From contig NZ_CP071463.1 of assembly GCF_017352095.1 (NCBI RefSeq), positions 3,410,001-3,474,000 on the forward strand: a DNA stretch of 64,000 nucleotides, written 5' to 3'. Shown piece by piece: positions 1-64,000 of the stretch (its first letter is position 1; each line of letters begins with the position of its first letter). Both the position numbers and the translations under genes were made by a program. The DNA comes from Natrinema longum. GTDB taxonomy: Archaea; Halobacteriota; Halobacteria; Halobacteriales; Natrialbaceae. The notes under the pieces are model-generated. The model had not been told where the DNA came from, ran no database searches, and worked only from the letters and a program-made list of their open reading frames with translations.

Positions 1-629
1 TCGAGGTCCTTGTCGAGGTAGTCGAAGGCCTCGCGTGCCGCGAGGACCGTCGAACGGCCGGTCGCTTCGACGCGCCCCTCGCTCCCGCCGGAGTCGAGGG
101 CCTTGCCCGTGATGACCCCCGGCTCGGTCGTGTTCTCGAGGGTTTCGTAGGTGTCTTTGATCCAGTTCATCTCCCGCTGGCCGGTGTTCACGTCGGGTGC
201 GGGCACGTCGCGGTCCTCGCCGATCATGGGCCGGAGTTCCTTCGCGAACGACCGGGTGAGACGCTCGAGTTCGCTCTCGGAGTAGTCGTCGGGATCGATG
301 ACGATGCCGCCCTTGCCGCCGCCGAGTGGGATGTCGACGATCGCGGTCTTGTAGGTCATCCAGCCCGACAGCGCTTTGACTTCGTCGCGGGAGACTTGCG
401 GGTGGTAGCGAATGCCGCCCTTGTACGGCCCGCGGTCGCCGTTGAACTGCGACCGAAACGCTTTGAATCGCTCGAGGTCGCCGTCGTCGCGTTCGATCGT
501 GAGGTTGGTCTCGAGAACTCGCTCGGGGTGTTTGAGTCGCTCGATGACGTCGTCGCCGACATCGAGGTACGCTGCAGCGTCGTCGATCTGCGATTGCAGG
601 CTCTCGAACGGATTGGTATCCTCGCTCAT
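1..629 (-). CDS. gdhB: Glutamate dehydrogenase, N-terminal 209 residues (partial at left edge)
   Basis: Catalyses reversible oxidative deamination of glutamate to 2-oxoglutarate and ammonia in the cytoplasm, linking nitrogen assimilation and the TCA cycle. The visible part is the Glu/Leu/Phe/Val dehydrogenase dimerisation and substrate domain: [11 protein letters not shown] at residues 67-77, then the signature LGGGKGGI at 102-109 with catalytic Lys106, and [10 protein letters not shown] at 141-150. The start ATG ([10 protein letters not shown]) follows an AT-rich promoter region with a perfect palindrome about 64 bases upstream. The Rossmann NAD(P)-binding domain lies beyond the left edge, so coenzyme preference cannot be read. 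The family call is secure; choosing gdhB among haloarchaeal paralogues is less so. Confidence 0.93.
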
Positions 630-1075
630 ACGCGGCTAGTTTCCCCGACCGATGGATAAACGTAGCGAATGTCTACCATGGAACGGGGGACTCAATCACA
701 TTGATTGTAATAACGACCTTATATTCTAAACAATCGTTCAAATATCGTCGGCAACCTCGGCCGGATCCGCTCTGTGTGTGCGATCGGCGGCGCGTCGATC
801 ATCACCCCGCGACCGCGAAGCCGCCCCGTCCCGCGGCATCGGCTTCGCGTTTCGCCTCGCGGACGCGGTCGGCCCACTCGCGTTCCGTAGCCGAGGACGT
901 AAACACCTCGTTGATGGGGTCGACCTGATCGGGCTGCGAGGAACGGCGTCCCGAGGGCCCAGTCGATAGCGTCCCGACGATAGCTCGCTCACGTACGAGA
1001 CGGGGCCACCGACCAACCGACGAACCCCATCGTTGGGGTCGAACTTTTTCAAACTCCGACGCGAACGGCTCGAGT
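630..1075. other. Intergenic region upstream of gdh and the split-barrel gene
   Basis: No convincing complete gene. It contains the gdh promoter area (AT-rich, about 690-745) and the palindrome listed separately. On the minus strand, about 802-980, one frame reads like acidic haloarchaeal protein (INEVFTSSATEREWADRVRE, ending GGFAVAG and a TGA stop at 802), but it has no plausible start codon, so it may be a decayed gene end. A T-run and AAA patch (ctttttcaaa, about 1044-1053) lies about 25 bases before the ATG at 1076 and could be its promoter. Confidence 0.5.
693..707. promoter_or_regulatory. Perfect inverted repeat upstream of gdh (operator candidate)
   Basis: The sequence caatca-cat-tgattg is a perfect 6-3-6 palindrome in the AT-rich stretch 64 bases before the gdh start. 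Its size fits a dimeric Lrp/AsnC- or TrmB-like regulator, and amino-acid-responsive Lrp proteins often control gdh in archaea. That assignment is inference; only the symmetry is seen. Confidence 0.4.
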
Positions 1076-1537
1076 ATGACCGACTTCCGTGGCGCTTGGA
1101 CTGAAGACGAGGTCGAGGCCTTTCTACAGGAGGCGACGATTCCGATCCGGATCGCCACGCACCGGCCCGACGGATCGCTGTGGGTCGTCACGCTGTGGTA
1201 TCGCTACCGAAACGGGTCGCTCGAGTGTGCGACGGGAGCGAACGCGGACATCGTCCGGTTCCTTCGTCACGATCCGGAGATCGCCTTCGACATCTCGACG
1301 AACCGTATTCCCTATCGGGGAATCAGAGGGAACGGAACCGTCGACATCGCTCCCGACGGCAAGCCGGTCCTGCGGGAGCTCGTCGAACGCTACCTCGGCG
1401 GGGCGGACTCGTCGCTCGCACAGTGGTTGCTCGCCGACGATCGTGAGGAGGTGGGGATTCGAATCGAGCCTCGAGAGATCTACAGCTGGGACTACGCCGA
1501 TCGAATGCGTGCGGACTCGGACGACGAATCGACCTGA
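1076..1537 (+). CDS. Pyridoxamine 5'-phosphate oxidase-like FMN-binding split-barrel protein
   Basis: A 153-residue cytoplasmic protein of the PNPOx-like split-barrel superfamily, whose members bind FMN, F420 or haem and reduce or sense varied substrates. The N-terminal strand pattern TIPIRIATHRPDGSLW (about 21-36) followed by VVTLWYRY, then a GNG turn (IRGNGTVDI) near residue 85, is typical of the barrel core. The family's length is 130-170 residues, so this is full length. The ATG is preceded by an AT-rich patch at a distance that suggests a nearly leaderless mRNA. The substrate cannot be inferred; a true PdxH role is unlikely because the protein is shorter and lacks the PdxH C-terminal motif. 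Confidence 0.8.
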   Translation: MTDFRGAWTEDEVEAFLQEATIPIRIATHRPDGSLWVVTLWYRYRNGSLECATGANADIVRFLRHDPEIAFDISTNRIPYRGIRGNGTVDIAPDGKPVLRELVERYLGGADSSLAQWLLADDREEVGIRIEPREIYSWDYADRMRADSDDEST

Positions 1538-1611
1538 CGGGTAGAATCGCAGTCTCCGCTCCGGACAGCAGTTCTGGCGACGACTCCAGTCACTTGGGAG
1601 GGGTGACCGAA

Positions 1612-2994
1612 TCAGTCGTCAGCGCTGGGCGTCACCACTTTCGGATCGTCGGACTCGTCGGCACGCGGGAAGTTGTCGATCGTCTCCGACCTGAACGCCT
1701 CCTCGTCGAACTCGTACTCGCCGTCGAGGAACTCGAGCAGCGTGTGCGTATCCCGCATCGCGTTTTTGAGACACGTCGAGGCACCCGGCGACGGCGTGAT
1801 GTTGAAGATGACGTCGTCGCCGACGATCTTGGCCTCGCCCATGTCCAGGGACTTGTTCTTGGTGTCGACGATCTGTGGTCGGACGCCGCCGTAGCCTTTC
1901 GCGCGTTCGATGTCCTCGAGTTCGGCGCTCGGGACGACCTTCTGGACGTGGGGCAGGAACTGTTTCCGGCCGACCTCGGGGAGGTCGTAGACGAGGTTGC
2001 GGAGCACGTACGGCAGGAGGATCCGGTCCGAGAGGATGTTGGCGTAGCTCAAAAACGCCGCCGCGTTCAGTCCGAACACGTCGAGGAAGTCCTCGACAGT
2101 GGAGATGCGACCCCGCTCGAGCGTCGGAACGAGTTTCGCGGTCGGTCCGAACCGCGTAATACTGCCGTCGTGGACGTCCGCGTCGCCGTGGACCGCGGCG
2201 AAAGGCAGTTTCTTCATCTGGAGCGTGTAGACCTTGCCGTTCAGGAAATCGTCCGCGAGGAAGAAGCTCCCCGCGATGGGGAGCAGGACCTTGTCCTGAC
2301 CGTAGCCGAGTTCCTTGGCCATCTGGAGGCTGTGGGAGCCGGCGGCGACGACGGTGGCGTCGCAGTCGAAGCGTCCAGCGTCCGTTTCGATCGTGTAGCC
2401 ATCGAGCGTCGGCGTGATGTCCGTGACTTCCGTCCCGGTGAAGACGTCGACGGCCGCCTCTGCTTCCGCCTCCTCGACGAACGACTTCGTCGTCTCGCCG
2501 TAGTCGACGACGTAGCCGTCGGGCGTCTGCAACGCGAGCATATCCTTGGAGGGGTCGCGCCCCTCGACGACCTTGGGTTCGATCTCGCCGATCTCCTCGC
2601 GGTCGATCGGGCGGAGTTTCGGGTAGAGGTCGCCAAAGCCCTCGTCCTCGTAGCGTTGCTCGAGTTTGTCGACCTCTTCCTCGCCGACGCCCAGCACCAT
2701 CTTGCTGCGCTTGGCGTGCATCTCCCGGTCGGGATCGTAGTTCTCCAGGTATCCCGCGAGGAGTTCCGCGCCCTCTTTGACCTCTTCGGCTTTCTCGAGC
2801 GTGTAGTTGGTCTCGATGTCCCCGAAGTGGAGGGTCTGGGAGTTGTTCGTGTGGTGAGAGTTGATCGCTGCGATCTCGGATTCCTTCTCGATCAGCGCGA
2901 TCGAGTCGATATCAGTGAACTTCGCGGTCGTGTACAACAGGGACGCGCCACTGATACCGCCGCCGACGATTACCAAGTCGTATTTACCAGACAT
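1612..2994 (-). CDS. mqo: Malate:quinone oxidoreductase (FAD-dependent)
   Basis: Membrane-associated flavoprotein that oxidises malate to oxaloacetate and passes electrons to the quinone pool. The 460-residue protein opens with the dinucleotide-binding fold VIVGGGISGASLL (about 7-19), followed by the Mqo-type stretch INSHHTNNSQTLHFGDIET, which is diagnostic. A later segment (LGYGQDKVLLPIAGSFF) matches the substrate-domain region of Mqo. I chose ATG 2994 (MSGKYDLV) rather than the upstream ATG at 3036, because the extra 14 residues look non-conserved and the Rossmann strand begins immediately after MSGKY. It stands alone, with an AT-rich promoter around 3040-3060. Confidence 0.9.
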   Translation of the reverse strand: MSGKYDLVIVGGGISGASLLYTTAKFTDIDSIALIEKESEIAAINSHHTNNSQTLHFGDIETNYTLEKAEEVKEGAELLAGYLENYDPDREMHAKRSKMVLGVGEEEVDKLEQRYEDEGFGDLYPKLRPIDREEIGEIEPKVVEGRDPSKDMLALQTPDGYVVDYGETTKSFVEEAEAEAAVDVFTGTEVTDITPTLDGYTIETDAGRFDCDATVVAAGSHSLQMAKELGYGQDKVLLPIAGSFFLADDFLNGKVYTLQMKKLPFAAVHGDADVHDGSITRFGPTAKLVPTLERGRISTVEDFLDVFGLNAAAFLSYANILSDRILLPYVLRNLVYDLPEVGRKQFLPHVQKVVPSAELEDIERAKGYGGVRPQIVDTKNKSLDMGEAKIVGDDVIFNITPSPGASTCLKNAMRDTHTLLEFLDGEYEFDEEAFRSETIDNFPRADESDDPKVVTPSADD

Positions 2995-3509
2995 TGTTGG
3001 ATCGTGTGGCTCTGTATTGCATACGCTCGACTCCACACTGATAACTCATATTTTTTCGATCGGGCTTTCGTTGATCGTCGACTCCCCCATCGACGACTGT
3101 AGGTTCGGGTATGCGAGCGGTGCCGAAGAATCGCGTTTCAGACGCTGAAATGCCCATATAAGGTAACTCGAGGATCGTTCATGAGCCGCGTTTTTGGCCA
3201 CTGATTACCGCTTTCCTCGCCTGATCGGGCCCGGACGGTGTCGTTCACCCGCAGCAGTATCGACAGTCGACGTACTATCGGGGCTGCCCCGGCGACGGCG
3301 GTACTCGAGACCGATACTGGCCCGTTCGTGAACCGCCAGTGGCGGTCCACGCCTGCACTGGGGAGTCGAATTCGGCGGTCCGATCCCCGCCGGCCCCGCT
3401 GTCGACGGGTGGAACGGTACTCTGTCGCGTCTCGAGGCAGTCAGTCCACTCGAGAGATCTACAGTTGCCGATCGAGAACCGTCTCGCCAAGGAGATTACG
3501 ACGGTCGAT
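2995..3509. other. Intergenic region between mqo and the K+ channel gene
   Basis: About 500 bases with no supported gene; reading frames here are Arg/Ser/Pro-rich, unlike the acidic proteins around them. The part next to mqo (about 3040-3065, atattttttcgatc) is AT-rich and likely carries the mqo promoter on the minus strand. The rest lies downstream of the channel gene. Confidence 0.5.
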
Positions 3510-4349
3510 CTAGCTGCGCGAATCGTGTTCCTGATAGATGACGTGGCCACACGCCTTGCAGTGTGAGGCGTCCGGGTCGTGGTGTGACAGGCCGCAGTTC
3601 GGGCACGTGATGTCGACTTTCTCCCTGTCGGTCCACTCGCGGACGATCTTGCTGGCCTGCCAGGGGATGACGATGATCCCGGCCAGGATCGACGCCACCG
3701 TGACCCACCGTCCCGCAGTCGTCACCGGTACGATATCCCCGAACCCGACGGTCGACAGCGCCACGACGACGTAGTAGAAGGCGTCGCCGAACGTTCGGAC
3801 ATCGGGATTGACAACGTGTTCCACGCTGTAGAACAGGCCCGCGGAGACGAACAGCAGTACCAGCACCGTCAACAGTAGTTTCAGCGCCCGCAACGCGTCG
3901 TCCGAGATCGTCCCGAAGAAAAACTCCGCGTCCTGCGTAAACCGGTAGAATCGAAGCACGCGAACGACCCGGACCGAACGGAGAAAACCGATGTTGGCGA
4001 CCGTCGCGACTCCCGGCAGGACCACTACGAGGAGCGTCGGGAGGATCGCAAGCAAGTCGACCACGGCGTAGGGGTTTCGGACCTCCTCGAGGCGATCCCT
4101 GGCACCGTACAGTCGGAGCACGTACTCCACCAGAAACACGGCGGCGATACCGACCTCGAGCCGCCAGAGGACGACCTGTAGGCCGGCGGGAAGCGGATAC
4201 GTCTCCGCGACGAAGACGACGACGAACACGAGGTTCAACGCCAACAGGACGATGTCGATCGCCTTCCCGAGCGGGGTCCGGTGATCCAACAGATAATAGC
4301 GGACGAGGTCGCGCCAGTCGTGGCCCGTGGGCGACGGATCAGTGGACAT
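3510..4349 (-). CDS. Six-helix voltage-gated-type potassium channel with C-terminal zinc ribbon
   Basis: Ion channel subunit, expected to be tetrameric in the cytoplasmic membrane. Residues 31-50, 60-80, 94-115 and 118-137 form S1-S4. S4 carries regularly spaced arginines (R124, R127, R130, R133, R136), as in KvAP-like voltage sensors. S5 is about 155-175, and the pore loop holds the K+ selectivity filter TVGFGD at 200-205, followed by S6. A soluble tail after residue 245 contains a CPNC...CKAC zinc ribbon (C249, C252, C264, C267), which classical Kv channels lack. The 279-residue length is complete. The gating stimulus is unknown. High confidence for a K+ channel, moderate for voltage gating. 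Confidence 0.88.
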   Translation of the reverse strand: MSTDPSPTGHDWRDLVRYYLLDHRTPLGKAIDIVLLALNLVFVVVFVAETYPLPAGLQVVLWRLEVGIAAVFLVEYVLRLYGARDRLEEVRNPYAVVDLLAILPTLLVVVLPGVATVANIGFLRSVRVVRVLRFYRFTQDAEFFFGTISDDALRALKLLLTVLVLLFVSAGLFYSVEHVVNPDVRTFGDAFYYVVVALSTVGFGDIVPVTTAGRWVTVASILAGIIVIPWQASKIVREWTDREKVDITCPNCGLSHHDPDASHCKACGHVIYQEHDSRS

Positions 4350-4490
4350 TCGATGGGCACATTCCTCGAGCGGGACAGGTAGGTTCTCTGGTTACCGGTC
4401 CGAAACCGACGAATCGAGCGTGGCGGATCCGGTATCGCTCGGGATCGTCGAGAGAAAATATATTACGGGTGGCGTCGTCGGTCGACGGCC

Positions 4491-4922
4491 TTATCGTCCG
4501 AGGAGGCTCCCGTCGGCGTACTTCGCCTCGTATTCGGCGTCGTCGGCGACCAATATCAGAATCCCTTCGATCAGACCGAGCAGTGCGGGGATACCGGTCC
4601 AGAAGAAGCACAAGTATATGACGCCGAGTTTCACGTTGCCCTGATAGAACTTGTGTGCGCCCAATCCGCCGAGCAACAGCGCCAAAACGCCGGCCGCGAC
4701 CTTCTCCGAGTCGGTACCGCCGAGAGAGGGTTGTTGAACGCCACAGTCCGGACACACTTCCGCCTGCTTATTGATCAACTCGCCGCAATTAATACAATAC
4801 TTCTCGTTTTCGCCTCGGTCTTCGTGCCCGCTCTCGAGAGACGTTTGCTGATTGACCCCGCAGTTGGTGCACACCTCGGCTTCGTCGTCGATCTGCTCGC
4901 CGCAATTGATGCAGTGCTTCAT
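4491..4922 (-). CDS. Double zinc-ribbon TM2-domain membrane protein
   Basis: A 143-residue protein with two N-terminal zinc ribbons (C4/C7/C18/C21 and C43/C46/C57/C60, both of the form CINCGE...C..CGV), then a TM2 domain from about 72 to 130. The TM2 signature is visible as LGGLGAHKFYQGN followed by a second helix with CFFWTGIPALLGLIEG. TM2 proteins are small two-helix membrane proteins of unknown biochemical role; the zinc ribbons suggest protein or nucleic-acid contacts on the cytoplasmic side. The ATG is preceded by an AT-rich patch (atttttatctcgtgata). Function unknown. Confidence 0.82.
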   Translation of the reverse strand: MKHCINCGEQIDDEAEVCTNCGVNQQTSLESGHEDRGENEKYCINCGELINKQAEVCPDCGVQQPSLGGTDSEKVAAGVLALLLGGLGAHKFYQGNVKLGVIYLCFFWTGIPALLGLIEGILILVADDAEYEAKYADGSLLGR

Positions 4923-4982
4923 ATTTTTATCTCGTGATAGATTCGTATACTCGACATAAGTAACTGATCGTTTGCAATCCAG

Positions 4983-5420
4983 TCACCACGCGTAATATAT
5001 CGACACGACGGCTATAATTCCATAGCAGCTACCGATTCCGAGAACGGCCAGATTCGATTCGAACAGTACCAACGAGAGGCCAAGGCCGTAGCCGTAGCCG
5101 AGTAACGCACCGGTCACGGTCCGAACGCCGTTGTAGCCCCGACGATCACGAAACGTCGTGACTGCCCAATCGATGAGAGCGGGGAGTGGAAATAACGCGA
5201 CGACGAGAAGGGCATCCGCTTCTCGAAACACGAGGAACTGCGAAAGGAAGCCCGCGAGGAGTCCGGGATAGATTCCCAGGCATCTCGCACAGAGATGAAC
5301 GCGACGGCCCAACAGAACGGGTGAATAGCACCGATAGCGTTCGGACGGGAGATGGTGTGCGAGCGCGAATCGTCGCGTTTCGGCCAGACCCTCTCGTAGT
5401 TCTGCGGTATCGATCCGCAT
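4983..5420 (-). CDS. DUF2085 family small membrane protein
   Basis: A 145-residue integral membrane protein. Near the N-terminus it has the family's conserved His/Cys cluster (H22, H23, C31, H42, C44, C47, in the context LCARCLGIYPG), which looks like a metal-binding or redox site. Three to four hydrophobic helices follow (about 50-70, 72-88, 103-120, 122-143). DUF2085 members are widespread in archaea and bacteria and have no established activity. It is separated from the TM2 protein upstream on the same strand by about 60 bases and could be co-oriented with it, but no operon signal is evident. Confidence 0.75.
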   Translation of the reverse strand: MRIDTAELREGLAETRRFALAHHLPSERYRCYSPVLLGRRVHLCARCLGIYPGLLAGFLSQFLVFREADALLVVALFPLPALIDWAVTTFRDRRGYNGVRTVTGALLGYGYGLGLSLVLFESNLAVLGIGSCYGIIAVVSIYYAW

Positions 5421-5725
5421 AGTCGTCCCTCTCGGAGAGACGACATGTATCTACTGGACGAGCGGCGAGACGGGCTTGGACTGCCCTCTCGTGGGCGGTT
5501 CCACCATCGGTGCGCTGTCCGGACGAGAGGGGGCCCTGCGCTCCACTCACAGCCGATCTCGGGAGTCCGTCATCGCTCAGAGCCGATCCCGACTGCCGTC
5601 GATAGCACTCGCCGGGCGGTTCGTCGAGCAATTCGATCCGCCGTCGGCTGCCGACCACACGACAACGGTCGGCGATGACCGGGACGAGTCGACTAGACTT
5701 TAGGTGCGCGCCGGGGATAGTACAC
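5421..5725. other. Divergent intergenic region, no gene seen
   Basis: Separates the minus-strand DUF2085 gene from the plus-strand methyltransferase. The frames found here are Arg-rich shadows. No repeat or strong promoter motif was recognised. Confidence 0.5.
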
Positions 5726-6343
5726 GTGAATTCTAAGGAGGTCCACCGACAGTGGGCAGAACGGTCCGGGGTGTACTCGCCGGAGTATTACGCCGACTAC
5801 GGGGCGGACCATCGCAGCGAGTCCGTCCGCAGTATCCTCGAGCGGTTCGTCGATCGAGAGGCCGCTATTCTCGAAGTCGGCTGTAGTTCGGGTCGCCACC
5901 TCGCGTACCTGCTCGAACACGGGTTCGAGAACCTGGCCGGTATCGATGTCAACGACGACGCGTTCGACGTGATGGCGGAGACCTATCCCGACCTCGCCGC
6001 GACCGGCACGTTCTATCACGACACGATCGAAGCCGCCATCGAACCGTTCGCGGACGGTCACTTCGACGTCGTCTACTCGGTGGAGACGCTCCAGCACCTT
6101 CCCCCGGAGGCCGAGGGGGTACTCGAGGATCTGGCCCGGATCACCGACGATCTCCTCATCACGATCGAGAACGAGGGCGACGACTCGGAGTCGGCCGAAC
6201 CCGACGTGAAATACGTCGACGACGAGTTTCCCCTGTATCACCGCAACTGGAACCGCGTGTTCACCGATCTGGGGTTCGTCGAGGTCGCCGCCAGATCCGA
6301 CAAGCGGGATACCGTTCGAGCGTTCCGTCCTCCCCAACAGTAA
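5726..6343 (+). CDS. Class I SAM-dependent methyltransferase
   Basis: A 205-residue methyltransferase with the Rossmann motif I ILEVGCSSGRHL (about 44-55), the acidic motif II end LAGIDVND, and a motif IV-like DVVYSVETLQHLP. The N-terminal QWAERSGVYSPEYYADYG block is typical of haloarchaeal members that methylate small molecules; the actual substrate is unknown. I chose GTG 5726 because similarity to relatives begins there and the in-frame upstream extension is non-acidic. A perfect Shine-Dalgarno-like sequence (aaggaggt, 5735-5742) lies just inside the coding region with no useful start after it, so it is probably coincidental. Confidence 0.8.
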   Translation: MNSKEVHRQWAERSGVYSPEYYADYGADHRSESVRSILERFVDREAAILEVGCSSGRHLAYLLEHGFENLAGIDVNDDAFDVMAETYPDLAATGTFYHDTIEAAIEPFADGHFDVVYSVETLQHLPPEAEGVLEDLARITDDLLITIENEGDDSESAEPDVKYVDDEFPLYHRNWNRVFTDLGFVEVAARSDKRDTVRAFRPPQQ

Positions 6344-6469
6344 CGCGACTGGCCGCTGAGCACTGTGATCGTTCCGGCGGGATGAACAGTCGGTTCGATA
6401 GCCGCCGGATGCTGGAACGATCCCGTCTTGGGACCGAGAAACCAGTGTTGCACGAAGTACAATCCGTGC

Positions 6470-8299
6470 CTACTCGTTCGTGATCACGTGAGAGACACAC
6501 CCCTCGTCGACGACGGTGCCGTCGGTGAAGAGCCGAGCACAGTTGCGGATACCGTCGGAGCCGCCGGGGAACTGGGCTGCCGGTGCGACGTCGACGGTTA
6601 GCGTGAGCGTCGGGAGACAGTCACTCGGTCCGAGTCCGGTGGCGTTCGAGTGGACCGCAGTGACGGTTCCGCCGGCCACCGAGGCGCTCCAGCCGCTCCC
6701 GGACGCGGAGACGAACGAAATTCCGCCCGGAAGGTCGTCAGTCACGGTAATACGGCCATCGCAGTGTCGCTTGCTGGTATTACAGACGTCGATCTCGTAT
6801 GTCGCCTGCTGTCCGTACCTGAATTGGTCGCCTGTCCGCTTTTCGATCTCGAGGCCGTCACAGCCGTCGCTGGCGGGACGAACTGGGACAGTGGTACAAC
6901 TGCGGTTGGTGTCGGGGTCGGCATCGTCGCCGTCGATGCTCGCACAGTTGACGATCGCATCGCCCGTTTCGTCCATCGAGCCGATTTCGACCTCGAGGGA
7001 GAGCGTCGGCAGGCAGTCTCCGGGTGCCAGACTGGCGCTGTTCTGATGGGTAGCGGTAACGACCCCGTTGTTGTCCGCGGTCGTCCAGCCGCTCCCGCTT
7101 CCGGAGACGAAGCTCACACCGTTCGGGAGCGGATCGACGACCGAGACCGATCCGCGACAGCGGTGCTCGCTGTCGTTGCAAACGCTGATCTCGAACGTCG
7201 TCGTGTCTCCCGGCGTGACGTGCGTTCCGTCGTGGGTCTTGGTGATCGCCAGATCGCACGCGCCGTCCCCAGTTCCGTCGCTCACGATCGGGACCGTCGC
7301 ACAGTCGCTCTTGTTGCTCGCGCTCGCGTCCCCCTGCTTGACAGTGGCACAGTTGACGATCCGGTCGTCCATATCGTCGCCGCCGACGACGTCGACGGCG
7401 AGCGTGAGCGTCGGCAGACAGTCCCCGGGGCCTAGGCCGTTCGTGTTGGGGTGTTCGCAGGTGACGACCCCGCCGCTTTCGGTACAGTTCCAGCCGCTGC
7501 CGGTATGGGTGACGGACGACAGTCCGTTGGGCAGGTCGTCGACGACTGTGACGGGGCCCGGCCGGCACGTACCGTCGCCGTCGTTACAGACCGTGATCTC
7601 GAATTCGGTCGTCTCGCCGACTGCAACCGGGCTTCCGTCTCCGACGTGTTCTTTGGCTATCGAGAGATCACACGCCTCGTCGCTCGGCTCGTCGTCACAG
7701 GTACAGACCAACTCCGCGTCGATCAACAGCCCGGTGACCGTCATGGCGTTGGCCACTTCGGCTCTCAGCGTGTACTGACCGGGGCTAACCGGCTGGGTCA
7801 CTGGCCCTTTCAGCGTCGCGTGACCCGAGTCCTGGGCGAGGGTCACCGTTCCGGACGGTCCCTCGAGTTCGATCGTCGCGTCGTCGTCGACCGACCACTG
7901 GTGGATCCGGAGTTCACACTGTTCGTCGCTCCAGTCCTCCGGGACCTCGAAATCGATCTCGTAGACGTAGTCTCCGAGGGGGTCCGTAGTGGTCGGCCAC
8001 CCACCGGTGCCGTACGGATCGATCCAGTTTGCGGTCGGCAGCGTGACCCACGGATCAACCGGCTCGACGCTCACTGCCTGTCCCGTCGTCCCGTCGGGTG
8101 AACTGACGACGCGCCACTCGGAGTCGGTCGTCCCGAACGTATCGGGCGTGCCGTTCGTCGTCCCGGTCCGGAGATCGAGACTGAGATCGGTACAGGATCC
8201 GCCCCCACCACCGCCGAGACAGCCGGCCACTGCCACGCCACTACCAACGCTCATCGCCCGAAGGATGCGCCTTCGAGAGATCGACCCCTCGTCGGTCAT
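6470..8299 (-). CDS. Tat-exported lipoprotein with three DUF11 (adhesin-like) repeats
   Basis: A 609-residue surface protein. The N-terminus has a twin-arginine signal (SRRRILR, about 8-14) and the lipobox VAGC with Cys27, then a Gly run, so it should be exported folded by Tat and lipid-anchored. After a jelly-roll-like domain (about 30-205) come three DUF11 repeats of roughly 125 residues, each with the form ACDLSI/GLEIEK...EITVCN...VVDDLPNG..SVTHTGSGW...CLPTLTL. Each repeat carries a regularly placed set of cysteines, unusual for haloarchaeal surface proteins. I used the ATG at 8299 (MTDEGSIS) because it gives a proper signal peptide. Probably structural or adhesive; no enzymatic motif is visible. 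Confidence 0.8.
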   Translation of the reverse strand: MTDEGSISRRRILRAMSVGSGVAVAGCLGGGGGGSCTDLSLDLRTGTTNGTPDTFGTTDSEWRVVSSPDGTTGQAVSVEPVDPWVTLPTANWIDPYGTGGWPTTTDPLGDYVYEIDFEVPEDWSDEQCELRIHQWSVDDDATIELEGPSGTVTLAQDSGHATLKGPVTQPVSPGQYTLRAEVANAMTVTGLLIDAELVCTCDDEPSDEACDLSIAKEHVGDGSPVAVGETTEFEITVCNDGDGTCRPGPVTVVDDLPNGLSSVTHTGSGWNCTESGGVVTCEHPNTNGLGPGDCLPTLTLAVDVVGGDDMDDRIVNCATVKQGDASASNKSDCATVPIVSDGTGDGACDLAITKTHDGTHVTPGDTTTFEISVCNDSEHRCRGSVSVVDPLPNGVSFVSGSGSGWTTADNNGVVTATHQNSASLAPGDCLPTLSLEVEIGSMDETGDAIVNCASIDGDDADPDTNRSCTTVPVRPASDGCDGLEIEKRTGDQFRYGQQATYEIDVCNTSKRHCDGRITVTDDLPGGISFVSASGSGWSASVAGGTVTAVHSNATGLGPSDCLPTLTLTVDVAPAAQFPGGSDGIRNCARLFTDGTVVDEGCVSHVITNE

Positions 8300-9273
8300 C
8301 GGAACCTCGAGTCGTCGCCCGGTTGTGATCGCGAGTTCGAAACGGTGTCGTCCCACCGTCCCTGTCGGGAGGGGTCTGCACGGTGCCGCCGCTGCCTACT
8401 GTGTCTGGAGATCATTGGTTACTCTCTGCGACTCGGCCTGTTATCGTCGTCTCGACAACAACCGAGTGCGACCTGCTGTAGGTGGGCGAGAAGCTGATAA
8501 ATACTTTCCCATTGAATATATGTTTATTTGATATATGGTCGTGGTTCGGGGATCGACACTGCCCGGTTGGTCGCCGTATCGATCCCGTCGGAGTGCCCCG
8601 TCGACCCTGTCGCCGGTGGAAAAACTGTCCTCCCGAACGTGGCTCCCACCCGGCGTTCCGGGAGGCCCTCATTTGGCGTTCCAGGAATACCTTCGCGCTC
8701 GCAGACGGAGTCGTCAGGAGTTCCGTGGAGTCCCGCTTGCAAACGCCGCGTTCCACTCGTCGATCAGGTTCTCGAGTCGCCCCGCCCGCCGATGGGAGAA
8801 GGTTCGCGGGGCACGATCGATCGCCCGTCGGGAATCCGTGTGATCGCTCGAGGGGGGCGGCGGCGTTCGTGTCGTCGTTCGGTCGACCGTCGGTTCGGTA
8901 TCGGACTGAGAGGGGTGTTGGGCGTTCATATCGGCACGTGTCGGGTTCGTCGAAAGCGGTGCTCGTCAACGGAGTCGGGCTGCTCCCTGGCCGTCCGGCA
9001 GCTGTATCGCGCTCCTATTCGGACCTCGGGGATAAACGTTCAGGGCGACTCTCACCGCTAGAAATCAGCACCGGGAATACGGGGAGCAGAATCCGGTAAA
9101 ACGGCCCGTTTCGTCGGAGTCGGCGTCAGGGTCGACGGGCACCGGCTCGATCGGGAATCCGTTCGGCTGGGCCCCACGATGACACGGGTTCGACGACCGA
9201 CCACGGTTTCGCCGTGACCGCGGTCGAGCCGAGACCGTTCGAGAGAGCCACGAGTACGCCGTCGGACCGCCCG
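8300..9273. other. Long intergenic region with only weak ORF candidates
   Basis: Nearly 1 kb without a supported gene. An AT-rich patch at about 8495-8537 (ttgaatatatgtttatttgat) may be a promoter. The least bad minus-strand candidate is 8714-8929 (71 codons, starting MNAQHPSQSD and ending IDEWNAAFASGTPRNS), mildly acidic at its end but otherwise unconvincing. A second patch at about 9065-9170 on the minus strand reads FPIEPVPVDPDADSDETGRF then a stop, haloarchaea-like in composition but without a credible start. Both could be decayed genes. The rest shows nothing recognisable. Confidence 0.4.
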
Positions 9274-10320
9274 CTACTGGTGAAGGGGCTGTTCCGACAT
9301 CGTGGAGCGAAGTTCGTCGAGCCTCGACCGCGAAACGCCGTCCTCGAACTGCTGGAGGAGGGCGTACACCTCGGCGCGGGAGACCTTGACATCGCCCTCG
9401 CGGACGACGTCCTCGGGGCGCTCGCGGAGTTCGCGGAGCGTCCCGACCGCCAGCAGGTAGGGAATCGCCCACGCCGAGAGCCGGTTGCCGTGGCGTTCGG
9501 GCACGACCTCGAGGTAGCGCTGGGCATCGTCGAGGTATCGCTCGGCGCGGCCCGTCACTCGCTTGATGACGTTCGTGACGCCACCGTGGTGGGCTTCGTC
9601 GGTGACCGACTCGGCGTCGACGTCTTCCGCAGCGAGCCACTCGGCGGGGAGGTAGACGTTGTTCTCCTCGTGGTAATCGTCTTCGACGTCTTTCGCGATG
9701 TTGACCAGTTGCAAGAGCAGGGCAAACGAGCGGGCGTTCTCCCGCATCTCGTCGGCTCGGTCCTGGGAGGTGCCACGGGCGACCAGTCCGGTGATCAGCG
9801 TCCCGACGGTGCCGGCGGCGTACCAGCAGTACTCCTCGAGTTCTTCGATCGTCTGGAGCCGGAGCCCGCCCTCGGTGGCGTACCGATCGGTAAACATCGC
9901 CATTCCGTCGACGAGTTCGCGGACCGGTCCGCGCATGATCTCGCGGGGCTCCTCGTCGAACGATTCGAACGTTCGTAGGACCCGCGGTGTTTCGGCGACG
10001 ACCTTCCAGTCTTCCGTTCGCTCGTCGGGAATCCACGGCTCGACGTCGTTCATAAACGCCGCGACCGATCCCGACGCGTCGGGATCGAGCAACCGGTCGT
10101 ACGCCGCGAGCAGTTCGGTCTGTGTCTCCGGGGGAATATGCCCCGCATCCTCGATCGTATCAGCAATCCGACAGAGGAGGTAGCCGACACAGATGTGTCT
10201 GGCCATCGGCTCCTCGAGCCGATCGATCGTGATCGAAAAAGTCCGCGAAACGCCGTGAACCGCGTCGTAACACCACTCGAGATCGGCGTCAGTGGGGGGT
10301 TCGGGCTGGCCCGTGGTCAT
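9274..10320 (-). CDS. Squalene/phytoene synthase family protein (head-to-head prenyltransferase)
   Basis: Joins two prenyl diphosphates head to head: two farnesyl diphosphates to squalene, or two geranylgeranyl diphosphates to phytoene, at the membrane surface. The 348-residue protein has both Mg-diphosphate motifs, DTIED at 54-58 and DVEDD at 211-215, with the conserved SRTFSITI (25-32), YCWYAAGTVG (164-173) and LLLQLVNIAKD context. The pattern resembles farnesyl-diphosphate farnesyltransferase (squalene synthase) more than haloarchaeal CrtB, so squalene or menaquinone-side lipids are likely products, but product specificity is inference. Divergent from the SDR gene on its right. Confidence 0.85.
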   Translation of the reverse strand: MTTGQPEPPTDADLEWCYDAVHGVSRTFSITIDRLEEPMARHICVGYLLCRIADTIEDAGHIPPETQTELLAAYDRLLDPDASGSVAAFMNDVEPWIPDERTEDWKVVAETPRVLRTFESFDEEPREIMRGPVRELVDGMAMFTDRYATEGGLRLQTIEELEEYCWYAAGTVGTLITGLVARGTSQDRADEMRENARSFALLLQLVNIAKDVEDDYHEENNVYLPAEWLAAEDVDAESVTDEAHHGGVTNVIKRVTGRAERYLDDAQRYLEVVPERHGNRLSAWAIPYLLAVGTLRELRERPEDVVREGDVKVSRAEVYALLQQFEDGVSRSRLDELRSTMSEQPLHQ

Positions 10321-10484
10321 CTACTCGAGTTAGTTTGGTGACCATCCGGGAAAAACACCCCGGTCGCGGCGTGATCTTCCGACCGGTGGCTGACGCGACG
10401 TGGAACCTGGAGGATCGGCGTCGACGAGAGCGAACCCAGCGGAGCCAGCACAAGTCGTATGGGGGAGACCGGCGAAGCGATACC

Positions 10485-11126
10485 ATGACCCGGACCGTAC
10501 TCGTTGCCGGCGCTCACGGACAGGTCGGACAGCACGTGACGAAACGACTCGCCGAGCGTGACGACACCGCTCGAGCGATGATCCGAGAGGAATCCCAGGC
10601 CGAAGAGATGCGGGAGCTGGGCGGGGAGCCGGTCGTCGCGGACCTGACCGAAGCGGTCGATCACGCGGTCGAGGGTTGTGACGCGGTCGTCTTCGCGGCC
10701 GGCTCGGGCGGCGAGGACGTCTACGGCATCGATCGGGACGGTGCGATCAGCCTGATCGACGCCGCGATCGCGGCGGATGTCGACCGGTTCGTCATGCTCA
10801 GTTCGATGGGTGCCGACGACCCGGCGGCGGGACCCGAGCCGCTTCGGGACTACCTGATCGCCAAAGCCGAGGCCGACGAGTACCTTCGACACAGCGAGCT
10901 GGTCGCCACGATCGTCCGTCCGGGCGAGTTGACCACCGAGCCCGGCACCGGTGAGATTCGGGCCGGCACAGGGCTCGAGCTGGGATCAGGAGACATTCCC
11001 CGCGAAGACGTCGCGCGGACGCTCGTGGCCGCGATCGACTTCGAACCCGTCTTCGGCGAGACGTTCGAGATCCTGTCGGGCGACGACCCGATCGAGGACG
11101 CACTCGAGACCGTCGGCTCGAGCTGA
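10485..11126 (+). CDS. Atypical short-chain dehydrogenase / NAD(P)-binding protein
   Basis: A 213-residue Rossmann protein of the extended/atypical SDR group (NAD(P)H-binding, YwnB/SDR_a5-like). Residues 5-15 hold the glycine motif VAGAHGQVG; the canonical catalytic Tyr-x3-Lys is replaced by a DYLIAKAEAD segment near residue 125, as in atypical members. LSSMGADDP (about 105) and IVRPGELTTEPGTG (about 145) are family hallmarks. I selected ATG 10485 (MTRTVLVAG) because the upstream in-frame 50 codons are Arg-rich and lack similarity. Probably a cytoplasmic reductase or redox sensor; substrate unknown. Confidence 0.82.
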   Translation: MTRTVLVAGAHGQVGQHVTKRLAERDDTARAMIREESQAEEMRELGGEPVVADLTEAVDHAVEGCDAVVFAAGSGGEDVYGIDRDGAISLIDAAIAADVDRFVMLSSMGADDPAAGPEPLRDYLIAKAEADEYLRHSELVATIVRPGELTTEPGTGEIRAGTGLELGSGDIPREDVARTLVAAIDFEPVFGETFEILSGDDPIEDALETVGSS

Positions 11127-11306
11127 CCCCGTCGTTGACGGACTGCACAGACGATAGCAGCCTGCTCTGGCTATCATGGGCGCTCGGTGGCGAATATATT
11201 TTCATTATGTTTTCCATATTACATATTATCATCTGTAAGATACACACGAATGCCAGCGTATGTATGGAAAGAATAATACAGTATTTGTCCCTCTATGTAA
11301 GACGAA

Positions 11307-12959
11307 ATGCCAGCAGGTACAGATCAAACGCTTCGGCCGTTCTTGTGGCGGGCAAGCAAGCTGTATTCCGATACGGAAATCGTCTCCCGGAATCACGACG
11401 GGATGCAACGATACACGTACGGTGAGTACGAGGATCGAACGAGCCAACTCGCGAACGCGCTCGACGAGTACGGGATCGAGGAGGGTGACCGGGTCGGGAC
11501 CTTCTGTTGGAATCACTCCCGTCACTTCGAGACGTACTTCGCCGTGCCATCGATCGGGGCACAGCTCCATACGATCAACCCACTGCTCCCCGACGCACAC
11601 ATTCAGTTCATCGTCGACAACGCCGACGACGAACTGATCTTCGTCGACCAGTCGCTCGCACCGAAACTCGCGGGTGCCGTCGCCGACGCCGACGACGAGT
11701 TCGACGGCGTCGACTTCGTCGTCATGGGCAGCCAGCCGGCCGACGACCTCGAGGCGACGCCCTACGAGTCGTTCATCGAGGGCCACGAGACCGACTACGA
11801 CTGGCCCGACGTCGACGAGGAACAGCCCGCGGGGATGTGTTACACCTCGGGGACGACCGGCAACCCGAAAGGAGTCGAATACACCCAGCAGATGCTCTGG
11901 AGCCACACGATGGCCTCCCAGACGCCACAGGGGATCCCGATGGCCGACGACGACGTCGTCATGCCCGTGGTGCCGATGTTCCACGTCAACGCCTGGGGGA
12001 TGCCGTTTACGGCGACCGCCGGCGGGGCCAAACAGGTCTTCCCCGGCCCCTCTCCCGAGCCCGAAGACCTCGCGAACCTCATCGAAAACGAGGGCGTGAC
12101 GATCAGCGCGGGCGTCCCGACCGTCTGGCTGGGACTGATGGAGTACTGCTCGGAGAACGACGTCGACCTCTCGACGCTCGATACCGTCATCGTCGGCGGC
12201 TCGGCGGCACCGAAATCGATGATCGAGTGGTTCGACACCCAGGGCGTCGAGGTGCTTCACGCCTGGGGGATGACCGAGATGGCTCCGATCGGCTCGGTCT
12301 CGCACCTCAAGTCCGACCTGCAGAACGCGGACTACGACACGCAGGTCGAAAAGCGGGGCAAGCAAGGGCTGGTCGTTCCCGGTCTCGAGTTCAAGGTCAT
12401 CGACGACGACGGCGAGGAGATCGAGTGGAACGGACAGGAGTTCGGCGAACTGTGGATCCGCGGGCCGTGGGTGACGACGGAGTACTTCAAGCGCCCCGAG
12501 GCCAACGAGACGGACTTCGAGGACGGCTGGCTCAAGACCGGCGACGTCGTCACCGTCGACGAGGACGGCTACATCAAGATCGTCGACCGCGAGAAGGACG
12601 TGATCAAGTCCGGCGGCGAGTGGATCTCCTCGGTCGAACTCGAGAACGCGATCATGGCCCACGACGGCGTCGCCGAGGCGGCCGTCGTCGGCGTGCCCCA
12701 CGAGCGCTGGCAGGAGCGACCGGTCGCGTTCGTCGTTCCCGCCGAGGGTGCCGATCGGGACGCGCTCGTCGCCGAGATCAACGAGATGCTCGCCGACGAG
12801 TACCCCAAGTGGTGGCTCCCGGACGAGATCGAGTTCATCAAGGAAGTGCCCAAGACGGCGACGGGCAAGTTCTCGAAGAAGGACATCCGCGAGGAGTACG
12901 CCGACCAGTCCCTCGTCGAGGGGCAGGTTCCGGAAGACGCCGCGCCGGACGAGAACTGA
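11307..12959 (+). CDS. AMP-forming acyl-CoA synthetase (medium/long-chain fatty acid:CoA ligase)
   Basis: Activates a carboxylic acid to acyl-adenylate and then to acyl-CoA, feeding beta-oxidation. The 550-residue ANL enzyme contains the P-loop-like core YTSGTTGNPKGV (179-190), a WGMTEM adenine-binding motif, the hinge region GWLKTGDVV with VDREKDVIKSGGEWIS after it, and the C-terminal catalytic Lys in TATGKFSKK (Lys521). The SGGEWIS form is typical of AlkK-like medium/long-chain ligases. It is followed, 172 bases downstream on the same strand, by an acyl-CoA dehydrogenase, consistent with a fatty-acid degradation pair. An AT-rich promoter (about 11190-11290) precedes it. Chain length is inference. 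Confidence 0.88.
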   Translation: MPAGTDQTLRPFLWRASKLYSDTEIVSRNHDGMQRYTYGEYEDRTSQLANALDEYGIEEGDRVGTFCWNHSRHFETYFAVPSIGAQLHTINPLLPDAHIQFIVDNADDELIFVDQSLAPKLAGAVADADDEFDGVDFVVMGSQPADDLEATPYESFIEGHETDYDWPDVDEEQPAGMCYTSGTTGNPKGVEYTQQMLWSHTMASQTPQGIPMADDDVVMPVVPMFHVNAWGMPFTATAGGAKQVFPGPSPEPEDLANLIENEGVTISAGVPTVWLGLMEYCSENDVDLSTLDTVIVGGSAAPKSMIEWFDTQGVEVLHAWGMTEMAPIGSVSHLKSDLQNADYDTQVEKRGKQGLVVPGLEFKVIDDDGEEIEWNGQEFGELWIRGPWVTTEYFKRPEANETDFEDGWLKTGDVVTVDEDGYIKIVDREKDVIKSGGEWISSVELENAIMAHDGVAEAAVVGVPHERWQERPVAFVVPAEGADRDALVAEINEMLADEYPKWWLPDEIEFIKEVPKTATGKFSKKDIREEYADQSLVEGQVPEDAAPDEN

Positions 12960-13131
12960 GGCGAGCGGCTGCCGATTTTTCGTGGCTCCGCGTTCGTACC
13001 GGGTTCGAGTGCGGTTCGCCGTCGACTACCGCCGGTCGAGACACTACTGCACGACGTGTCCTATCGTGGTACTGAGAGACACGATAGAGCAAAGAGAGAA
13101 CAGTAAAGGATCACGATTCCTAATTTCGGGT

Positions 13132-14277
13132 ATGGACTTTGCACTCTCGGCCGAGCAGCAACAGATTCGAGACATGGTGTCGGAGTTCGTCGACGAGGAG
13201 GTCGTCCCCGTCGCCGAGGAGATCGACCACGACGACGAGTTCCCCGCCGACCTCGTGAGCGAGATGGCCGAACTGGGGCTGATGGGGATGCCCTTCCCGG
13301 AGGAGTACGGCGGTGCCGGGCTGGACTATCACTCGTATGCGATCGGCCTCGAGGAGATCGCCCGCGGCTCGGGCGGGCTGGGGACGATCGTCGCCGCTCA
13401 CACCTCGCTGGCGGGGAACATGCTCTACGAGTTCGGCGACGAGTCCCAGAAAGAGGAGTTCCTGACGCCCGTCGCCGCGGGGGAGGACATCGGTGCGTTC
13501 GCGCTCTCGGAGGCCGGTGCGGGCAGCGACGTGCCGGCGATGGAGACCACCGCCGAGAAAGACGGCGACGAGTACGTCATCAACGGCGGGAAGCTCTGGA
13601 TCTCGAACGGCTCCGTGGCGGACACGGTCACGCTCTTTGCGAAGACGGACCCGGATGCGGGTAACAAGGGTATCTCCTCCTTTATCGTCCGCCCCGAGGA
13701 GGACGACGGCTTCATCGTCGAAGGCACCGAGGACAAACTCGGCGACAAGGGCTGTCCGACCGCCGAACTCCGATTCGACGACCTTCGGATCCCGGAATCG
13801 CGCCGGCTCGGTGAGGAAGGTGACGGCTTCGTCCACGCGCTGAAGACGCTCAACGGCGGTCGGATCACGATCGCCGCCCGCGGTGTCGGTATCGCCCGCG
13901 CGGCCTTCGAGGAGGCCCGCGACTACGCCGGCGAGCGCGAGCAGTTCGGCCAGCCCATCGGCGAGTTCCAGTCGATCAAGCACAAGCTCGCGGACATGGA
14001 CACCAAGATCCAGGCCGCGAAGATGCTCATGCACAAGGCCGCGGACAAGAAGATCCGCGGCGAGGACTACATCAAGGACGCCTCGCAGGCGAAGCTCTAC
14101 GCCTCGGAAGTCAGCCGCGAGGTCGCCAACGAGGGCATCCAGATCCACGGCGGCTACGGCTACACCAAGGACTTCGCCGCCCAGCGGTTCTACCGCGACG
14201 CCAAACTCAACGAGATCTACGAGGGAACCAGCGAGGTGCTGCGCAACACGATCGGCGATCAGTTGCTCGAGGAGTAG
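13132..14277 (+). CDS. Acyl-CoA dehydrogenase (FAD-dependent)
   Basis: Catalyses the first oxidation step of beta-oxidation, passing electrons to ETF. At 381 residues it matches the family's typical length. Visible signatures are FALSEAGAGSDVPAM (around 122-136), WISNG, the IQIHGGYGYTKDF signature near residue 340, and the catalytic glutamate in IYEGTSEVLRN (Glu364). The start ATG 13132 (MDFALSAEQQQIRD) is the canonical ACAD beginning; a longer in-frame extension back to 12748 is an artefact overlapping the ligase gene. A TATA-like patch (cctaatttc) lies about 15 bases upstream, so the transcript is likely almost leaderless. Confidence 0.93.
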   Translation: MDFALSAEQQQIRDMVSEFVDEEVVPVAEEIDHDDEFPADLVSEMAELGLMGMPFPEEYGGAGLDYHSYAIGLEEIARGSGGLGTIVAAHTSLAGNMLYEFGDESQKEEFLTPVAAGEDIGAFALSEAGAGSDVPAMETTAEKDGDEYVINGGKLWISNGSVADTVTLFAKTDPDAGNKGISSFIVRPEEDDGFIVEGTEDKLGDKGCPTAELRFDDLRIPESRRLGEEGDGFVHALKTLNGGRITIAARGVGIARAAFEEARDYAGEREQFGQPIGEFQSIKHKLADMDTKIQAAKMLMHKAADKKIRGEDYIKDASQAKLYASEVSREVANEGIQIHGGYGYTKDFAAQRFYRDAKLNEIYEGTSEVLRNTIGDQLLEE

Positions 14278-14400
14278 CCGTTCGAGCCGGCGCTTGAGTA
14301 GTAGCCGCTCGCGGACCGGCCGCCGAAGCGCTTCGCTGGCCGAATTTTTCCACGATTTTCGTTCCAGAACACTTACAACAAGTCGGGATACAGTCGACGT

Positions 14401-14562
14401 ATGGATCGAACGGAGCTGTTCCTCGCGATCATCGCATATACGCTGATCGTGCGGACGTTCGGCAGGGAAGCCGAGGGCGCGATGATCCCGTTGTTCGTAT
14501 TGCTGTTCGCGCTCCCGATCTACGTCGTCGTGCACCTATTCAGGAATCCGTCTCTCGACTGA
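14401..14562 (+). CDS. 53-residue two-helix membrane protein
   Basis: ATG at 14401 opens a short frame ending TGA at 14562: a first hydrophobic helix (ELFLAIIAYTLIV, about 5-17), a charged loop (RTFGREAEGA), a second helix (MIPLFVLLFALPIYVVVHLF, about 28-47) and a short polar tail. The composition is that of a real small membrane protein. A TATA-like cacttacaac lies about 30 bases upstream, independent of the acyl-CoA dehydrogenase. No function can be assigned. Confidence 0.6.
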   Translation: MDRTELFLAIIAYTLIVRTFGREAEGAMIPLFVLLFALPIYVVVHLFRNPSLD

Positions 14563-14585
14563 CCGCAGCCGCCACCACGGTGTCG

Positions 14586-14870
14586 TCACTCGCCCTCCAG
14601 ACACTCCCGAACCCACTCGTAGTGCTCTCGAACTCGCTGCTCCCCGCCGTCGGTCAGCGCGTACACGTCGTGGAGTCCCTCGGTTCGTTTCGCGACGAAG
14701 CCGGCATCGACGAGCGCCGACAGCGAGCCGTAGAACGACTTCGGCTCGAGCCGGTCGTCGTAGTGGGATTCGAGGCGGGATTTGAGCTGTTGGCCGCGCA
14801 GTTCGTCGTCCGCCGCCACGAGCAGGAGACAGATGTCTCGGCGGCGGCCGCTCCGGAGCCACTTGGTCAT
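14586..14870 (-). CDS. PadR-like winged-helix transcriptional regulator
   Basis: A 94-residue DNA-binding protein: three-helix winged-helix core (RRDICLLLVAADDELRGQQL, then YGSLSALVDAGFVAKR, then a wing with YALTDGGEQRVREHYEW). The PadR-type ending is recognisable. I use ATG 14870 (MTKWLRSG), which leaves 46 bases after the stop of the upstream metalloprotease gene. An alternative ATG at 14972 would add 34 low-complexity residues and overlap that gene. Its position downstream of the DUF3267 protease suggests co-transcription. Target genes unknown. Confidence 0.7.
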   Translation of the reverse strand: MTKWLRSGRRRDICLLLVAADDELRGQQLKSRLESHYDDRLEPKSFYGSLSALVDAGFVAKRTEGLHDVYALTDGGEQRVREHYEWVRECLEGE

Positions 14871-14916
14871 GGCACGGTCGTCGACGCCGAGGCGCTCGAG
14901 CGTTACGGTTTCCGTC

Positions 14917-15873
14917 CTACTCGCCCTGGAGTCGTCGCCGGACGGCCCCGACGACTGTCCACGCGAGTCCACCGAGGACGGCCGTGCCGATCAGGGTGCG
15001 GTCACCGATCTCGAGGACGGCGGTGCCGCCGGGCTGGCGGTCGTGACGGAAGAGCAGCCAGCCTCGATCCGGATCGCCGAGAACGACGTCGCCGGAGCCG
15101 AACGCAAGCGAGAGGAACACGACCAGGAGGGCGTAGGCTGTGACTGTGACGAGGGTTCCGACGGTGCCGGTCAGGAACCGCGACAGGAGCCTCGTTCCCG
15201 GCAGGCGGCTCACGGACCGCTCGTCCGGACCGTAGATCCCGAATCCGCGAACGCCGCCGGGCGGGTCGCCCACGCGAACGTCGGCGGGATACTGACAGAG
15301 GACGGCGGCCATCCAGAGATCGCCGATCGAGCCGGCCGCGTTCGCCGCCAGCGGCACGATCAACAGGGGAGAGGGGACGACGGTCATCGCGGCGAGCCCG
15401 ACGACAGTGATCCCCACGAACGGGGCAAGCAGGGCAACGAGCAGCTGATTGCGGGTGTAGCTCGCCCCGCTGGTTTCGGCGTAGGCGTAGGGCAACACGA
15501 AGTAGGAGACGCCGATGCCGTACCGTGGACTGTCGCCGTACCTGCGCATGAAGACGCCGTGGAGCAGTTCGTGGGGGACGACCACGCAAACGAGCAGGCC
15601 AAGCGAGACGGCCAACCAGCCCGCGATCGTCGGCGGCGACGACGGCGCGATCACGATCGGCTCGAGCGAGGTGCCACGCATCCAGGCGAGGAGGTGTCCG
15701 AAGGCGTACGCAAAGCCGAAGAATCCCACGCCGGAGACGACCAGCCACTGGAGCGCGACCGCTCGAGTGAGTCGAAACGCGGCGAGTGGGCGGCGGACCG
15801 CGGCGGGTTCCGAACGGCTCACGGGACGGTCGTCGAAGGGGATCGAAAAATCGGTGTCGATGTCGGCCGCCAC
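14917..15873 (-). CDS. DUF3267 family zinc metalloprotease-like membrane protein
   Basis: A 318-residue integral membrane protein with about five or six hydrophobic helices. It has the zinc-protease motif HELLHG at residues 101-106, inside the helix VCVVVPHELLHGVF. DUF3267 proteins resemble site-2 intramembrane proteases; a second metal ligand region is plausible in SIGDLWMA (Asp around 193). Substrate unknown. The start ATG 15873 (MAADIDTD) gives a short acidic cytoplasmic N-terminus. It is divergent from the small plus-strand gene beginning 57 bases away. Confidence 0.8.
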   Translation of the reverse strand: MAADIDTDFSIPFDDRPVSRSEPAAVRRPLAAFRLTRAVALQWLVVSGVGFFGFAYAFGHLLAWMRGTSLEPIVIAPSSPPTIAGWLAVSLGLLVCVVVPHELLHGVFMRRYGDSPRYGIGVSYFVLPYAYAETSGASYTRNQLLVALLAPFVGITVVGLAAMTVVPSPLLIVPLAANAAGSIGDLWMAAVLCQYPADVRVGDPPGGVRGFGIYGPDERSVSRLPGTRLLSRFLTGTVGTLVTVTAYALLVVFLSLAFGSGDVVLGDPDRGWLLFRHDRQPGGTAVLEIGDRTLIGTAVLGGLAWTVVGAVRRRLQGE

Positions 15874-15929
15874 CGGAGAGCGCGACCGGAACCGACAGGT
15901 TCCCGGTCGTTGCGTCCCGAGTACCGGCC

Positions 15930-16211
15930 ATGACCGACGACCGGACGGCCGACGCCAACGGCATCACGGCCACCTACGACGAAACGGAGACGGAACGGGT
16001 CCTCGCGTTCGACGGCAACGGAGGGCGGACAGCCGCGATCGCACAGAATCACGAGGGGTACGCGATGTTGAAAGTGCGGCCGACTGCGGACGGGGACGAA
16101 CTCGAGCGCTACTACGGGTTCGACATGGCGCTCGATCACGCCGGGGAGCTGCTCGGCGTGTCGCCCCACGAACTGCCGATTCCGGATGCGGCCGCGGATA
16201 TGGGGATGTGA
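15930..16211 (+). CDS. Conserved haloarchaeal small protein of unknown function
   Basis: A 93-residue acidic soluble protein starting MTDDRTADANG. The pattern (TATYDETETERVLAF...GGRTAAIAQNHEGYAMLKV, then a YYGFDMALDHA segment) is familiar from haloarchaea-only families without experimental data. Predicted alpha/beta; no catalytic motif stands out. The longer frame beginning at 15786 overlaps the divergent metalloprotease gene and is rejected as the start. Confidence 0.7.
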   Translation: MTDDRTADANGITATYDETETERVLAFDGNGGRTAAIAQNHEGYAMLKVRPTADGDELERYYGFDMALDHAGELLGVSPHELPIPDAAADMGM

Positions 16212-16235
16212 GCCGCCGTCGCCGCCCGGGGGCGA

Positions 16236-16547
16236 TCAGACGACGAACGCGGCGACGATCAACAGGCCGAAGTACAGCGACACGAGGGTAGCGAGGGCAT
16301 ACAGTCGAACGCGGCGATACGCCGCCTGCTCCGTCCGGGCGGCCCGCTCGGCAGCCGCACGCTCACGGTCCGAGAGCCGCTCGGAGTGCTCGAGGCCGCG
16401 GTGAAGCGACTCGTATCGCGCCCGGCGAAACGGGCGGTCGCAGTACGGACACCGAACGGGGGGGTGACCGCCGCGAGCATCGCTCTCGAATCGCTCTTCG
16501 GGGACGCTCTCGACCGCAGGTGCGTGGCCGCGCGGGTCGCCGGACAC
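16236..16547 (-). CDS. C2H2 zinc-finger protein with C-terminal membrane anchor
   Basis: A 103-residue protein: disordered N-terminus, one C2H2-type finger (C33, C36, H49, H54: CPYCDRPF...LHRGLEH), a helical Arg/Glu/Ala stretch (SDRERAAAERAARTEQ), and a single C-terminal transmembrane helix (about 82-102). Tail-anchored zinc-finger proteins of this layout recur in haloarchaea. It converges tail to tail with the gene ending at 16211. Function unknown. Confidence 0.7.
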   Translation of the reverse strand: MSGDPRGHAPAVESVPEERFESDARGGHPPVRCPYCDRPFRRARYESLHRGLEHSERLSDRERAAAERAARTEQAAYRRVRLYALATLVSLYFGLLIVAAFVV

Positions 16548-16695
16548 GGTGGGAGCTACGACGACCGGCTGGATCGTTCTTTGGGCTGCGCTCGAGAGCG
16601 GTCCTGCCGACCGCTACACCCCGGTCGATCCCCAGCGGTGGGAAAAAGCGGGAGCCCTAAATACGCGGAGTCAAACGGTGTAGACGAGAATAGCC

Positions 16696-18114
16696 GTGTC
16701 AACAGAGTCGTTTCCACGCCCGATCGGTACACGACGCCGCTTCTCCGCACTGCTTGCAGCGACCGCGCTGGGCGTCTATTTGCTGTTGATCGTCGGCGCG
16801 ACGACATCGCTGACGAACGCGGCCGCGTCGTGTTCGACGTGGCCGGGCTGTCACGCGCCGGTCGATCCGCTGAACCAGACCGAACTCGCGATCGCGTGGG
16901 CCCACCGGCTCACTGCGGTCGTCGTCGGCCTGCTCGTCGCCACGACCGCCGTCGCCGCGACGCTCGGTGACGTCTCGCGTCGCGTCCGAGCGACGCTCGT
17001 CGTCGCCGCCGTGCTCTACGTCGTCCAGATCGGCGTCGGTGCCGTCACGGCGACGATCGGCCCCGCCGCGATCGTCCCTGGACTCCACCTCGTGCTCGGG
17101 CTCGTGATCTTCTCGGGGATCGTCCTCGCGCTGGCCTGGGACCTCGAGCTCGCGACCGGCAGCGAGGACGACGCCATCGACTCGCCGGACCCGATCGGGG
17201 AGGACGTCCCCGCTGGGGCCGCGCGGACCCTCCCTTCGAGTCGCCTGGCCCGCGCTCGGCTGACCGCGTTCGCGTACTTCAAGATGATGAAACCGCGGTT
17301 GATGTGGCTGCTCTGTCTCGTCGCCGCCGCCGGGATGGCCCTGGCCGCCGACCCGGTTCTCGACACGTACACCATCGTCGCGACGCTCGGCGGGGGCGTC
17401 CTCGCGATCGGTGCCTCCGGGACGTTCAACCACCTCCTCGAGCGCGACGTCGATCAGAAGATGTCACGAACGGCCGACCGTCCGCTCGCGGTCGATCTGA
17501 TCCCCGTTCGGAACGCGCTCGCCTTCGGCCTCACGCTGACCGCGGCGTCGCTGGCTGCGTTCCTGACGATCAATCGCCTCGCCGCGGCACTCGGGCTGGC
17601 CGCAATCCTGTTTTACAGCGTCGTCTACACGCTCCTCCTCAAGCCGAACACCGTCCAGAACACGGTCATCGGCGGCTTCGCGGGCGCGCTACCCGCACTC
17701 ATCGGCTGGGCCGCCGTCACGAACGAGATCGGCTGGCCGGCACTCGCCCTCGCGGGCGTCATCTTCCTGTGGACGCCGGCCCACTTCTACAACCTCGCGC
17801 TGGCCTACGGCGAGGATTACGCCCGCGGCGGCTTCCCCATGATGCCGGTCGTCCGCGGCAGGACCGTCACCAGAAAACACATCCTCTATTACATCGCCGC
17901 GACGCTCGTCGGCACGATCGCGCTGGCCACGATCACCGAACTCGGCGCGCTGTACGCGGCGACGGTCGTCCTCTTCGGGGGGATCTTCCTCTGGGCCGCC
18001 GTTCGCCTCCACTTCGAACAGACGGAGGTCGCGGCGTTCCGATCGTTCCACGCCTCCAACGCCTTCCTCGGGGCCGTGCTGGTCGCGATCCTCGTCGACG
18101 CGCTCGCGTTCTGA
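16696..18114 (+). CDS. ctaB: Fused CtaA-like domain and protoheme IX farnesyltransferase (haem O synthase)
   Basis: A 472-residue membrane protein made of two parts. Residues 1-155 form a four-helix half of the haem A synthase (CtaA/COX15) fold, with haem-ligand-type histidines in AWAHRLTA (H70) and PGLHLVLG (H131) and a SCSTWPGC cysteine pair (C46, C52). Residues 190-472 are a UbiA-family prenyltransferase with the Asp motif NHLLERDVDQKMSRT (245-259) and a second polar motif (KPNTVQNTVIGG); it transfers farnesyl to protohaem to give haem O for terminal oxidases. The start is a GTG. Fusions of this kind occur in haloarchaea. Whether the CtaA half is active is unclear, since only one four-helix bundle is present. 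Confidence 0.87.
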   Translation: MSTESFPRPIGTRRRFSALLAATALGVYLLLIVGATTSLTNAAASCSTWPGCHAPVDPLNQTELAIAWAHRLTAVVVGLLVATTAVAATLGDVSRRVRATLVVAAVLYVVQIGVGAVTATIGPAAIVPGLHLVLGLVIFSGIVLALAWDLELATGSEDDAIDSPDPIGEDVPAGAARTLPSSRLARARLTAFAYFKMMKPRLMWLLCLVAAAGMALAADPVLDTYTIVATLGGGVLAIGASGTFNHLLERDVDQKMSRTADRPLAVDLIPVRNALAFGLTLTAASLAAFLTINRLAAALGLAAILFYSVVYTLLLKPNTVQNTVIGGFAGALPALIGWAAVTNEIGWPALALAGVIFLWTPAHFYNLALAYGEDYARGGFPMMPVVRGRTVTRKHILYYIAATLVGTIALATITELGALYAATVVLFGGIFLWAAVRLHFEQTEVAAFRSFHASNAFLGAVLVAILVDALAF

Positions 18115-18199
18115 CTGTGAGGACCCGTCAAGACTACGGAGTACGTATCGGGCGTACTGTGACCTCCAAGGGCGATCTATTAGCACCTTTGCGATAGTG

Positions 18200-18391
18200 T
18201 CACGGCCCCCAGATGGAGGAGTTCCCGACACAGTAGAACAACCCCACCCATCCGAGCAAGAGTCCTGCGATCACTACCAGGAAGTCAGCCAAACAAGTCC
18301 CAACGATAACGCAGTACCCGATACCGACCGTGAGTAGAAGCAGCGAACTGCCGATCAATATATGACACCGGCGTTCAACTCTGGGCTCCAT
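18200..18391 (-). CDS. Small two-helix membrane protein
   Basis: A 63-residue frame (from MEPRVERR at 18391; an ATG five codons earlier is possible) with a basic N-terminus and two hydrophobic helices (ILIGSSLLLLTVGIGYCVIV and FLVVIAGLLLGWVGLFYCV). Just upstream, about 18415-18450, is a very AT-rich promoter-like stretch (cctatatcaaataaaaaaga). This makes expression plausible. No family recognised. Confidence 0.5.
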   Translation of the reverse strand: MEPRVERRCHILIGSSLLLLTVGIGYCVIVGTCLADFLVVIAGLLLGWVGLFYCVGNSSIWGP

Positions 18392-18406
18392 ACGCCGTCG
18401 TATCAC

Positions 18407-18747
18407 AATCAGGCGTAAATACCTATATCAAATAAAAAAGATATTCAGGGAGTCACGGGTGAGACGTGCCCGGTACGTACCTGTCGTGACAGCATTTCCC
18501 GACTCGGTTTCGAGCGGACTTCTGGAAACGCACCCGTGTCACGATCTACACAAAAAGCAGGCCGGGTTCCTCGGGGCGTGACCCCGAGGCGGTTCACTGA
18601 GAGAGCGAGAGCCCACCGCGAACAGATCGATCGGAAAACGTTTCATCGTCCGTGAGCGAGCGAAACCGGGATTTCGCCGCCCTCTCGAGAGCTTCGTTCC
18701 CCACGGTAGCGAGACTCCGGTCCCGAACCACTTGTCCTCGGGGCGGC
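18407..18747. other. Intergenic region holding an AT-rich promoter and a hairpin
   Basis: The first 50 bases are AT-rich and fit a promoter for the small minus-strand gene at 18391. The remainder includes the perfect hairpin listed separately. No gene is supported. Confidence 0.5.
18569..18589. repeat. Perfect 8-5-8 hairpin (possible IS200/IS605 end remnant or terminator)
   Basis: cctcgggg-cgtga-ccccgagg is a perfect stem-loop followed by cggttcac. This context resembles the subterminal hairpins that haloarchaeal IS200/IS605-type elements use at their right ends, recalled from memory. No transposase gene is adjacent, so it would be a solo remnant. It could also simply act at the RNA level. 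Confidence 0.4.
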
Positions 18748-20388
<1,641 letters not shown>

Positions 20389-20422
20389 TACGGATCTTAA
20401 GCCCTTCCATTCGAGAGCGCCC

Positions 20423-20668
20423 CTAGAAGTGGTCGACGATCGCCCACACCTGTTCGGCAGTGAGTTCCGCGGCGTAGAGTTCCAGCAGCGTTTCCCGGCG
20501 CGGTCGAGACAGGGACCGGTTCCCGCTCTCGAGCATCGAGAGGTGTGCCTGCATGAGGTCGTCTATCTCCCGTTCGACTGCTCGCTGTTCGTATCCGGCC
20601 GCGACACGGAGGAGTCGCCACGCCAGTGGAGAGATGCCCTCGGGGTCGGGGAGGTCGGAAGCATCCAT
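20423..20668 (-). CDS. Small XRE-like helix-turn-helix protein
   Basis: An 81-residue protein consisting almost entirely of an HTH_3-type bundle: ISPLAWRLLRVAAGYEQRAV (helices 1-2), AHLSMLESGNRSLSRPRRET (recognition helix and turn), then LLELYAAELTAEQVWAIVDHF. The SxLExGxR..SxxxR..L pattern is the Cro/C1-like signature. It lies just upstream of the DASS transporter gene in the same direction and may regulate it, which is inference from position. Start ATG at 20668 (MDASDLPD). Confidence 0.72.
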   Translation of the reverse strand: MDASDLPDPEGISPLAWRLLRVAAGYEQRAVEREIDDLMQAHLSMLESGNRSLSRPRRETLLELYAAELTAEQVWAIVDHF

Positions 20669-20818
20669 GAGCGTCAGTTACGAGAGAAATACCAAGGGGG
20701 CCTGAAATGCGTTCCGTCAGGCAGCGGTGGAATCGGTCGCGTTCGGCCTTCGCGAACGGCTCGTAACCGTCACGAACCGTCGCGCCCGGCGTGCACGCCG
20801 GGGCCGTCGCCCGACCGT

Positions 20819-21886
20819 TTACAGCGTGTACTCGTACTGCCCGTCTTCGGTCGCGAGGAAGGCCTCGAGCAGGTCGATCGTCGCCGCGACGTCGTCGACG
20901 TGGGCGGTTTCGGTCACGGTGTGGAGGTACCGCGTCGGGACCGAAATCGCGCCGACCGGTTTCGCGCCGGCCGCCTGCTGGAAGCCGGCGGTGTCGGTAC
21001 CACCCGACGGCAGGATCTCGAGTTGGTACTCGATCCCTTCCTCCTCGGCGAGCGACTGGAGGCGGCCGTGGAGTTTCGGGTTCGTGATGACGCTCGAGTC
21101 TTTGAGCTTGATCGCGGTGCCCTCGCCGAGTTCCGTCACGTGTTCGCCGTCGTCGAAGCCGGGGATGTCGTTGGCGACGGTGACGTCCATCGCGAGCGCG
21201 AGGTCGGGGTCGATATCGACGCCGAGGGCGCGTGCACCCCGGAGTCCGACCTCCTCCTGGACGGTCGCACAGAAGTGGATCGTTACCGCCGGGTTCGTCA
21301 GTTCGCGGGCGGCCTCGAGCATCGCGAGCAGACAGACCCGATCGTCGAGCGCTTTCCCGGTGATGGTCTCGCCGACGCGTTCGGTCGTCTGGCACGTCGT
21401 GACGAGGTCACCGCGGGTAACGCGGTCGTCGAGTTCCTCGTAGGGGAGGCCGGGATCGACCACGACGTCCTCGACCTCGGGCGTCTTCTCTTTTCGCTCG
21501 TCGTCGAGCGTGTGGGGCGGCGGCGAGCCGATGACGGCCGGAACGTCTCCGTCTTCGGCGTGGATGGTCACGCGTTGGGCCTTGAGAACGCGTGCGTCCC
21601 AGCCCCCGAGCGCATCGAGTTCGACGAAGCCGTAGCCGTCTTCGTCCCCGCGAACGTGACGGACCATAAAGCCGATCTCGTCCATGTGTGCGGCGACGGC
21701 CACCGAATACTCGCTGTCACCCTCGAGGGTCCCGACGACGTTCCCCATCGCGTCGGTTCGCACGCGGTCGACCGATTCCTCGAGTTCCCGAACGACGAGG
21801 TCGCGAACGCGGTCCTCGTAGCCGGGGACGCCACTGGTCTCCGTCAATGCTTTCAGGAGATCCCAATCGAAGGGAGCGGATGTCAT
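20819..21886 (-). CDS. M42 family metallo-aminopeptidase (TET/glutamyl aminopeptidase type)
   Basis: A cytoplasmic peptidase that trims peptides released by proteolysis; M42 enzymes usually form large tetrahedral dodecamers. The 355-residue sequence has the co-catalytic metal motifs VAAHMDEIGF (H67, D69), GKALDDRVCLL (D181 or D182), VQEEVGLRGA (catalytic E211, ligand E212) and MDVT, and the C-terminal YLHTVTE ligand histidine. Length is typical. Start ATG 21886 (MTSAPFDW). Substrate preference (Glu/Asp versus Leu) cannot be read from sequence. Confidence 0.9.
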   Translation of the reverse strand: MTSAPFDWDLLKALTETSGVPGYEDRVRDLVVRELEESVDRVRTDAMGNVVGTLEGDSEYSVAVAAHMDEIGFMVRHVRGDEDGYGFVELDALGGWDARVLKAQRVTIHAEDGDVPAVIGSPPPHTLDDERKEKTPEVEDVVVDPGLPYEELDDRVTRGDLVTTCQTTERVGETITGKALDDRVCLLAMLEAARELTNPAVTIHFCATVQEEVGLRGARALGVDIDPDLALAMDVTVANDIPGFDDGEHVTELGEGTAIKLKDSSVITNPKLHGRLQSLAEEEGIEYQLEILPSGGTDTAGFQQAAGAKPVGAISVPTRYLHTVTETAHVDDVAATIDLLEAFLATEDGQYEYTL

Positions 21887-22045
21887 GGCGTCACATGTGG
21901 CGTGACGGAATAAAAGCCCGTGGAAACGCGCGTCAGCAGGTGTAACCGCGGTGGGCGGGGGTTTGCTGTCGGCAGCGACGAGTCAGCTGTGATGGCGGTT
22001 CTCAACCGCGGAGTATTAACGGATCCGTCCACTACTGGCGTGTAT

Positions 22046-23215
22046 ATGAGTAACGTACGCGTTGCAGGCACAGGGCTGACCTCGTTCGGGAACAGCCCCG
22101 AACGGACGAGCCGAGATCTCTTTGCCGAAGCGAGCATCACCGCTTTCGAGGACAGCGAGGTTCCCCGCGAGGACGTCGAAGCGGTCCTCTACGGCAACTT
22201 CATGGGCGAACTTTCCGAACATCAGGGCCACCAGGGCCCCCTGATGGCCGAAGCGGCCGGCGTCCAGGCCCCGGCGACCCGCTACGAGTCCGCGTGTGCC
22301 TCGAGCGGGACTGCGGTCCGTGAGGCGGTCACACGGATCCGGAACGGCGAAAACGACGTCTTGCTCGTCGGCGGTGCGGAACGAATGACGAACCTCGGTA
22401 CCGCGGGTGCGACCGAAGCGCTCGCGATCGCCGCGGACGACCTCTGGGAGGTACGGGCCGGCGTGACCTTCCCCGGCGCGTACGCGCTGATGGCCCGAGC
22501 GTACTTCGAGGAGTTCGGCGGCGAGCGCGAGGATCTGGCACACATCGCCGTCAAAAACCACGAAAACGCACTGAGCAACGACAAAGCCCAGTACCAGAAG
22601 GCGATCGACGTCTCTGACGTCCTCGAGGCACCGCCAGTTTCGGAACCGCTCGGACTCTACGACGCCTGCCCGATTTCCGACGGCGCGTCCGCGCTCGTGT
22701 TGACGAGCGAGTCCTACGCCGACGACCACGACCTCGAGGCACCGGTCTCGATCACCGGCACCGGACAGGGCGGCGACCGGATGGCGCTCCACGACCGCGA
22801 GCACCTCGCCCGCTCACCGGCCGCACGGGAGGCGGGCGAAGAGGCCTACGCCGACGCCGGTGTCGACGCCGGCGACGTGGACCTCGCGGAGGTCCACGAC
22901 TGCTTTACCATCGCCGAAGTGCTCGCACTCGAGGCACTGGATCTGGAACCGATCGGCGAGGGAATCTCGGCGGCCCGTGACGGGCGGACGACTGGCGACG
23001 GCGAGACGCCGATCAACCTCTCGGGCGGGTTGAAAGCCAAAGGCCATCCGGTCGGCGCGACCGGTGCGTCACAGATCGCCGAAGTGACCGATCTACTGGC
23101 GGGTGAGCACCCCAACAGCGAGTACGTCGACGGTGCAACCACTGGCGTCGCCCACAACGCAGGTGGGACGGTCGCGAGCGCGACCGTTCACGTCCTGGAG
23201 GTGAGCGACCGATGA
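22046..23215 (+). CDS. Archaeal thiolase-family protein (acetyl-CoA C-acyltransferase)
   Basis: A 389-residue thiolase fold with nucleophilic Cys84 in ESACASSGT, the GLKAKGHPVGATG His motif (His334) and HNAGG (His370) in place of the bacterial CxG loop. This is the SCP-x-like form found in archaeal acetoacetyl-CoA thiolases. Its stop overlaps the start of a DUF35 gene (ATGA), a pairing seen in archaea where DUF35 proteins bridge thiolase and HMG-CoA synthase to channel acetoacetyl-CoA. Here no HMG-CoA synthase is adjacent, so it may instead act in fatty-acid or ketone metabolism. Start ATG 22046 (MSNVRVAGTG) chosen by family alignment. Confidence 0.87.
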   Translation: MSNVRVAGTGLTSFGNSPERTSRDLFAEASITAFEDSEVPREDVEAVLYGNFMGELSEHQGHQGPLMAEAAGVQAPATRYESACASSGTAVREAVTRIRNGENDVLLVGGAERMTNLGTAGATEALAIAADDLWEVRAGVTFPGAYALMARAYFEEFGGEREDLAHIAVKNHENALSNDKAQYQKAIDVSDVLEAPPVSEPLGLYDACPISDGASALVLTSESYADDHDLEAPVSITGTGQGGDRMALHDREHLARSPAAREAGEEAYADAGVDAGDVDLAEVHDCFTIAEVLALEALDLEPIGEGISAARDGRTTGDGETPINLSGGLKAKGHPVGATGASQIAEVTDLLAGEHPNSEYVDGATTGVAHNAGGTVASATVHVLEVSDR

Positions 23216-23607
23216 CCGACGGTGAATCCGACGTCGCCGACGCCGGCTTCGACGAGTGGCTCGCCGCCGCCGCGGATGGCGACGCCACCTACCTCGAGTG
23301 TGCCAACGGCCACGGTTCCCTCCCACCGCGACGCGTCTGTCCCGACTGTGGCTCGACCGACCTCGCGGAGGCAGACCTCCCCGACACCGGCGACGTGCGG
23401 ACGTTTACCGTGACTCACGTCCCGACGCCGGCCTTCGCGGAAGACGCCCCGTATGCGACGGCCGTCGTCGACTTCGGCCCCGTTTCCCTGACCGGACAGC
23501 TCGTCGGGATCGATCTCGAGGACGTCGAGACCGGCCTGACCGTCGAACTCGAGATCACCGTTTCGGAGACGACGGGCGAGCGCGTACTCTCACTTCGCCC
23601 GGTCTAG
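23212..23607 (+). CDS. DUF35 OB-fold/zinc-ribbon partner of thiolase
   Basis: A 131-residue protein of the DUF35 (rubredoxin-like ribbon plus OB-fold) family, which binds CoA intermediates and bridges thiolases to partner enzymes in archaea. The ribbon has C43/C46 in VCPDCGS, but the first knuckle is C30-x3-H34 (ECANGHGS) instead of the usual CxxC, so zinc coordination may be C2HC or weak. The C-terminal OB-fold spans about 55-131 (VRTFTVTHVP...YATAVVDF). Its ATG overlaps the thiolase stop by four bases, implying translational coupling and a stoichiometric complex. Confidence 0.85.
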   Translation: MTDGESDVADAGFDEWLAAAADGDATYLECANGHGSLPPRRVCPDCGSTDLAEADLPDTGDVRTFTVTHVPTPAFAEDAPYATAVVDFGPVSLTGQLVGIDLEDVETGLTVELEITVSETTGERVLSLRPV

Positions 23608-23742
23608 GGTCGGGAACGACTGTTTTCCTCGCGGGACTGATCCTGTTGCCCCGCTCGGCGTCACGACTGGGAGGTGCCGACGGGAAGCCGGAATCGCTGC
23701 CGAAGGTCGAGTCCGCGGAGAGAAACGACGGCCGAGACGTGA

Positions 23743-24687
23743 CTATTCGTGCGCGTCGAAATCGGCTCGTGGCAGTTCCGCACTCAGGTACTCGACGAAC
23801 TTGTCGGGATGTTCGGCGTGGGGCAACTGCGTCGCGTAGTCGATGACGACCAGATCGAGGTCCGCCGCCTCGGCGAGGTCGCGACCGTCCCGGAGCGGGA
23901 CGAGTTCGGCGTCCCGGCCCCAGACCAACGTCGTCGGCGGCTCGAGGGCGGCCAGTTCCGTCCCGAGGTCGAACGCCGGGTCGAGGGTGCCCGCGGCGAA
24001 GGAGGCAGGAGCGTAGCGTGCGCCGGGCTGGTGGGCACTGTTCCAGGCGTACTGGACCTCGTCCGCGTCGATCCGATCGGAATCGTAGTAGCCGTCCCGG
24101 TCGTAGAAGTACCGGATCGACGGCTTGCTCGCGAGCAGGTTGTACAGCGTCGTGCCGACGATCGGTGCCCGCAGCAGGGTGCGGAGCCACGGTCGCTCCT
24201 CGGCCGTCTCGCCGGTCGGACAGATCAGGACGAGCCGTTCGAACTCGGTCTCGTCGGCGGCTTCGACGACGAACGTGCCGGACAGCGACGAGGCGACCAC
24301 GATCGGTTCGTCGGTGATCTCCCCCGCGAAATCGCGAACGAACTCGCCATAGAGGTCGGCGGAGTAGACCAGCGGCGGTCGCTCGGACCGACCGAACCCG
24401 GGGAGGTCGACGGCGTAGACGTGGTAGTCCGCTGCCAGTTGTTCGACGATCGGCGCGAACTCGTGGCTGTTCGCACCCGCGTAGATCCCGTGGACCAGAA
24501 GCATATCCGGATCGTTCGGGTCGCCAGCGACGGTATACGTCGTTTCGATCCCGCGCCAGCGATACGTCCGTTCGATACCGGGCAGCGGGTTCTCGAGGTC
24601 GCTCGCACGTCGTTTCAGGAGGTAGTTACCGACGACAGCGCCACCGACCGCGCCGAGAGCGCCACCGAGGACGGCTCGTGCTTTCAT
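23743..24687 (-). CDS. Alpha/beta-hydrolase with N-terminal membrane segment
   Basis: A 314-residue hydrolase. Residues 1-25 (ARAVLGGALGAVGGAVVGNY) form a hydrophobic anchor. The fold is evident from MLLVHGIYAGANSHE (oxyanion strand), VDLPGFGRSERP, the nucleophile elbow VVASSLSGTF with Ser134, VWGRDAELVP (acid) and QLPHAEHPDKF (His). The elbow reads A-S-S-L-S-G instead of G-H-S-L-G-G, a variant still compatible with a catalytic Ser. Start ATG 24687 preferred over 24708 because the anchor begins there. Substrate unknown (lipid or ester). Confidence 0.8.
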   Translation of the reverse strand: MKARAVLGGALGAVGGAVVGNYLLKRRASDLENPLPGIERTYRWRGIETTYTVAGDPNDPDMLLVHGIYAGANSHEFAPIVEQLAADYHVYAVDLPGFGRSERPPLVYSADLYGEFVRDFAGEITDEPIVVASSLSGTFVVEAADETEFERLVLICPTGETAEERPWLRTLLRAPIVGTTLYNLLASKPSIRYFYDRDGYYDSDRIDADEVQYAWNSAHQPGARYAPASFAAGTLDPAFDLGTELAALEPPTTLVWGRDAELVPLRDGRDLAEAADLDLVVIDYATQLPHAEHPDKFVEYLSAELPRADFDAHE

Positions 24688-24994
24688 ACGGAGGCCGTAA
24701 GCGGTCAACGGCCTTAGGTCTCTGGTTTGGGTTCGCTACGAGCGGGAAGGTCGGCCGTCAGCCCGACTGCACGGTCCCGTAACCGGTGGCGGGTCGACTA
24801 CTCGAGCCGGTCGCTCGAGCGACCGGTAGCCAGTCGAAGGCCGCGGACGCCGAACGGTCCGTTCGATCGGGGGAACAGTCCCCTCCCACGCGTCCGTCGA
24901 CTCGAGCATGGCCGCGAGTGGGTGTCGGTTCGGTACTGGAGTGGCAGGCTTGAGACGGCACTAGATACTACTGACTGGATGTGGAACGCCGACT

Positions 24995-25384
24995 ATGACC
25001 GATCACTCGAGGCCTGGGGAGACCGAACCGGCCGATCCCGCGAGGCCGTGGCCCGTTCTCGTGGCCGTCGGGCTCGCCGGTTCGGAGGTCGGCATCGTCG
25101 TCGGCCTCGTCCCCGTCGCCGTCGGCGGACTCGTCGTGTTCGCGGCGAGCGTCGCCGGCATCCTGGCGGACGCCGACTACGTCGACCGGCCCTTGGTGCT
25201 CGCTGCCGAATTCGGCGTCGTGTTCGTCGTCGTCGGGGCGATACTGGTCGCTCACGGGAGCGGGACGATCCCGATTCGCCCCCTCGAGTCGCTCTCGGGA
25301 CTGGCGAGTCGCGGGGGGACACTCGTTCTCGCCGGCCTCGTGACGATCGTCGGAGCCGGGATCGTCGGTACCCAACGGGAATAG
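24995..25384 (+). CDS. Haloarchaeal four-helix membrane protein of the cytochrome-oxidase-neighbour type
   Basis: A 129-residue integral membrane protein: acidic N-terminus (MTDHSRPGETEPADPA), then helices at about 19-40, 43-58, 67-88 and 103-124. I recognise it as like the small proteins found beside cox genes in haloarchaea (DUF7541-like, recalled, not searched). Here no oxidase subunit gene is within reach, so the cluster appears detached. It is followed immediately by other small frames (next ATG two bases after its stop). Confidence 0.65.
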   Translation: MTDHSRPGETEPADPARPWPVLVAVGLAGSEVGIVVGLVPVAVGGLVVFAASVAGILADADYVDRPLVLAAEFGVVFVVVGAILVAHGSGTIPIRPLESLSGLASRGGTLVLAGLVTIVGAGIVGTQRE

Positions 25385-25385
25385 C

Positions 25386-25484
25386 ATGATCGATGTCACC
25401 ACCGCCGATACGGGACCCGAACGAACGGACCGCTACCGGACGCGACCCCGCGAGGGGGCTCCGAGAGAGGGACCTTTCCGATGA
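25386..25484 (+). CDS. Possible 32-residue peptide bridging two membrane-protein genes
   Basis: ATG 25386 begins one base after the stop of the preceding gene. The frame (MIDVTTADTGPERTDRYRTR...) ends TGA at 25484, overlapping the next gene's ATG (ATGA at 25481-25484). The perfect packing suggests translational coupling, but the Arg/Pro-rich composition is not strongly protein-like, so this may be chance. Confidence 0.3.
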   Translation: MIDVTTADTGPERTDRYRTRPREGAPREGPFR

Positions 25485-25720
25485 GTCGACGTGCCTTCGA
25501 CGCGGAAATCGCGCTGGATCTGGCGGTCAACGTGCTCCCGTTCGCGATCATCGCGTTCTTCGTCGTGGTCTTTGCAGTCTTCAACCCGTGGGGGTTCGAT
25601 CCGCTCCAGTCGACGATTCAGTTCGCCATCCTGGTGGCGACGATGGGCACGCTCGCGGTCGTAACGTTGCTCGCGGCTCGAGTGATCGAAACCGACGAGC
25701 GGACGCGAAACGGGACCTGA
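25481..25720 (+). CDS. Small two-helix membrane protein (DUF6684-like, cox-neighbour type)
   Basis: A 79-residue protein: short polar N-terminus (MSRRAFDAEIALDLAVN), helix at about 17-38 (VLPFAIIAFFVVVFAVF), an NPWGFDPLQS loop, and a second helix at about 48-68 (FAILVATMGTLAVVTLLA). The NP-x-GFDPL loop is characteristic of a haloarchaeal family found next to terminal oxidase genes. Likely in an operon with the four-helix protein upstream. Role unknown; accessory to respiratory complexes is inference. Confidence 0.65.
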   Translation: MSRRAFDAEIALDLAVNVLPFAIIAFFVVVFAVFNPWGFDPLQSTIQFAILVATMGTLAVVTLLAARVIETDERTRNGT

Positions 25721-25836
25721 GTCGACCGGTGCCCGCCTCCAACGAGAGCCGATGTCAGACGGTCCGCTGTCAGTCAGTGACGGCGCACCCCAAGACAGGT
25801 CGCGGTTGCACCGGTCACTCGGGACAGGAGACCGTC

Positions 25837-25923
25837 TCAGTTGAGGACGAGGACGAACCCGGTCACTGCCATCAGGATCGCGATCGCGACCAGCAAGAGC
25901 CCGAACAGTTCCTTCTCGCTCAT
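25837..25923 (-). CDS. 28-residue single-helix membrane peptide
   Basis: ATG at 25923 opens MSEKELFGLLLVAIAILMAV followed by TGFVLVLN and a TGA stop at 25837: a charged five-residue head and one complete transmembrane helix. The composition and the compact design match the tiny accessory subunits of respiratory complexes. It lies convergent to the two small membrane proteins at 24995-25720. Too short for any formal domain call. Confidence 0.55.
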   Translation of the reverse strand: MSEKELFGLLLVAIAILMAVTGFVLVLN

Positions 25924-26055
25924 ACTGCCTCCGTCGTCGCCGGGATGGAAAAACCTCCGTCCCGGCTGGGTCGTGGTGAGTTGCGCGACGAGCACGGACG
26001 AACCGCCACGACACCGTTGGGACTCGGGGCCGGCGGCGACGCCGTGACTGGCGGC

Positions 26056-27756
<1,701 letters not shown>

Positions 27757-27989
27757 AGGCGTAATATTTGCCGACAGCGCAATGAAGGTTCGGGGACGGG
27801 TCACGTCGAGAACCCGCGCCGACGGAGCAACCGGTCCGCCGTGGTCCCACCCCTCCGGACGCGGTCGTCGACGCCCCCCGGCTGCCGTCGTTTCGACGGA
27901 GACACGAAGCGAGAGTCTACCCACTGCGAATGTAGCAAACGTATTACGCGACTCGAGGACCCCGTCCACGACTTCACTCGTGGGAAGCG

Positions 27990-29075
27990 TCAGCTCTCGT
28001 CCTGTAAGAACAGCGACTCACACAGCGCGTCGGGGCCCTCGTCCTCGAGCAGCCTGCGCTGTCGGTCCGCGCCGCTTTCCCGCTCGTAGACGCGTTTGAT
28101 CCCGTCGATTCCGAGCCGCTCGCACTCGCGGTCGACGAGTTCTCCCAGTCCGACGGTCCCCTCGAGTTCGCGGTCGATGAAGGAGGCGTCCTGGCCGTAG
28201 CGGATGGCCCGCCACTTGTTCTCGTCGAGCAGTTCCCGGCGATGGCGGTGGCCGCTCGTGCCGTCCTCGTAGGCCTCGGCCAGGGCTTCGACGAGTGCGT
28301 GCGCGTACTCGACGAACGCGAGGACGATTTCGGGATCCGCCTGCCCGTCGGGGGTACGGAGCTCGACGGTCCCGTGAGCCGTGTGTGGACGGACGTCGTA
28401 CCAGAGTTCGCCCCGATCGTTGATCGAGTCGGTCTCGAGCATCCGGCGTTCGAACCGGTCGAACGCCTCGAAGTCCTCGAAGTGGGTGGGCATCCCGGTG
28501 TTGGGCAGCGCTTCGAAGATCTTCGCGCGGGCGGACTGGAGTCCGGTGTCGAACCCGTTCCAGTACGGCGAGTTCGCCGACAGCGCGAGCATGATCGGGA
28601 CGTACCAGCGCAGTTCGTTGGCGATCCAGACCGCCTTGTCGGCGTCGTCGACGCCGACGTGGACGTGAACCCCTGCGGTCGTGTTCCGGTGTTGTGGATA
28701 CTGGATCCGATCGAGTTGCGAGCGGTAGCGCGGTTTCTCCGCGTGCTCGAGTTCCCGCCACTTCGCGAGCGGGTGGAGGCCGGCGGCTGCGATACGATAG
28801 CCGTGGGCCTCGGCGTGGTCGATCAGTGCCTCGCGAATCGCGAGCAGCGACTCGCGGGCGTCGCCGGGCTCCTCGATCAGCGGCGTCTGGGTTTCGATGA
28901 CGAACTTGAACAGTTCGTGATCCAGCCGCCCCTCGAGGATTTCGGGCGGCTCGTGTTCGTAGACGAGTTCGTCGGTCCCGCTGGTGGGGCGGCCGTCCTC
29001 GTCGACGACGAAACACTCCTCTTCGATCCCCAACGTACCCATGCGCGTAAACGATTCCCGGGACCCGCGTTCCAT
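27990..29075 (-). CDS. gshA: Glutamate-cysteine ligase (gamma-glutamylcysteine synthetase, GCS2 type)
   Basis: Makes gamma-glutamylcysteine, the main low-molecular-weight thiol of haloarchaea, from glutamate, cysteine and ATP. The 361-residue protein matches the GCS2/YbdK family: [11 protein letters not shown] (15-25), [16 protein letters not shown] (about 134-143, metal/ATP ligands), [17 protein letters not shown], and [14 protein letters not shown]. Haloarchaea use gamma-glutamylcysteine and a bis-gamma-glutamylcystine reductase in place of glutathione. The start at 29075 gives a short basic leader; MGTLGIEEE at 29042 is an alternative start and may be the true one. Confidence 0.85.
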
Positions 29076-29154
29076 CGTGCTCAGTTTTCGTCGCCGATAG
29101 TAAATACGGTTTGGAGTCGGAGCGTTCGGCCGGAACCGAGCCGGCGGCCGCCGA

Positions 29155-30747
29155 TCAGGACGCGACGGACTCCACCTCGGGCTCGAGCCCTGCTTCGTCC
29201 TCTCGGAGCTTGAACTTCTGGATCTTGCCGCTGGGGTTCTTCGGAAGCTCGTCGACGAAGTAGTACCGCCGCGGGCGCTTGAAGTCGGCGAGGTGCTCGC
29301 TCTCGAGGAGGAACGAATCGAGGTCGGCCGCGTCGACGCCGTCGGCGACGACGTAGGCGGTGACGAGTTCGCCCCACTCGTCGTCGGGCTCGCCGACGAC
29401 GGCCGCCTCGTCGACGGCGTCGTGGGCGAACAGCACGTCCTCGACCTCGGCGGGATAGATGTTCTCGCCGCCGGAGACGATCATGTCGTCTTTGCGGTCG
29501 ACGACGGTGAGATAGCCGTCCTCGTCGCGGTAGCCCAGGTCGCCGGTGTAGTACCACGTCGTCCCGTCGGCCTCGCGAAGCGACCGCTCGGTCGCCTCGG
29601 GACGGTTCCAGTACTCCCGCATCGTACACGGACTGGCGATCAGGATCTCGCCGATCTCGCCTCGCTCGACCTCCCGATCCGGCTCCGCGTCGGGTTCGAC
29701 GATTCGCAGTTTGTGATTGAGCGCGGGCAACCCGGCCGTCCCCTGTTTCGAAAGTTGATCTTCCGGGGGCTGGAAGACGCCGGCGGGACCGATCTCTGTC
29801 ATCCCGTAGGCCTGCAAGTAGTCCTCGCAGAGCTGTTCCATGCAGTTCTCGAGGACCTGTTCGGGCATCGGGGCCGCGCCGTATAGCCCTAGCCGGAGCG
29901 AGGAGGTATCGACGTCCATCTCGGCCGCGGTCATCGAGAGCGCGTTCCACGCGGTCGGGGCCGCGAAGACGAGCGTGACGCCGTGCTCCTCGATCGCTTC
30001 GAGAACCGCCTGCGGGTCGAACTCGTGGTGGATGATGTTGGTCGCACCGCGGTGGACTCGCGGGAAGAGGTTACAGTGGAGCTCCGCGCAGTGATACAAC
30101 GGCATCATCGACAGCCCGACGTCGTCGCGGGTGATCCGGCCCTCCGCGATACACAGGAGGTTGTGCTCGACCATGTCCCGGTGCTCGTGGACGACTCCCT
30201 TGGGACGGCCCGTCGTCCCGGACGTGTAGATGAAGGCGTAGACGTCGTCTTCCGCGACGCGGACGTCGGGTCGGGAAGTGGACCCTGACTCGAGCAGGTC
30301 GTAGAACCCGCTCGCGTATGCGGGGATGCCCTTGCGGTCGTCGTCGATGAAGACGTACTCGTCGACGGTCTCGAGGGTCGGTCGTGCGCCCTCGACCGCC
30401 TCCCGCGTAGCGGACTCGAAGAGTACCATCTCGGCCGCCGCATCGTTGACGATGTACTCGATCTCGCCCGCCGGCAGCCGGAAGTTCAACGGGGTGAAGA
30501 CGGCCCCGATCTTCGCACACGCGTAGACGGTGAGTGCCATCTCCGACCCGTTGTACAGCACCGTCGCGACCCTGTCGCCCTTCTCGATCCCCGCCTCGAG
30601 CAAAGCGTTTGACAGCCGATTGACTCGTCTGTCGAACTCGGCGTAGGTCCACCGCTGGTCCTTCCGCGGATAGACGATCGCGTCCCGGTCGGGGTGACGG
30701 TCGACCGTGCCCTCGAGGGTGCTCCCTATAGTGGGATGTTCTGACAT
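29155..30747 (-). CDS. AMP-forming fatty-acyl-CoA synthetase (second copy)
   Basis: A 530-residue ANL-superfamily ligase forming acyl-CoA from acid, ATP and CoA. The core is [18 protein letters not shown] (172-189), with [10 protein letters not shown], the hinge segment [19 protein letters not shown], the [12 protein letters not shown] motif, and the C-terminal catalytic Lys in PSGKIQKF (Lys508). The SGGENIYP form is typical of long-chain and acetyl/benzoyl-like ligases. The two ligases in this window differ clearly in sequence and are not a recent duplication. The ATG 30747 ([10 protein letters not shown]) lies next to an AT-rich promoter (about 30750-30790); the longer frame to 31428 is spurious. 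Confidence 0.87.
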
Positions 30748-30881
30748 ACCATAATATGCTACCACGAAATACCTTATATTCTTTATTGAACAGGGCCTCA
30801 CTCGAGAGTCGCCGTCAGGCGACGACGGCGAGTCGGAACGGGACCGTCGGTACGGCTCGAATTCCCAATAAAAAGAGTGGG

Positions 30882-31475
30882 TCAGGCACCACGGGGTTCG
30901 GTCGTGGCAGGCGAGACGTCCCCGCTGGTTCGACGAGTACTGTTGGCGACGGCGATCATCGAACCGCCCGTCGTGAGCAAGCTTAGCCCGACGATGAATC
31001 CGACGAACCAGGTCGCGCTGACCGGGAACCCGGCCCAGAGGAGGGCAGCGAGCACGAGCGAGAGGACGCCGCTGACAGCAATCCAGCTTCGACCCGCCTG
31101 GGCACCCATCCGCACGCTCGATACCAGTTCCGCGACTCCATCGAGGATCAGGTATGCGATGGCCCCGAGTGTCAGGCTCAGCAGACCGACGACCGGATCG
31201 AGGAGGAGGACGATACTCGCGACGATCGAGACGATCGCGAGCGTCCCCTGCCAGAACGATCCCCGCCAGCCCCGTGCGGAGCGAACGTGACCCGCGTGGA
31301 CGACCCCGACGAATAGCAGTATCCCACCGAGGACGTACGTCAGCGCGATTCCCGTCGCAAACGGCAGGAGGATCGCGAGTAGCCCGATTACTGCGACGAT
31401 CCCTCCCGCGAACGCGAGCGGACGCCATGCCGTCTGGGGCGTGTACTGTTCCGCATCCATGGTAGCTGTGGTCAT
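30882..31475 (-). CDS. HdeD/DUF308-family membrane protein
   Basis: A 197-residue protein with six hydrophobic helices arranged as three pairs (about 20-40, 43-63, 78-96, 98-115, 132-150, 152-175), and repeat-like elements (GGILLFVGVVHAGHV; LGAIAYLILDGVAELV), typical of the HdeD fold. HdeD in Escherichia coli is linked to acid resistance; in haloarchaea the role is unknown, perhaps stress-related. Two starts are possible, ATG 31475 (MTTATMDAEQ) and 31460 (MDAEQYTP). A strong TATA-like stretch lies about 35 bases upstream of the first. Confidence 0.78.
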   Translation of the reverse strand: MTTATMDAEQYTPQTAWRPLAFAGGIVAVIGLLAILLPFATGIALTYVLGGILLFVGVVHAGHVRSARGWRGSFWQGTLAIVSIVASIVLLLDPVVGLLSLTLGAIAYLILDGVAELVSSVRMGAQAGRSWIAVSGVLSLVLAALLWAGFPVSATWFVGFIVGLSLLTTGGSMIAVANSTRRTSGDVSPATTEPRGA

Positions 31476-31507
31476 GGTTTCATCAGTATATCCAACGACC
31501 TGTGAGT

Positions 31508-31523
31508 ATTTATATATAATATA
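31508..31523 (-). promoter_or_regulatory. TATA-box region for the HdeD-like gene
   Basis: The run atttatatataatata sits 33-48 bases upstream of the ATG at 31475. At archaeal spacing (about 25 bases) transcription would start 5-15 bases before the start codon, giving the short leader typical of haloarchaea. Confidence 0.5.
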
Positions 31524-31754
31524 CGATCCTACATTATGTCGCGAAAACCGTCCGGTTGGACACGGAGCGCGGCCGTTCAACGTGGACGGCCGAGTGTCCC
31601 GCGGGGAGGTCGTCCGTTCGTTCGGAGGGGATCGCGTGACAGCGATGGCGGCGAACGTCACGATCGGTCGCCTCGACGCGCTTCCGGTGGTCGGCGAGTT
31701 GCGGAGCCGGTACCGACGACTGAACGGTCCTGTGTAATCGCACGATCGGCTCGC

Positions 31755-31874
31755 TTATGGCTTCGTTTTCCGGGGGCTAAACAGGGCACAGTTCGGGCAC
31801 CAGATCGATCCGTCGGCCCGTGTGATCTGCTTGCCGTTGCAGTCCGGGCACTGTCCATCCGCGTATTGGGTCAT
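31755..31874 (-). CDS. 39-residue zinc-ribbon microprotein
   Basis: ATG 31874 to TAA 31755 encodes MTQYADGQCPDCNGKQITRA followed by DGSIWCPNCALFSP and a basic tail (RKTKP). Two CxxC knuckles (C9/C12 and C26/C29) make a complete zinc ribbon. Such microproteins are common in haloarchaea and often important for regulation or stress, but this one has no assigned role. Confidence 0.65.
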   Translation of the reverse strand: MTQYADGQCPDCNGKQITRADGSIWCPNCALFSPRKTKP

Positions 31875-32329
31875 GGTGTCACGGTAGGTGTCTGACTCTT
31901 ATGCGCCTTCCGGGGAATCGAATCCGCGAGCGGACGTGCCCCCATCATCGGTTGGGGCCCGATAGCCGGGTCTCGAGCCCGGTTCAGACGGGATCCTGGT
32001 CGGTCGCGGTGCGATCTCGAGGCGTTCTGTCGACACTCTGGATCGACTATCGCTGGACCGATCGACGGTCAGCCGAGTGTGTCCGGACGCCCACTCAGCA
32101 GCTCGGTGCCCCGTACGAGCTCCCCGAACGCTACCGTGTGTTCGGTGTGTCTCTGACGGACGCGTCTCGACAGAAACTGATGTTACGAATGTGACTGTGG
32201 GACTAACGATCGGAACAACTCGATTACCGCGCTCGCCCCTGCTCCCGAATGTGGACGTTTCCGCGTCTGAAACGCTCGAACGAAAGGGCCGGTTTTTGCC
32301 GACCGACGGCGGTACCATCGACGGTTACG
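31875..32329. other. Intergenic region, no gene seen
   Basis: Between the zinc-ribbon microprotein and the secreted DUF7282-like gene. Frames are Arg/Ser/Thr-rich shadows. The T-run at about 32293 (ggtttttgcc), 35 bases before the start at 32330, is the only promoter-like feature noticed. Confidence 0.45.
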
Positions 32330-32914
32330 ATGCCACGTCCAAGACCGATCGGCGTCGCAGTCGTCGTGACGCTCGTCTTCCTCTCGGGGGCGAGCATCGC
32401 GTTCGCCGCAGCCGACGCCGGAGTCGCGACCCAGGAGAACCGGACCGAGAACGAAACGGCCACAGTGACCTTCGAGAACCAGACGTCGAACGGGACCGCG
32501 GTCGTGGTCAACGACACGTCGCTGCCCGAGGGTGGCTTCGCGGTCATCCACGCGGCTGCGCCCGCCGACGGGGACAATGCGACCGAGGACGAGGTCGTGA
32601 TGAACATGTCCGAAGAGTACGACCCCGGAGAGGTGTTGGGTAACTCCACCTTCCTGGAACCCGGCGACCACGAGAACGTGACCGTCGAACTCAACGAGTC
32701 CCTCGAGGAGAGCCAGGTGTTGATCGCGATGGCCCACCAGGACACGAACGACAATCAGACGTACGAGTTCCCGGAGGCCGACGACCCCTACGTCACTGAC
32801 GGCGAGCCGGTGATCGACGACGCACTGATCACGCTCGAGGAGACGGCGGACGGGACGAACGAGACGGCCGATACCGAGACGACGAACGGCGAAGAGGACG
32901 AGTCGACGGCGTAG
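32330..32914 (+). CDS. Secreted, sequon-rich haloarchaeal surface protein (DUF7282-like)
   Basis: A 194-residue protein with a Sec-type signal peptide (basic MPRPRP, then hydrophobic IGVAVVVTLVFLSGASIAFA, cleavage near ADA at about 28-30), a beta-rich middle (VTFENQTSNGTAVVVNDTSL...GGFAVIHAAAP) and an acidic Thr/Asn tail. About a dozen N-x-S/T sequons are scattered through it, indicating heavy N-glycosylation at the cell surface. The layout matches haloarchaeal proteins with DUF7282-type domains. The start at 32330 is chosen because it gives a clean signal peptide. Function unknown. Confidence 0.7.
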   Translation: MPRPRPIGVAVVVTLVFLSGASIAFAAADAGVATQENRTENETATVTFENQTSNGTAVVVNDTSLPEGGFAVIHAAAPADGDNATEDEVVMNMSEEYDPGEVLGNSTFLEPGDHENVTVELNESLEESQVLIAMAHQDTNDNQTYEFPEADDPYVTDGEPVIDDALITLEETADGTNETADTETTNGEEDESTA

Positions 32915-32929
32915 TACTCTCCTTTGTAC

Positions 32930-34204
32930 TCAGTCCTCGGCACTGTTTTGGGGGCTCTCCACTCGCGGAGGGACCGCCGATCCGGTCAAGAGCCGGACCG
33001 AGATACCGGCACCGAGCAGCGCGATCGCCGAGAGCACCACGAAGAACACACTCATCGTGGCCTGATCCAGCAGAAAGCCGCCCAGAGAGATGCTCACCGC
33101 ACCCAGCCCGAACATTCCCAGATAGGTGTAGCCATACGAGAGCCCGCGAGCGTCAGCGGGCGTGTAGACGGCGACGGCCTCCTGATAGAACGGCTCGATA
33201 GCGAACAGCGAAAAGCCGATGCACCCACAGTACAGGGCGATCACACCGAGCCCCATCGTGGACACCGGAACGAACGCGACCGCCAGGAGCGCGAGGCCGA
33301 GGAAGACGACGACCAGTCCGCGAGCGACGGGCACCCGACTGGTCAACTTTCCAGCGGTGTACTGCCCCGCCATCCCGACGACGAGCAACCCGACGTAGAA
33401 GTAGTCGCCGAGGGAGAACTCCTCGAGACCGTCCGGTGGTTCGATGCCGTCCATCGCCGGAAGCCCGCCGAGGAGTTCCGGCAGGTAGGTGAGGACCCCA
33501 CGGTAGTAGAGCCCGACGACCGTCACGATCGCGAACACGAGGAGGAACGACCCCGCAAACAACGTCCGCGAGTTCGCGACGAACGACGAGCCGGAGCCCG
33601 ATTCGGTCGCGTCGTCCCGCGATATCGTTCCCTCCTCGAGTGCGGCAGTCGGATCGAACCGGGCCGTGAGTCCGTAGCCGGTCGCGAGAACGCCGGGAAC
33701 GGCGAGCGCGATGGCGACGAGTCGCCACTCGAAGACGAGCAGTAACGTCGCGGTGGCGAAGGGGCCCAGCGCGATACCGAGGTTGCCGGCGATGCCGTGC
33801 CAGGCGAAGACCGTGCCGCGGTCTTCGACCCCCGTGCTGATGAGGGCGAGCCCGGCGGGATGATAGATGCTCGCGATCACGCCCCAACACAACAGCCCCG
33901 CCGCGAGGGCGTAGATCGAGGTCGCGAACGCGAGCGCGACGAACGAGAGACTCATGCCGGCGAGACAGACCAGGACGAGTCGCTTCGGGCCGTACCGATC
34001 GGCGAGGAGTCCGGCCGGTAACGCGCCGAGCCCGAAGGGTGCGTAGCCGAGTGCGACGATGCTACCGAGGAGAGCGACGCTCACCTCGAACGTGTCGAGC
34101 CAAACGACGAGAAAGATCGGGATCGCCAGCTCGAACCAGTGAACGATCGCGTGTGAAAGCATCGTAAACGCCGCGATGGCCCTGTCGTTATCGGTGAGCG
34201 TCAT
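32930..34204 (-). CDS. MFS transporter (FSR/fosmidomycin-resistance-like)
   Basis: A 424-residue, twelve-helix major facilitator. The loop 2-3 motif A is present as GLLADRYGPKR (about 64-74); the first-helix segment SHAIVHWFELAIPIF with LVVWLDTFEVS resembles Fsr-type drug-efflux carriers. A longer central loop (about 190-210) separates the two six-helix halves. Substrate unknown; efflux is an inference from the subfamily. It converges with the secreted-protein gene, ending 15 bases after it. Confidence 0.82.
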   Translation of the reverse strand: MTLTDNDRAIAAFTMLSHAIVHWFELAIPIFLVVWLDTFEVSVALLGSIVALGYAPFGLGALPAGLLADRYGPKRLVLVCLAGMSLSFVALAFATSIYALAAGLLCWGVIASIYHPAGLALISTGVEDRGTVFAWHGIAGNLGIALGPFATATLLLVFEWRLVAIALAVPGVLATGYGLTARFDPTAALEEGTISRDDATESGSGSSFVANSRTLFAGSFLLVFAIVTVVGLYYRGVLTYLPELLGGLPAMDGIEPPDGLEEFSLGDYFYVGLLVVGMAGQYTAGKLTSRVPVARGLVVVFLGLALLAVAFVPVSTMGLGVIALYCGCIGFSLFAIEPFYQEAVAVYTPADARGLSYGYTYLGMFGLGAVSISLGGFLLDQATMSVFFVVLSAIALLGAGISVRLLTGSAVPPRVESPQNSAED

Positions 34205-34469
34205 TTCCCTCCCATCCGTCGATACTGGCCGGTTCGCGCCGGGCTACTTAGGGACTTGGAAACTGCTGCGTGCCCGCCGAGCCCGCCGTCATCGAACGGC
34301 CTGACCGTTCCGGTGGCTGCGGGGTGTCGCTGCCGAACCGATGGAAACTCGAGTTGCGGACGCGAGGTCGGTCCGCCGGATACTGGTTCGCTCGTTCCGC
34401 CAGTCGGAATCGAACGGACTCGCAACGACTCGCGGTTCGCCGGCGAGCCGCACAGACCGAAACGACCGG

Positions 34470-35105
34470 TTATCGTGGCCGCGCGACGATCCCGAGATGA
34501 TCCGCGTGGTATTCCTCGAGCGTCCGGGTCTCCAGAATCTCGTACCCCTCCGACAGCTCTTCGCGAACGTCCGCAAACACAGCAGCAGGCTCCCGCGTCA
34601 CGTCCTCACTGCGAGCCTTCACGGCCAACAGGAGTCGCCCGTTGTCGGCCAGGAACCGCCGGTTCTCGAGTGCGACCCGCGCCTGCCCGCGCGTCGCCAC
34701 GTCCTGGACGATCACGTCCACGTCCGCCTCGACGACGTGGGCGTAGGTCTCCGGTTTCCGGGCGTCCTTCAGGAGCGGAAAGAGCCGCTCGCGTGAGTCC
34801 GCAGCCTCGAGCAGGTCCCGGACCGGCCGCGGGGCGAACTCGACCGCGTAGGTCGGGCCGGCGAAATCCGCGACGTGGCTCACCGTCGTTCCGCTTGCTG
34901 CACCCAGGTAGAGGACGGTTTCGCCGCCCGCGAGACCGGTTTCCATGCTCAACTCGAGCATCGCACCGAGTTTCGATCGATGAGGATTCCAGGCGCGCCA
35001 CTCGCCCTCCGTCGGCTCGCCGTAGACCGACTCGCCCCGCGTCGCGAGTCGCTCGGTCCCGTCGAACGTACGGCGCTGGACCCCCGTCGGAAGCTCCTCA
35101 CTCAT
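34470..35105 (-). CDS. flpA: Fibrillarin-like rRNA/tRNA 2'-O-methyltransferase
   Basis: Catalytic subunit of the archaeal C/D-box sRNP; it methylates ribose 2'-OH in rRNA and tRNA guided by C/D sRNAs with L7Ae and Nop5. The 211-residue protein has the SAM motif VLYLGAASGTTVSHV (about 64-78), YAVEFAPRPVRDL and DVIVQDVATRGQA, typical of fibrillarin. Its ATG at 35105 overlaps the stop of the Nop5 gene by eight bases, so the two are co-translated. The frame extending to 35258 lies inside the Nop5 gene and is rejected. Confidence 0.93.
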   Translation of the reverse strand: MSEELPTGVQRRTFDGTERLATRGESVYGEPTEGEWRAWNPHRSKLGAMLELSMETGLAGGETVLYLGAASGTTVSHVADFAGPTYAVEFAPRPVRDLLEAADSRERLFPLLKDARKPETYAHVVEADVDVIVQDVATRGQARVALENRRFLADNGRLLLAVKARSEDVTREPAAVFADVREELSEGYEILETRTLEEYHADHLGIVARPR

Positions 35106-35973
35106 CGTCGGGCCCCCCGTCGGTTCCGGAATCGTCGTCCATGGTCCGTGCCTGAATCGTCTCGATCCGCTCGACCAGTTCCGCCTCGAGTTCGGGCCGT
35201 ATCTCGCCCGCGTAGTGGTCGACGCGGGCCGCGATGGCGAGTTTGCCGGCGACCGCACGCGCCGCCGAGCCTCGGTTCTCGGGGTGGGTCCCCCGCACCG
35301 CGTCGTGCGTGTAGATGATCCCGTGTTTGGGCGACGGCGCGTGGCCCCGCAGGTGGGCGAACAGGGCGTCCTCCGCGCCCAACACCTGCACCGTCCCGCT
35401 GGGTTTCTTCGCGAGTTCCTCGAGCCCCCCGGCGAGCGAGATCAGCCGGGCTGCGAGGACCGGGTCCGCGAGCGCCGAGAGGTTCGGCGCGACGGCCGGC
35501 GTCTGGCGCTCGACGAACGCCCGAAGGTCGTCTGCCTCGTCCGCGAGGTCGGCAACGCGGTGGGCGAGCGATCGGATCGCTGGTTCCTCGAGTTCGTCGT
35601 CGGTATCCCCATCCGCCAGCGTCCGCGCGTATTCGACGCCGGTCCCCACCTCGGGATCGACGGTCCCGGCCCACTCGGACAGGCGCTCGGCGAGTTCGTT
35701 TGCCGTCCGGTTGCAGTCGTCCATGGTCCGGATCGCGTGGATCAGCTGCCGGTCGTCGGCTCGCTCGCGTTCGGTCACTGCGGCCCGCGTCGCTGCCGTC
35801 GTCGCCTCGCGGAGGGCCTCGTAGTACTCGGCCTCGTCGCTCGCGAACCCAGCCTCGACGGCCAGGGCGGGCCAGTCGCGGGGCTCGTCTGCGCTCCCCT
35901 CGCGAATTGCGGTCGTCGTCGCATCGGGATCGTCGCGGTCCCCGGCCACGAACCACCCGTCCGTATCACTCAT
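35098..35973 (-). CDS. Nop5/Nop56/Nop58-family C/D-box sRNP scaffold protein
   Basis: Bridges fibrillarin, L7Ae and the guide RNA in the C/D sRNP. The 291-residue protein has the central coiled-coil region and the C-terminal Nop domain recognisable from VLGAEDALFAHLRG and PSPKHGIIYTHDAVRGTHPE (about 205-240), then AARAVAGKLAIAARVDHY. A long acidic tail follows. The first gene of a two-gene operon with fibrillarin downstream, an arrangement conserved across archaea. Confidence 0.92.
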   Translation of the reverse strand: MSDTDGWFVAGDRDDPDATTTAIREGSADEPRDWPALAVEAGFASDEAEYYEALREATTAATRAAVTERERADDRQLIHAIRTMDDCNRTANELAERLSEWAGTVDPEVGTGVEYARTLADGDTDDELEEPAIRSLAHRVADLADEADDLRAFVERQTPAVAPNLSALADPVLAARLISLAGGLEELAKKPSGTVQVLGAEDALFAHLRGHAPSPKHGIIYTHDAVRGTHPENRGSAARAVAGKLAIAARVDHYAGEIRPELEAELVERIETIQARTMDDDSGTDGGPDDE

Positions 35974-36117
35974 GCACGCTCGTTCCCGCCGCGGGCGATT
36001 AAAGGCCCCGTTCGGTTGGCGGGGCGAGTCGGAGGCCGGAGAGGCTCCGCTCGAGAGGGACGAGGGACCATCCGAGACGGAAGCGCGGACCCAGACGATC
36101 GGTCGAATCAGCCCGGT

Positions 36118-37245
36118 CTAGACCCCGAAGGTCGCGCGCAGCATGTCTCGAGTCCCGGGACCGAGACCGACGGCGACGACGGTGATCATGAGCAAGATCG
36201 CGTAGCGTGGGCTGTCCTCGAAGACCGTCTCGTCGAAGATCCAGATGACGAAGACGGCGGCGGCGATTTTCACCAGCAAGAACGGCCAGGCCGAGCCGGT
36301 AACGGCGACGACGTCGGCGGGAAGCACGTTGGCCGTCGTGTTGGCGATCGCCCGGTTGATCGGGTGCTTCGGAACGAGGTTCGCGGGCAGTCCAAGCGAC
36401 GTCGCCCAGTCGAGGCCGACGACGTTCGCGACGCCGTCGACCGCGTGGGCCCAGATGACGACGAGTCCCATCGACTCGGTGCCGCGGTTCAATTCGGGAG
36501 CGAAGCGCTCGAGTGCGACCCACGTGATCGCCGTCGTCAGCGTCGCCCCGACGAGGATCACGAGCGGGATGAGCGGATGGAACTCCGAATACGGCTCCGT
36601 CGCCGCGGTGGTGGCCAGATACGCGATCGTGATCGTCACCGCGAGCGTCCCGATGCCGGCCAGCGGGTACTCGTAGCCAGAGACGTACTCGTTGCGATCG
36701 AGCCAGACCGAGAAGACGACCGCGAAGAGGGCGATGAAGAAGACGGTAAAGTAGATCAGCGGGCTGATGATGAACCCCGACCACGGGAGGGGGATCGCCA
36801 TATCGCCGGTCGCCGCGAACGCCGTCGCGTTGACGTCTTCGACGACGCGCAGGGCACCGCCGAAGAGCATGAACGGGAACAGGGCGAAAAAGCCCGCACG
36901 GTAGCGTTCGATCTCGAGGCGACGGATGAGGAAGATGATTCCGATCAGTAACAGGACCAGGGTCGGAATGTACCCCGAGTAGGAGACGAACGTGTAGCCG
37001 GGTTCGGCGGTCGGGCCGGCGTTGGGGCCTGCCTCGCTGCAGGCGATCTCCTGGCCGTTTGCCCAGGCGACGCAGTTCCAGCTGTGGGCGTCGGCGACGA
37101 CCGGCCCCCAGAAGTACTGCCAGATGAACTCGACGTACACCCGCTGGGGAAACAGGACGGCACCAAGGGCCACGATGGCCGCGAGACTCGCGACGGTCAG
37201 GGCCCAGACCCGCTCGGGTCCGACCCGATCGATGAAGTCGTCCAT
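36118..37245 (-). CDS. DUF63 family polytopic membrane protein
   Basis: A 375-residue membrane protein with roughly eight to nine helices. Features known from archaeal DUF63 members are visible: [22 protein letters not shown] near the N-terminus, [20 protein letters not shown] in the middle, and [14 protein letters not shown] followed by KHPINRAI. Function is unknown across the family, which is nearly universal in Euryarchaeota. A variable extracytoplasmic loop (about 55-85) includes two cysteines (C58 and C69 region), possibly a disulfide. Start ATG 37245. Confidence 0.87.
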
Positions 37246-37329
37246 ACCCGAATCCGGTATTGGGGGCCGCTTACCGTTTCCGGTTTCAGCACACGAGAGT
37301 GTCCGATACCGCGACGCGAGACGACCGGA

Positions 37330-38133
37330 TTAGGCCTCGATCGCGCGGGCGGCCGCGAGCACCTCGTCGTGAATCCCGCCGTTCGAGGCCACCAGCCCGG
37401 TGCTGTCGTGTCGCCAGCGGTCGCCCTCGAGATCGGTCACGACGCCGCCGGCCTCGCGGACCAACTGGACGCCGGCGACGGTATCCCACGGGTTCGCCCG
37501 CAGGTTGGTCATCGTCCCCTCGAGTGCGCCCGAGGCGACCATCGCGAGCTCGAGTTGGGCACAGCCATACCGGCGCATGTCGCCGAACCGCTCGACGACC
37601 GCGCGGGTGGCCGCGGCGTACTGGTCGCGCTGGTCGAAGTCCCACCAGAACGTCGGACAGACGGTCGCCCCCTCGGGGTCGGTACAGTCGCTGACCGAGA
37701 GCGGGTCGTCGTTGCGATACGCGCCGTCCGGGCCGACGCGGTAGGCATCCGAGAGCGCGGGGCAGTCCATCGCCGCACCGACGGGTTCGCCGTCGACGAC
37801 GGCCGCGACCGCGGTGCCGAACGCACGGGAGCCGTTGACGTAGTTGTTCGTCCCGTCGATGGGGTCGACGATCCACGCCGGTCCCGCTTCCGGGACCTGC
37901 TTCAGCGCGTCCTCCTCCTCGCCGACGATCGGATCGTCCGGGAACGCGTCGCGGATGGTCTCGATGACCGTCTCCTGTGCGTCACGATCGACCTGCGTGA
38001 CGACGTCCGTCTTGTTCGCTTTTCGTTCGACCGCGAGTTCGGTTCGAAAGGAGTCGGCCGCGACGGCAGCACCGTCGCTGGCCGCACGAACCGCGACGGC
38101 CGCGCGGCTGGAATCCGGTTCGGCTTCGCTCAT
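37330..38133 (-). CDS. Inositol monophosphatase/fructose-1,6-bisphosphatase-family phosphatase
   Basis: A Mg2+-dependent sugar or inositol phosphatase of 267 residues. The metal motifs are visible: GEEE (71-74), IVDPIDGTNNYVNG (88-101, with Asp90 and Asp93) and NPWDTVAGVQLVREAGG near 215. Archaeal members often hydrolyse fructose-1,6-bisphosphate as well as inositol phosphate, so the true substrate is open. I chose ATG 38133 (MSEAEPDSS) over the one at 38160. A short upstream frame ends 23 bases before it. Confidence 0.88.
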   Translation of the reverse strand: MSEAEPDSSRAAVAVRAASDGAAVAADSFRTELAVERKANKTDVVTQVDRDAQETVIETIRDAFPDDPIVGEEEDALKQVPEAGPAWIVDPIDGTNNYVNGSRAFGTAVAAVVDGEPVGAAMDCPALSDAYRVGPDGAYRNDDPLSVSDCTDPEGATVCPTFWWDFDQRDQYAAATRAVVERFGDMRRYGCAQLELAMVASGALEGTMTNLRANPWDTVAGVQLVREAGGVVTDLEGDRWRHDSTGLVASNGGIHDEVLAAARAIEA

Positions 38134-38528
38134 TGCCCTCTCTCGGTGCGCCGGGGTCAAAAGTGGTCGTCCTCTCCGTTCGCGAGTCGCTCCCTGTCCT
38201 CGAGGATGGTCGCTCGGTGGTCCGGTTCGAGAGCCACGGCGCGCCGGCGTCTCGAGGGGGTAGTCCCCACCTCGTTACGGACGATTAGCAGTAGATATAA
38301 GTTATAACACATCAAATGGGAAACCGGAAGTCGGTCTCCAGCGACAAGGGGGCTGTATCGAAATGCCCCGGGTGGTGAGGACACCCGAGACGTGGCTTCC
38401 AAACCCGCTGAGGGATTCGGTTGCCATGATTACGTTGATTCTACCGGGATATAAACGTCCCGCACGACAGCAGAATCGCCCGACGCGATCAGTGTCGACG
38501 CCGTACCGAATCACGAGGGACGATCGCG
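38134..38528. other. Intergenic region with a possible short upstream frame
   Basis: Contains one candidate minus-strand frame, 38157-38309 (50 residues: MCYNLYLLLIVRNEVGTTPS then a basic patch and DRERLANGEDDHF). Its acidic, haloarchaea-like end makes it worth noting, but its ATG lies inside the AT-rich promoter-like patch at 38285-38315 (agatataagttataacac), so it could be only part of the phosphatase leader. Nothing else recognised. Confidence 0.4.
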
Positions 38529-38771
38529 ATGTGTAGCGAGGAGACGCGAAACGACGACGACGGCCGAGCGGACGACGCGGCGCTGCTCTCGTGTCCCAGC
38601 TGTGGCCAGCCCATTACCGGGCTGACCTCGACCGGGCCCCACACCGGCGTCGTCAGGCCCTGTGGCTGTTCGGTCGCCCCTGGGCTGATCCACCACGAGA
38701 GCGACAGCGGCATCCACCGCGAGCGCGACAGCAGCGTCCATCGCGAGCACGACGACGGGACCGACGAGTAA
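38529..38771 (+). CDS. 80-residue zinc-ribbon protein
   Basis: Small acidic soluble protein with a zinc ribbon: LLSCPSCGQPITG near residues 19-31 and VVRPCGCSVAP near 41-51 (four cysteines as CxxC...CxC). The His/Asp/Ser-rich tail (IHRERDSSVHREHDDG) looks repetitive. Similar zinc-ribbon proteins recur in haloarchaeal genomes without known function. Codon use matches the core genome. Confidence 0.65.
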   Translation: MCSEETRNDDDGRADDAALLSCPSCGQPITGLTSTGPHTGVVRPCGCSVAPGLIHHESDSGIHRERDSSVHREHDDGTDE

Positions 38772-38829
38772 CGCGGCGCTCGGCGCTCGAGCCCCGCCGG
38801 GTAAACCACTCTGCAAATTTGTGTTGCGT

Positions 38830-39057
38830 TTAGAGTTTAGTGATTTCGTCACCGTCGAACAGCACCCGGACGATAGTCCCGTCGATGTCAATCGGAACTG
38901 TCTCGCCTTCCCTGAACTCGTTGTCGGGCCACGTCACCGACGCGCTCTCGAGTTCGTCTTTGATCGAGAGACCATGGGGCTCGTCTTGGTCGGCGATCAC
39001 GTACAAGATGTCACCGTTGGAAGCGGGTGAATCCACTTTGGCGCAGAAAAACTGCAA
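38830..39057 (-). CDS. 75-residue protein, third gene of a small accessory cassette
   Basis: Starts MQFFCAKVDSPASNGDILYV and ends VLFDGDEITKL; acidic, no transmembrane helix, probably beta-rich (VPIDIDGTIVRVLFDGD). It begins 11 bases after the stop of the TumE-like gene and is therefore likely co-transcribed with it. I do not recognise the family. Its conserved position would show whether it belongs to the same module. Confidence 0.6.
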   Translation of the reverse strand: MQFFCAKVDSPASNGDILYVIADQDEPHGLSIKDELESASVTWPDNEFREGETVPIDIDGTIVRVLFDGDEITKL

Positions 39058-39068
39058 TCACTAATAGC

Positions 39069-39503
39069 TCACCCGTCCCACAATCCGGTAATTCGTTCTT
39101 CGATCTTATCGAGGGCGAGTCGCAGTACATCCCGATGATCGCGTGGCCACGAACTGTCCTCGCCGGGTGTCGGGGCAGTGGGCGGAGGATGAAAGTGGTC
39201 TCGCGTATTGTGAGGGTTCGGATGCCGATCCCACCGGCACACCCAGGCGTGAGCAGGATGCACCTCTCGGTAATGGATTTTGAAGTCGTCGTTCGTGTAC
39301 CAGCGAACAGTGAGACTCGCCTCCTCCACGGTTTCAGGATAGTACGAGGGTGCGAGTGTCACATAGAGTTCGAGATGTCCACTCGCATCCGTGATCGTCG
39401 CTCGAGCGACCTGAGCCGTGGCTTGGAGGCGTGTCTGGAGAAACTCGAGCACTGGGCGGTCGATAGGCGCAGGGCTACGTCCATCTCCAGCAGGCGGCGT
39501 CAT
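39069..39503 (-). CDS. TumE-like (DUF6516-type) candidate toxin
   Basis: A 144-residue soluble protein. The middle and C-terminal parts show the arrangement seen in TumE/DUF6516 toxins: a beta-sheet run (SLTVRWYTNDDFKIHYREV, about 64-82), then WVCRWDRHPNPHNTRDHFHP (about 87-106) rich in Trp, Asp and His, and a terminal helix (DHRDVLRLALDKIEERI). The His-rich block suggests metal- or nucleotide-dependent catalysis. It is nested between a winged-helix gene (8-base gap upstream) and a small acidic gene (11-base gap downstream). The toxin role is inference from fold pattern and gene order, not certain. Confidence 0.5.
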   Translation of the reverse strand: MTPPAGDGRSPAPIDRPVLEFLQTRLQATAQVARATITDASGHLELYVTLAPSYYPETVEEASLTVRWYTNDDFKIHYREVHPAHAWVCRWDRHPNPHNTRDHFHPPPTAPTPGEDSSWPRDHRDVLRLALDKIEERITGLWDG

Positions 39504-39511
39504 CGATGGGA

Positions 39512-40045
39512 TTACCCGGATGCTTGGTCGGTATCAGCGCCAGCACGTTGCTGACGGGCGCGTTCGTAGCGCTTGCGCTCATCTCGAGCGGTCGACCAGT
39601 CGGCAAGATCGCCATACACATCGTCGATCGTCCGTTCGTCGCTCGTCTCTGCAGCATCGACGGCGTCGACGGCTGCCGGCGTTGTGGCATCGTACGTGTC
39701 TTCGTACTCGGTAATCCGTGTCGTGAGCGTGCGGACGTGCTCTTGGAGTTCGTCGACGGTGTGCTCGGCAGCGAGCTGATTGATGCGCCGCCACTGGAAG
39801 TATGCATCATTGCGCTCGTAAGTCGTCGGATGGCCGTCGTGACGCGTAACGATTCCGAGGTCGCTGAACCAGCCCAGATACTTTCGGGCTGTCTTCGGGT
39901 CGCATTCGGCCCGTTCTGCGATAGCGCTCGCCGTTGCAGGCTCGCGAGTCTGAAGGATTGTCCCGTAGATGCGCTGTTCAACGTCATCGTCACGAAACGC
40001 ATCCTCAAAGGATGGGGGATCATCTGGAGACTCTGTATTGGGCAT
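39512..40045 (-). CDS. Winged-helix/coiled-coil protein (DUF7342-like; candidate antitoxin or regulator)
   Basis: A 177-residue protein. Residues about 20-70 form a MarR/HTH-like winged helix (RIYGTILQTREPATASAIAE, then KTARKYLGWFSDLGIVTRH). A helical region (LAAEHTVDELQEHVRTLTTR, about 92-115) suggests dimerisation, followed by an acidic stretch and a basic, Arg-rich end (ARDERKRYERARQQR). It is the first gene of the three-gene cassette and probably binds its promoter. A DNA-binding antitoxin paired with the next gene is the simplest reading. The promoter (aagaattatg on the minus strand) lies about 20 bases upstream. Confidence 0.6.
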   Translation of the reverse strand: MPNTESPDDPPSFEDAFRDDDVEQRIYGTILQTREPATASAIAERAECDPKTARKYLGWFSDLGIVTRHDGHPTTYERNDAYFQWRRINQLAAEHTVDELQEHVRTLTTRITEYEDTYDATTPAAVDAVDAAETSDERTIDDVYGDLADWSTARDERKRYERARQQRAGADTDQASG

Positions 40046-40156
40046 ACTCGTTCTTGCGTGGCTACCGACATAATTCTTACTTCGAGGAATAGTTTCCTGA
40101 GTGGGTGAGGCCGGGTGTCCGTATCATTTCTGCTGTACTCTCCATGATTTCACGAC

Positions 40157-40740
40157 TCATTCTGGCAAAGATTGTACTACGATGAAGAACGGCCAACGGA
40201 CTGGCATACTGATAGCTGATGGCTCCCTCTCACCAGTCTGTGGGCCTGTTCGTAGTTTCCACGTTAGCTTCACTTGGAACGTCTCTGATTCCTCAGCAGG
40301 ATAGGGATGACTCCGGTTCGTCGCCAGTGACGCGGGCCGTGCAAGGCGGTCGATCAGTTCATTACGCACGTCCTGCCGAGAGATTGCCTGTTCGTGCCAG
40401 CCAAGCCGTTCGTCATAATGACGCTTCCTGAAGGGTTGACCAGTCGTCTCGGTGGCGATGTACTGGGTTCGTTCGACTCCCAAACGTTCGACGATCGATA
40501 CTCGGCATCGACATCTGCATGTGTGAATTCGACGAGAACACACTCGACGAACGAAATGAGTGACTCTCGACTCCGGTCGTTCGGAACCCGTAACTCGAGG
40601 GTGGACCAGGGTGGCTTGGAGGAGTGCCGGTGAGTTGGTGTGCGATCAATACCACAGTCTCGTGGGTGCTGTCGCGCAGAAGTCATACGCCATCTCGTGA
40701 CAGCTCGACCGCCCCGCACCCTTCTCGGGAGGACAAACAC
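40157..40740 (-). pseudogene. Frameshifted remnant of an unknown accessory gene
   Basis: Two overlapping minus-strand frames each look partly coding. The first ends with WSTLELRVPNDRSRESLISF followed by VECVLVEFTHADVDAEYR; near 40475 the protein-like signal passes into the other frame, RTQYIATETTGQPFRKRHYD with ERLGWHEQAISRQDVRNEL after it. The switch of frame at one point is what a single indel in a former gene produces. I do not recognise the family. The start and exact limits are uncertain. Confidence 0.35.
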
Positions 40741-40844
40741 GACATCACAGTCGCGAGGGTGTCGGTAGACCGTTGCCCTGTTTCTTCATTCTGAACGGCT
40801 TACGGAACCCGTGACAAGTAAGAGAATAATATGGCCGACAACAG

Positions 40845-40856
40845 ATATATTATAAC
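40845..40856 (+). promoter_or_regulatory. TATA-like promoter of the AT-rich membrane ORF
   Basis: atatattataac, 30-41 bases upstream of the ATG at 40886, in a strongly AT-rich stretch. Confidence 0.35.
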
Positions 40857-40885
40857 TGTATCTAAACAATATATCCGCGATAAAA

Positions 40886-41125
40886 ATGAGAATATTAGAA
40901 CCAATGTTGATTACACTACCCGTTTTGGTCTGTGGGTTCTTTGGTATGGTTGTTGATGGGGTTTTCGGCTCAGTAATTGGTGTGATGTTCGGTTCGATTG
41001 TTATCTTATGTATGATTGTATCTGATCTTAGAAACCGTTTGGAAAACTGGAATATTACGTACGTAACTCTAAATGAGGAAGAACTGAATTCTCACCTCGT
41101 GTACAGTTCGCAGACTGCTCCGTGA
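40886..41125 (+). CDS. AT-rich two-helix membrane protein, 3' end probably altered by an insertion
   Basis: A 79-residue frame with two hydrophobic helices (ILEPMLITLPVLVCGFFGMVV and FGSVIGVMFGSIVILCMIVS) and a polar tail (DLRNRLENWNITYVTLNEEE). Base composition is clearly lower in G+C than the neighbouring core genes, pointing to foreign origin. The last codons run antisense into the decayed transposase, so the original protein was probably longer or different at its C-terminus. Function unknown. Confidence 0.5.
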   Translation: MRILEPMLITLPVLVCGFFGMVVDGVFGSVIGVMFGSIVILCMIVSDLRNRLENWNITYVTLNEEELNSHLVYSSQTAP

Positions 41126-41291
41126 GAGCGTTCAACGCCTCATTCAGCGAGGATCGTTGTTGTCTCCCGAAGCGGAAACCGGTCTGATGGAGGCGGACGG
41201 TGAACGCCCTGACGGGCGTCGCCGTCCGCTCGTTCTCCCACGATTCTTCTACGTCCGCCTCGTGGCCCTCGCTGAGCAGGGCTGCGAGCAT
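41113..41291 (-). pseudogene. IS6-type transposase, 5' fragment (decayed)
   Basis: The minus strand begins MLAALLSEGHEADVEESWEN, then ERTATPVRAFTVRLHQTG, the N-terminal helix-turn-helix region of haloarchaeal IS6-family transposases. After HQTG the sense continues in another frame as LRETTTILAE, a stop, then GVERSHGAV, which matches the next part of the same transposase. So the remnant carries a frameshift and an in-frame stop and is cut off at about 41113. No catalytic DDE region and no terminal repeats remain. Confidence 0.7.
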
Positions 41292-41438
41292 CCTACCAAT
41301 TCACTCAACGACCTGCTCGTTTTACACTGAATCGAGGCGGACGGTACTGTCATTATGACTCCGTCTCCCAGACAATGATGATTTGCGTCAGAAGTTTGCG
41401 AGGGCAAGACGCTCCGTCTTGCCGCGCACTATGGTGAG

Positions 41439-41521
41439 TGCGAGGGGAGGGGATCGAACCCACGAACTCCTACGAGAGCGGATCTTGAGTCCGCCGCCGT
41501 TGACCGCTTGGCTACCCTCGC
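41439..41521 (-). tRNA. tRNA-Leu (anticodon CAA)
   Basis: On the minus strand the acceptor stem GCGAGGG (from 41521) pairs with CCCTCGC (41446-41440), followed by discriminator A at 41439. The D-arm AGCCAAGCGGTCAACGG, the anticodon stem GCGGA/TCCGC enclosing loop CTCAAGA (anticodon CAA, complement at 41485-41487), a long class II variable arm, and the T-arm with GGTTCGATCCC are all present. The long variable arm and CAA identify leucine. No intron is needed to fold it. The 3' end faces the accessory pocket. Confidence 0.93.
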
Positions 41522-41606
41522 ACGCAGTTGCATCTGAGACGCCCGTCGCGGTTAAATCGTCCGATTCCTGTCGCCAGTCGGTCGTCGCCGTCCCGGTCGA
41601 TCCGGG

Positions 41607-42056
41607 TCAGCGACGCCCGCCGGAGCGGCTGGCCGAGGCGGTGTCCGCCCCGTCGTACCGCCGGACCAGTTCGGCGACGAACCACAGTTTCAGCCCCATC
41701 GTCGCCGCAGTCGCGACGACCGTCTCGAGGGGCTGTCGCTCGTACACGGCGTAGATATTGTACGCGAAGACCGGGAGCTGAACGAGGTTCAACACCTGCG
41801 GAAAGCCGACGCCGATAAACGACCGTCCGCGATCGCTCCACTGTCGTTCGGCGCGGACGACGGTGGCCATCCAGTCGTCCGACGGCGACTCGGGTTCGGG
41901 GAACAACACCGGATTCAGGAGGACGAACAGCACCGTCACTCCGAGCACGCGCCACCGCCGCGTGTAGCCCGCCGCGATCAGTAGCGGATACGCGAGCAGC
42001 CGCGTCCACCCGCTTTTCGGGTTCGAATGACGGTCCCAGACGAAATCGGGCAGCAT
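41607..42056 (-). CDS. DUF6653 family small membrane protein
   Basis: A 149-residue membrane protein with four hydrophobic segments (about 21-32, 36-51, 85-103, 110-130). MLPDFVWDRHSNPKSGWTRL at the N-terminus and VLFVLLNPVLFPEPESPSDD in the middle are characteristic of a family shared by haloarchaea and some bacteria (DUF6653, recalled). Function unknown. Its ATG is 107 bases from the stop of the zinc-ribbon gene on the same strand. Confidence 0.7.
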   Translation of the reverse strand: MLPDFVWDRHSNPKSGWTRLLAYPLLIAAGYTRRWRVLGVTVLFVLLNPVLFPEPESPSDDWMATVVRAERQWSDRGRSFIGVGFPQVLNLVQLPVFAYNIYAVYERQPLETVVATAATMGLKLWFVAELVRRYDGADTASASRSGGRR

Positions 42057-42162
42057 GCCCCCGTCTTAGCGCGCTCGCGGCAAAGCCATTCCGTCCGCTG
42101 TCCCCGAGCGGTAGGCCGGGGGTACTCGAGTCCGTCGCGCCGGTCGGGTCGGAACGACCGGC

Positions 42163-42291
42163 TTACGTCGACTGGTCCTCGAGCGCCGCCTCCGTGTACC
42201 GCCGATCGCAGTTCAGACACTGGTAGCCCCCCTCGATGTGTGCATAGAGGCGTTCGCCGCAGTGCTGACACCGGCCGTAGGGCTGGCTCAT
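42163..42291 (-). CDS. 42-residue zinc-ribbon microprotein
   Basis: ATG 42291 to TAA 42163: MSQPYGRCQHCGERLYAHIE, then GGYQCLNCDRRYTEAALED. Two knuckles (C8/C11 and C25/C28) complete a zinc ribbon. The longer frame to 42576 overlaps the divergent DUF309 gene and is not the start. One of several zinc-ribbon microproteins in the window; role unknown. Confidence 0.65.
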   Translation of the reverse strand: MSQPYGRCQHCGERLYAHIEGGYQCLNCDRRYTEAALEDQST

Positions 42292-42394
42292 CGAGTGTAT
42301 ATGGCGGCCCGTAACGACATAAATTCCGTGCTTACACGCGAATAGGATGTCCCAAACCGACGAAATTACCCGCACTGCGATCTTTCGTACGCCC

Positions 42395-42880
42395 ATGGAC
42401 GACCACACCCGCGACCCCACGGTCGAGCCGCCCGACGGGAATCCGACGGGCTGGGACCCCACTGCGGGTCGCTGGGAGCACGCGACGCTGCGCCGGGCGA
42501 CCGGCCACGGCGTCAGGCTGTTCAATGACGGGGCGTTCCACGAGTCCCACGATTGCTTCGAGGACGAGTGGTACAACTACGGCACCGGCTCGCTCGAGAG
42601 CAGGTTCTGTCACGGGATGGTCCAGGTCGCTGCGGGGGCTTACAAACGCGTCGACTTCGACAACGACGACGGGATGCGGAGCCTCTTCGAGACCGCACGC
42701 CAGTACCTACAGGACGTCCCGACCGATTACTACGGGGTCGACGTCCGCGCGGTCCGAACGGCGCTTACCGAGGCCCTCGAGGACCCGACGCGGATCGACG
42801 GCTGGGCGATTCCACTCGACGGCGAGCGACCGGACGCTCGCGCCGTCGACTACGAGTACGCCGACTCGCTCGAGGACTGA
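42395..42880 (+). CDS. DUF309 domain protein
   Basis: A 161-residue helical protein. The DUF309 motif is clear: [20 protein letters not shown] (about 38-57), followed by [15 protein letters not shown], with the conserved HExHExxE-like acidic/His set that gives this family its two-helix core. Function is unknown; members are found in archaea, cyanobacteria and Firmicutes. I used the ATG at 42395 (MDDHTRDPT), though 42347 is also possible in frame. Confidence 0.75.
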
Positions 42881-43051
42881 CCGAACCGGCTCGTCGTTCG
42901 GTGTGCGTGACAGGTCGGCTCCCGCCGGGGGACCGAGTGACTGCTCATCGAGAGGCGTTGGCATGGCAACGGTCGGTCGGTCGTGACCGCTGACAGGTTC
43001 GCGTTGTGAGAGACCGAATCGCCTTTGAGGACTCGGCCCAACTATATCACA

Positions 43052-43849
43052 ATGAGAGTCGCACAGCTCGGGTCGGGAACGCCGGAGATCGCAGTCGTCG
43101 CGGGTATCCACGGGGACGAACCCTGTGGCGTCCGCGCCGTCGAACGACTGCTCGACGACCGCCCGACCGTCAAACGGCCCGTCAAGCTCGTCGTCGCCAA
43201 CGAGGCGGCCCTCGAGCGACAGGTGCGTTTTATCGACGAAGATCTCAATCGCGCGTTCCCCGGGACTCCGGACGCGAAGACACACGAAGGCCAGCTCGCG
43301 AACGAACTCGTCGCCGAACTCGAGGGGTGTCTCACGTTCTCGATGCATTCGACGCAGAGCCACGCCGACCCCTTCGCGATCGTCAACGGCGTCAGCGAGA
43401 CGGCGAAAGACATCGTCCCGCAACTCCCCGTGACCGCCATGGTCGAGACGAGCAACTTCGCGGAGGGTCGGCTCTTCTCGGCCATCGATACGGTCGAAGT
43501 GGAGTGTGGACTGCAGGGCTCGGAGACGGCCGCCGAGAACGCCGACCGACTGACGCGTGCCTTTCTCACCGCAGTCGACGCGTTGCCCGGCGACACCGTC
43601 CGCCGCGAACTCCCCGTATACCGACTCGTCGACGTCATCCGAAAGGGCCAGGCCGACACCTACGAGGTCTTCGTCGAGAACTTCACGGAGGTCGATGCGG
43701 GGGCCCCCTTCGCCGCGGCCGACGGCGACGAACAGATCGCCGACGAGTCGTTCTACCCGGTCCTCATGTCCCCCAACGGCTACCAGGACGTGTTCGGCTA
43801 CGCTGCGGAGAAACTCGAGGTTCTCGAGACGCCGACCGCGGCGGACTGA
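43052..43849 (+). CDS. Succinylglutamate desuccinylase/aspartoacylase-family zinc hydrolase
   Basis: A 265-residue M14-like carboxypeptidase-fold amidohydrolase. The zinc motif GIHGDEPCG (18-26, His20 and Glu23) is at the N-terminus, and the third ligand is in LTFSMHSTQSH near residue 100. Near 145, VETSNFAEGRLF and EVECGLQGSETA supply substrate-side residues, as in aspartoacylase. Acts on N-acyl amino acids or related amides; exact substrate unknown. The start at 43052 follows the ATG nearest the family N-terminus. Confidence 0.83.
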   Translation: MRVAQLGSGTPEIAVVAGIHGDEPCGVRAVERLLDDRPTVKRPVKLVVANEAALERQVRFIDEDLNRAFPGTPDAKTHEGQLANELVAELEGCLTFSMHSTQSHADPFAIVNGVSETAKDIVPQLPVTAMVETSNFAEGRLFSAIDTVEVECGLQGSETAAENADRLTRAFLTAVDALPGDTVRRELPVYRLVDVIRKGQADTYEVFVENFTEVDAGAPFAAADGDEQIADESFYPVLMSPNGYQDVFGYAAEKLEVLETPTAAD

Positions 43850-43865
43850 CGTATCGAAAGAACGC

Positions 43866-43883
43866 CCACGGCTGAAGCCGTGG
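43866..43883. repeat. Perfect 8-2-8 palindrome (IS200/IS605-type hairpin or terminator)
   Basis: ccacggct-ga-agccgtgg begins 17 bases after the aspartoacylase-family stop and is preceded by atcgaaagaacgc. Haloarchaeal IS200/IS605 elements end in a very similar hairpin (cccacggctgaagccgtgg, recalled), so this may be a solo element end. It could instead act as a transcription terminator for the upstream gene. Confidence 0.45.
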
Positions 43884-44020
43884 CCGGGTGGTCGGGGTCC
43901 CCTGCCGACCGCTGTGACATCGATCCCGTTGTCCCTGTGTCGTCTTCGGCTGGGAGGCGAACGGACCCGGAGAGTGTCGATGACGCAAGGCATATCCCGA
44001 TCACCGCCCTAGAGGCGAGC

Positions 44021-44365
44021 ATGGAGTTCCCACCGAACCAGGGCCAGGATCAGGAAGAAGTCACCCAGCAGGTCACCGACGCCATCGAGGAAAACGACGT
44101 CGTCCTCTTCATGAAAGGCACCGAGCTGATGCCCCAGTGTGGGTACTCTCGGAAAGCGCTCGGCCTGATCGACCAGTACCGCGACGAGTACGAAACCGTC
44201 GACGTCCTCGAGTCCCTCGACGAGTACCGCGTGGCACTCAACGAGGAGAGCGGCTGGGAGACGATCCCACAGACCTTCGTCGACGGCGAGTTCGTCGGCG
44301 GCTCCGACATCCTCGAGGAACTCGACGAGCGTGGCGAACTCGAGGCGACGCTCACCGACGTTTAG
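44021..44365 (+). CDS. Monothiol glutaredoxin (Grx4-type, CGYS active site)
   Basis: A 114-residue thioredoxin-fold protein of the monothiol CGFS glutaredoxin class, which binds and transfers [2Fe-2S] clusters. The active-site motif is PQCGYSRKA with Cys40 and a Tyr in place of the usual Phe. VVLFMKGTELMPQCGYS, IPQTFVDGEFVGGSDIL and the TIPQ cis-Pro loop are all as in Grx4. Glutathione is absent in haloarchaea, so gamma-glutamylcysteine (from the GshA at 27990) may serve as the cluster co-ligand; this is inference. Start ATG 44021 (MEFPPNQGQD). Confidence 0.88.
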   Translation: MEFPPNQGQDQEEVTQQVTDAIEENDVVLFMKGTELMPQCGYSRKALGLIDQYRDEYETVDVLESLDEYRVALNEESGWETIPQTFVDGEFVGGSDILEELDERGELEATLTDV

Positions 44366-44419
44366 ACTGATCCGTAAGTTAATCAATATATCTTGACATC
44401 TCACGAATCTAATAGCAGG

Positions 44420-44430
44420 TCATATAAGTC
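44420..44430 (+). promoter_or_regulatory. TATA-like promoter for the DUF7110-like gene
   Basis: tcatataagtc lies about 50-60 bases upstream of the ATG at 44481, in a stretch that is otherwise AT-rich between 44370 and 44440. Confidence 0.3.
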
Positions 44431-44480
44431 ACGCCCTCGTACTAACAGATCACGACTATCGCCGTACACACCTTCCCACT

Positions 44481-45065
44481 ATGTCAACAGAGGAATCCAG
44501 ACACGTTTATCGGCTCCACTCGACGCTCGAATTGCCCCTCGAAGATCTCCGCGATCATATCGACGACGCGACGTTCCCCGAGGGGGTCACCGACGTCGAG
44601 ATCACGCGGCGTAACAACACGCTGATTCTGAAAGCGGTCGCCGAGGATCAGTCCGTTAGCAAGTACACCCCGACGGCCCAGCTCAAGGCCAGCGTCACGG
44701 AAAACCGGGTCTACGAGGAAGATCCGGACGAGCGCAGACAGAAATCGTTCAGCTGGGACGAAGAAGAGGAAGAGGAGATCGAGTCCGAACTCGTCGAGTT
44801 CGCCGCGTTCAAGGGCGACCGCGAGACCGTCCTCCAGAACTCGCTGCTCCAGTACCAGATGTTCCTCGTTCTCTGTGGGATCGCCGAAGCCGCCGAGAAA
44901 GGCACGCTGACGGCGATTTCGGAGCACGACGGCGATCTCGAGGCAACCCGGATCGTCGACGGCGAACCGCGTCCGGCCGACATCGAAGTCGTCGAAGGAC
45001 CGCGCGACCACGGCTCGGGGCAGGGCGGCGTCAACTGGCGAGATAACAAGTTCATCACGGACTGA
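44481..45065 (+). CDS. Conserved haloarchaeal acidic protein (DUF7110-like)
   Basis: A 194-residue cytoplasmic protein. N-terminal beta-rich part (VYRLHSTLELPLEDLRDHID, ITRRNNTLILKAV), a highly acidic patch (SWDEEEEEEIESELVEFAAF) and a C-terminal region with LQYQMFLVLCGIAEAAEKGT, a helical segment. The protein is widespread in haloarchaea (DUF7110, recalled). No catalytic motif. Function unknown. Confidence 0.68.
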   Translation: MSTEESRHVYRLHSTLELPLEDLRDHIDDATFPEGVTDVEITRRNNTLILKAVAEDQSVSKYTPTAQLKASVTENRVYEEDPDERRQKSFSWDEEEEEEIESELVEFAAFKGDRETVLQNSLLQYQMFLVLCGIAEAAEKGTLTAISEHDGDLEATRIVDGEPRPADIEVVEGPRDHGSGQGGVNWRDNKFITD

Positions 45066-45175
45066 GCGCTCTCTCGGGGACGTTCAGCCAGAGCGGTTCG
45101 GAGTCGACCAGGGACCGCCTCGAGCGACGCACTCTCCTGTGGCTATTTGCGCCTCGAGGTGGTACCACGATCGGT

Positions 45176-46447
45176 ATGGGACGATCACCGAGCCGACGGC
45201 AGGTCCTGTCGGCGACGATCGTCGGTGCAACGGCGGGGGTCATCGGATCCGCGATCGGGTCGGCCACCGGTGACCACGATTCGCCCGCGGCTATCGACCG
45301 GCTGCCGGAGACGGTGGCCCTCGAGCCGATAGTCGACGGGCTGGAGTCACCACTGGCCGTCGGATTCCCGCCCGAAGACGATCGGCGATACGTCGCAGAG
45401 CGGGACGGCCGCGTCGTCGTCCACGAGCAGGACGGCCTCCTCGACGACCCGTTACTCGACCTGCGCGAGACGGTCGTGACCGGTGGCGAACGAGGCCTGC
45501 TGGGATTGACGCTCCACCCTGACTTCGCGGAGAACCGCCGGCTATTCGTCCACTACAGTTCCCCGCGTCGACCGGGGACGCCGGCGGCGTTCGACCACAC
45601 AGGTGTGCTCGCGGCGTTCGAAGTCACCGACGACGGCAGCCGAGCGAAACCGCAGTCCGAACGCGTGATTCTCGAGGTTCCACAGCCACAGGACTACCAC
45701 AACGGCGGCGATATCGCGTTCGGGCCGGATGGCTTCCTCTACGTCGGGATCGGAGCCGGCGGCGGGGGTGGTGGCGGCGGGCAGGACGTGACCACGGATT
45801 TCCTCGGCAGCGTCTTGCGGCTCGACGTCGACGAGCGGAGCGGCGACCGAGCGTACGCCGTCCCGGATGACAACCCGTTAGTCGATCGCGCGGGGCTCGA
45901 CGAGTACTACGCCTGGGGCTTTCGGAACCCGTGGCGGCTGTCGTTCGACGACGACGACCTCTTCGTCGCGGATGTCGGCGAGAACGACTACGAGGAAGTA
46001 AATCTCGTGGAGAAGGGCGGGAATTACGGCTGGAACATCAAAGAGGGAACCCACTGTTACCGTGACGAGGACTGTCCGGACGAGACGCCCGCCGATGTCC
46101 GGGGTGGCGAGTCGCTCCGCGATCCCATCATCGAGTATCCACGCGAGGCTACGGAATCGGGCGTGGCCGGCGTCTCAGTCATCGGCGGCTACGTATATCG
46201 GGGCAGTGAACTGCCGGCACTGGAGGACGCCTACGTCTTCGGTGATTTCCTGGCGGCGGGCCGGTTGTTCGCCGCCACCCGTCCCGAAGACGGGACCGAC
46301 CTGTGGCCGACTACCGTCGTCGAGGTCGCCGACGGGGACCGCCTCGAGCAACTCTTCTCGTTTGGCCGTGACGAAGCGGGGGAGTTGTACGTGCTCGGAA
46401 CGGGGGTCGACGACGGTGGCCTCTATCGGGTGATCCCCGCCACGTGA
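45176..46447 (+). CDS. PQQ-dependent soluble sugar dehydrogenase-like protein (Tat-exported)
   Basis: A 423-residue exported protein with a Tat-like signal (SPSRRQVLSATIVGATAGVI) and a six-bladed beta-propeller of the soluble glucose dehydrogenase (GSDH/Asd) type: RGLLGLTLHPDFAENRRLFV (about 103-122), YHNGGDIAFGPDGFLYVGIG, WGFRNPWRLSFD, GENDYEEVNLVEKGGNYGWN and GGYVYRGSELPALEDAYVFG. These are the usual PQQ/Ca and substrate-blade motifs. A Gly-rich loop (GAGGGGGGGG) is inserted at about 193. Oxidises sugars or aldehydes, or is a PQQ-independent relative; the sugar is unknown. Confidence 0.85.
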   Translation: MGRSPSRRQVLSATIVGATAGVIGSAIGSATGDHDSPAAIDRLPETVALEPIVDGLESPLAVGFPPEDDRRYVAERDGRVVVHEQDGLLDDPLLDLRETVVTGGERGLLGLTLHPDFAENRRLFVHYSSPRRPGTPAAFDHTGVLAAFEVTDDGSRAKPQSERVILEVPQPQDYHNGGDIAFGPDGFLYVGIGAGGGGGGGGQDVTTDFLGSVLRLDVDERSGDRAYAVPDDNPLVDRAGLDEYYAWGFRNPWRLSFDDDDLFVADVGENDYEEVNLVEKGGNYGWNIKEGTHCYRDEDCPDETPADVRGGESLRDPIIEYPREATESGVAGVSVIGGYVYRGSELPALEDAYVFGDFLAAGRLFAATRPEDGTDLWPTTVVEVADGDRLEQLFSFGRDEAGELYVLGTGVDDGGLYRVIPAT

Positions 46448-46541
46448 CCGGGGACGCCGCTCCTCGCGGCAGATCGATCCCGACACTCGAGCACGCCGAG
46501 GACCGTTCAGCGGTAGACGTTTGTACTCCCCACAGCCAACG

Positions 46542-46868
46542 ATGCCTATGGACGATCCGGGATCGTACGAACTCCTCGGCCGCCTCGCCGTGGCAGGGTT
46601 CGTGATGATCGCCCCGACGCTTTGCTTTCTGGGGCTGGTCAGGGGGCTCGAGCGGTTACGCGACGACGATCTGATCAACGGGTGGGCACGAACTCGTGGG
46701 AGCAACCACGACATCACGGACCAAGACGACGTCCTCGCCGTGCTGGCACGCGGCGTCGGCATCGAGGCTGACGACTCGTCGACCGTCCGGTGTCCGGCGT
46801 GTGGAACGCCGAATCGGGCGGGCGTCACGTTTTGTCACGACTGCCAGGGCCGGCTCGGATCGCCCTGA
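46542..46868 (+). CDS. Zinc-ribbon protein with N-terminal membrane helix
   Basis: A 108-residue protein (start MPMDDPGSYE, with an alternative ATG two codons on) with one hydrophobic helix (LAVAGFVMIAPTLCFLGLV, about 13-31), a charged helix, and a C-terminal zinc ribbon (VRCPACGTPNRAGVTFCHDC) of the CxxC...CxxC type. Helix-plus-ribbon proteins of this sort are frequent in haloarchaea. Function unknown. Confidence 0.65.
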   Translation: MPMDDPGSYELLGRLAVAGFVMIAPTLCFLGLVRGLERLRDDDLINGWARTRGSNHDITDQDDVLAVLARGVGIEADDSSTVRCPACGTPNRAGVTFCHDCQGRLGSP

Positions 46869-46956
46869 CCCCTCGCGGGCCCGTCGGACACACGCGAGGG
46901 AGCCGGTATGGCGCGTTTCTCGTCCCTATTACCTACTCGAGCGCCGCTCCAGCGTC

Positions 46957-47697
46957 TTATTCGAAGTGTGCTTCCCACTCCTCGGTGGTCTTCGATTCGC
47001 CGGTCACGCCGTCGGGTCCCTGCGCCGCGAGCGACGCGGCGGCGTCGTCCATCACGTCGGGTTGCAGGATCTCCGTGCGTTCGTCCTCGGGCAGGTGCTC
47101 CCAGATCTGCGTGTTGACCCGGCCGCCGGGGTCGATCGCGTTGACGTTGATCCCGTCGTCTTCGACCTCGAGCGCGATCGCACGGGTGAACCCCTCGAGT
47201 CCCCATTTCGACGTGATATAGGGTGCGGCGTTGGGGACCGCGTATCTTCCGAGTCCCGAGGAGACGTTCAGGACGTTCCCCGAGGGCTGATCGGCCTCGA
47301 GCATCGCCTCGAGGACCCGCTTCGTGAACCGGTAGACGCCGTTGACGTTGATATCCATGATGCGGGTCCACTCGTCTTCGTCGACGTTGAGGAGCGAGCC
47401 GCGTTCGTCGCCGAAGTGTTCCCCTGGGACGCCGGCGTTGTTGATCAGGGTGTCGATACCGCCGAACCGATCGATCGTCGACCGGACGACGTCGTCGACG
47501 GCGTCGGCGTCGCGAACGTCCGCCGGCGCGACCAGCGTCTCGCCCTCGGCGTCCGCCGCGACGGCCTCGAGTTCGTCCTCGCTTCGGGCGACGAGGACGA
47601 CGTTCGCACCGAGCCCCGAGAGATGCAGTGCCATCGAGCGTCCGAGTCCCTTGCTCGCGCCAGTAACGATGATCGTCTCGCCGTCTACATCCGTCAT
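46957..47697 (-). CDS. SDR-family oxidoreductase (classical)
   Basis: A 246-residue short-chain dehydrogenase. Motifs: TGASKGLGRS (12-21, NAD(P) binding), NNAG (about 87-90), LNVSSGLG with the catalytic Ser, and the Tyr-x3-Lys in PYITSKWGLEGF. The Asp-rich GVP-GEHFGDERG segment and EVEDDGINVNAIDPGGRVNT near the end fit the classical-SDR family. Substrate (keto-acyl, sugar or alcohol) unknown. Confidence 0.86.
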   Translation of the reverse strand: MTDVDGETIIVTGASKGLGRSMALHLSGLGANVVLVARSEDELEAVAADAEGETLVAPADVRDADAVDDVVRSTIDRFGGIDTLINNAGVPGEHFGDERGSLLNVDEDEWTRIMDINVNGVYRFTKRVLEAMLEADQPSGNVLNVSSGLGRYAVPNAAPYITSKWGLEGFTRAIALEVEDDGINVNAIDPGGRVNTQIWEHLPEDERTEILQPDVMDDAAASLAAQGPDGVTGESKTTEEWEAHFE

Positions 47698-47896
47698 GTG
47701 GTGACAGTCGTCGTCCAGGAAGTAATACGTTCGTTTGTCGCCACGCGAGACGGGCCGTTTCGGCCAATCGTGGACCGACCGCGAGCGAAAGAGTTGTCCA
47801 GACCGTCGACGCGGCGGTTCGAAGCGATCCGGGAATCCGACAGAGCTTTCCGCCGACCCAAAGGATTTACACCTCCTAATTATATCTAATTACGAG

Positions 47897-48868
47897 ATGA
47901 GCGACAACGCTCCCGACTACGCAGACGTCGACTACACTGACGGCGAAGGCGAAGATCCCGTCGACTACCAGCACATTCAGGACAAGATCGAGAAGGCGAT
48001 CGAGGTCACCCGCGAGGGGCTCGAGGAGTACGAGAACCCGGCGGTCATGTGGACCGGCGGCAAGGACTCGACGCTCACGCTGTACTTCATCAAGGAGGTC
48101 GCCGACCGATTCGACCTCGAGGTACCGCCCGCGGTCTTCATCGACCACTACCAGCACTTCGACGAGATCCACGACTTCGTCGACCACTGGGCCGACGAGT
48201 GGGATCTCGAGGTCATCTACGCGCGCAACGAGGACGTCGGCGAGTACGTCGACGAACACGGCTTAGAGCCCGGCGACGACATCGACATCTCGGAGCTCTC
48301 CGAGCACAACCAGCACCACGTCCGCGAGATCCTCGAGTACGAGGAGGACACCTTCCCGTTCCTGCTCGACACCTACGTCGGCAACCACCTGCTGAAGACG
48401 GTCGCGCTCAACGACGCGCTCGAGACGCACGACATCGACGGCGTCATCTCCGGCGTCCGCTGGGACGAACAGGAGGCCCGCGCCGACGAGACGTTCTTCT
48501 CGCCGCGCCACGACCCCGACATCTACCCGCCTCACGACCGCATCCAGCCCATCCTGCAGTTCGACGAAGCCGCAGTGTGGGAGGCCTTCTGGAACTTCGT
48601 GGTGCCGGACACGGTCGAGAACTTCCCCGAGGAAGGTTACGTTCCAGAAGCCGACGACGACCTCCCCGAGGGCGTCGAACAGGACGACATTCCGATCTCG
48701 CCGAAGTACTTCGCCGGCTTCCGCTCGCTGGGCAGCGAAGTCAGTACCGAAAAGAGCGACGAGGACCCCGCCTGGCTGCAGGACCTCGAGGGGACCACCG
48801 AACGCGCCGGCCGCGCCCAGGACAAGGAAGACCTGATGGAGCGCCTGCGCGATCTGGGCTACATGTAG
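47897..48868 (+). CDS. PAPS reductase/sulfate adenylyltransferase (CysD/CysH)-family protein
   Basis: A 323-residue adenosine-nucleotide alpha-hydrolase-fold protein (PP-loop family). The PP-loop is AVMWTGGKDSTLTLYF (49-64), followed by FIDHYQHFDEIHDFVD and VISGVRWDEQEARADETFFS, as in PAPS reductases and CysD. C-terminal region (PISPKYFAGFRSLGSEVSTE) also fits. It lacks the ECGLH cysteine of CysH reductases, so an adenylyl-transfer or tRNA/sulfur-relay role is possible. Whether it acts in sulfate assimilation is inference. Start ATG 47897 (MSDNAPDYAD), with AT-rich sequence (attatatctaatt) immediately upstream. Confidence 0.8.
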   Translation: MSDNAPDYADVDYTDGEGEDPVDYQHIQDKIEKAIEVTREGLEEYENPAVMWTGGKDSTLTLYFIKEVADRFDLEVPPAVFIDHYQHFDEIHDFVDHWADEWDLEVIYARNEDVGEYVDEHGLEPGDDIDISELSEHNQHHVREILEYEEDTFPFLLDTYVGNHLLKTVALNDALETHDIDGVISGVRWDEQEARADETFFSPRHDPDIYPPHDRIQPILQFDEAAVWEAFWNFVVPDTVENFPEEGYVPEADDDLPEGVEQDDIPISPKYFAGFRSLGSEVSTEKSDEDPAWLQDLEGTTERAGRAQDKEDLMERLRDLGYM

Positions 48869-48904
48869 GCCGACCGCGGTCGAGGACCGCTCGAGACGCT
48901 AAGT

Positions 48905-48912
48905 AGCGATTT
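48905..48912 (+). terminator. Possible T-rich terminator after the PAPS-reductase-family gene
   Basis: gatttttc, about 37 bases after the stop codon. Archaeal transcription often ends at such T-runs. Weak evidence. Confidence 0.25.
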
Positions 48913-49034
48913 TTCGGTTCGCTCGCTCGAAGAAGCGGCAGTGCGGGCGCGATCGTCGCCCGCTGAATCGCGATCGTCACAGCTCCGCTGGGTAGAAATC
49001 GGTCGATCGGCGAGAACGAAATTCCAGTCCGCTG

Positions 49035-49226
49035 CTATCGGCCCGTGGCGCGGTACTCGCCGTGTTTGACGCCCAGGGCGAGCATGAGCAGCCCGAAGAC
49101 GATCATCGACGGCGCGACCATCATCAGTATGGTGTCTGTTCCCATGGGGGTGGCGATCATGCCCCCGATTCCGATCCCGATCACGACGATAAACGCGACT
49201 GCCGTCTTTGGAAGATCGAACTTCAT
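49035..49226 (-). CDS. 63-residue two-helix membrane protein (DUF7333-like)
   Basis: MKFDLPKTAVAFIVVIGIGI, then a loop with ATPMGTDT and a second helix LMMVAPSMIVFGLLMLALGV ending KHGEYRATGR. It matches a small family conserved in haloarchaea (DUF7333, recalled). An imperfectly understood inverted repeat (49236-49254) lies 10 bases before the ATG. Function unknown. Confidence 0.65.
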   Translation of the reverse strand: MKFDLPKTAVAFIVVIGIGIGGMIATPMGTDTILMMVAPSMIVFGLLMLALGVKHGEYRATGR

Positions 49227-49235
49227 GTGCGATCC

Positions 49236-49254
49236 TTAGGAAGGAGACTCCTAA
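49236..49254. promoter_or_regulatory. Inverted repeat upstream of the DUF7333-like gene
   Basis: ttagga-aggagac-tcctaa is a perfect 6-7-6 repeat ending 10 bases before the ATG at 49226, where an operator could overlap the start of transcription. Symmetry seen, function inferred. Confidence 0.3.
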
Positions 49255-49309
49255 TGGTATCGGGAATCGGCAGTCCGTTCACGACGGTTGGTTCGGAGCG
49301 ATCCGACGG

Positions 49310-50080
49310 CTACTCCGAGGGACGAACCAGGTTCGCCAGCGTGACGACGCCGCCGAGGAACCAGCCAAGCGGGAAGGAGATTCCGACCCACATCCCGGCG
49401 TAGGCAGCGCCCTCGAGGGTGAAGTTCTCGCGAAGGTACTCGCTCAGGCCGCCGACGAACAACACGTTGTCGAGCACCCAGACGGCGAAGTCGTAGCTGG
49501 GATCGAGAACGTAGGGATGCAGCGACGGCGTCACGAGCGCGGCGACGACGGGGGGCAGGAACAGCGCCGTCATCGCGAACGGGTACGCGAGGCCGACCGT
49601 CGTCCCGCGACCGCCGAGCTTCGAGCACGTCGCGGCGAGCGCGGTCGAAAGCGTCGCGACGCCACTCGCCGCTGCGACCGCGAGGACCGCGTCGAGGGGG
49701 ATATCGACCTGTTCCATGTACGACATCGCGCCCCAGGCGAGGGTCAACAGTCCCCAGCCCAGCAGCGCGATAGCCGTGACGCCGATGATTCCCAGCCGGG
49801 TCTGTGTCGAGTCGAGTTTCGCCGCGTAGAAGCGGGTCGCGAGTCCGAGAACGGTAAGCGGATAGAGGACGAGCAAGCCGAGGACTCCGAGCGCGCTCCA
49901 GCCGTGGTAAGCGACCTTCTGTGGGAGGGTCTCGGGTTTCCATTTGCCCATGACGGAGTGACCCCGGCCACGCTGCCGGCGGAAGACGAGCTCCATCCAG
50001 GCACCGTGTAACCGGCGGATGTCGGCTTTTACCGCGCCGACGAACCCACCACCGCCACCGCTTCGTGAGCGGGTAGCCAT
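49310..50080 (-). CDS. Conserved haloarchaeal polytopic membrane protein
   Basis: A 256-residue membrane protein with about six helices after a basic N-terminus (MATRSRSGGGGGFVGAVKAD) and a cytoplasmic segment (RRQRGRGHSVMGKWKPETLP). WSALGVLGLLVLYPLTVLGL and FVGGLSEYLRENFTLEGAAY are conserved-looking. I do not recognise an enzymatic or transport motif; the family appears limited to haloarchaea. Function unknown. Confidence 0.65.
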   Translation of the reverse strand: MATRSRSGGGGGFVGAVKADIRRLHGAWMELVFRRQRGRGHSVMGKWKPETLPQKVAYHGWSALGVLGLLVLYPLTVLGLATRFYAAKLDSTQTRLGIIGVTAIALLGWGLLTLAWGAMSYMEQVDIPLDAVLAVAAASGVATLSTALAATCSKLGGRGTTVGLAYPFAMTALFLPPVVAALVTPSLHPYVLDPSYDFAVWVLDNVLFVGGLSEYLRENFTLEGAAYAGMWVGISFPLGWFLGGVVTLANLVRPSE

Positions 50081-50214
50081 ACGCGAGCCAAAAAGCCGAT
50101 GTACCGTAAACTTTCCTGCTTTTTCTTCGCCGACGACACGTCACCCGTCGGGGCGCTCGGCAACGTCGCGAACGCGAGTTCCGAACAGCCGGGACACGAA
50201 GTAACGGTCGCCGA

Positions 50215-51057
50215 TCAGTTCCAGGGCGCGAAGTCGGGATCGACCGCGCGGTTCGTCTCGTCGATGGCGTCGATGGCGTCGATATCCGCCGGATCGAGGT
50301 CGACCGTCAGCGACTCCCAGTTGTCGCCGATGTGGTCCTCGCCCGTCGCCTTCGGAATCGCGATGACGCCCTTCTCGCGCGCCCAGGCGAGGCTGACCTG
50401 CGCCTCGCTGGCGTCGTGTTTCGCGGCGATCTCCTGTATCTCGGGTTGGTCGAAGACCCGTCCACGTGCCAGCGGCGAATAGCCTACGACTTCGATATCG
50501 TGCTCTGTACAGGTTTCCCGGATCTCCGCCTGGGGAAGCAGCGGGTGAAGTTCGACCTGATTCGCGACGATCGGCGCGTCACAGACGTCGACTGCTTCCT
50601 CGAGGTGCTCGGGCTGGAAGTTGCTGACGCCGACGTTCTCGATCAGTCCCTCCTCGTAGAGTTCGGAAAGTGCCGAGAGTGTCTCCTCGGCGTCGTACTC
50701 TCCGGCCGGCCAGTGAACGTACAGCAGGTCGACGTACTCGACACCGAGCCGGTCGAGACTGTCCCGAGCCGTCTCGAGGACGTCCTCGTGTGACAGGTTC
50801 GAGATCCAGATCTTGGTCGCGAGGAAGATATCCTCGCGGTCGACGTCCGCGGCGGCGATCCCCTCGCCGACCGCTTCCTCGTTGTCGTAGATCTGGGCCG
50901 TATCGATGTGACGGTAGCCCATCTCGAGGGCCGTTCGGACGCTCTCGGCGCACTGTTCGGGGTCCTCGTTTTGCCAGGTTCCGAGGCCGAGCATCGGTAT
51001 CCCGCTGGTGGTCGGACACGTCTCTGGTGCGATGGTATCGGCGTCGTGAGTTGCCAT
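50215..51057 (-). CDS. Aldo/keto reductase
   Basis: A 280-residue NADPH-dependent TIM-barrel oxidoreductase. The tetrad is complete: Asp52 and Tyr57 in RHIDTAQIYDNEEAVG, Lys82 in LATKIWIS, and His115 in LLYVHWPAG. The IPKATGEDHIGDNWES stretch near the C-terminus is the NADPH-binding segment. The protein resembles the AKR5 group that acts on 2,5-diketogluconate or methylglyoxal; substrate not certain. Start ATG 51057. Confidence 0.88.
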   Translation of the reverse strand: MATHDADTIAPETCPTTSGIPMLGLGTWQNEDPEQCAESVRTALEMGYRHIDTAQIYDNEEAVGEGIAAADVDREDIFLATKIWISNLSHEDVLETARDSLDRLGVEYVDLLYVHWPAGEYDAEETLSALSELYEEGLIENVGVSNFQPEHLEEAVDVCDAPIVANQVELHPLLPQAEIRETCTEHDIEVVGYSPLARGRVFDQPEIQEIAAKHDASEAQVSLAWAREKGVIAIPKATGEDHIGDNWESLTVDLDPADIDAIDAIDETNRAVDPDFAPWN

Positions 51058-51183
51058 GTACGACCGAACAGCCAGCGTGCGAAAAGGGGTTTTGGTACCG
51101 GTCAGCGGTTCGCCTTGCGACAGCCGAATCGACCGACGGTGACCGAACGGGAGTACGAATGGCAGTCGTGGCCCACTCGAGTG

Positions 51184-52608
51184 CTACTCGTACAGGTGGT
51201 TCCAGGGGCGCTCGCGCTCGAGTGCCGCGCTCGCCGCGAGGACGTCGTCGTCCGCGAACCGTCGCCCGACGAGTTGGAGGCCGACTGGGTGGCCACGGTC
51301 GGTCACTCCGGCGGGTGCGGACGCGACGGGGTGGCCGGTCCAGTTGAACGGCCAGGTCATCGGCCACTCCCAGGCGTCGTCACCGAGGTCGGCGTAGAGT
51401 TCGCGGTCGGCGCGCGAGAGCGTCGGCGTCACGAGCAGATCGTAGTCGGCGAGGACGTCCTGGACGGCGTCGTACATGTCCGTCCGAGCGATGCCGGATC
51501 GGGCGACGTCTTCGGGGCCGTACTCCTCGGCGACGTGGAGCATCGCGAGCAGACTGTCGGAGACCGCTTCGGACTGGTCCCGAAAGTCGACGCCGTGGCT
51601 CTCCTCGATGAGGGTCGCGTTCTCGAGAACGGAGGTCGTGTACGCCGGCATCGCGGCCTCGGTCAGTTCGGCCATCGAATAGCCGTGATCGACGGTCACT
51701 GTCTCGACCGTCGCACCCGCGTCCGCGAACGCGGTAACGGCCTCGTCGGCGACCGCACGGACCTCGTCGACGACCGGAAAGACGTCGAGGTCGGGGCTGT
51801 ACGCGATGCGATAGTCGTCGATCGACCGATCGACGGCTCCACGGTAGTCGATATCGACCGGGACGCTGTTCGGGTCGTCCGGATGCGGCCCGTCCATCAC
51901 CGAGAGCAACAGCGCGGCGTCCTCGACGGTTCGGGTCATCGGCCCCTTCGTCGTGTGTTGGAGTTCCCGGCCGAACGCGCTCGGTCGTCCGTCGTCCGGA
52001 ACCAGCCCGAACGTCGGTTTGAACCCGTAGACGCCACACGCCGCGGCGGGAATGCGCAGCGAGCCGCCCGCGTCGCTGCCCGTCGCGATCGGCGTCATCC
52101 CTGCGGCCAGCGCCGCCGCCGAGCCACCCGAGGAGCCCCCCGCGTTCAGGTCGGTGTCGATCGGCGACGCCGTCGGCCCGATCAACTCGTTGTCGGTCGT
52201 TCCCTTGTGACCGAACTCCGGCGTATTCGTCTTCCCGATCACGACCGCGCCGGCGTCCTCGAGTCGCTCGACGATCGCCGACGTTCGCTCGGCGACGTGG
52301 TCCGCGAACAGCGCCGAACCGTACGTATGACGGACGCCCGCTTTCAGCGCGCCGAGGTCCTTCAGCGCCAGGGGCACGCCGTGAAGCGGCCCCACCTCCT
52401 CGCCGTCCGCGAGCGCCCGGTCGGCTTCGGCGGCGGCCTCGCGTGCGTCGTCCGCACAGACCGTGACGAAGGCGTTGATCGCGTCGTCCCGGTCATCGAT
52501 TCGCTCGAGGTGGGCCTCGACGGCCTCGGTCGCCGTGATCGCTCCCGTTCGGATTCGAGCCGCGAGTGCGATCGCGGAAAGACCGGTCGTGGTACTCTCG
52601 TCTGTCAT
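51184..52608 (-). CDS. Amidase signature family protein
   Basis: A 474-residue amidase with the Ser-cisSer-Lys triad: Lys83 in PLALKDLGALKAG, the cis-Ser in NAGGSSGGSAAAL (Ser160) and nucleophile Ser183 in SDAGGSLRIPA. It resembles aliphatic/indoleacetamide-type amidases; it could also be GatA-like, but the length and the absence of GatC/GatB neighbours argue against that. Start ATG 52608 (MTDESTTTGL). Divergent from the ArsR-like gene at 52767, with an AT-rich patch (tgataattgttacc) between them. Confidence 0.85.
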   Translation of the reverse strand: MTDESTTTGLSAIALAARIRTGAITATEAVEAHLERIDDRDDAINAFVTVCADDAREAAAEADRALADGEEVGPLHGVPLALKDLGALKAGVRHTYGSALFADHVAERTSAIVERLEDAGAVVIGKTNTPEFGHKGTTDNELIGPTASPIDTDLNAGGSSGGSAAALAAGMTPIATGSDAGGSLRIPAAACGVYGFKPTFGLVPDDGRPSAFGRELQHTTKGPMTRTVEDAALLLSVMDGPHPDDPNSVPVDIDYRGAVDRSIDDYRIAYSPDLDVFPVVDEVRAVADEAVTAFADAGATVETVTVDHGYSMAELTEAAMPAYTTSVLENATLIEESHGVDFRDQSEAVSDSLLAMLHVAEEYGPEDVARSGIARTDMYDAVQDVLADYDLLVTPTLSRADRELYADLGDDAWEWPMTWPFNWTGHPVASAPAGVTDRGHPVGLQLVGRRFADDDVLAASAALERERPWNHLYE

Positions 52609-52766
52609 GAGAGTAAGATCCACTGGAAGTATGATAATTGTTACCGTTCCGATTCGTGGCTATCGGGACGACGATGGGTTCCGTCTCGACGGAACGGGGC
52701 GTCGGCCGTCGCCTCGCGTCCGGGAAGCAGACACGCTTTTCAGCGACGGTCACTTACCCCCACTCG

Positions 52767-53426
52767 ATGGACTCCGCCGCGTTGTTGGATTTACTCGGGA
52801 ACGAAAACCGAAGGCGGATCCTTCGGTTGCTCGCCCGCAAACCCTGTTATGTTACTGAAATTTCTGAGTATCTCGGTGTGAGTCCCAAGGCGGTTATCGA
52901 ACACTTGCGAAAACTCGAGGAGGCAGGACTGATCGAGAGCCGCGTCGACGACCAGCGGCGGAAGTACTTTCATATCGCACGCAACGTTCGACTCGAGGTG
53001 AACGTCTCTCCCTACGGCTTCGCGAGCAAGAGCGCCTATCCCTCGAACAACAGTTTCGATATCACGACCTGTCGTCACCTCACGTTCGATGCCACCCTGG
53101 ACGACACCGACGATCTCGACGAACTGCTCGCCGCGTTGGAAGACCTCGAACAGCTCGAAAACGAGCTCTCGTTGGCCCAGCGGTGGGTACAGGGGCGGCT
53201 GTACGACGTCCTCGATAGCATCTCGGAGACCGTTGGCGCTGGCCCGGAGAGTCGGATTTACGCCGACCTGCTCGCGAGCGTGCGTTCGGAACCGAAATCG
53301 GTCGGCGACCTCAGCGAGGACATCGACGCTCCCCGAGAAGTCGTCGCCGAGTTGCTCGAGGTGATGGCCGACAACGGGATCGTTCGCCGGACCGAGGACG
53401 GCTGGGAGTTAACCACAAACGGGTAA
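52767..53426 (+). CDS. ArsR-like winged-helix transcriptional regulator
   Basis: A 219-residue DNA-binding protein. Residues 5-75 are a winged helix of the ArsR/HTH_20 kind (LLGNENRRRILRLLARKPCY, VTEISEYLGVSPKAVIEHLR, LIESRVDDQRRKYFHIA). A coiled-coil region (LDELLAALEDLEQLENELSL, about 118-137) and a second, degenerate winged-helix (PKSVGDLSEDIDAPREVVAE) follow. The two-domain architecture is common in haloarchaea. Divergent with the amidase gene and possibly its regulator, by position only. The ATG 52767 (MDSAALLDLLG) is chosen by homology; the upstream frame is Arg-rich. Confidence 0.78.
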   Translation: MDSAALLDLLGNENRRRILRLLARKPCYVTEISEYLGVSPKAVIEHLRKLEEAGLIESRVDDQRRKYFHIARNVRLEVNVSPYGFASKSAYPSNNSFDITTCRHLTFDATLDDTDDLDELLAALEDLEQLENELSLAQRWVQGRLYDVLDSISETVGAGPESRIYADLLASVRSEPKSVGDLSEDIDAPREVVAELLEVMADNGIVRRTEDGWELTTNG

Positions 53427-53525
53427 CACGGTCCTCGAACACGGCTCGTACGGACACCTATTAGTCGGTGCCAGCCCAGCCGCGACCCGCTGTGGGTGTG
53501 CCGGGACCGGTGGCAACAGCCCGCC

Positions 53526-54164
53526 TCAGTCGACGTCCCTCGAGAGCCCGTTCCGAAGATCGCGGCCGAAGTAGTACCCCACGACCGACGCGAGGAGTCC
53601 GACGGTCGCGCCGACGGCCACGAGCGTTTGTCCGGTGCCCAAGGCAGCGATGAAGACGTGATTGAGCACTGCCCCGACGCCGCCGACGGAAGCGCCAGCC
53701 GCGCCCATCTCGAGGTAGCGGCGTTTCGACGCGAGGAGTCCGATAGTGAAGGCGGCGGCGAACATGCCGATCAGACGGCCGGCGAACGGCAGCACGGTCG
53801 CCCCGGCCAGCAAGCTGGCACTGAGTACGAGCACGAGCGCGAGGTACCCCTTCGGCGAAAAATAGCCGCCAAGCGAGAACCGTGACGGAAGCGTGGGGAG
53901 CCACGAGCGCGACGAGCCAGCGTCGGCCTCGCGGTCGGATTCGGGCTGTCGTTCGCGCTCGAGGTCCCGTCCACGATCGAACCCGCCGGCTGACTCCCGG
54001 CGTCCATCACCGCCGGCTGCGCCGGGGGATGTCTCCGCGGACTCGTGGGATGCGTCGCCGACGTCTGCGCCCGACTCCGAGAGCAGGCGGTCCGTCTCCT
54101 CGAGGAGATCGTCGGTGCCAGGAGCGTCCTGACTCCGGGTTACCTCGTCCGAGCGGTCGCTCAT
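53526..54164 (-). CDS. Haloarchaeal membrane protein with acidic N-terminal domain
   Basis: A 212-residue protein: residues 1-90 are disordered and acidic (TDDLLEETDRLLSESGADVG...RERQPESDREADAGSS), then four helices (about 106-126, 128-147, 153-170, 177-198), with a small GGYFSPKG motif between the domains. A family without known function in haloarchaea. No enzymatic motif. Confidence 0.65.
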   Translation of the reverse strand: MSDRSDEVTRSQDAPGTDDLLEETDRLLSESGADVGDASHESAETSPGAAGGDGRRESAGGFDRGRDLERERQPESDREADAGSSRSWLPTLPSRFSLGGYFSPKGYLALVLVLSASLLAGATVLPFAGRLIGMFAAAFTIGLLASKRRYLEMGAAGASVGGVGAVLNHVFIAALGTGQTLVAVGATVGLLASVVGYYFGRDLRNGLSRDVD

Positions 54165-54343
54165 ATGTCAACTGAAGCGGGGCTGCACCATGGGCCTTTC
54201 CCCACGACAGCGATCGGATAGCCGACGGGTTCCGCGTCGCGGTGACGGGACCCCGGGCCGGACCATCGTGGTCGACTCTCTCGAGGTCGCGACTGTGTCC
54301 GTCGGTCGCCGGCCAAAAACGCGGTTCCAGAAGCGCCGTTTCC

Positions 54344-56689
54344 TTACCGGACCGAGTCGAGCAGGAGTTTCTGTTCGACGCGTTTGACCTCGTGTTGGAC
54401 GTCGCGGACCGCGTCGATGTTCGCGGAGATGGAGCTGATACCCTCGTTGACGAGGAACTGGACCATTTCCGGTTTGGAGCCGGCCTGGCCACAGATACTC
54501 GTATCGACGCCGCGTTCGCGGCAGGTTTCGATGACGTCGCCGAGGAGTCGCAACACGGCCGGGTGGAGTTCGTCGAACCGGTCGGCGACGTGCTCGTTGT
54601 TGCGATCGACCGCGAGCGTGTACTGGGTCAGATCGTTGGTGCCAAAGGAAGCGAAGTCGATACCGGCGTCGGCCATCTCCTCGACGGAGAGCGCCGCGGC
54701 GGGGGTCTCGATCATGGCACCCCACTTGCGCTTTTCGGGGTCGATGCCCGCCTCCTTCATGCACTCTTTGGCCCGATAGATGTCCTCGGCGTCGTTGACC
54801 AGTGGGAGCATGATCTCGACGTTGTCGTAGCCCAGCTCGTAGAGGCGGTGGAACGCCTCGAGTTCGTGGGCGAAGACGTCGGTGCGATCGAGCGAGCGGC
54901 GGATGCCCCGGTAGCCGAGCATCGGGTTGTGTTCCTCGGGCTCGTCCTCGCCGCCCTCGAGCTGGCGGAACTCGTCGGTGGGGGCGTCCAGGGTGCGCAC
55001 GCGGACGGGGCGGGGGTAGAACTCGTCGGCGACGCCGCGGATGCCCTCGACCAGTTCCGTGATGTAAGCGTCCGTACCGTTTTCGGCGATGAACTTCTCT
55101 GGCGTCTGGTTCAGCGAGAGGATCATGTGCTCCGTGCGGAGCAGGCCGACGCCGTCGGCACCCGTCGCGGCCGCGCGTTCGGCGGCTTCGGGAATGGAGA
55201 CGTTGACCTTGACCTCGGTCGCGGTCATCGGTTTGACCGGCGACTGCGGGCGGACCTCCTCGACGGGCTCGGTCTCCTCGTCGGGCTCGACCGTCTTCCC
55301 CTCGAGGACCGCGCCCTTGTCGCCGTCGAGCGTGACGACCTGGCCGTCCTGCAGGACGGTCGTGGCGTTGGTCGTCCCGACGATGGCTGGGACGCCCAGT
55401 TCCCGCGAGACGATGGCGGCGTGGCTGGTCATGCCGCCCTCGTCGGTGATGATTCCCGAGGCCCGCTTCATCGCGGGGACCATGTCGGGCATCGTCATCT
55501 CGGTGACGATGATGTCGCCCTCGCTGACCTTCGCCAGGTCGTCGAGCTTGGTGACGATCTTCGCCGGCCCGCTTACGGTTCCGGGGCTCGAGCCCAATCC
55601 GTCGACGATGACCTCGCCCGAACTAGCACTCGAGTCGGCGCTGGCACCGGTGGCACTGCTTCCGTCGGCGGCCTGGGCGCTGCCGCTGCCGTCGGTCAGT
55701 CCCTTCGTCGGGTCGACGCTGCCGGTCGCGTCGGCGGCGGTTTCGTCCTCGTCGATGGTGGTGATCGGCCGGGACTGGAGCATGTAGACGTCGCCATCGA
55801 CGATCGCCCACTCGACGTCCTGTGGCTCGCCGTAGTGGTCCTCGACGCGCTCGCCGAGGTCCATCAGCGCGTCGATCTCGTCGTCGGAGATGACCCGCTG
55901 CGTTCGCTTCTCCTCGGGCACGTCGCGCTCGACGGTCTGCCCCGTTTCCTCGTCTTTCTCGTGCATCACCTTCTTCTCGGCGATGGTGAGGTCCATCGAT
56001 CGGTCTCCCCGGTCGATGACGTAGTTGTCCGGCGAGACGGCACCGGAGACGACGGCCTCGCCCAGGCCCCACGCCGCCTCGATGATCATGGTCGGATCGC
56101 CCGTCGAGGGGTGGCTCGTGAACATCACGCCGGATTTCTCGGCGTCGACCATCTGCTGGACGACGACCGCGATGTTCACTGCCGAGTGGTCGAATCCCTG
56201 TTCCTGGCGGTAGTAGATCGCCCGCTGGGTGAACAGCGAGGCCCAACACTCCCGAACGCGATTCAACAGGTCTTCCTCGGTCACGTTGAGGAACGTCTCC
56301 TGTTGGCCCGCAAACGAGGCGTCGGGCAGGTCCTCGGCGGTCGCCGACGATCGGACGGCGACGAACGCCTCGCCGTCGCCGACCTCGCGGTAGCTCTCGA
56401 GGATCTCCTCGCGCAGTTCGTCGGGGAACGGCGTCTCGACGATGAGTTCCTGTGCGCGGTCGGCCGCGTCGGCCAACGCGGCAGAGTCGTCGACATCGAC
56501 GTCGACGGCGGCGAACAGTTCCTCGTCGATTTCGGCGTCCTCGATGAACCGCCGATACGTGCCGGCCGTCACGACGAATCCCGGTGGCACCGGTAACCCC
56601 GCACCCGTAAGCTCGCCCAGGGAAGCACCTTTGCCGCCGACCTGCTCGAGGTCGCCGGCACTGATCTCGTCCAGCCAGAGTACAGCCAT
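54344..56689 (-). CDS. ppsA: Phosphoenolpyruvate synthase
   Basis: Makes PEP from pyruvate, ATP and water, the first step of gluconeogenesis from pyruvate. The 781-residue protein has the N-terminal ATP-grasp-like domain (VGGKGASLGELTGAGLPVPP, 17-36; FVAVRSSATAEDLPDASFAG, 109-128), the phosphohistidine domain with catalytic His423 in DEGGMTSHAAIVSRELGVPA, and the C-terminal PEP barrel with MIETPAAALSVEEMA and Cys733 in TSICGQAGSKP. A Ser/Ala/Gly/Asp-rich linker (about 313-360) is longer than in bacterial PpsA. Start ATG 56689 with an AT-rich promoter (ctttattc on the minus strand) just upstream. Confidence 0.93.
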   Translation of the reverse strand: MAVLWLDEISAGDLEQVGGKGASLGELTGAGLPVPPGFVVTAGTYRRFIEDAEIDEELFAAVDVDVDDSAALADAADRAQELIVETPFPDELREEILESYREVGDGEAFVAVRSSATAEDLPDASFAGQQETFLNVTEEDLLNRVRECWASLFTQRAIYYRQEQGFDHSAVNIAVVVQQMVDAEKSGVMFTSHPSTGDPTMIIEAAWGLGEAVVSGAVSPDNYVIDRGDRSMDLTIAEKKVMHEKDEETGQTVERDVPEEKRTQRVISDDEIDALMDLGERVEDHYGEPQDVEWAIVDGDVYMLQSRPITTIDEDETAADATGSVDPTKGLTDGSGSAQAADGSSATGASADSSASSGEVIVDGLGSSPGTVSGPAKIVTKLDDLAKVSEGDIIVTEMTMPDMVPAMKRASGIITDEGGMTSHAAIVSRELGVPAIVGTTNATTVLQDGQVVTLDGDKGAVLEGKTVEPDEETEPVEEVRPQSPVKPMTATEVKVNVSIPEAAERAAATGADGVGLLRTEHMILSLNQTPEKFIAENGTDAYITELVEGIRGVADEFYPRPVRVRTLDAPTDEFRQLEGGEDEPEEHNPMLGYRGIRRSLDRTDVFAHELEAFHRLYELGYDNVEIMLPLVNDAEDIYRAKECMKEAGIDPEKRKWGAMIETPAAALSVEEMADAGIDFASFGTNDLTQYTLAVDRNNEHVADRFDELHPAVLRLLGDVIETCRERGVDTSICGQAGSKPEMVQFLVNEGISSISANIDAVRDVQHEVKRVEQKLLLDSVR

Positions 56690-56845
56690 CTCTATCTGCG
56701 TGATCGCTGGTACGAATAAAGAAGGTTGCGAACAACCGCTACCGATCGCAACTCACAACCGAATGAGTTTCTGTTTCGACCGCGTTCGAACCTGTCAGCG
56801 TCGCGTTTAGTCGGGGTTTTCGAGGGGCCACACGGTCGTCCGAAC

Positions 56846-57745
56846 TCAGGCCTCGAGTATCTCGTCGTCGTCGCTATCGGGGACGACGAGCGACCCGTCG
56901 AGGACGGTCACGCCGCGGCCGCCGACCTGTACCGCTCCGTCGAGACGAACCCGAACCTGGCCCGGCCGGTCGACGTAGTGGCCCTGCTCGAGTCGAAGCT
57001 CCGCGGGTAGATCGCCGTCGAAGGCGTCGAAGCGGTCGAGGTACGCGGCGGCGGCTCCACTCGCGGTGCCGGTGACGGGGTCTTCCGGAACCCCGGCTCC
57101 CGGCGCAAACATGCGGCCGTGGGCCGTCGACTCGGCCTCGAGTGCATCGAAGGTGAACAGATAGATCCCAGTCGCATCGAGTTCGTCGGTGAGCGCCTCG
57201 ATCGCAGTCGGGTCGGGCTCGGCCGCGCCGACGTCCGAGAGGTACGTGATCGGGACGATCAGAAACGGGAGCCCGGTCGACGCCACCGCGAGCGGCAGGT
57301 CGGCGCTGGCTCCCTCGAGGGCGGCCCGATCGACGCCCAGCGCGTCGGCGACGCGGTCGTAGCCGACGTCGACCTCGCGGATCGTCGGCTCGTCCTGTGT
57401 CATCCAGACCGTGCCATCGTCCGTGACCTCGATCTCGAGCGTGCCGACGTTCGTCTCGAGGGTCGTCGTCCCGGGCTCGAGCCCCTCGTCGTGGAGGTGT
57501 GCGAACGTCCCGATCGTCGCGTGACCGCAGAGGTCCACCTCCTGCGTGGGCGTGAAGTATCTGATCCCGCGGTCGGCGGTCTCGCTCGAGCGAAGGAAGG
57601 CCGTCTCGCTGACGGCCATCTCGGCGGCGATCGCCTGCATCTGGTCGTCCGAGAGGCCGTCCGCGTCCGGAACGACGCCGGCCGGGTTCCCGGTCAGCGG
57701 TTCGTCGGTGAAGGCATCGACCTGCAAGACCCGAATCGTCTCCAT
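56846..57745 (-). CDS. PhzF-family protein (isomerase/epimerase-like)
   Basis: A 299-residue two-domain hot-dog-like fold of the PhzF/YddE family, which includes isomerases and epimerases; most archaeal members have no known substrate. Signatures: VDAFTDEPLTGNPAGVV (9-25), the catalytic Glu47 in AVSETAFLRSS, and DLCGHATIGTFAHL (about 70-83). The C-terminal half has EDPVTGTASGAAAAYL and RLEQGHYVDRPGQVRVRLDG. Start ATG 57745 (METIRVLQVD); the larger frame upstream is unsupported. A 3' fragment of a related gene lies at 58665-58719, part of a rearrangement scar. Confidence 0.87.
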   Translation of the reverse strand: METIRVLQVDAFTDEPLTGNPAGVVPDADGLSDDQMQAIAAEMAVSETAFLRSSETADRGIRYFTPTQEVDLCGHATIGTFAHLHDEGLEPGTTTLETNVGTLEIEVTDDGTVWMTQDEPTIREVDVGYDRVADALGVDRAALEGASADLPLAVASTGLPFLIVPITYLSDVGAAEPDPTAIEALTDELDATGIYLFTFDALEAESTAHGRMFAPGAGVPEDPVTGTASGAAAAYLDRFDAFDGDLPAELRLEQGHYVDRPGQVRVRLDGAVQVGGRGVTVLDGSLVVPDSDDDEILEA

Positions 57746-58129
57746 ACGACGTCGGTCGGGCGAGGGGCGTATGAATCCTCGGTCGTCGTCACGATACCGG
57801 CGCTCGACCACGCCGGTCGCCGCTACCGACTGCCCTACAGGCCGCCGATCCAAGCGACGAGATCGTCGAGAACGGGTTGGTCGAGGTCGTTCCGCAGTCG
57901 GTATCGGCTGTGGTGTCAACTGGTGAGTATCAGAGACACGCAGGGAAGTGTCGGACGAGTGAACAGACGTGAAAACGAAATACGCAGGAAACGCAAATAT
58001 CGACTCTGCCTCCGGCAATTACGATTATATCGAGGGTGATATCAACGACGATGGTGACAGTATCGGATGTCCTCCTTTCTGTCCAGTATAACGTGGCAAC
58101 TATCTGCACGCCAGCAGTACTGAAATATT
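57746..58129. other. Intergenic region with rearrangement scar
   Basis: Contains the hydrolase 3' stump at 57835-57915 described separately, and AT-rich sequence from about 58010 to 58125 that should hold the promoter of the membrane gene beginning at 58130. Confidence 0.5.
57835..57915 (-). pseudogene. 3' stump of an alpha/beta-hydrolase gene
   Basis: Read on the minus strand in the frame of its stop codon, this gives SRYRLRNDLDQPVLDDLVAW then IGGL and a stop. The last 22 residues align with the C-terminus of the hydrolase at 58720-60057 (YAVRNNVAERVVADLVDWID then DL and a stop), with about ten identities and no gaps. Upstream of the segment the frame hits a stop. It is therefore the tail of a divergent second copy, left behind after a deletion. 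Confidence 0.6.
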
Positions 58130-58636
58130 ATGCAGGGAAGTATTGACCCGGCCTTTGGGAGCAGGCTGGTTAATGCTGCCGTCTCGATCGTGCTCGCATC
58201 GGTTGCCCTCCTCGGACTGTATGTCCGTCAGACGCGAGCCGACACACCGGAAGGTGGCGCTGCAGCCAGCAGTGTCTGGTACGTCATAATCTGTTCCGTG
58301 GTCTATCTTAGTCCGCGATATGTACATGATACGTTTGCCTCCGGTGTCTTCAGGTTCCAGTATTCCCTCTGGGTCTTCATGATCGTCGTTCCGCTAGTGG
58401 CGCTTCAGGCCGGAGTCCCAGTGTACATTTTTGCAACCCGTGGAAACGTGGGCGCGTTAGTCGGGTTGTTCGCTGCGACTACCCTCACGTTTTGGGGACT
58501 ACTGGGAACAGGTGGCGAGTCGGACATCTTAGTTGGGTATCCCTACGCTATGTTTCCGGCCGCCGTCCTCATCATTTCATTTACTACTGGCGTGGATGTC
58601 GCTACCCGCAAAGTAACAAACCGGGTTGGTACGTGA
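58130..58636 (+). CDS. Polytopic membrane protein inside the rearranged locus
   Basis: A 168-residue protein with five hydrophobic helices (about 14-32, 48-60, 74-92, 103-122, 135-152). It is less acidic than core haloarchaeal proteins, and the base composition is a little lower in G+C than its neighbours, suggesting acquisition. It sits between stumps of two genes. No family recognised. Confidence 0.55.
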   Translation: MQGSIDPAFGSRLVNAAVSIVLASVALLGLYVRQTRADTPEGGAAASSVWYVIICSVVYLSPRYVHDTFASGVFRFQYSLWVFMIVVPLVALQAGVPVYIFATRGNVGALVGLFAATTLTFWGLLGTGGESDILVGYPYAMFPAAVLIISFTTGVDVATRKVTNRVGT

Positions 58637-58664
58637 GCCGCCGACCCGCACGCCATCCGCGAGC

Positions 58665-58719
58665 CGCACGCGGGCGAGCGACGTAGTGCCCCTGCTCGAG
58701 TCGTGGCTCCCCGGTCGGA
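58665..58719 (-). pseudogene. 3' stump of a PhzF-like gene
   Basis: On the minus strand this reads EPRLEQGHYVARPRAARGW, matching LRLEQGHYVDRPGQVRVRL of the PhzF gene at 56846-57745. At DNA level cgacgtagtg-ccctgctcgagtcg is shared nearly base for base with 56975-57000. It ends directly at the hydrolase stop codon, so the copy is truncated on both sides. Confidence 0.6.
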
Positions 58720-60057
58720 CTACAGGTCGTCGATCCAGTCCACGAGATCGGCGACGACCCGCTCTGCGACGTTGTTCCGGACAGCGTAGGCGAACTCCAC
58801 CGACTCGCCGTCGCCCGGCATAAAGAGGTGATTGAGGCCGTCGTAGCTCTCGAACGTCGTCTCCGACCTGCCATCGAGTTCGGATCGCCACAGCTCGAGG
58901 TCGTCGGTTACGGTGACCTGAAAGTCGCGCTCGCCCTGGAGCAAGTACAGGGGGGCGTCGACGTCCGCCGCGGCACCCAGGTGGTCGTAGGACTCGAGGC
59001 TGTCCCAGAACGCGCCCGGTTTGCCCAGGAGCGTCTCGTCGGCCTCGTACTCGCCCGACCGAACCCGTTCGATCTCTGTCGACCAAGTTTCCAAGACCTG
59101 CTCGAGGTCGGCCCACCCGTGGTCGCCGACCGACACCTTGTACTCGAGTTGCTCGAGGGTGAGGTCGTGGTAGGGTCGTGCGGGTGCGGCGAGTCCGACG
59201 ACGCCGGCGAGTTCGCCGTCTCGAGCGGCGATTCTGGGGGCTGCCCGGCCGCCGAGGCCGTGGCCGACGACGACGATCCGATCCGAATCGACTCCCTCGG
59301 TCGACCGCAGGCGATCGATCGCGACCAGCGCGTCGTCGACGGTGACGTGATCGAGGGTGTACGTACCGGACTGGACCTCGCATGCGGGCACGCGCTTGTC
59401 GTACCGGAGGGACGCGATTCCCCGGGTCGAGAGCCCCGCGGCGAGATCCGTAAACAGCTGCGTTCCGCCGCGAGCGGTGTCGCCGGTCACTGGTCCGGAG
59501 TCGTGGACCAGGACGACGCCGGGAGCCTCGCCGGCGGTCGCAGGGGTGGTAACGGTCCCCGGCAGGGAACAGTCGTCCGCCGCGAGCGTCACGTCCTCGT
59601 CGGTGACCGCACTCGAATCGACGTAGGACGGGCGTTCGTACTCGTCGGTGATCCCACAATCGAGGAGTCGCGACTCGCTGTCGACGATGACGCGGCAGTC
59701 GTGTTCACTCCGGGCAAACGACAGTCGCAGATCGACCGCGTCGACCTCGTTGCTCGTCGTCACGTCCGTGTCGACGACGTCGTCGAACGCGCCACCGATC
59801 GCAGTATAGGCCATCCAGAGTCGCTCGAGCCTGCCGGGGTCGCCGTAGCGCTCTCGGTTACCCGAGACGAAACGCTCGCTTGCCTGCTCGAATCGATCGG
59901 TCGCGAGTTCCTCGACGAACGCCACCGCCGTTTCGTCGGCAGTCTCCGTCCCGGGGTCCTCGTCCGTCGTGTCAGAGAGGAGACCGGCACAGCCGGCCAC
60001 TGCCGACGCTGTCGCCGTCGATACCGCCGCGAGTACGGTTCGCCGTCGGGGTGCCAT
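58720..60057 (-). CDS. Tat lipoprotein with alpha/beta-hydrolase fold, nucleophile Ser replaced by Gly
   Basis: A 445-residue exported lipoprotein: RR motif (PRRRTVLAAV), lipobox VAGC with Cys23, then a DUF3887-like domain (about 35-130; FVEELATDRFEQASERFVSG) and an alpha/beta-hydrolase domain from about 160 (GVVLVHDSGPVTG, IASLRYDKRVP). The nucleophile elbow reads VVGHGLGGRAAPRIAARDGE: position 267 is Gly (GGC at 59257-59259) where family members have Ser. The acid (LLQGERDFQVT) and His (GLNHLFMPG) are kept. It may be catalytically dead, or use another mechanism. Start ATG 60057 gives a proper signal peptide. Confidence 0.82.
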   Translation of the reverse strand: MAPRRRTVLAAVSTATASAVAGCAGLLSDTTDEDPGTETADETAVAFVEELATDRFEQASERFVSGNRERYGDPGRLERLWMAYTAIGGAFDDVVDTDVTTSNEVDAVDLRLSFARSEHDCRVIVDSESRLLDCGITDEYERPSYVDSSAVTDEDVTLAADDCSLPGTVTTPATAGEAPGVVLVHDSGPVTGDTARGGTQLFTDLAAGLSTRGIASLRYDKRVPACEVQSGTYTLDHVTVDDALVAIDRLRSTEGVDSDRIVVVGHGLGGRAAPRIAARDGELAGVVGLAAPARPYHDLTLEQLEYKVSVGDHGWADLEQVLETWSTEIERVRSGEYEADETLLGKPGAFWDSLESYDHLGAAADVDAPLYLLQGERDFQVTVTDDLELWRSELDGRSETTFESYDGLNHLFMPGDGESVEFAYAVRNNVAERVVADLVDWIDDL

Positions 60058-60224
60058 CGATACCGAACCGTCCACGGTCCGTCGGATAAAGACGAGGTCG
60101 TTTCTCTGTGACTGTATTCGATCCCGATACGTTCGCTGGGATTCATACGGTCGCCTGTCCGTCAGTGCCGGCGGGACCGGGACCGCCCTGCGGACCCACC
60201 GGGACATCGGGACAGCAACCCGTC

Positions 60225-61727
60225 TCAGTCGTCCCCCAGTTCCTCGAGCGGGTCACTGTGATCGTGGTCCGCCATCGGCGGCAACTCGCCCGACCGATGC
60301 GTTCCCACGGGCGGCCGGTTGACCTCCGCAGCGGCCGAGGACTCGAGGTCGGTCCGCGCCTCGCCTTCGATCGCTTGCATCTCGCCGTCCTCGCGGGGCT
60401 GGTCAGACCCCTCCGGGCTCTGACTGCTTCGAGAATCGCGCCGCGATTCTCGAACATCCTGATCGATCCGCATCGAGCAGAATTCGGCCCCGCACATCGA
60501 GCAAAAGCGGGCCTCCTTGTAGTTGTCTCCGGGCAGGGTCTGGTCGTGGAACGACCGGGCGCGGTCGGGGTCGAGCGCGAGGTCGAACTGCTCGCGCCAG
60601 TCGAACTCGTAGCGCGCTTCGGAAAGGGCGTCGTCCCAGTCGCGCGCGCCGGGGCGTTCGTTGCCCACGTCGCCGGCGTGGGCGGCGATCCGGTACGCCG
60701 CGAGGCCGTCGCGGACGTCTTCCTCCTCGGGGAGGCCGAGGTGTTCCTTCGGCGTGACGTAACACAGCATCGCCGCGCCGGCCTGGGCCGCCATCGCCGC
60801 ACCGATGGCGCTCGTGATGTGGTCGTAGCCCGGCGCGATGTCGGTCACCAGCGGCCCGAGCACGTAGAAGGGGGCACCGTCGCAGACCTCCTGCTGGCGT
60901 TCGACGTTCTCGGCGACCTTGTGCATCGGGACGTGGCCCGGCCCTTCGACCATCACCTGAACGCCGTGATCCCAGCCGACCCGCGTGAGTTCCCCCAGCG
61001 TGTCGAGTTCGGCGTACTGGGCCTCGTCGCAGGCATCGGCCAGACAGCCGGGTCGGAGGCTGTCGCCGAGGCTGAACGTGACGTCGTGTTCGGCGAAGAT
61101 CTCACAGATCTCGGGGAAGATCTGATACAGCGGGTTCTGCTCGCCGTTCTCCTCCATCCACTTGGCTATGATCGAACCGCCCCGCGAGACGATGCCGGTC
61201 TTTCGGCCGTCGGTCAGCGGCAGGTGCTCGGCGAGAATGCCCGCGTGGATCGTCATGTAGTCGACGCCCTGTCGGGCCTGTTTCTCGACGATTTCGAGCA
61301 GCAACTCTTTCGTGATCGCCTCGGGACTGCCAGCCTGTTTGACCGCCTCGTACAGCGGCACCGTACCCAGGGGCACCGGTGAGTGTTCGACGTGGGCCTC
61401 CCGGATCTCGTCGAGATCGCTGCCGGTGCCGAGGTCCATCACGGTGTCCGCACCGTAGTGGACCGCAGTGTGGAGCTTTCCGAGTTCCGTCTCGAGGTCG
61501 CTGGTCGTCTCGCTGTTGCCGATGTTGGCGTTGACCTTCGTCGCGAACTCGCGGCCGATGATCATCGCGTCGAGTGCGTCGTGGTGACGGTTGGCCGGGA
61601 TCACGGCCTGTCCCGCCGCGACCTGCTCGCGGACGAACTCCGGCTCGCGGTTCTCTCGCTCGGCGACGCGTTCCATCTCGGGGGTCACCCTCCCATCGCG
61701 GGCGGCTTGCAGCTGCGTATGCGCCAT
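60225..61727 (-). CDS. thiC: Phosphomethylpyrimidine synthase ThiC
   Basis: Radical-SAM-type enzyme converting aminoimidazole ribotide to hydroxymethylpyrimidine phosphate for thiamine. The 500-residue protein has [14 protein letters not shown] (about 64-77), [42 protein letters not shown] and [20 protein letters not shown]. The Fe-S cysteines are C409, C412 and C417 in [14 protein letters not shown] near the C-terminus, followed by an acidic tail of about 75 residues (about 425-500) not found in shorter bacterial forms. No TPP riboswitch was recognised upstream; the promoter is AT-rich (ataataaatct on the plus strand, about 61751-61761). Confidence 0.93.
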
Positions 61728-61888
61728 GGATAACTAGGTTATACTACTCGATAATAAATCTCGGGATGGCACGTACCGGGACGCGACGGGCCCGGTCGTC
61801 GACCGGAGTCGACCCGGCTCGAGCGCGTGGACGGTTTCGGCTATCTTAAGGGGGTTGCACCATACTCTCTCGAGTAGGTGGCCATCAG

Positions 61889-62587
61889 ATGTCCGACCTA
61901 CCGGACGATTTCGACTGTACGATAACCAACTGGGAGTACATTTACGGTCTGTGCCGGGACGTGGCCGACGACGTCCGCGACGACGAGTTCGAGCCGGACG
62001 TCGTCGTCGCACTGGCCCGGGGCGGCTGGTTCGCCGGGCGGTGTCTCTGTGACTTCCTCGGGCTGAACGACCTGACGAGCCTGAAGATGGAACACTACGT
62101 CGGCACCGCCGAGAAATCCGGCGAACCGACCGTCCGCTACCCGATGCCAGAGGGGAGCGTCGAAGACAAGGACGTGCTCATCATCGACGACATCGCCGAC
62201 ACCGGCGGCTCGATCGAACGCGCCTACGAGTACGTCGACGACCGCGACGCCGGCGAGGTCCGCACCGCGACCCTGCAACTGCTTGGCACCAGCGAGTTCC
62301 AACCCGACTACGTCGGCGAACGCCTCGAGGAGTGGACCTGGATCGTCTACCCGTGGAACTTCATCGAAGATCTGATCGATCTCATCTCGAGTGCGATGGA
62401 CAAAACCGACCAGGAAACGTTCACGAACGAGGAGATCCGCCACTCCCTCACCGACCACCACGGTATCGAGCGTATCGAGATGGAGATCGCCCAGCCCGAC
62501 CGGCTGTCGGAGGTTCTACGCGAGATGGACCGACGCGGGCTACTCGAGTCGGTCGGGACCGACGAGTGGGCGCTCGTCGACGAATAG
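61889..62587 (+). CDS. Phosphoribosyltransferase with C-terminal winged-helix domain
   Basis: A 232-residue type I PRTase: VVVALARGGWFAGRCLCDFL (38-57) and the PRPP-binding loop DVLIIDDIADTGGS (95-108). The C-terminal part (about 165-232) forms a winged-helix-like module (TNEEIRHSLTDHHGIERIEM, RLSEVLREMDRRGLLESV). Haloarchaeal proteins of this design are annotated as hypoxanthine/xanthine/guanine PRTases or PyrR-like regulators; base specificity cannot be read. An in-frame HTH suggests possible regulatory DNA binding. Start ATG 61889. Confidence 0.82.
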   Translation: MSDLPDDFDCTITNWEYIYGLCRDVADDVRDDEFEPDVVVALARGGWFAGRCLCDFLGLNDLTSLKMEHYVGTAEKSGEPTVRYPMPEGSVEDKDVLIIDDIADTGGSIERAYEYVDDRDAGEVRTATLQLLGTSEFQPDYVGERLEEWTWIVYPWNFIEDLIDLISSAMDKTDQETFTNEEIRHSLTDHHGIERIEMEIAQPDRLSEVLREMDRRGLLESVGTDEWALVDE

Positions 62588-62648
62588 CAGCTACCGCTCG
62601 GGATTTCTGCCACGATTTGGGTGCCCACGACGAATCGGTGCCACGATT

Positions 62649-62665
62649 TATGTTATCGTAACATA
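62649..62665. promoter_or_regulatory. Perfect palindrome immediately upstream of the 62677 gene
   Basis: tatgtta-tcg-taacata is a 7-3-7 perfect inverted repeat ending 12 bases before the ATG, where it would overlap the transcription start of a near-leaderless gene. Strong candidate operator. Confidence 0.5.
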
Positions 62666-62676
62666 CTGTTCAATAC

Positions 62677-63012
62677 ATGGGTAAAACCAAGATACGATAC
62701 GAGGCGAACGTAACCGAGACCGTACTCCGAACTGCGCGGATTAAAAGCGTGACCGTCTCGAACGTCGACGTTTTGCACGCGCTCGCAACGCTTGATCCGT
62801 GTAAGAATCATCAATCAGAAAACCGGTACGTAGAGTATGGGGACCACCGGTATGCGCTCAAAGAAATCGTGAGACGAACTGTCGCCCGCTCGGCCGACGA
62901 ACCGGATTCGACGGACGCCGATGAGGATGGAGAGTTTCAATTCCATTCCGAGCACGGAGTAACACTGCTCGAGTCACTCGGCTTCGAGACGATCAATACC
63001 GATAGCGAATAA
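62677..63012 (+). CDS. Small soluble protein of unknown function behind a palindromic operator
   Basis: A 111-residue protein starting MGKTKIRYEANVTE. The middle has RTARIKSVTVSNVDVLHALA and NRYVEYGDHRYALKEIVRR; the end is acidic (SADEPDSTDADEDGEFQFHS) then a short helix (GVTLLESLGFETI). Not recognised; possibly a small DNA- or ligand-binding regulator, which would fit autoregulation through the palindrome at 62649-62665. No transmembrane segment. Confidence 0.55.
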   Translation: MGKTKIRYEANVTETVLRTARIKSVTVSNVDVLHALATLDPCKNHQSENRYVEYGDHRYALKEIVRRTVARSADEPDSTDADEDGEFQFHSEHGVTLLESLGFETINTDSE

Positions 63013-63059
63013 GCGACGTGTACGTCCCGGCAGTTACAGTCGGGAGCAGACCGTACGTG

Positions 63060-64000
63060 TTACTCGGTAACTGACTCGGCATCAGTCGTTTCCGAGATCG
63101 CCTGTCCCGATCCGTCCCGTTCGTCTACCAGCGACTCCTTCCACGTCCCGCGCGTGAACCACGCGACGGCCGCGATCGCGCCGACGACGTCGCCGACCAC
63201 GACGCCGGTCCAGATCCCGGTCGGTCCCCAGTCGGCGACGAAGACCAGATAGGCGGTAACGGGGACGCGCACGATCCACAGTCCGAGCACCGCGAACACG
63301 AGTGCCGTCTTCGTGTTTCCGGCCCCGCGGAACGCCCCCTGAATGACCTGTAACACGCCCATGAACGCGAAGCCGACCGCGGCGTATCGGAGGTAGGTCA
63401 CCCCGTACTCGATCGTCGCCGCTTTCCCCGCCGCGTCGGCCGTGACGAACACCGAGACGAACGGCTCCGGGAACAGCGCGGCGAGGAGCCCGGCGACGAC
63501 CATGACGCCGGCAATCGTCCCTGCGGCGATCCGGACGGCCCTCGCCGCCCGGTCGGGCTTGCCCGCACCCAGGTTCTGGCCGACGATCGTGTCCGTCGCC
63601 TGTCCCATGCCCATCGCCGGCAGGAAGGCCAGCGAAATCAGCCGGTTCCCCAACCCGTAGGCCGCGACGACTGCCGGCGGGAAGGTCACGACCATCGCCG
63701 TCATCGCGACCAGCGCCAGCGCCGTCATCGACTGCTCGAGCGCCGTCGGGACGCCCAACCGGGTGATCTTCGCGACGTACTCGCGTCGCGGCCGGAGGTG
63801 GGCCGCCCGGATGTCCGGACCCACGTCGGTGTAGTACAGCAGGTAGAACGCGATCGCCGTCGCGATGCCCCGCGAGATGAGGGTCGCGACGGCGGCTCCC
63901 TGGACCTCGAGGCGGGGAACGGGACCGAGGCCGAAAATGAACAGCGGGTCGAGCGCGAGGTTGATGACGACGCTGACGAGCATAACGCTCATCGGCGCGC
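63060..64000 (-). CDS. MATE family multidrug/sodium efflux transporter, C-terminal part (partial at right edge)
   Basis: About 313 visible residues, with helices corresponding to the second half of a twelve-helix MATE carrier: NLALDPLFIFGLGPVPRLEV, GVPTALEQSMTALALVAMTA, GLGNRLISLAFLPAMGMGQA, TDTIVGQNLGAGKPDRAARA and VLQVIQGAFRGAGNTKTALV. These blocks are typical of NorM/DinF-like proteins. The N-terminal half and the start lie beyond the right edge, so the ATG at 63992 is internal. The end at 63060 has an acidic tail. Substrate unknown. Confidence 0.87.
   Translation of the reverse strand, partial: APMSVMLVSVVINLALDPLFIFGLGPVPRLEVQGAAVATLISRGIATAIAFYLLYYTDVGPDIRAAHLRPRREYVAKITRLGVPTALEQSMTALALVAMTAMVVTFPPAVVAAYGLGNRLISLAFLPAMGMGQATDTIVGQNLGAGKPDRAARAVRIAAGTIAGVMVVAGLLAALFPEPFVSVFVTADAAGKAATIEYGVTYLRYAAVGFAFMGVLQVIQGAFRGAGNTKTALVFAVLGLWIVRVPVTAYLVFVADWGPTGIWTGVVVGDVVGAIAAVAWFTRGTWKESLVDERDGSGQAISETTDAESVTE

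Follow-up and report, generated by a model that had tools for sequence, protein, structure and literature searches.

The window, that is the whole 64-kb stretch of DNA analysed here, belongs to a single-contig haloarchaeal genome (G000), and locus positions are given in the coordinates of this stretch. The genome of N. ejinorense JCM 13890 (G010) is of the same species as the window's. From left to right the locus consists of ppsA, phzF, a first gene stump, a short open reading frame, the membrane protein gene MP, a second gene stump, an alpha/beta hydrolase gene and thiC. Genes phzF, the hydrolase gene and thiC lie on the minus strand, while MP is on the plus strand. The features are:

56846–57745, minus strand: intact phzF-like gene (phzF1), 299 aa; Pfam PhzC-PhzF, E 1.1e-68
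57786–57834, no strand: spacer separating phzF from stump 1; its type is common to G046 and G048 (another genus) and absent from other Natrinema; spacers of 31 genomes compared
57835–57900, minus strand: stump 1, the 3′ remnant of a first hydrolase copy (hyd1) with the stop codon and ~21 last codons; found by alignment and from its G010 counterpart
57897–57900, no strand: microhomology of 4 bp, gtcg, marking the point where 1,627 bp were deleted in comparison with G010; global alignment of G000 and G010
57901–58091, plus strand: 3′ remnant of the C355 gene, ~63 last codons with two in-frame TGA (57924 and 57960)
58130–58636, plus strand: intact membrane gene MP, 168 aa with 4–5 hydrophobic segments, gene 2 of the C355-MP cassette
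58637–58714, minus strand: stump 2, codons ~249–276 of a second phzF (phzF2), with a small deletion relative to G010
58720–60057, minus strand: intact alpha/beta hydrolase gene (hyd2), 445 aa; Pfam DLH, E 3e-9
60225–61727, minus strand: thiC, right-hand anchor of the locus by synteny

An earlier note on this DNA had reported the tail of a hydrolase gene beside the intact phzF and the tail of a PhzF-like gene beside the intact hydrolase gene, and aligning the stumps with the intact genes proved both to be real. Stump 1, which begins exactly at the hydrolase stop codon, aligned over 57835–57894 with the hydrolase 3′ end (58720–58779) at a score of 44, while several hundred random segments of the window gave a mean of 22.5 (sd 2.9) and a maximum of 33. 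For stump 2 the local alignment of 58637–58714 with phzF positions 56918–57006 scored 54, random comparisons giving a mean of 22.9 (sd 3.2) and a maximum of 32, and its BLASTN core covered 36 bp at 89% identity (E 1.3e-6). The borders of both stumps had to be shifted slightly: the hydrolase part of stump 1 stops at 57900 and not at 57915, and stump 2 starts directly after the stop codon of MP, at 58637 instead of 58665. In G010 both stumps are longer and clearer: the hydrolase relic covers ~430 bp, and the phzF stump (codons 249–276) shows 75% amino acid identity with E 8e-9. The 40-codon frame at 57969–58091 was rejected as a small gene or peptide, since it is the end of the C355 tail.

Synteny from phzF to thiC was compared in 29 Natrinema genomes. 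phzF is present in all of them, with ppsA adjoining in 28, and an orthologue of hyd2 sits between phzF and thiC in most. The cassette with MP is absent from 24 genomes. In 21 of these a hydrolase gene separates phzF from thiC (preceded in G012 by two extra genes), and the other three (G007, G008 and G009) have none there. Pieces of a second phzF or hydrolase gene were found in none of the 24, save for part of a hydrolase gene matched weakly in G012. The stumps are relics of second copies of both genes flanking an insert that most Natrinema lack, as the earlier note had held. In G012 the extra genes are two unrelated lipoprotein-like frames between phzF and the hydrolase gene (L055, ~2580–3700), so that the phzF-hydrolase spacer took up genes more than once.

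MP was found in five Natrinema genomes (G000, G010, G001, G004 and G013). In four of them the whole C355 gene is also present, while the window has MP and the C355 tail only. The row in G010 reads phzF, a decayed hydrolase gene (offsets 131–504), a short phzF fragment (codons ~123–149), C355, MP, the phzF stump, the intact hydrolase gene and thiC. In G001, G004 and G013 it reads phzF, hydrolase gene, a phzF fragment (lying between codons 76 and 149), C355 and MP, followed in G004 by thiC. The phzF fragments to the left of C355 in these four genomes indicate that pieces of phzF took part in the assembly of the cassette locus. The membrane gene is indeed inserted, as had been proposed from the window, but the inserted unit is a cassette of two genes, the first of which was mostly deleted later in the window.

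This loss can be followed directly. Global alignment of the window with G010 has a single clean gap of 1,627 bp, the edges of which share gtcg, and the junction fuses the tail of hyd1 to the last codons of C355. The remnant retains 86% amino acid identity to C355 residues 289–358, interrupted by the two TGA codons. Since C355 is whole in G001, G004, G013 and G046, the loss occurred in the window lineage, where hyd1 lost its remainder and C355 lost ~80% of its length together with the DNA upstream of it, and this later deletion produced the tidy pattern of stumps. It is the last event at the locus and a demonstrable one, since G010 preserves the earlier state. An AT-rich stretch upstream of C355, likely to be the C355 promoter region, has no match in the window, and the original promoter of MP was probably lost there too.

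Several comparisons point to exchange between lineages as the source of the extra copies. In G010 the phzF stump has 84% identity to phzF of its own genome and 83–84% to phzF of several other species, and the hyd1 relic scores similarly against hyd2 and against hydrolases of other species, both comparisons being weakened by decay. The spacer beginning at +40 after phzF in G000 and G010 matches, among the 31 genomes, only G046 and G048. In G048 a truncated C355 (L096, 5837–6109) was also registered, in which ~93 codons from the 5′ part run into other sequence; it and phzF are on different contigs. Between the window species and G046, dS is 0.19–0.21 for MP and C355, but 0.72 and 0.69 for the flanking phzF and thiC. 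Judging by these values, far below those of the vertically inherited flanks, the C355-MP cassette appears to have been exchanged between genera. Its G+C content (49–56% for C355 and MP) also stands apart from the 67–70% of the neighbours.

Outside Natrinema the cassette was found in one genome of another genus, G046, which keeps both ends of a hydrolase gene. In three other members of its genus phzF directly adjoins thiC, and an 87-bp element that is frequent in Natrinema occurs just once in G046, next to MP. Based on these two observations one can assume that Natrinema was probably the donor of the cassette and G046 the recipient. The element itself has inverted-repeat ends (L095, 6640–6726 in G046), gives 11–41 matches per genome in seven Natrinema and 0–3 in five genomes of G046's genus, and adjoins MP in G046 and in G013. 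As a mover of the cassette it was considered and set aside: what speaks for this role is proximity, and the element is dispersed. A separate irregularity concerns thiC, whose dS between the window and G010 (0.36) reaches the level seen between species; for phzF and hyd2 it is only 0.10–0.12. This indicates that a further recombination boundary separates hyd2 from thiC.

Taken together, we consider it rather probable that the ppsA-phzF-hydrolase-thiC interval has recombined repeatedly and that the region is the resulting scar, produced by exchange between lineages and several deletions. A phzF-hydrolase-cassette segment would have been joined to a phzF-hydrolase-thiC segment, the two coming from different haloarchaeal lineages, by means of homologous ends and one illegitimate junction directly after the stop codon of MP. 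The second copies of the hydrolase gene and of phzF would be the product of this joining. Afterwards the redundant phzF would have lost its 5′ three quarters and hyd1 would have decayed; finally, in the window, 1,627 bp went at the 4-bp repeat and MP survived. Evidence for the direction in which the cassette was transferred is indirect, and the shortness and decay of the stumps prevent their placement in a tree.

Tandem duplication of phzF and hydrolase gene within one lineage, later broken by the cassette and eroded, with the 5′ part of phzF2 lost separately, is in our opinion unlikely, although an old duplication followed by several losses retains some probability. The order phzF-hyd1-(insert)-phzF2-hyd2 is the one expected from it, the single copies in cassette-free Natrinema agree with it, and decay could mask close kinship between the copies. 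Against it stands, in the first place, the end of phzF2 that lies beside hyd2. Since phzF and the hydrolase gene share the minus strand, the right-hand hydrolase gene should have the 5′ end of phzF next to it, whereas the part retained there, on the same strand, is 3′ (codons ~249–276). For this reason the single tandem duplication with a replaced middle, by which the earlier note explained the stumps, fits poorly; its observation is confirmed, its interpretation in part supported. Nor does simple insertion into phzF2 account for G010, where codons ~123–149 lie to the left of the cassette and 249–276 to the right, the reverse of what such insertion gives. Moreover, the copies are no nearer to each other than to genes of other species, and the spacer adjoining hyd1 is of foreign type. 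These last two features are better explained by horizontal exchange than by local duplication. The missing 5′ part of phzF2 calls for a separate deletion under every model. As for chance or convergent similarity, which the shortness of both stumps (60–80 bp) and their G+C-rich sequence might suggest, its probability is negligible, since both scores exceed all random controls and the longer, collinear versions of both stumps in G010 already refute it.

The first gene of the cassette, which in G010 has 358 codons, encodes a protein with a Tat signal and lies on the same strand as MP. A profile of 11 homologues, used to search 392 Halobacteria genomes, revealed ~40 clear C355 loci, spread throughout the order. 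Proteins of this family have ~310–420 aa, a twin-arginine signal and a variable C-terminal tail; the twin arginine, QxHxR and HxD are among the residues that never vary. In 21 of 27 family loci a same-strand frame of 107–172 aa with 2–5 hydrophobic segments follows within 170 bp downstream; a crude control gave 10 of 45, a value inflated by the C355 loci that the control set includes. C355 together with a small membrane protein is therefore a recurrent, unnamed gene pair of haloarchaea. Assignment of the window MP to the partner family is borderline (E 0.04 against the family profile, the best of 2,000 shuffled decoys reaching 0.07), while a homologue from G060, 51% identical to MP, matches the same profile with E 3e-6. 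Several copies of the C355 family lie close together at locus L148 of G131, some of them with internal stops.

Neither C355 nor MP has a credible match in Pfam, NCBIfam or PDB; a weak match of MP to SieB (E 0.05) and matches of two C355 members to AftA_C (best E 5e-4) were registered. The LssY C-terminal domain (PF14067), suspected in C355 from a resemblance of motifs, was not supported: its weak matches in G010 and G018 lie elsewhere in these genomes. The viral contigs searched contained no relative, the plasmids searched yielded distant relatives of C355 only and no MP, and an AlphaFold model of C355 built from three close sequences was unusable (pLDDT 28).

The layout of the pair hints at an effector that is exported and a partner in the membrane, an arrangement like that of halocin-like or toxin-immunity systems. 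As a guess, C355 may be an exported antagonist or an enzyme, and MP may act as its partner or confer immunity. That the pair is an undescribed antagonism system moving between genera, of which the window strain, with the immunity gene only, would be an immune non-producer, seems to us quite doubtful, and we put no more trust in the related idea that MP persists there as an orphan gene conferring immunity to relatives in which C355 is still made. The recurrence of the C355-MP pairing across Halobacteria, the intact frame of MP beside a destroyed C355 and the dN/dS of 0.35 for MP between G000 and G010 are in line with such retention. However, G000-specific changes in MP (3 nonsynonymous and 3 synonymous) are too few to support it, no toxin activity is known for C355, and with the DNA upstream of C355 deleted MP may lack transcription.

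In halophilic archaea recombination between species brings in new genes (review PMC4500145), and gain of the cassette and of the spacer would be of this kind, except that homologous sequence is lacking at one junction here and that both neighbours have left partial copies behind as stumps. Halocins C8 and H4 are described as exported precursor proteins in PMC12893001 and in references in it, and C355 is likewise predicted to be an exported-type haloarchaeal protein. For halocin C8 the title of a reference in PMC12893001 reports one gene directing both production and immunity, whereas C355 is followed by a separate small membrane gene; C355 also has no sequence match among the Pfam and NCBIfam models, which may or may not include halocins. 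Polymorphic toxin-immunity pairs (PMC3482391) also have a gene for a secreted protein followed closely by a small partner gene, are horizontally mobile and leave relics. C355, in contrast, has no known toxin or export-adaptor domain and its core is conserved rather than swapped, so that the similarity is one of layout alone.

The recombination scar is thus an ordinary one, of a generally known kind, but unusually readable. Its wider value is as a pointer to a recurrent and unnamed pair of a Tat-signal protein and a small membrane protein, which, should its role in antagonism be demonstrated, would enlarge the short list of such systems known in archaea.
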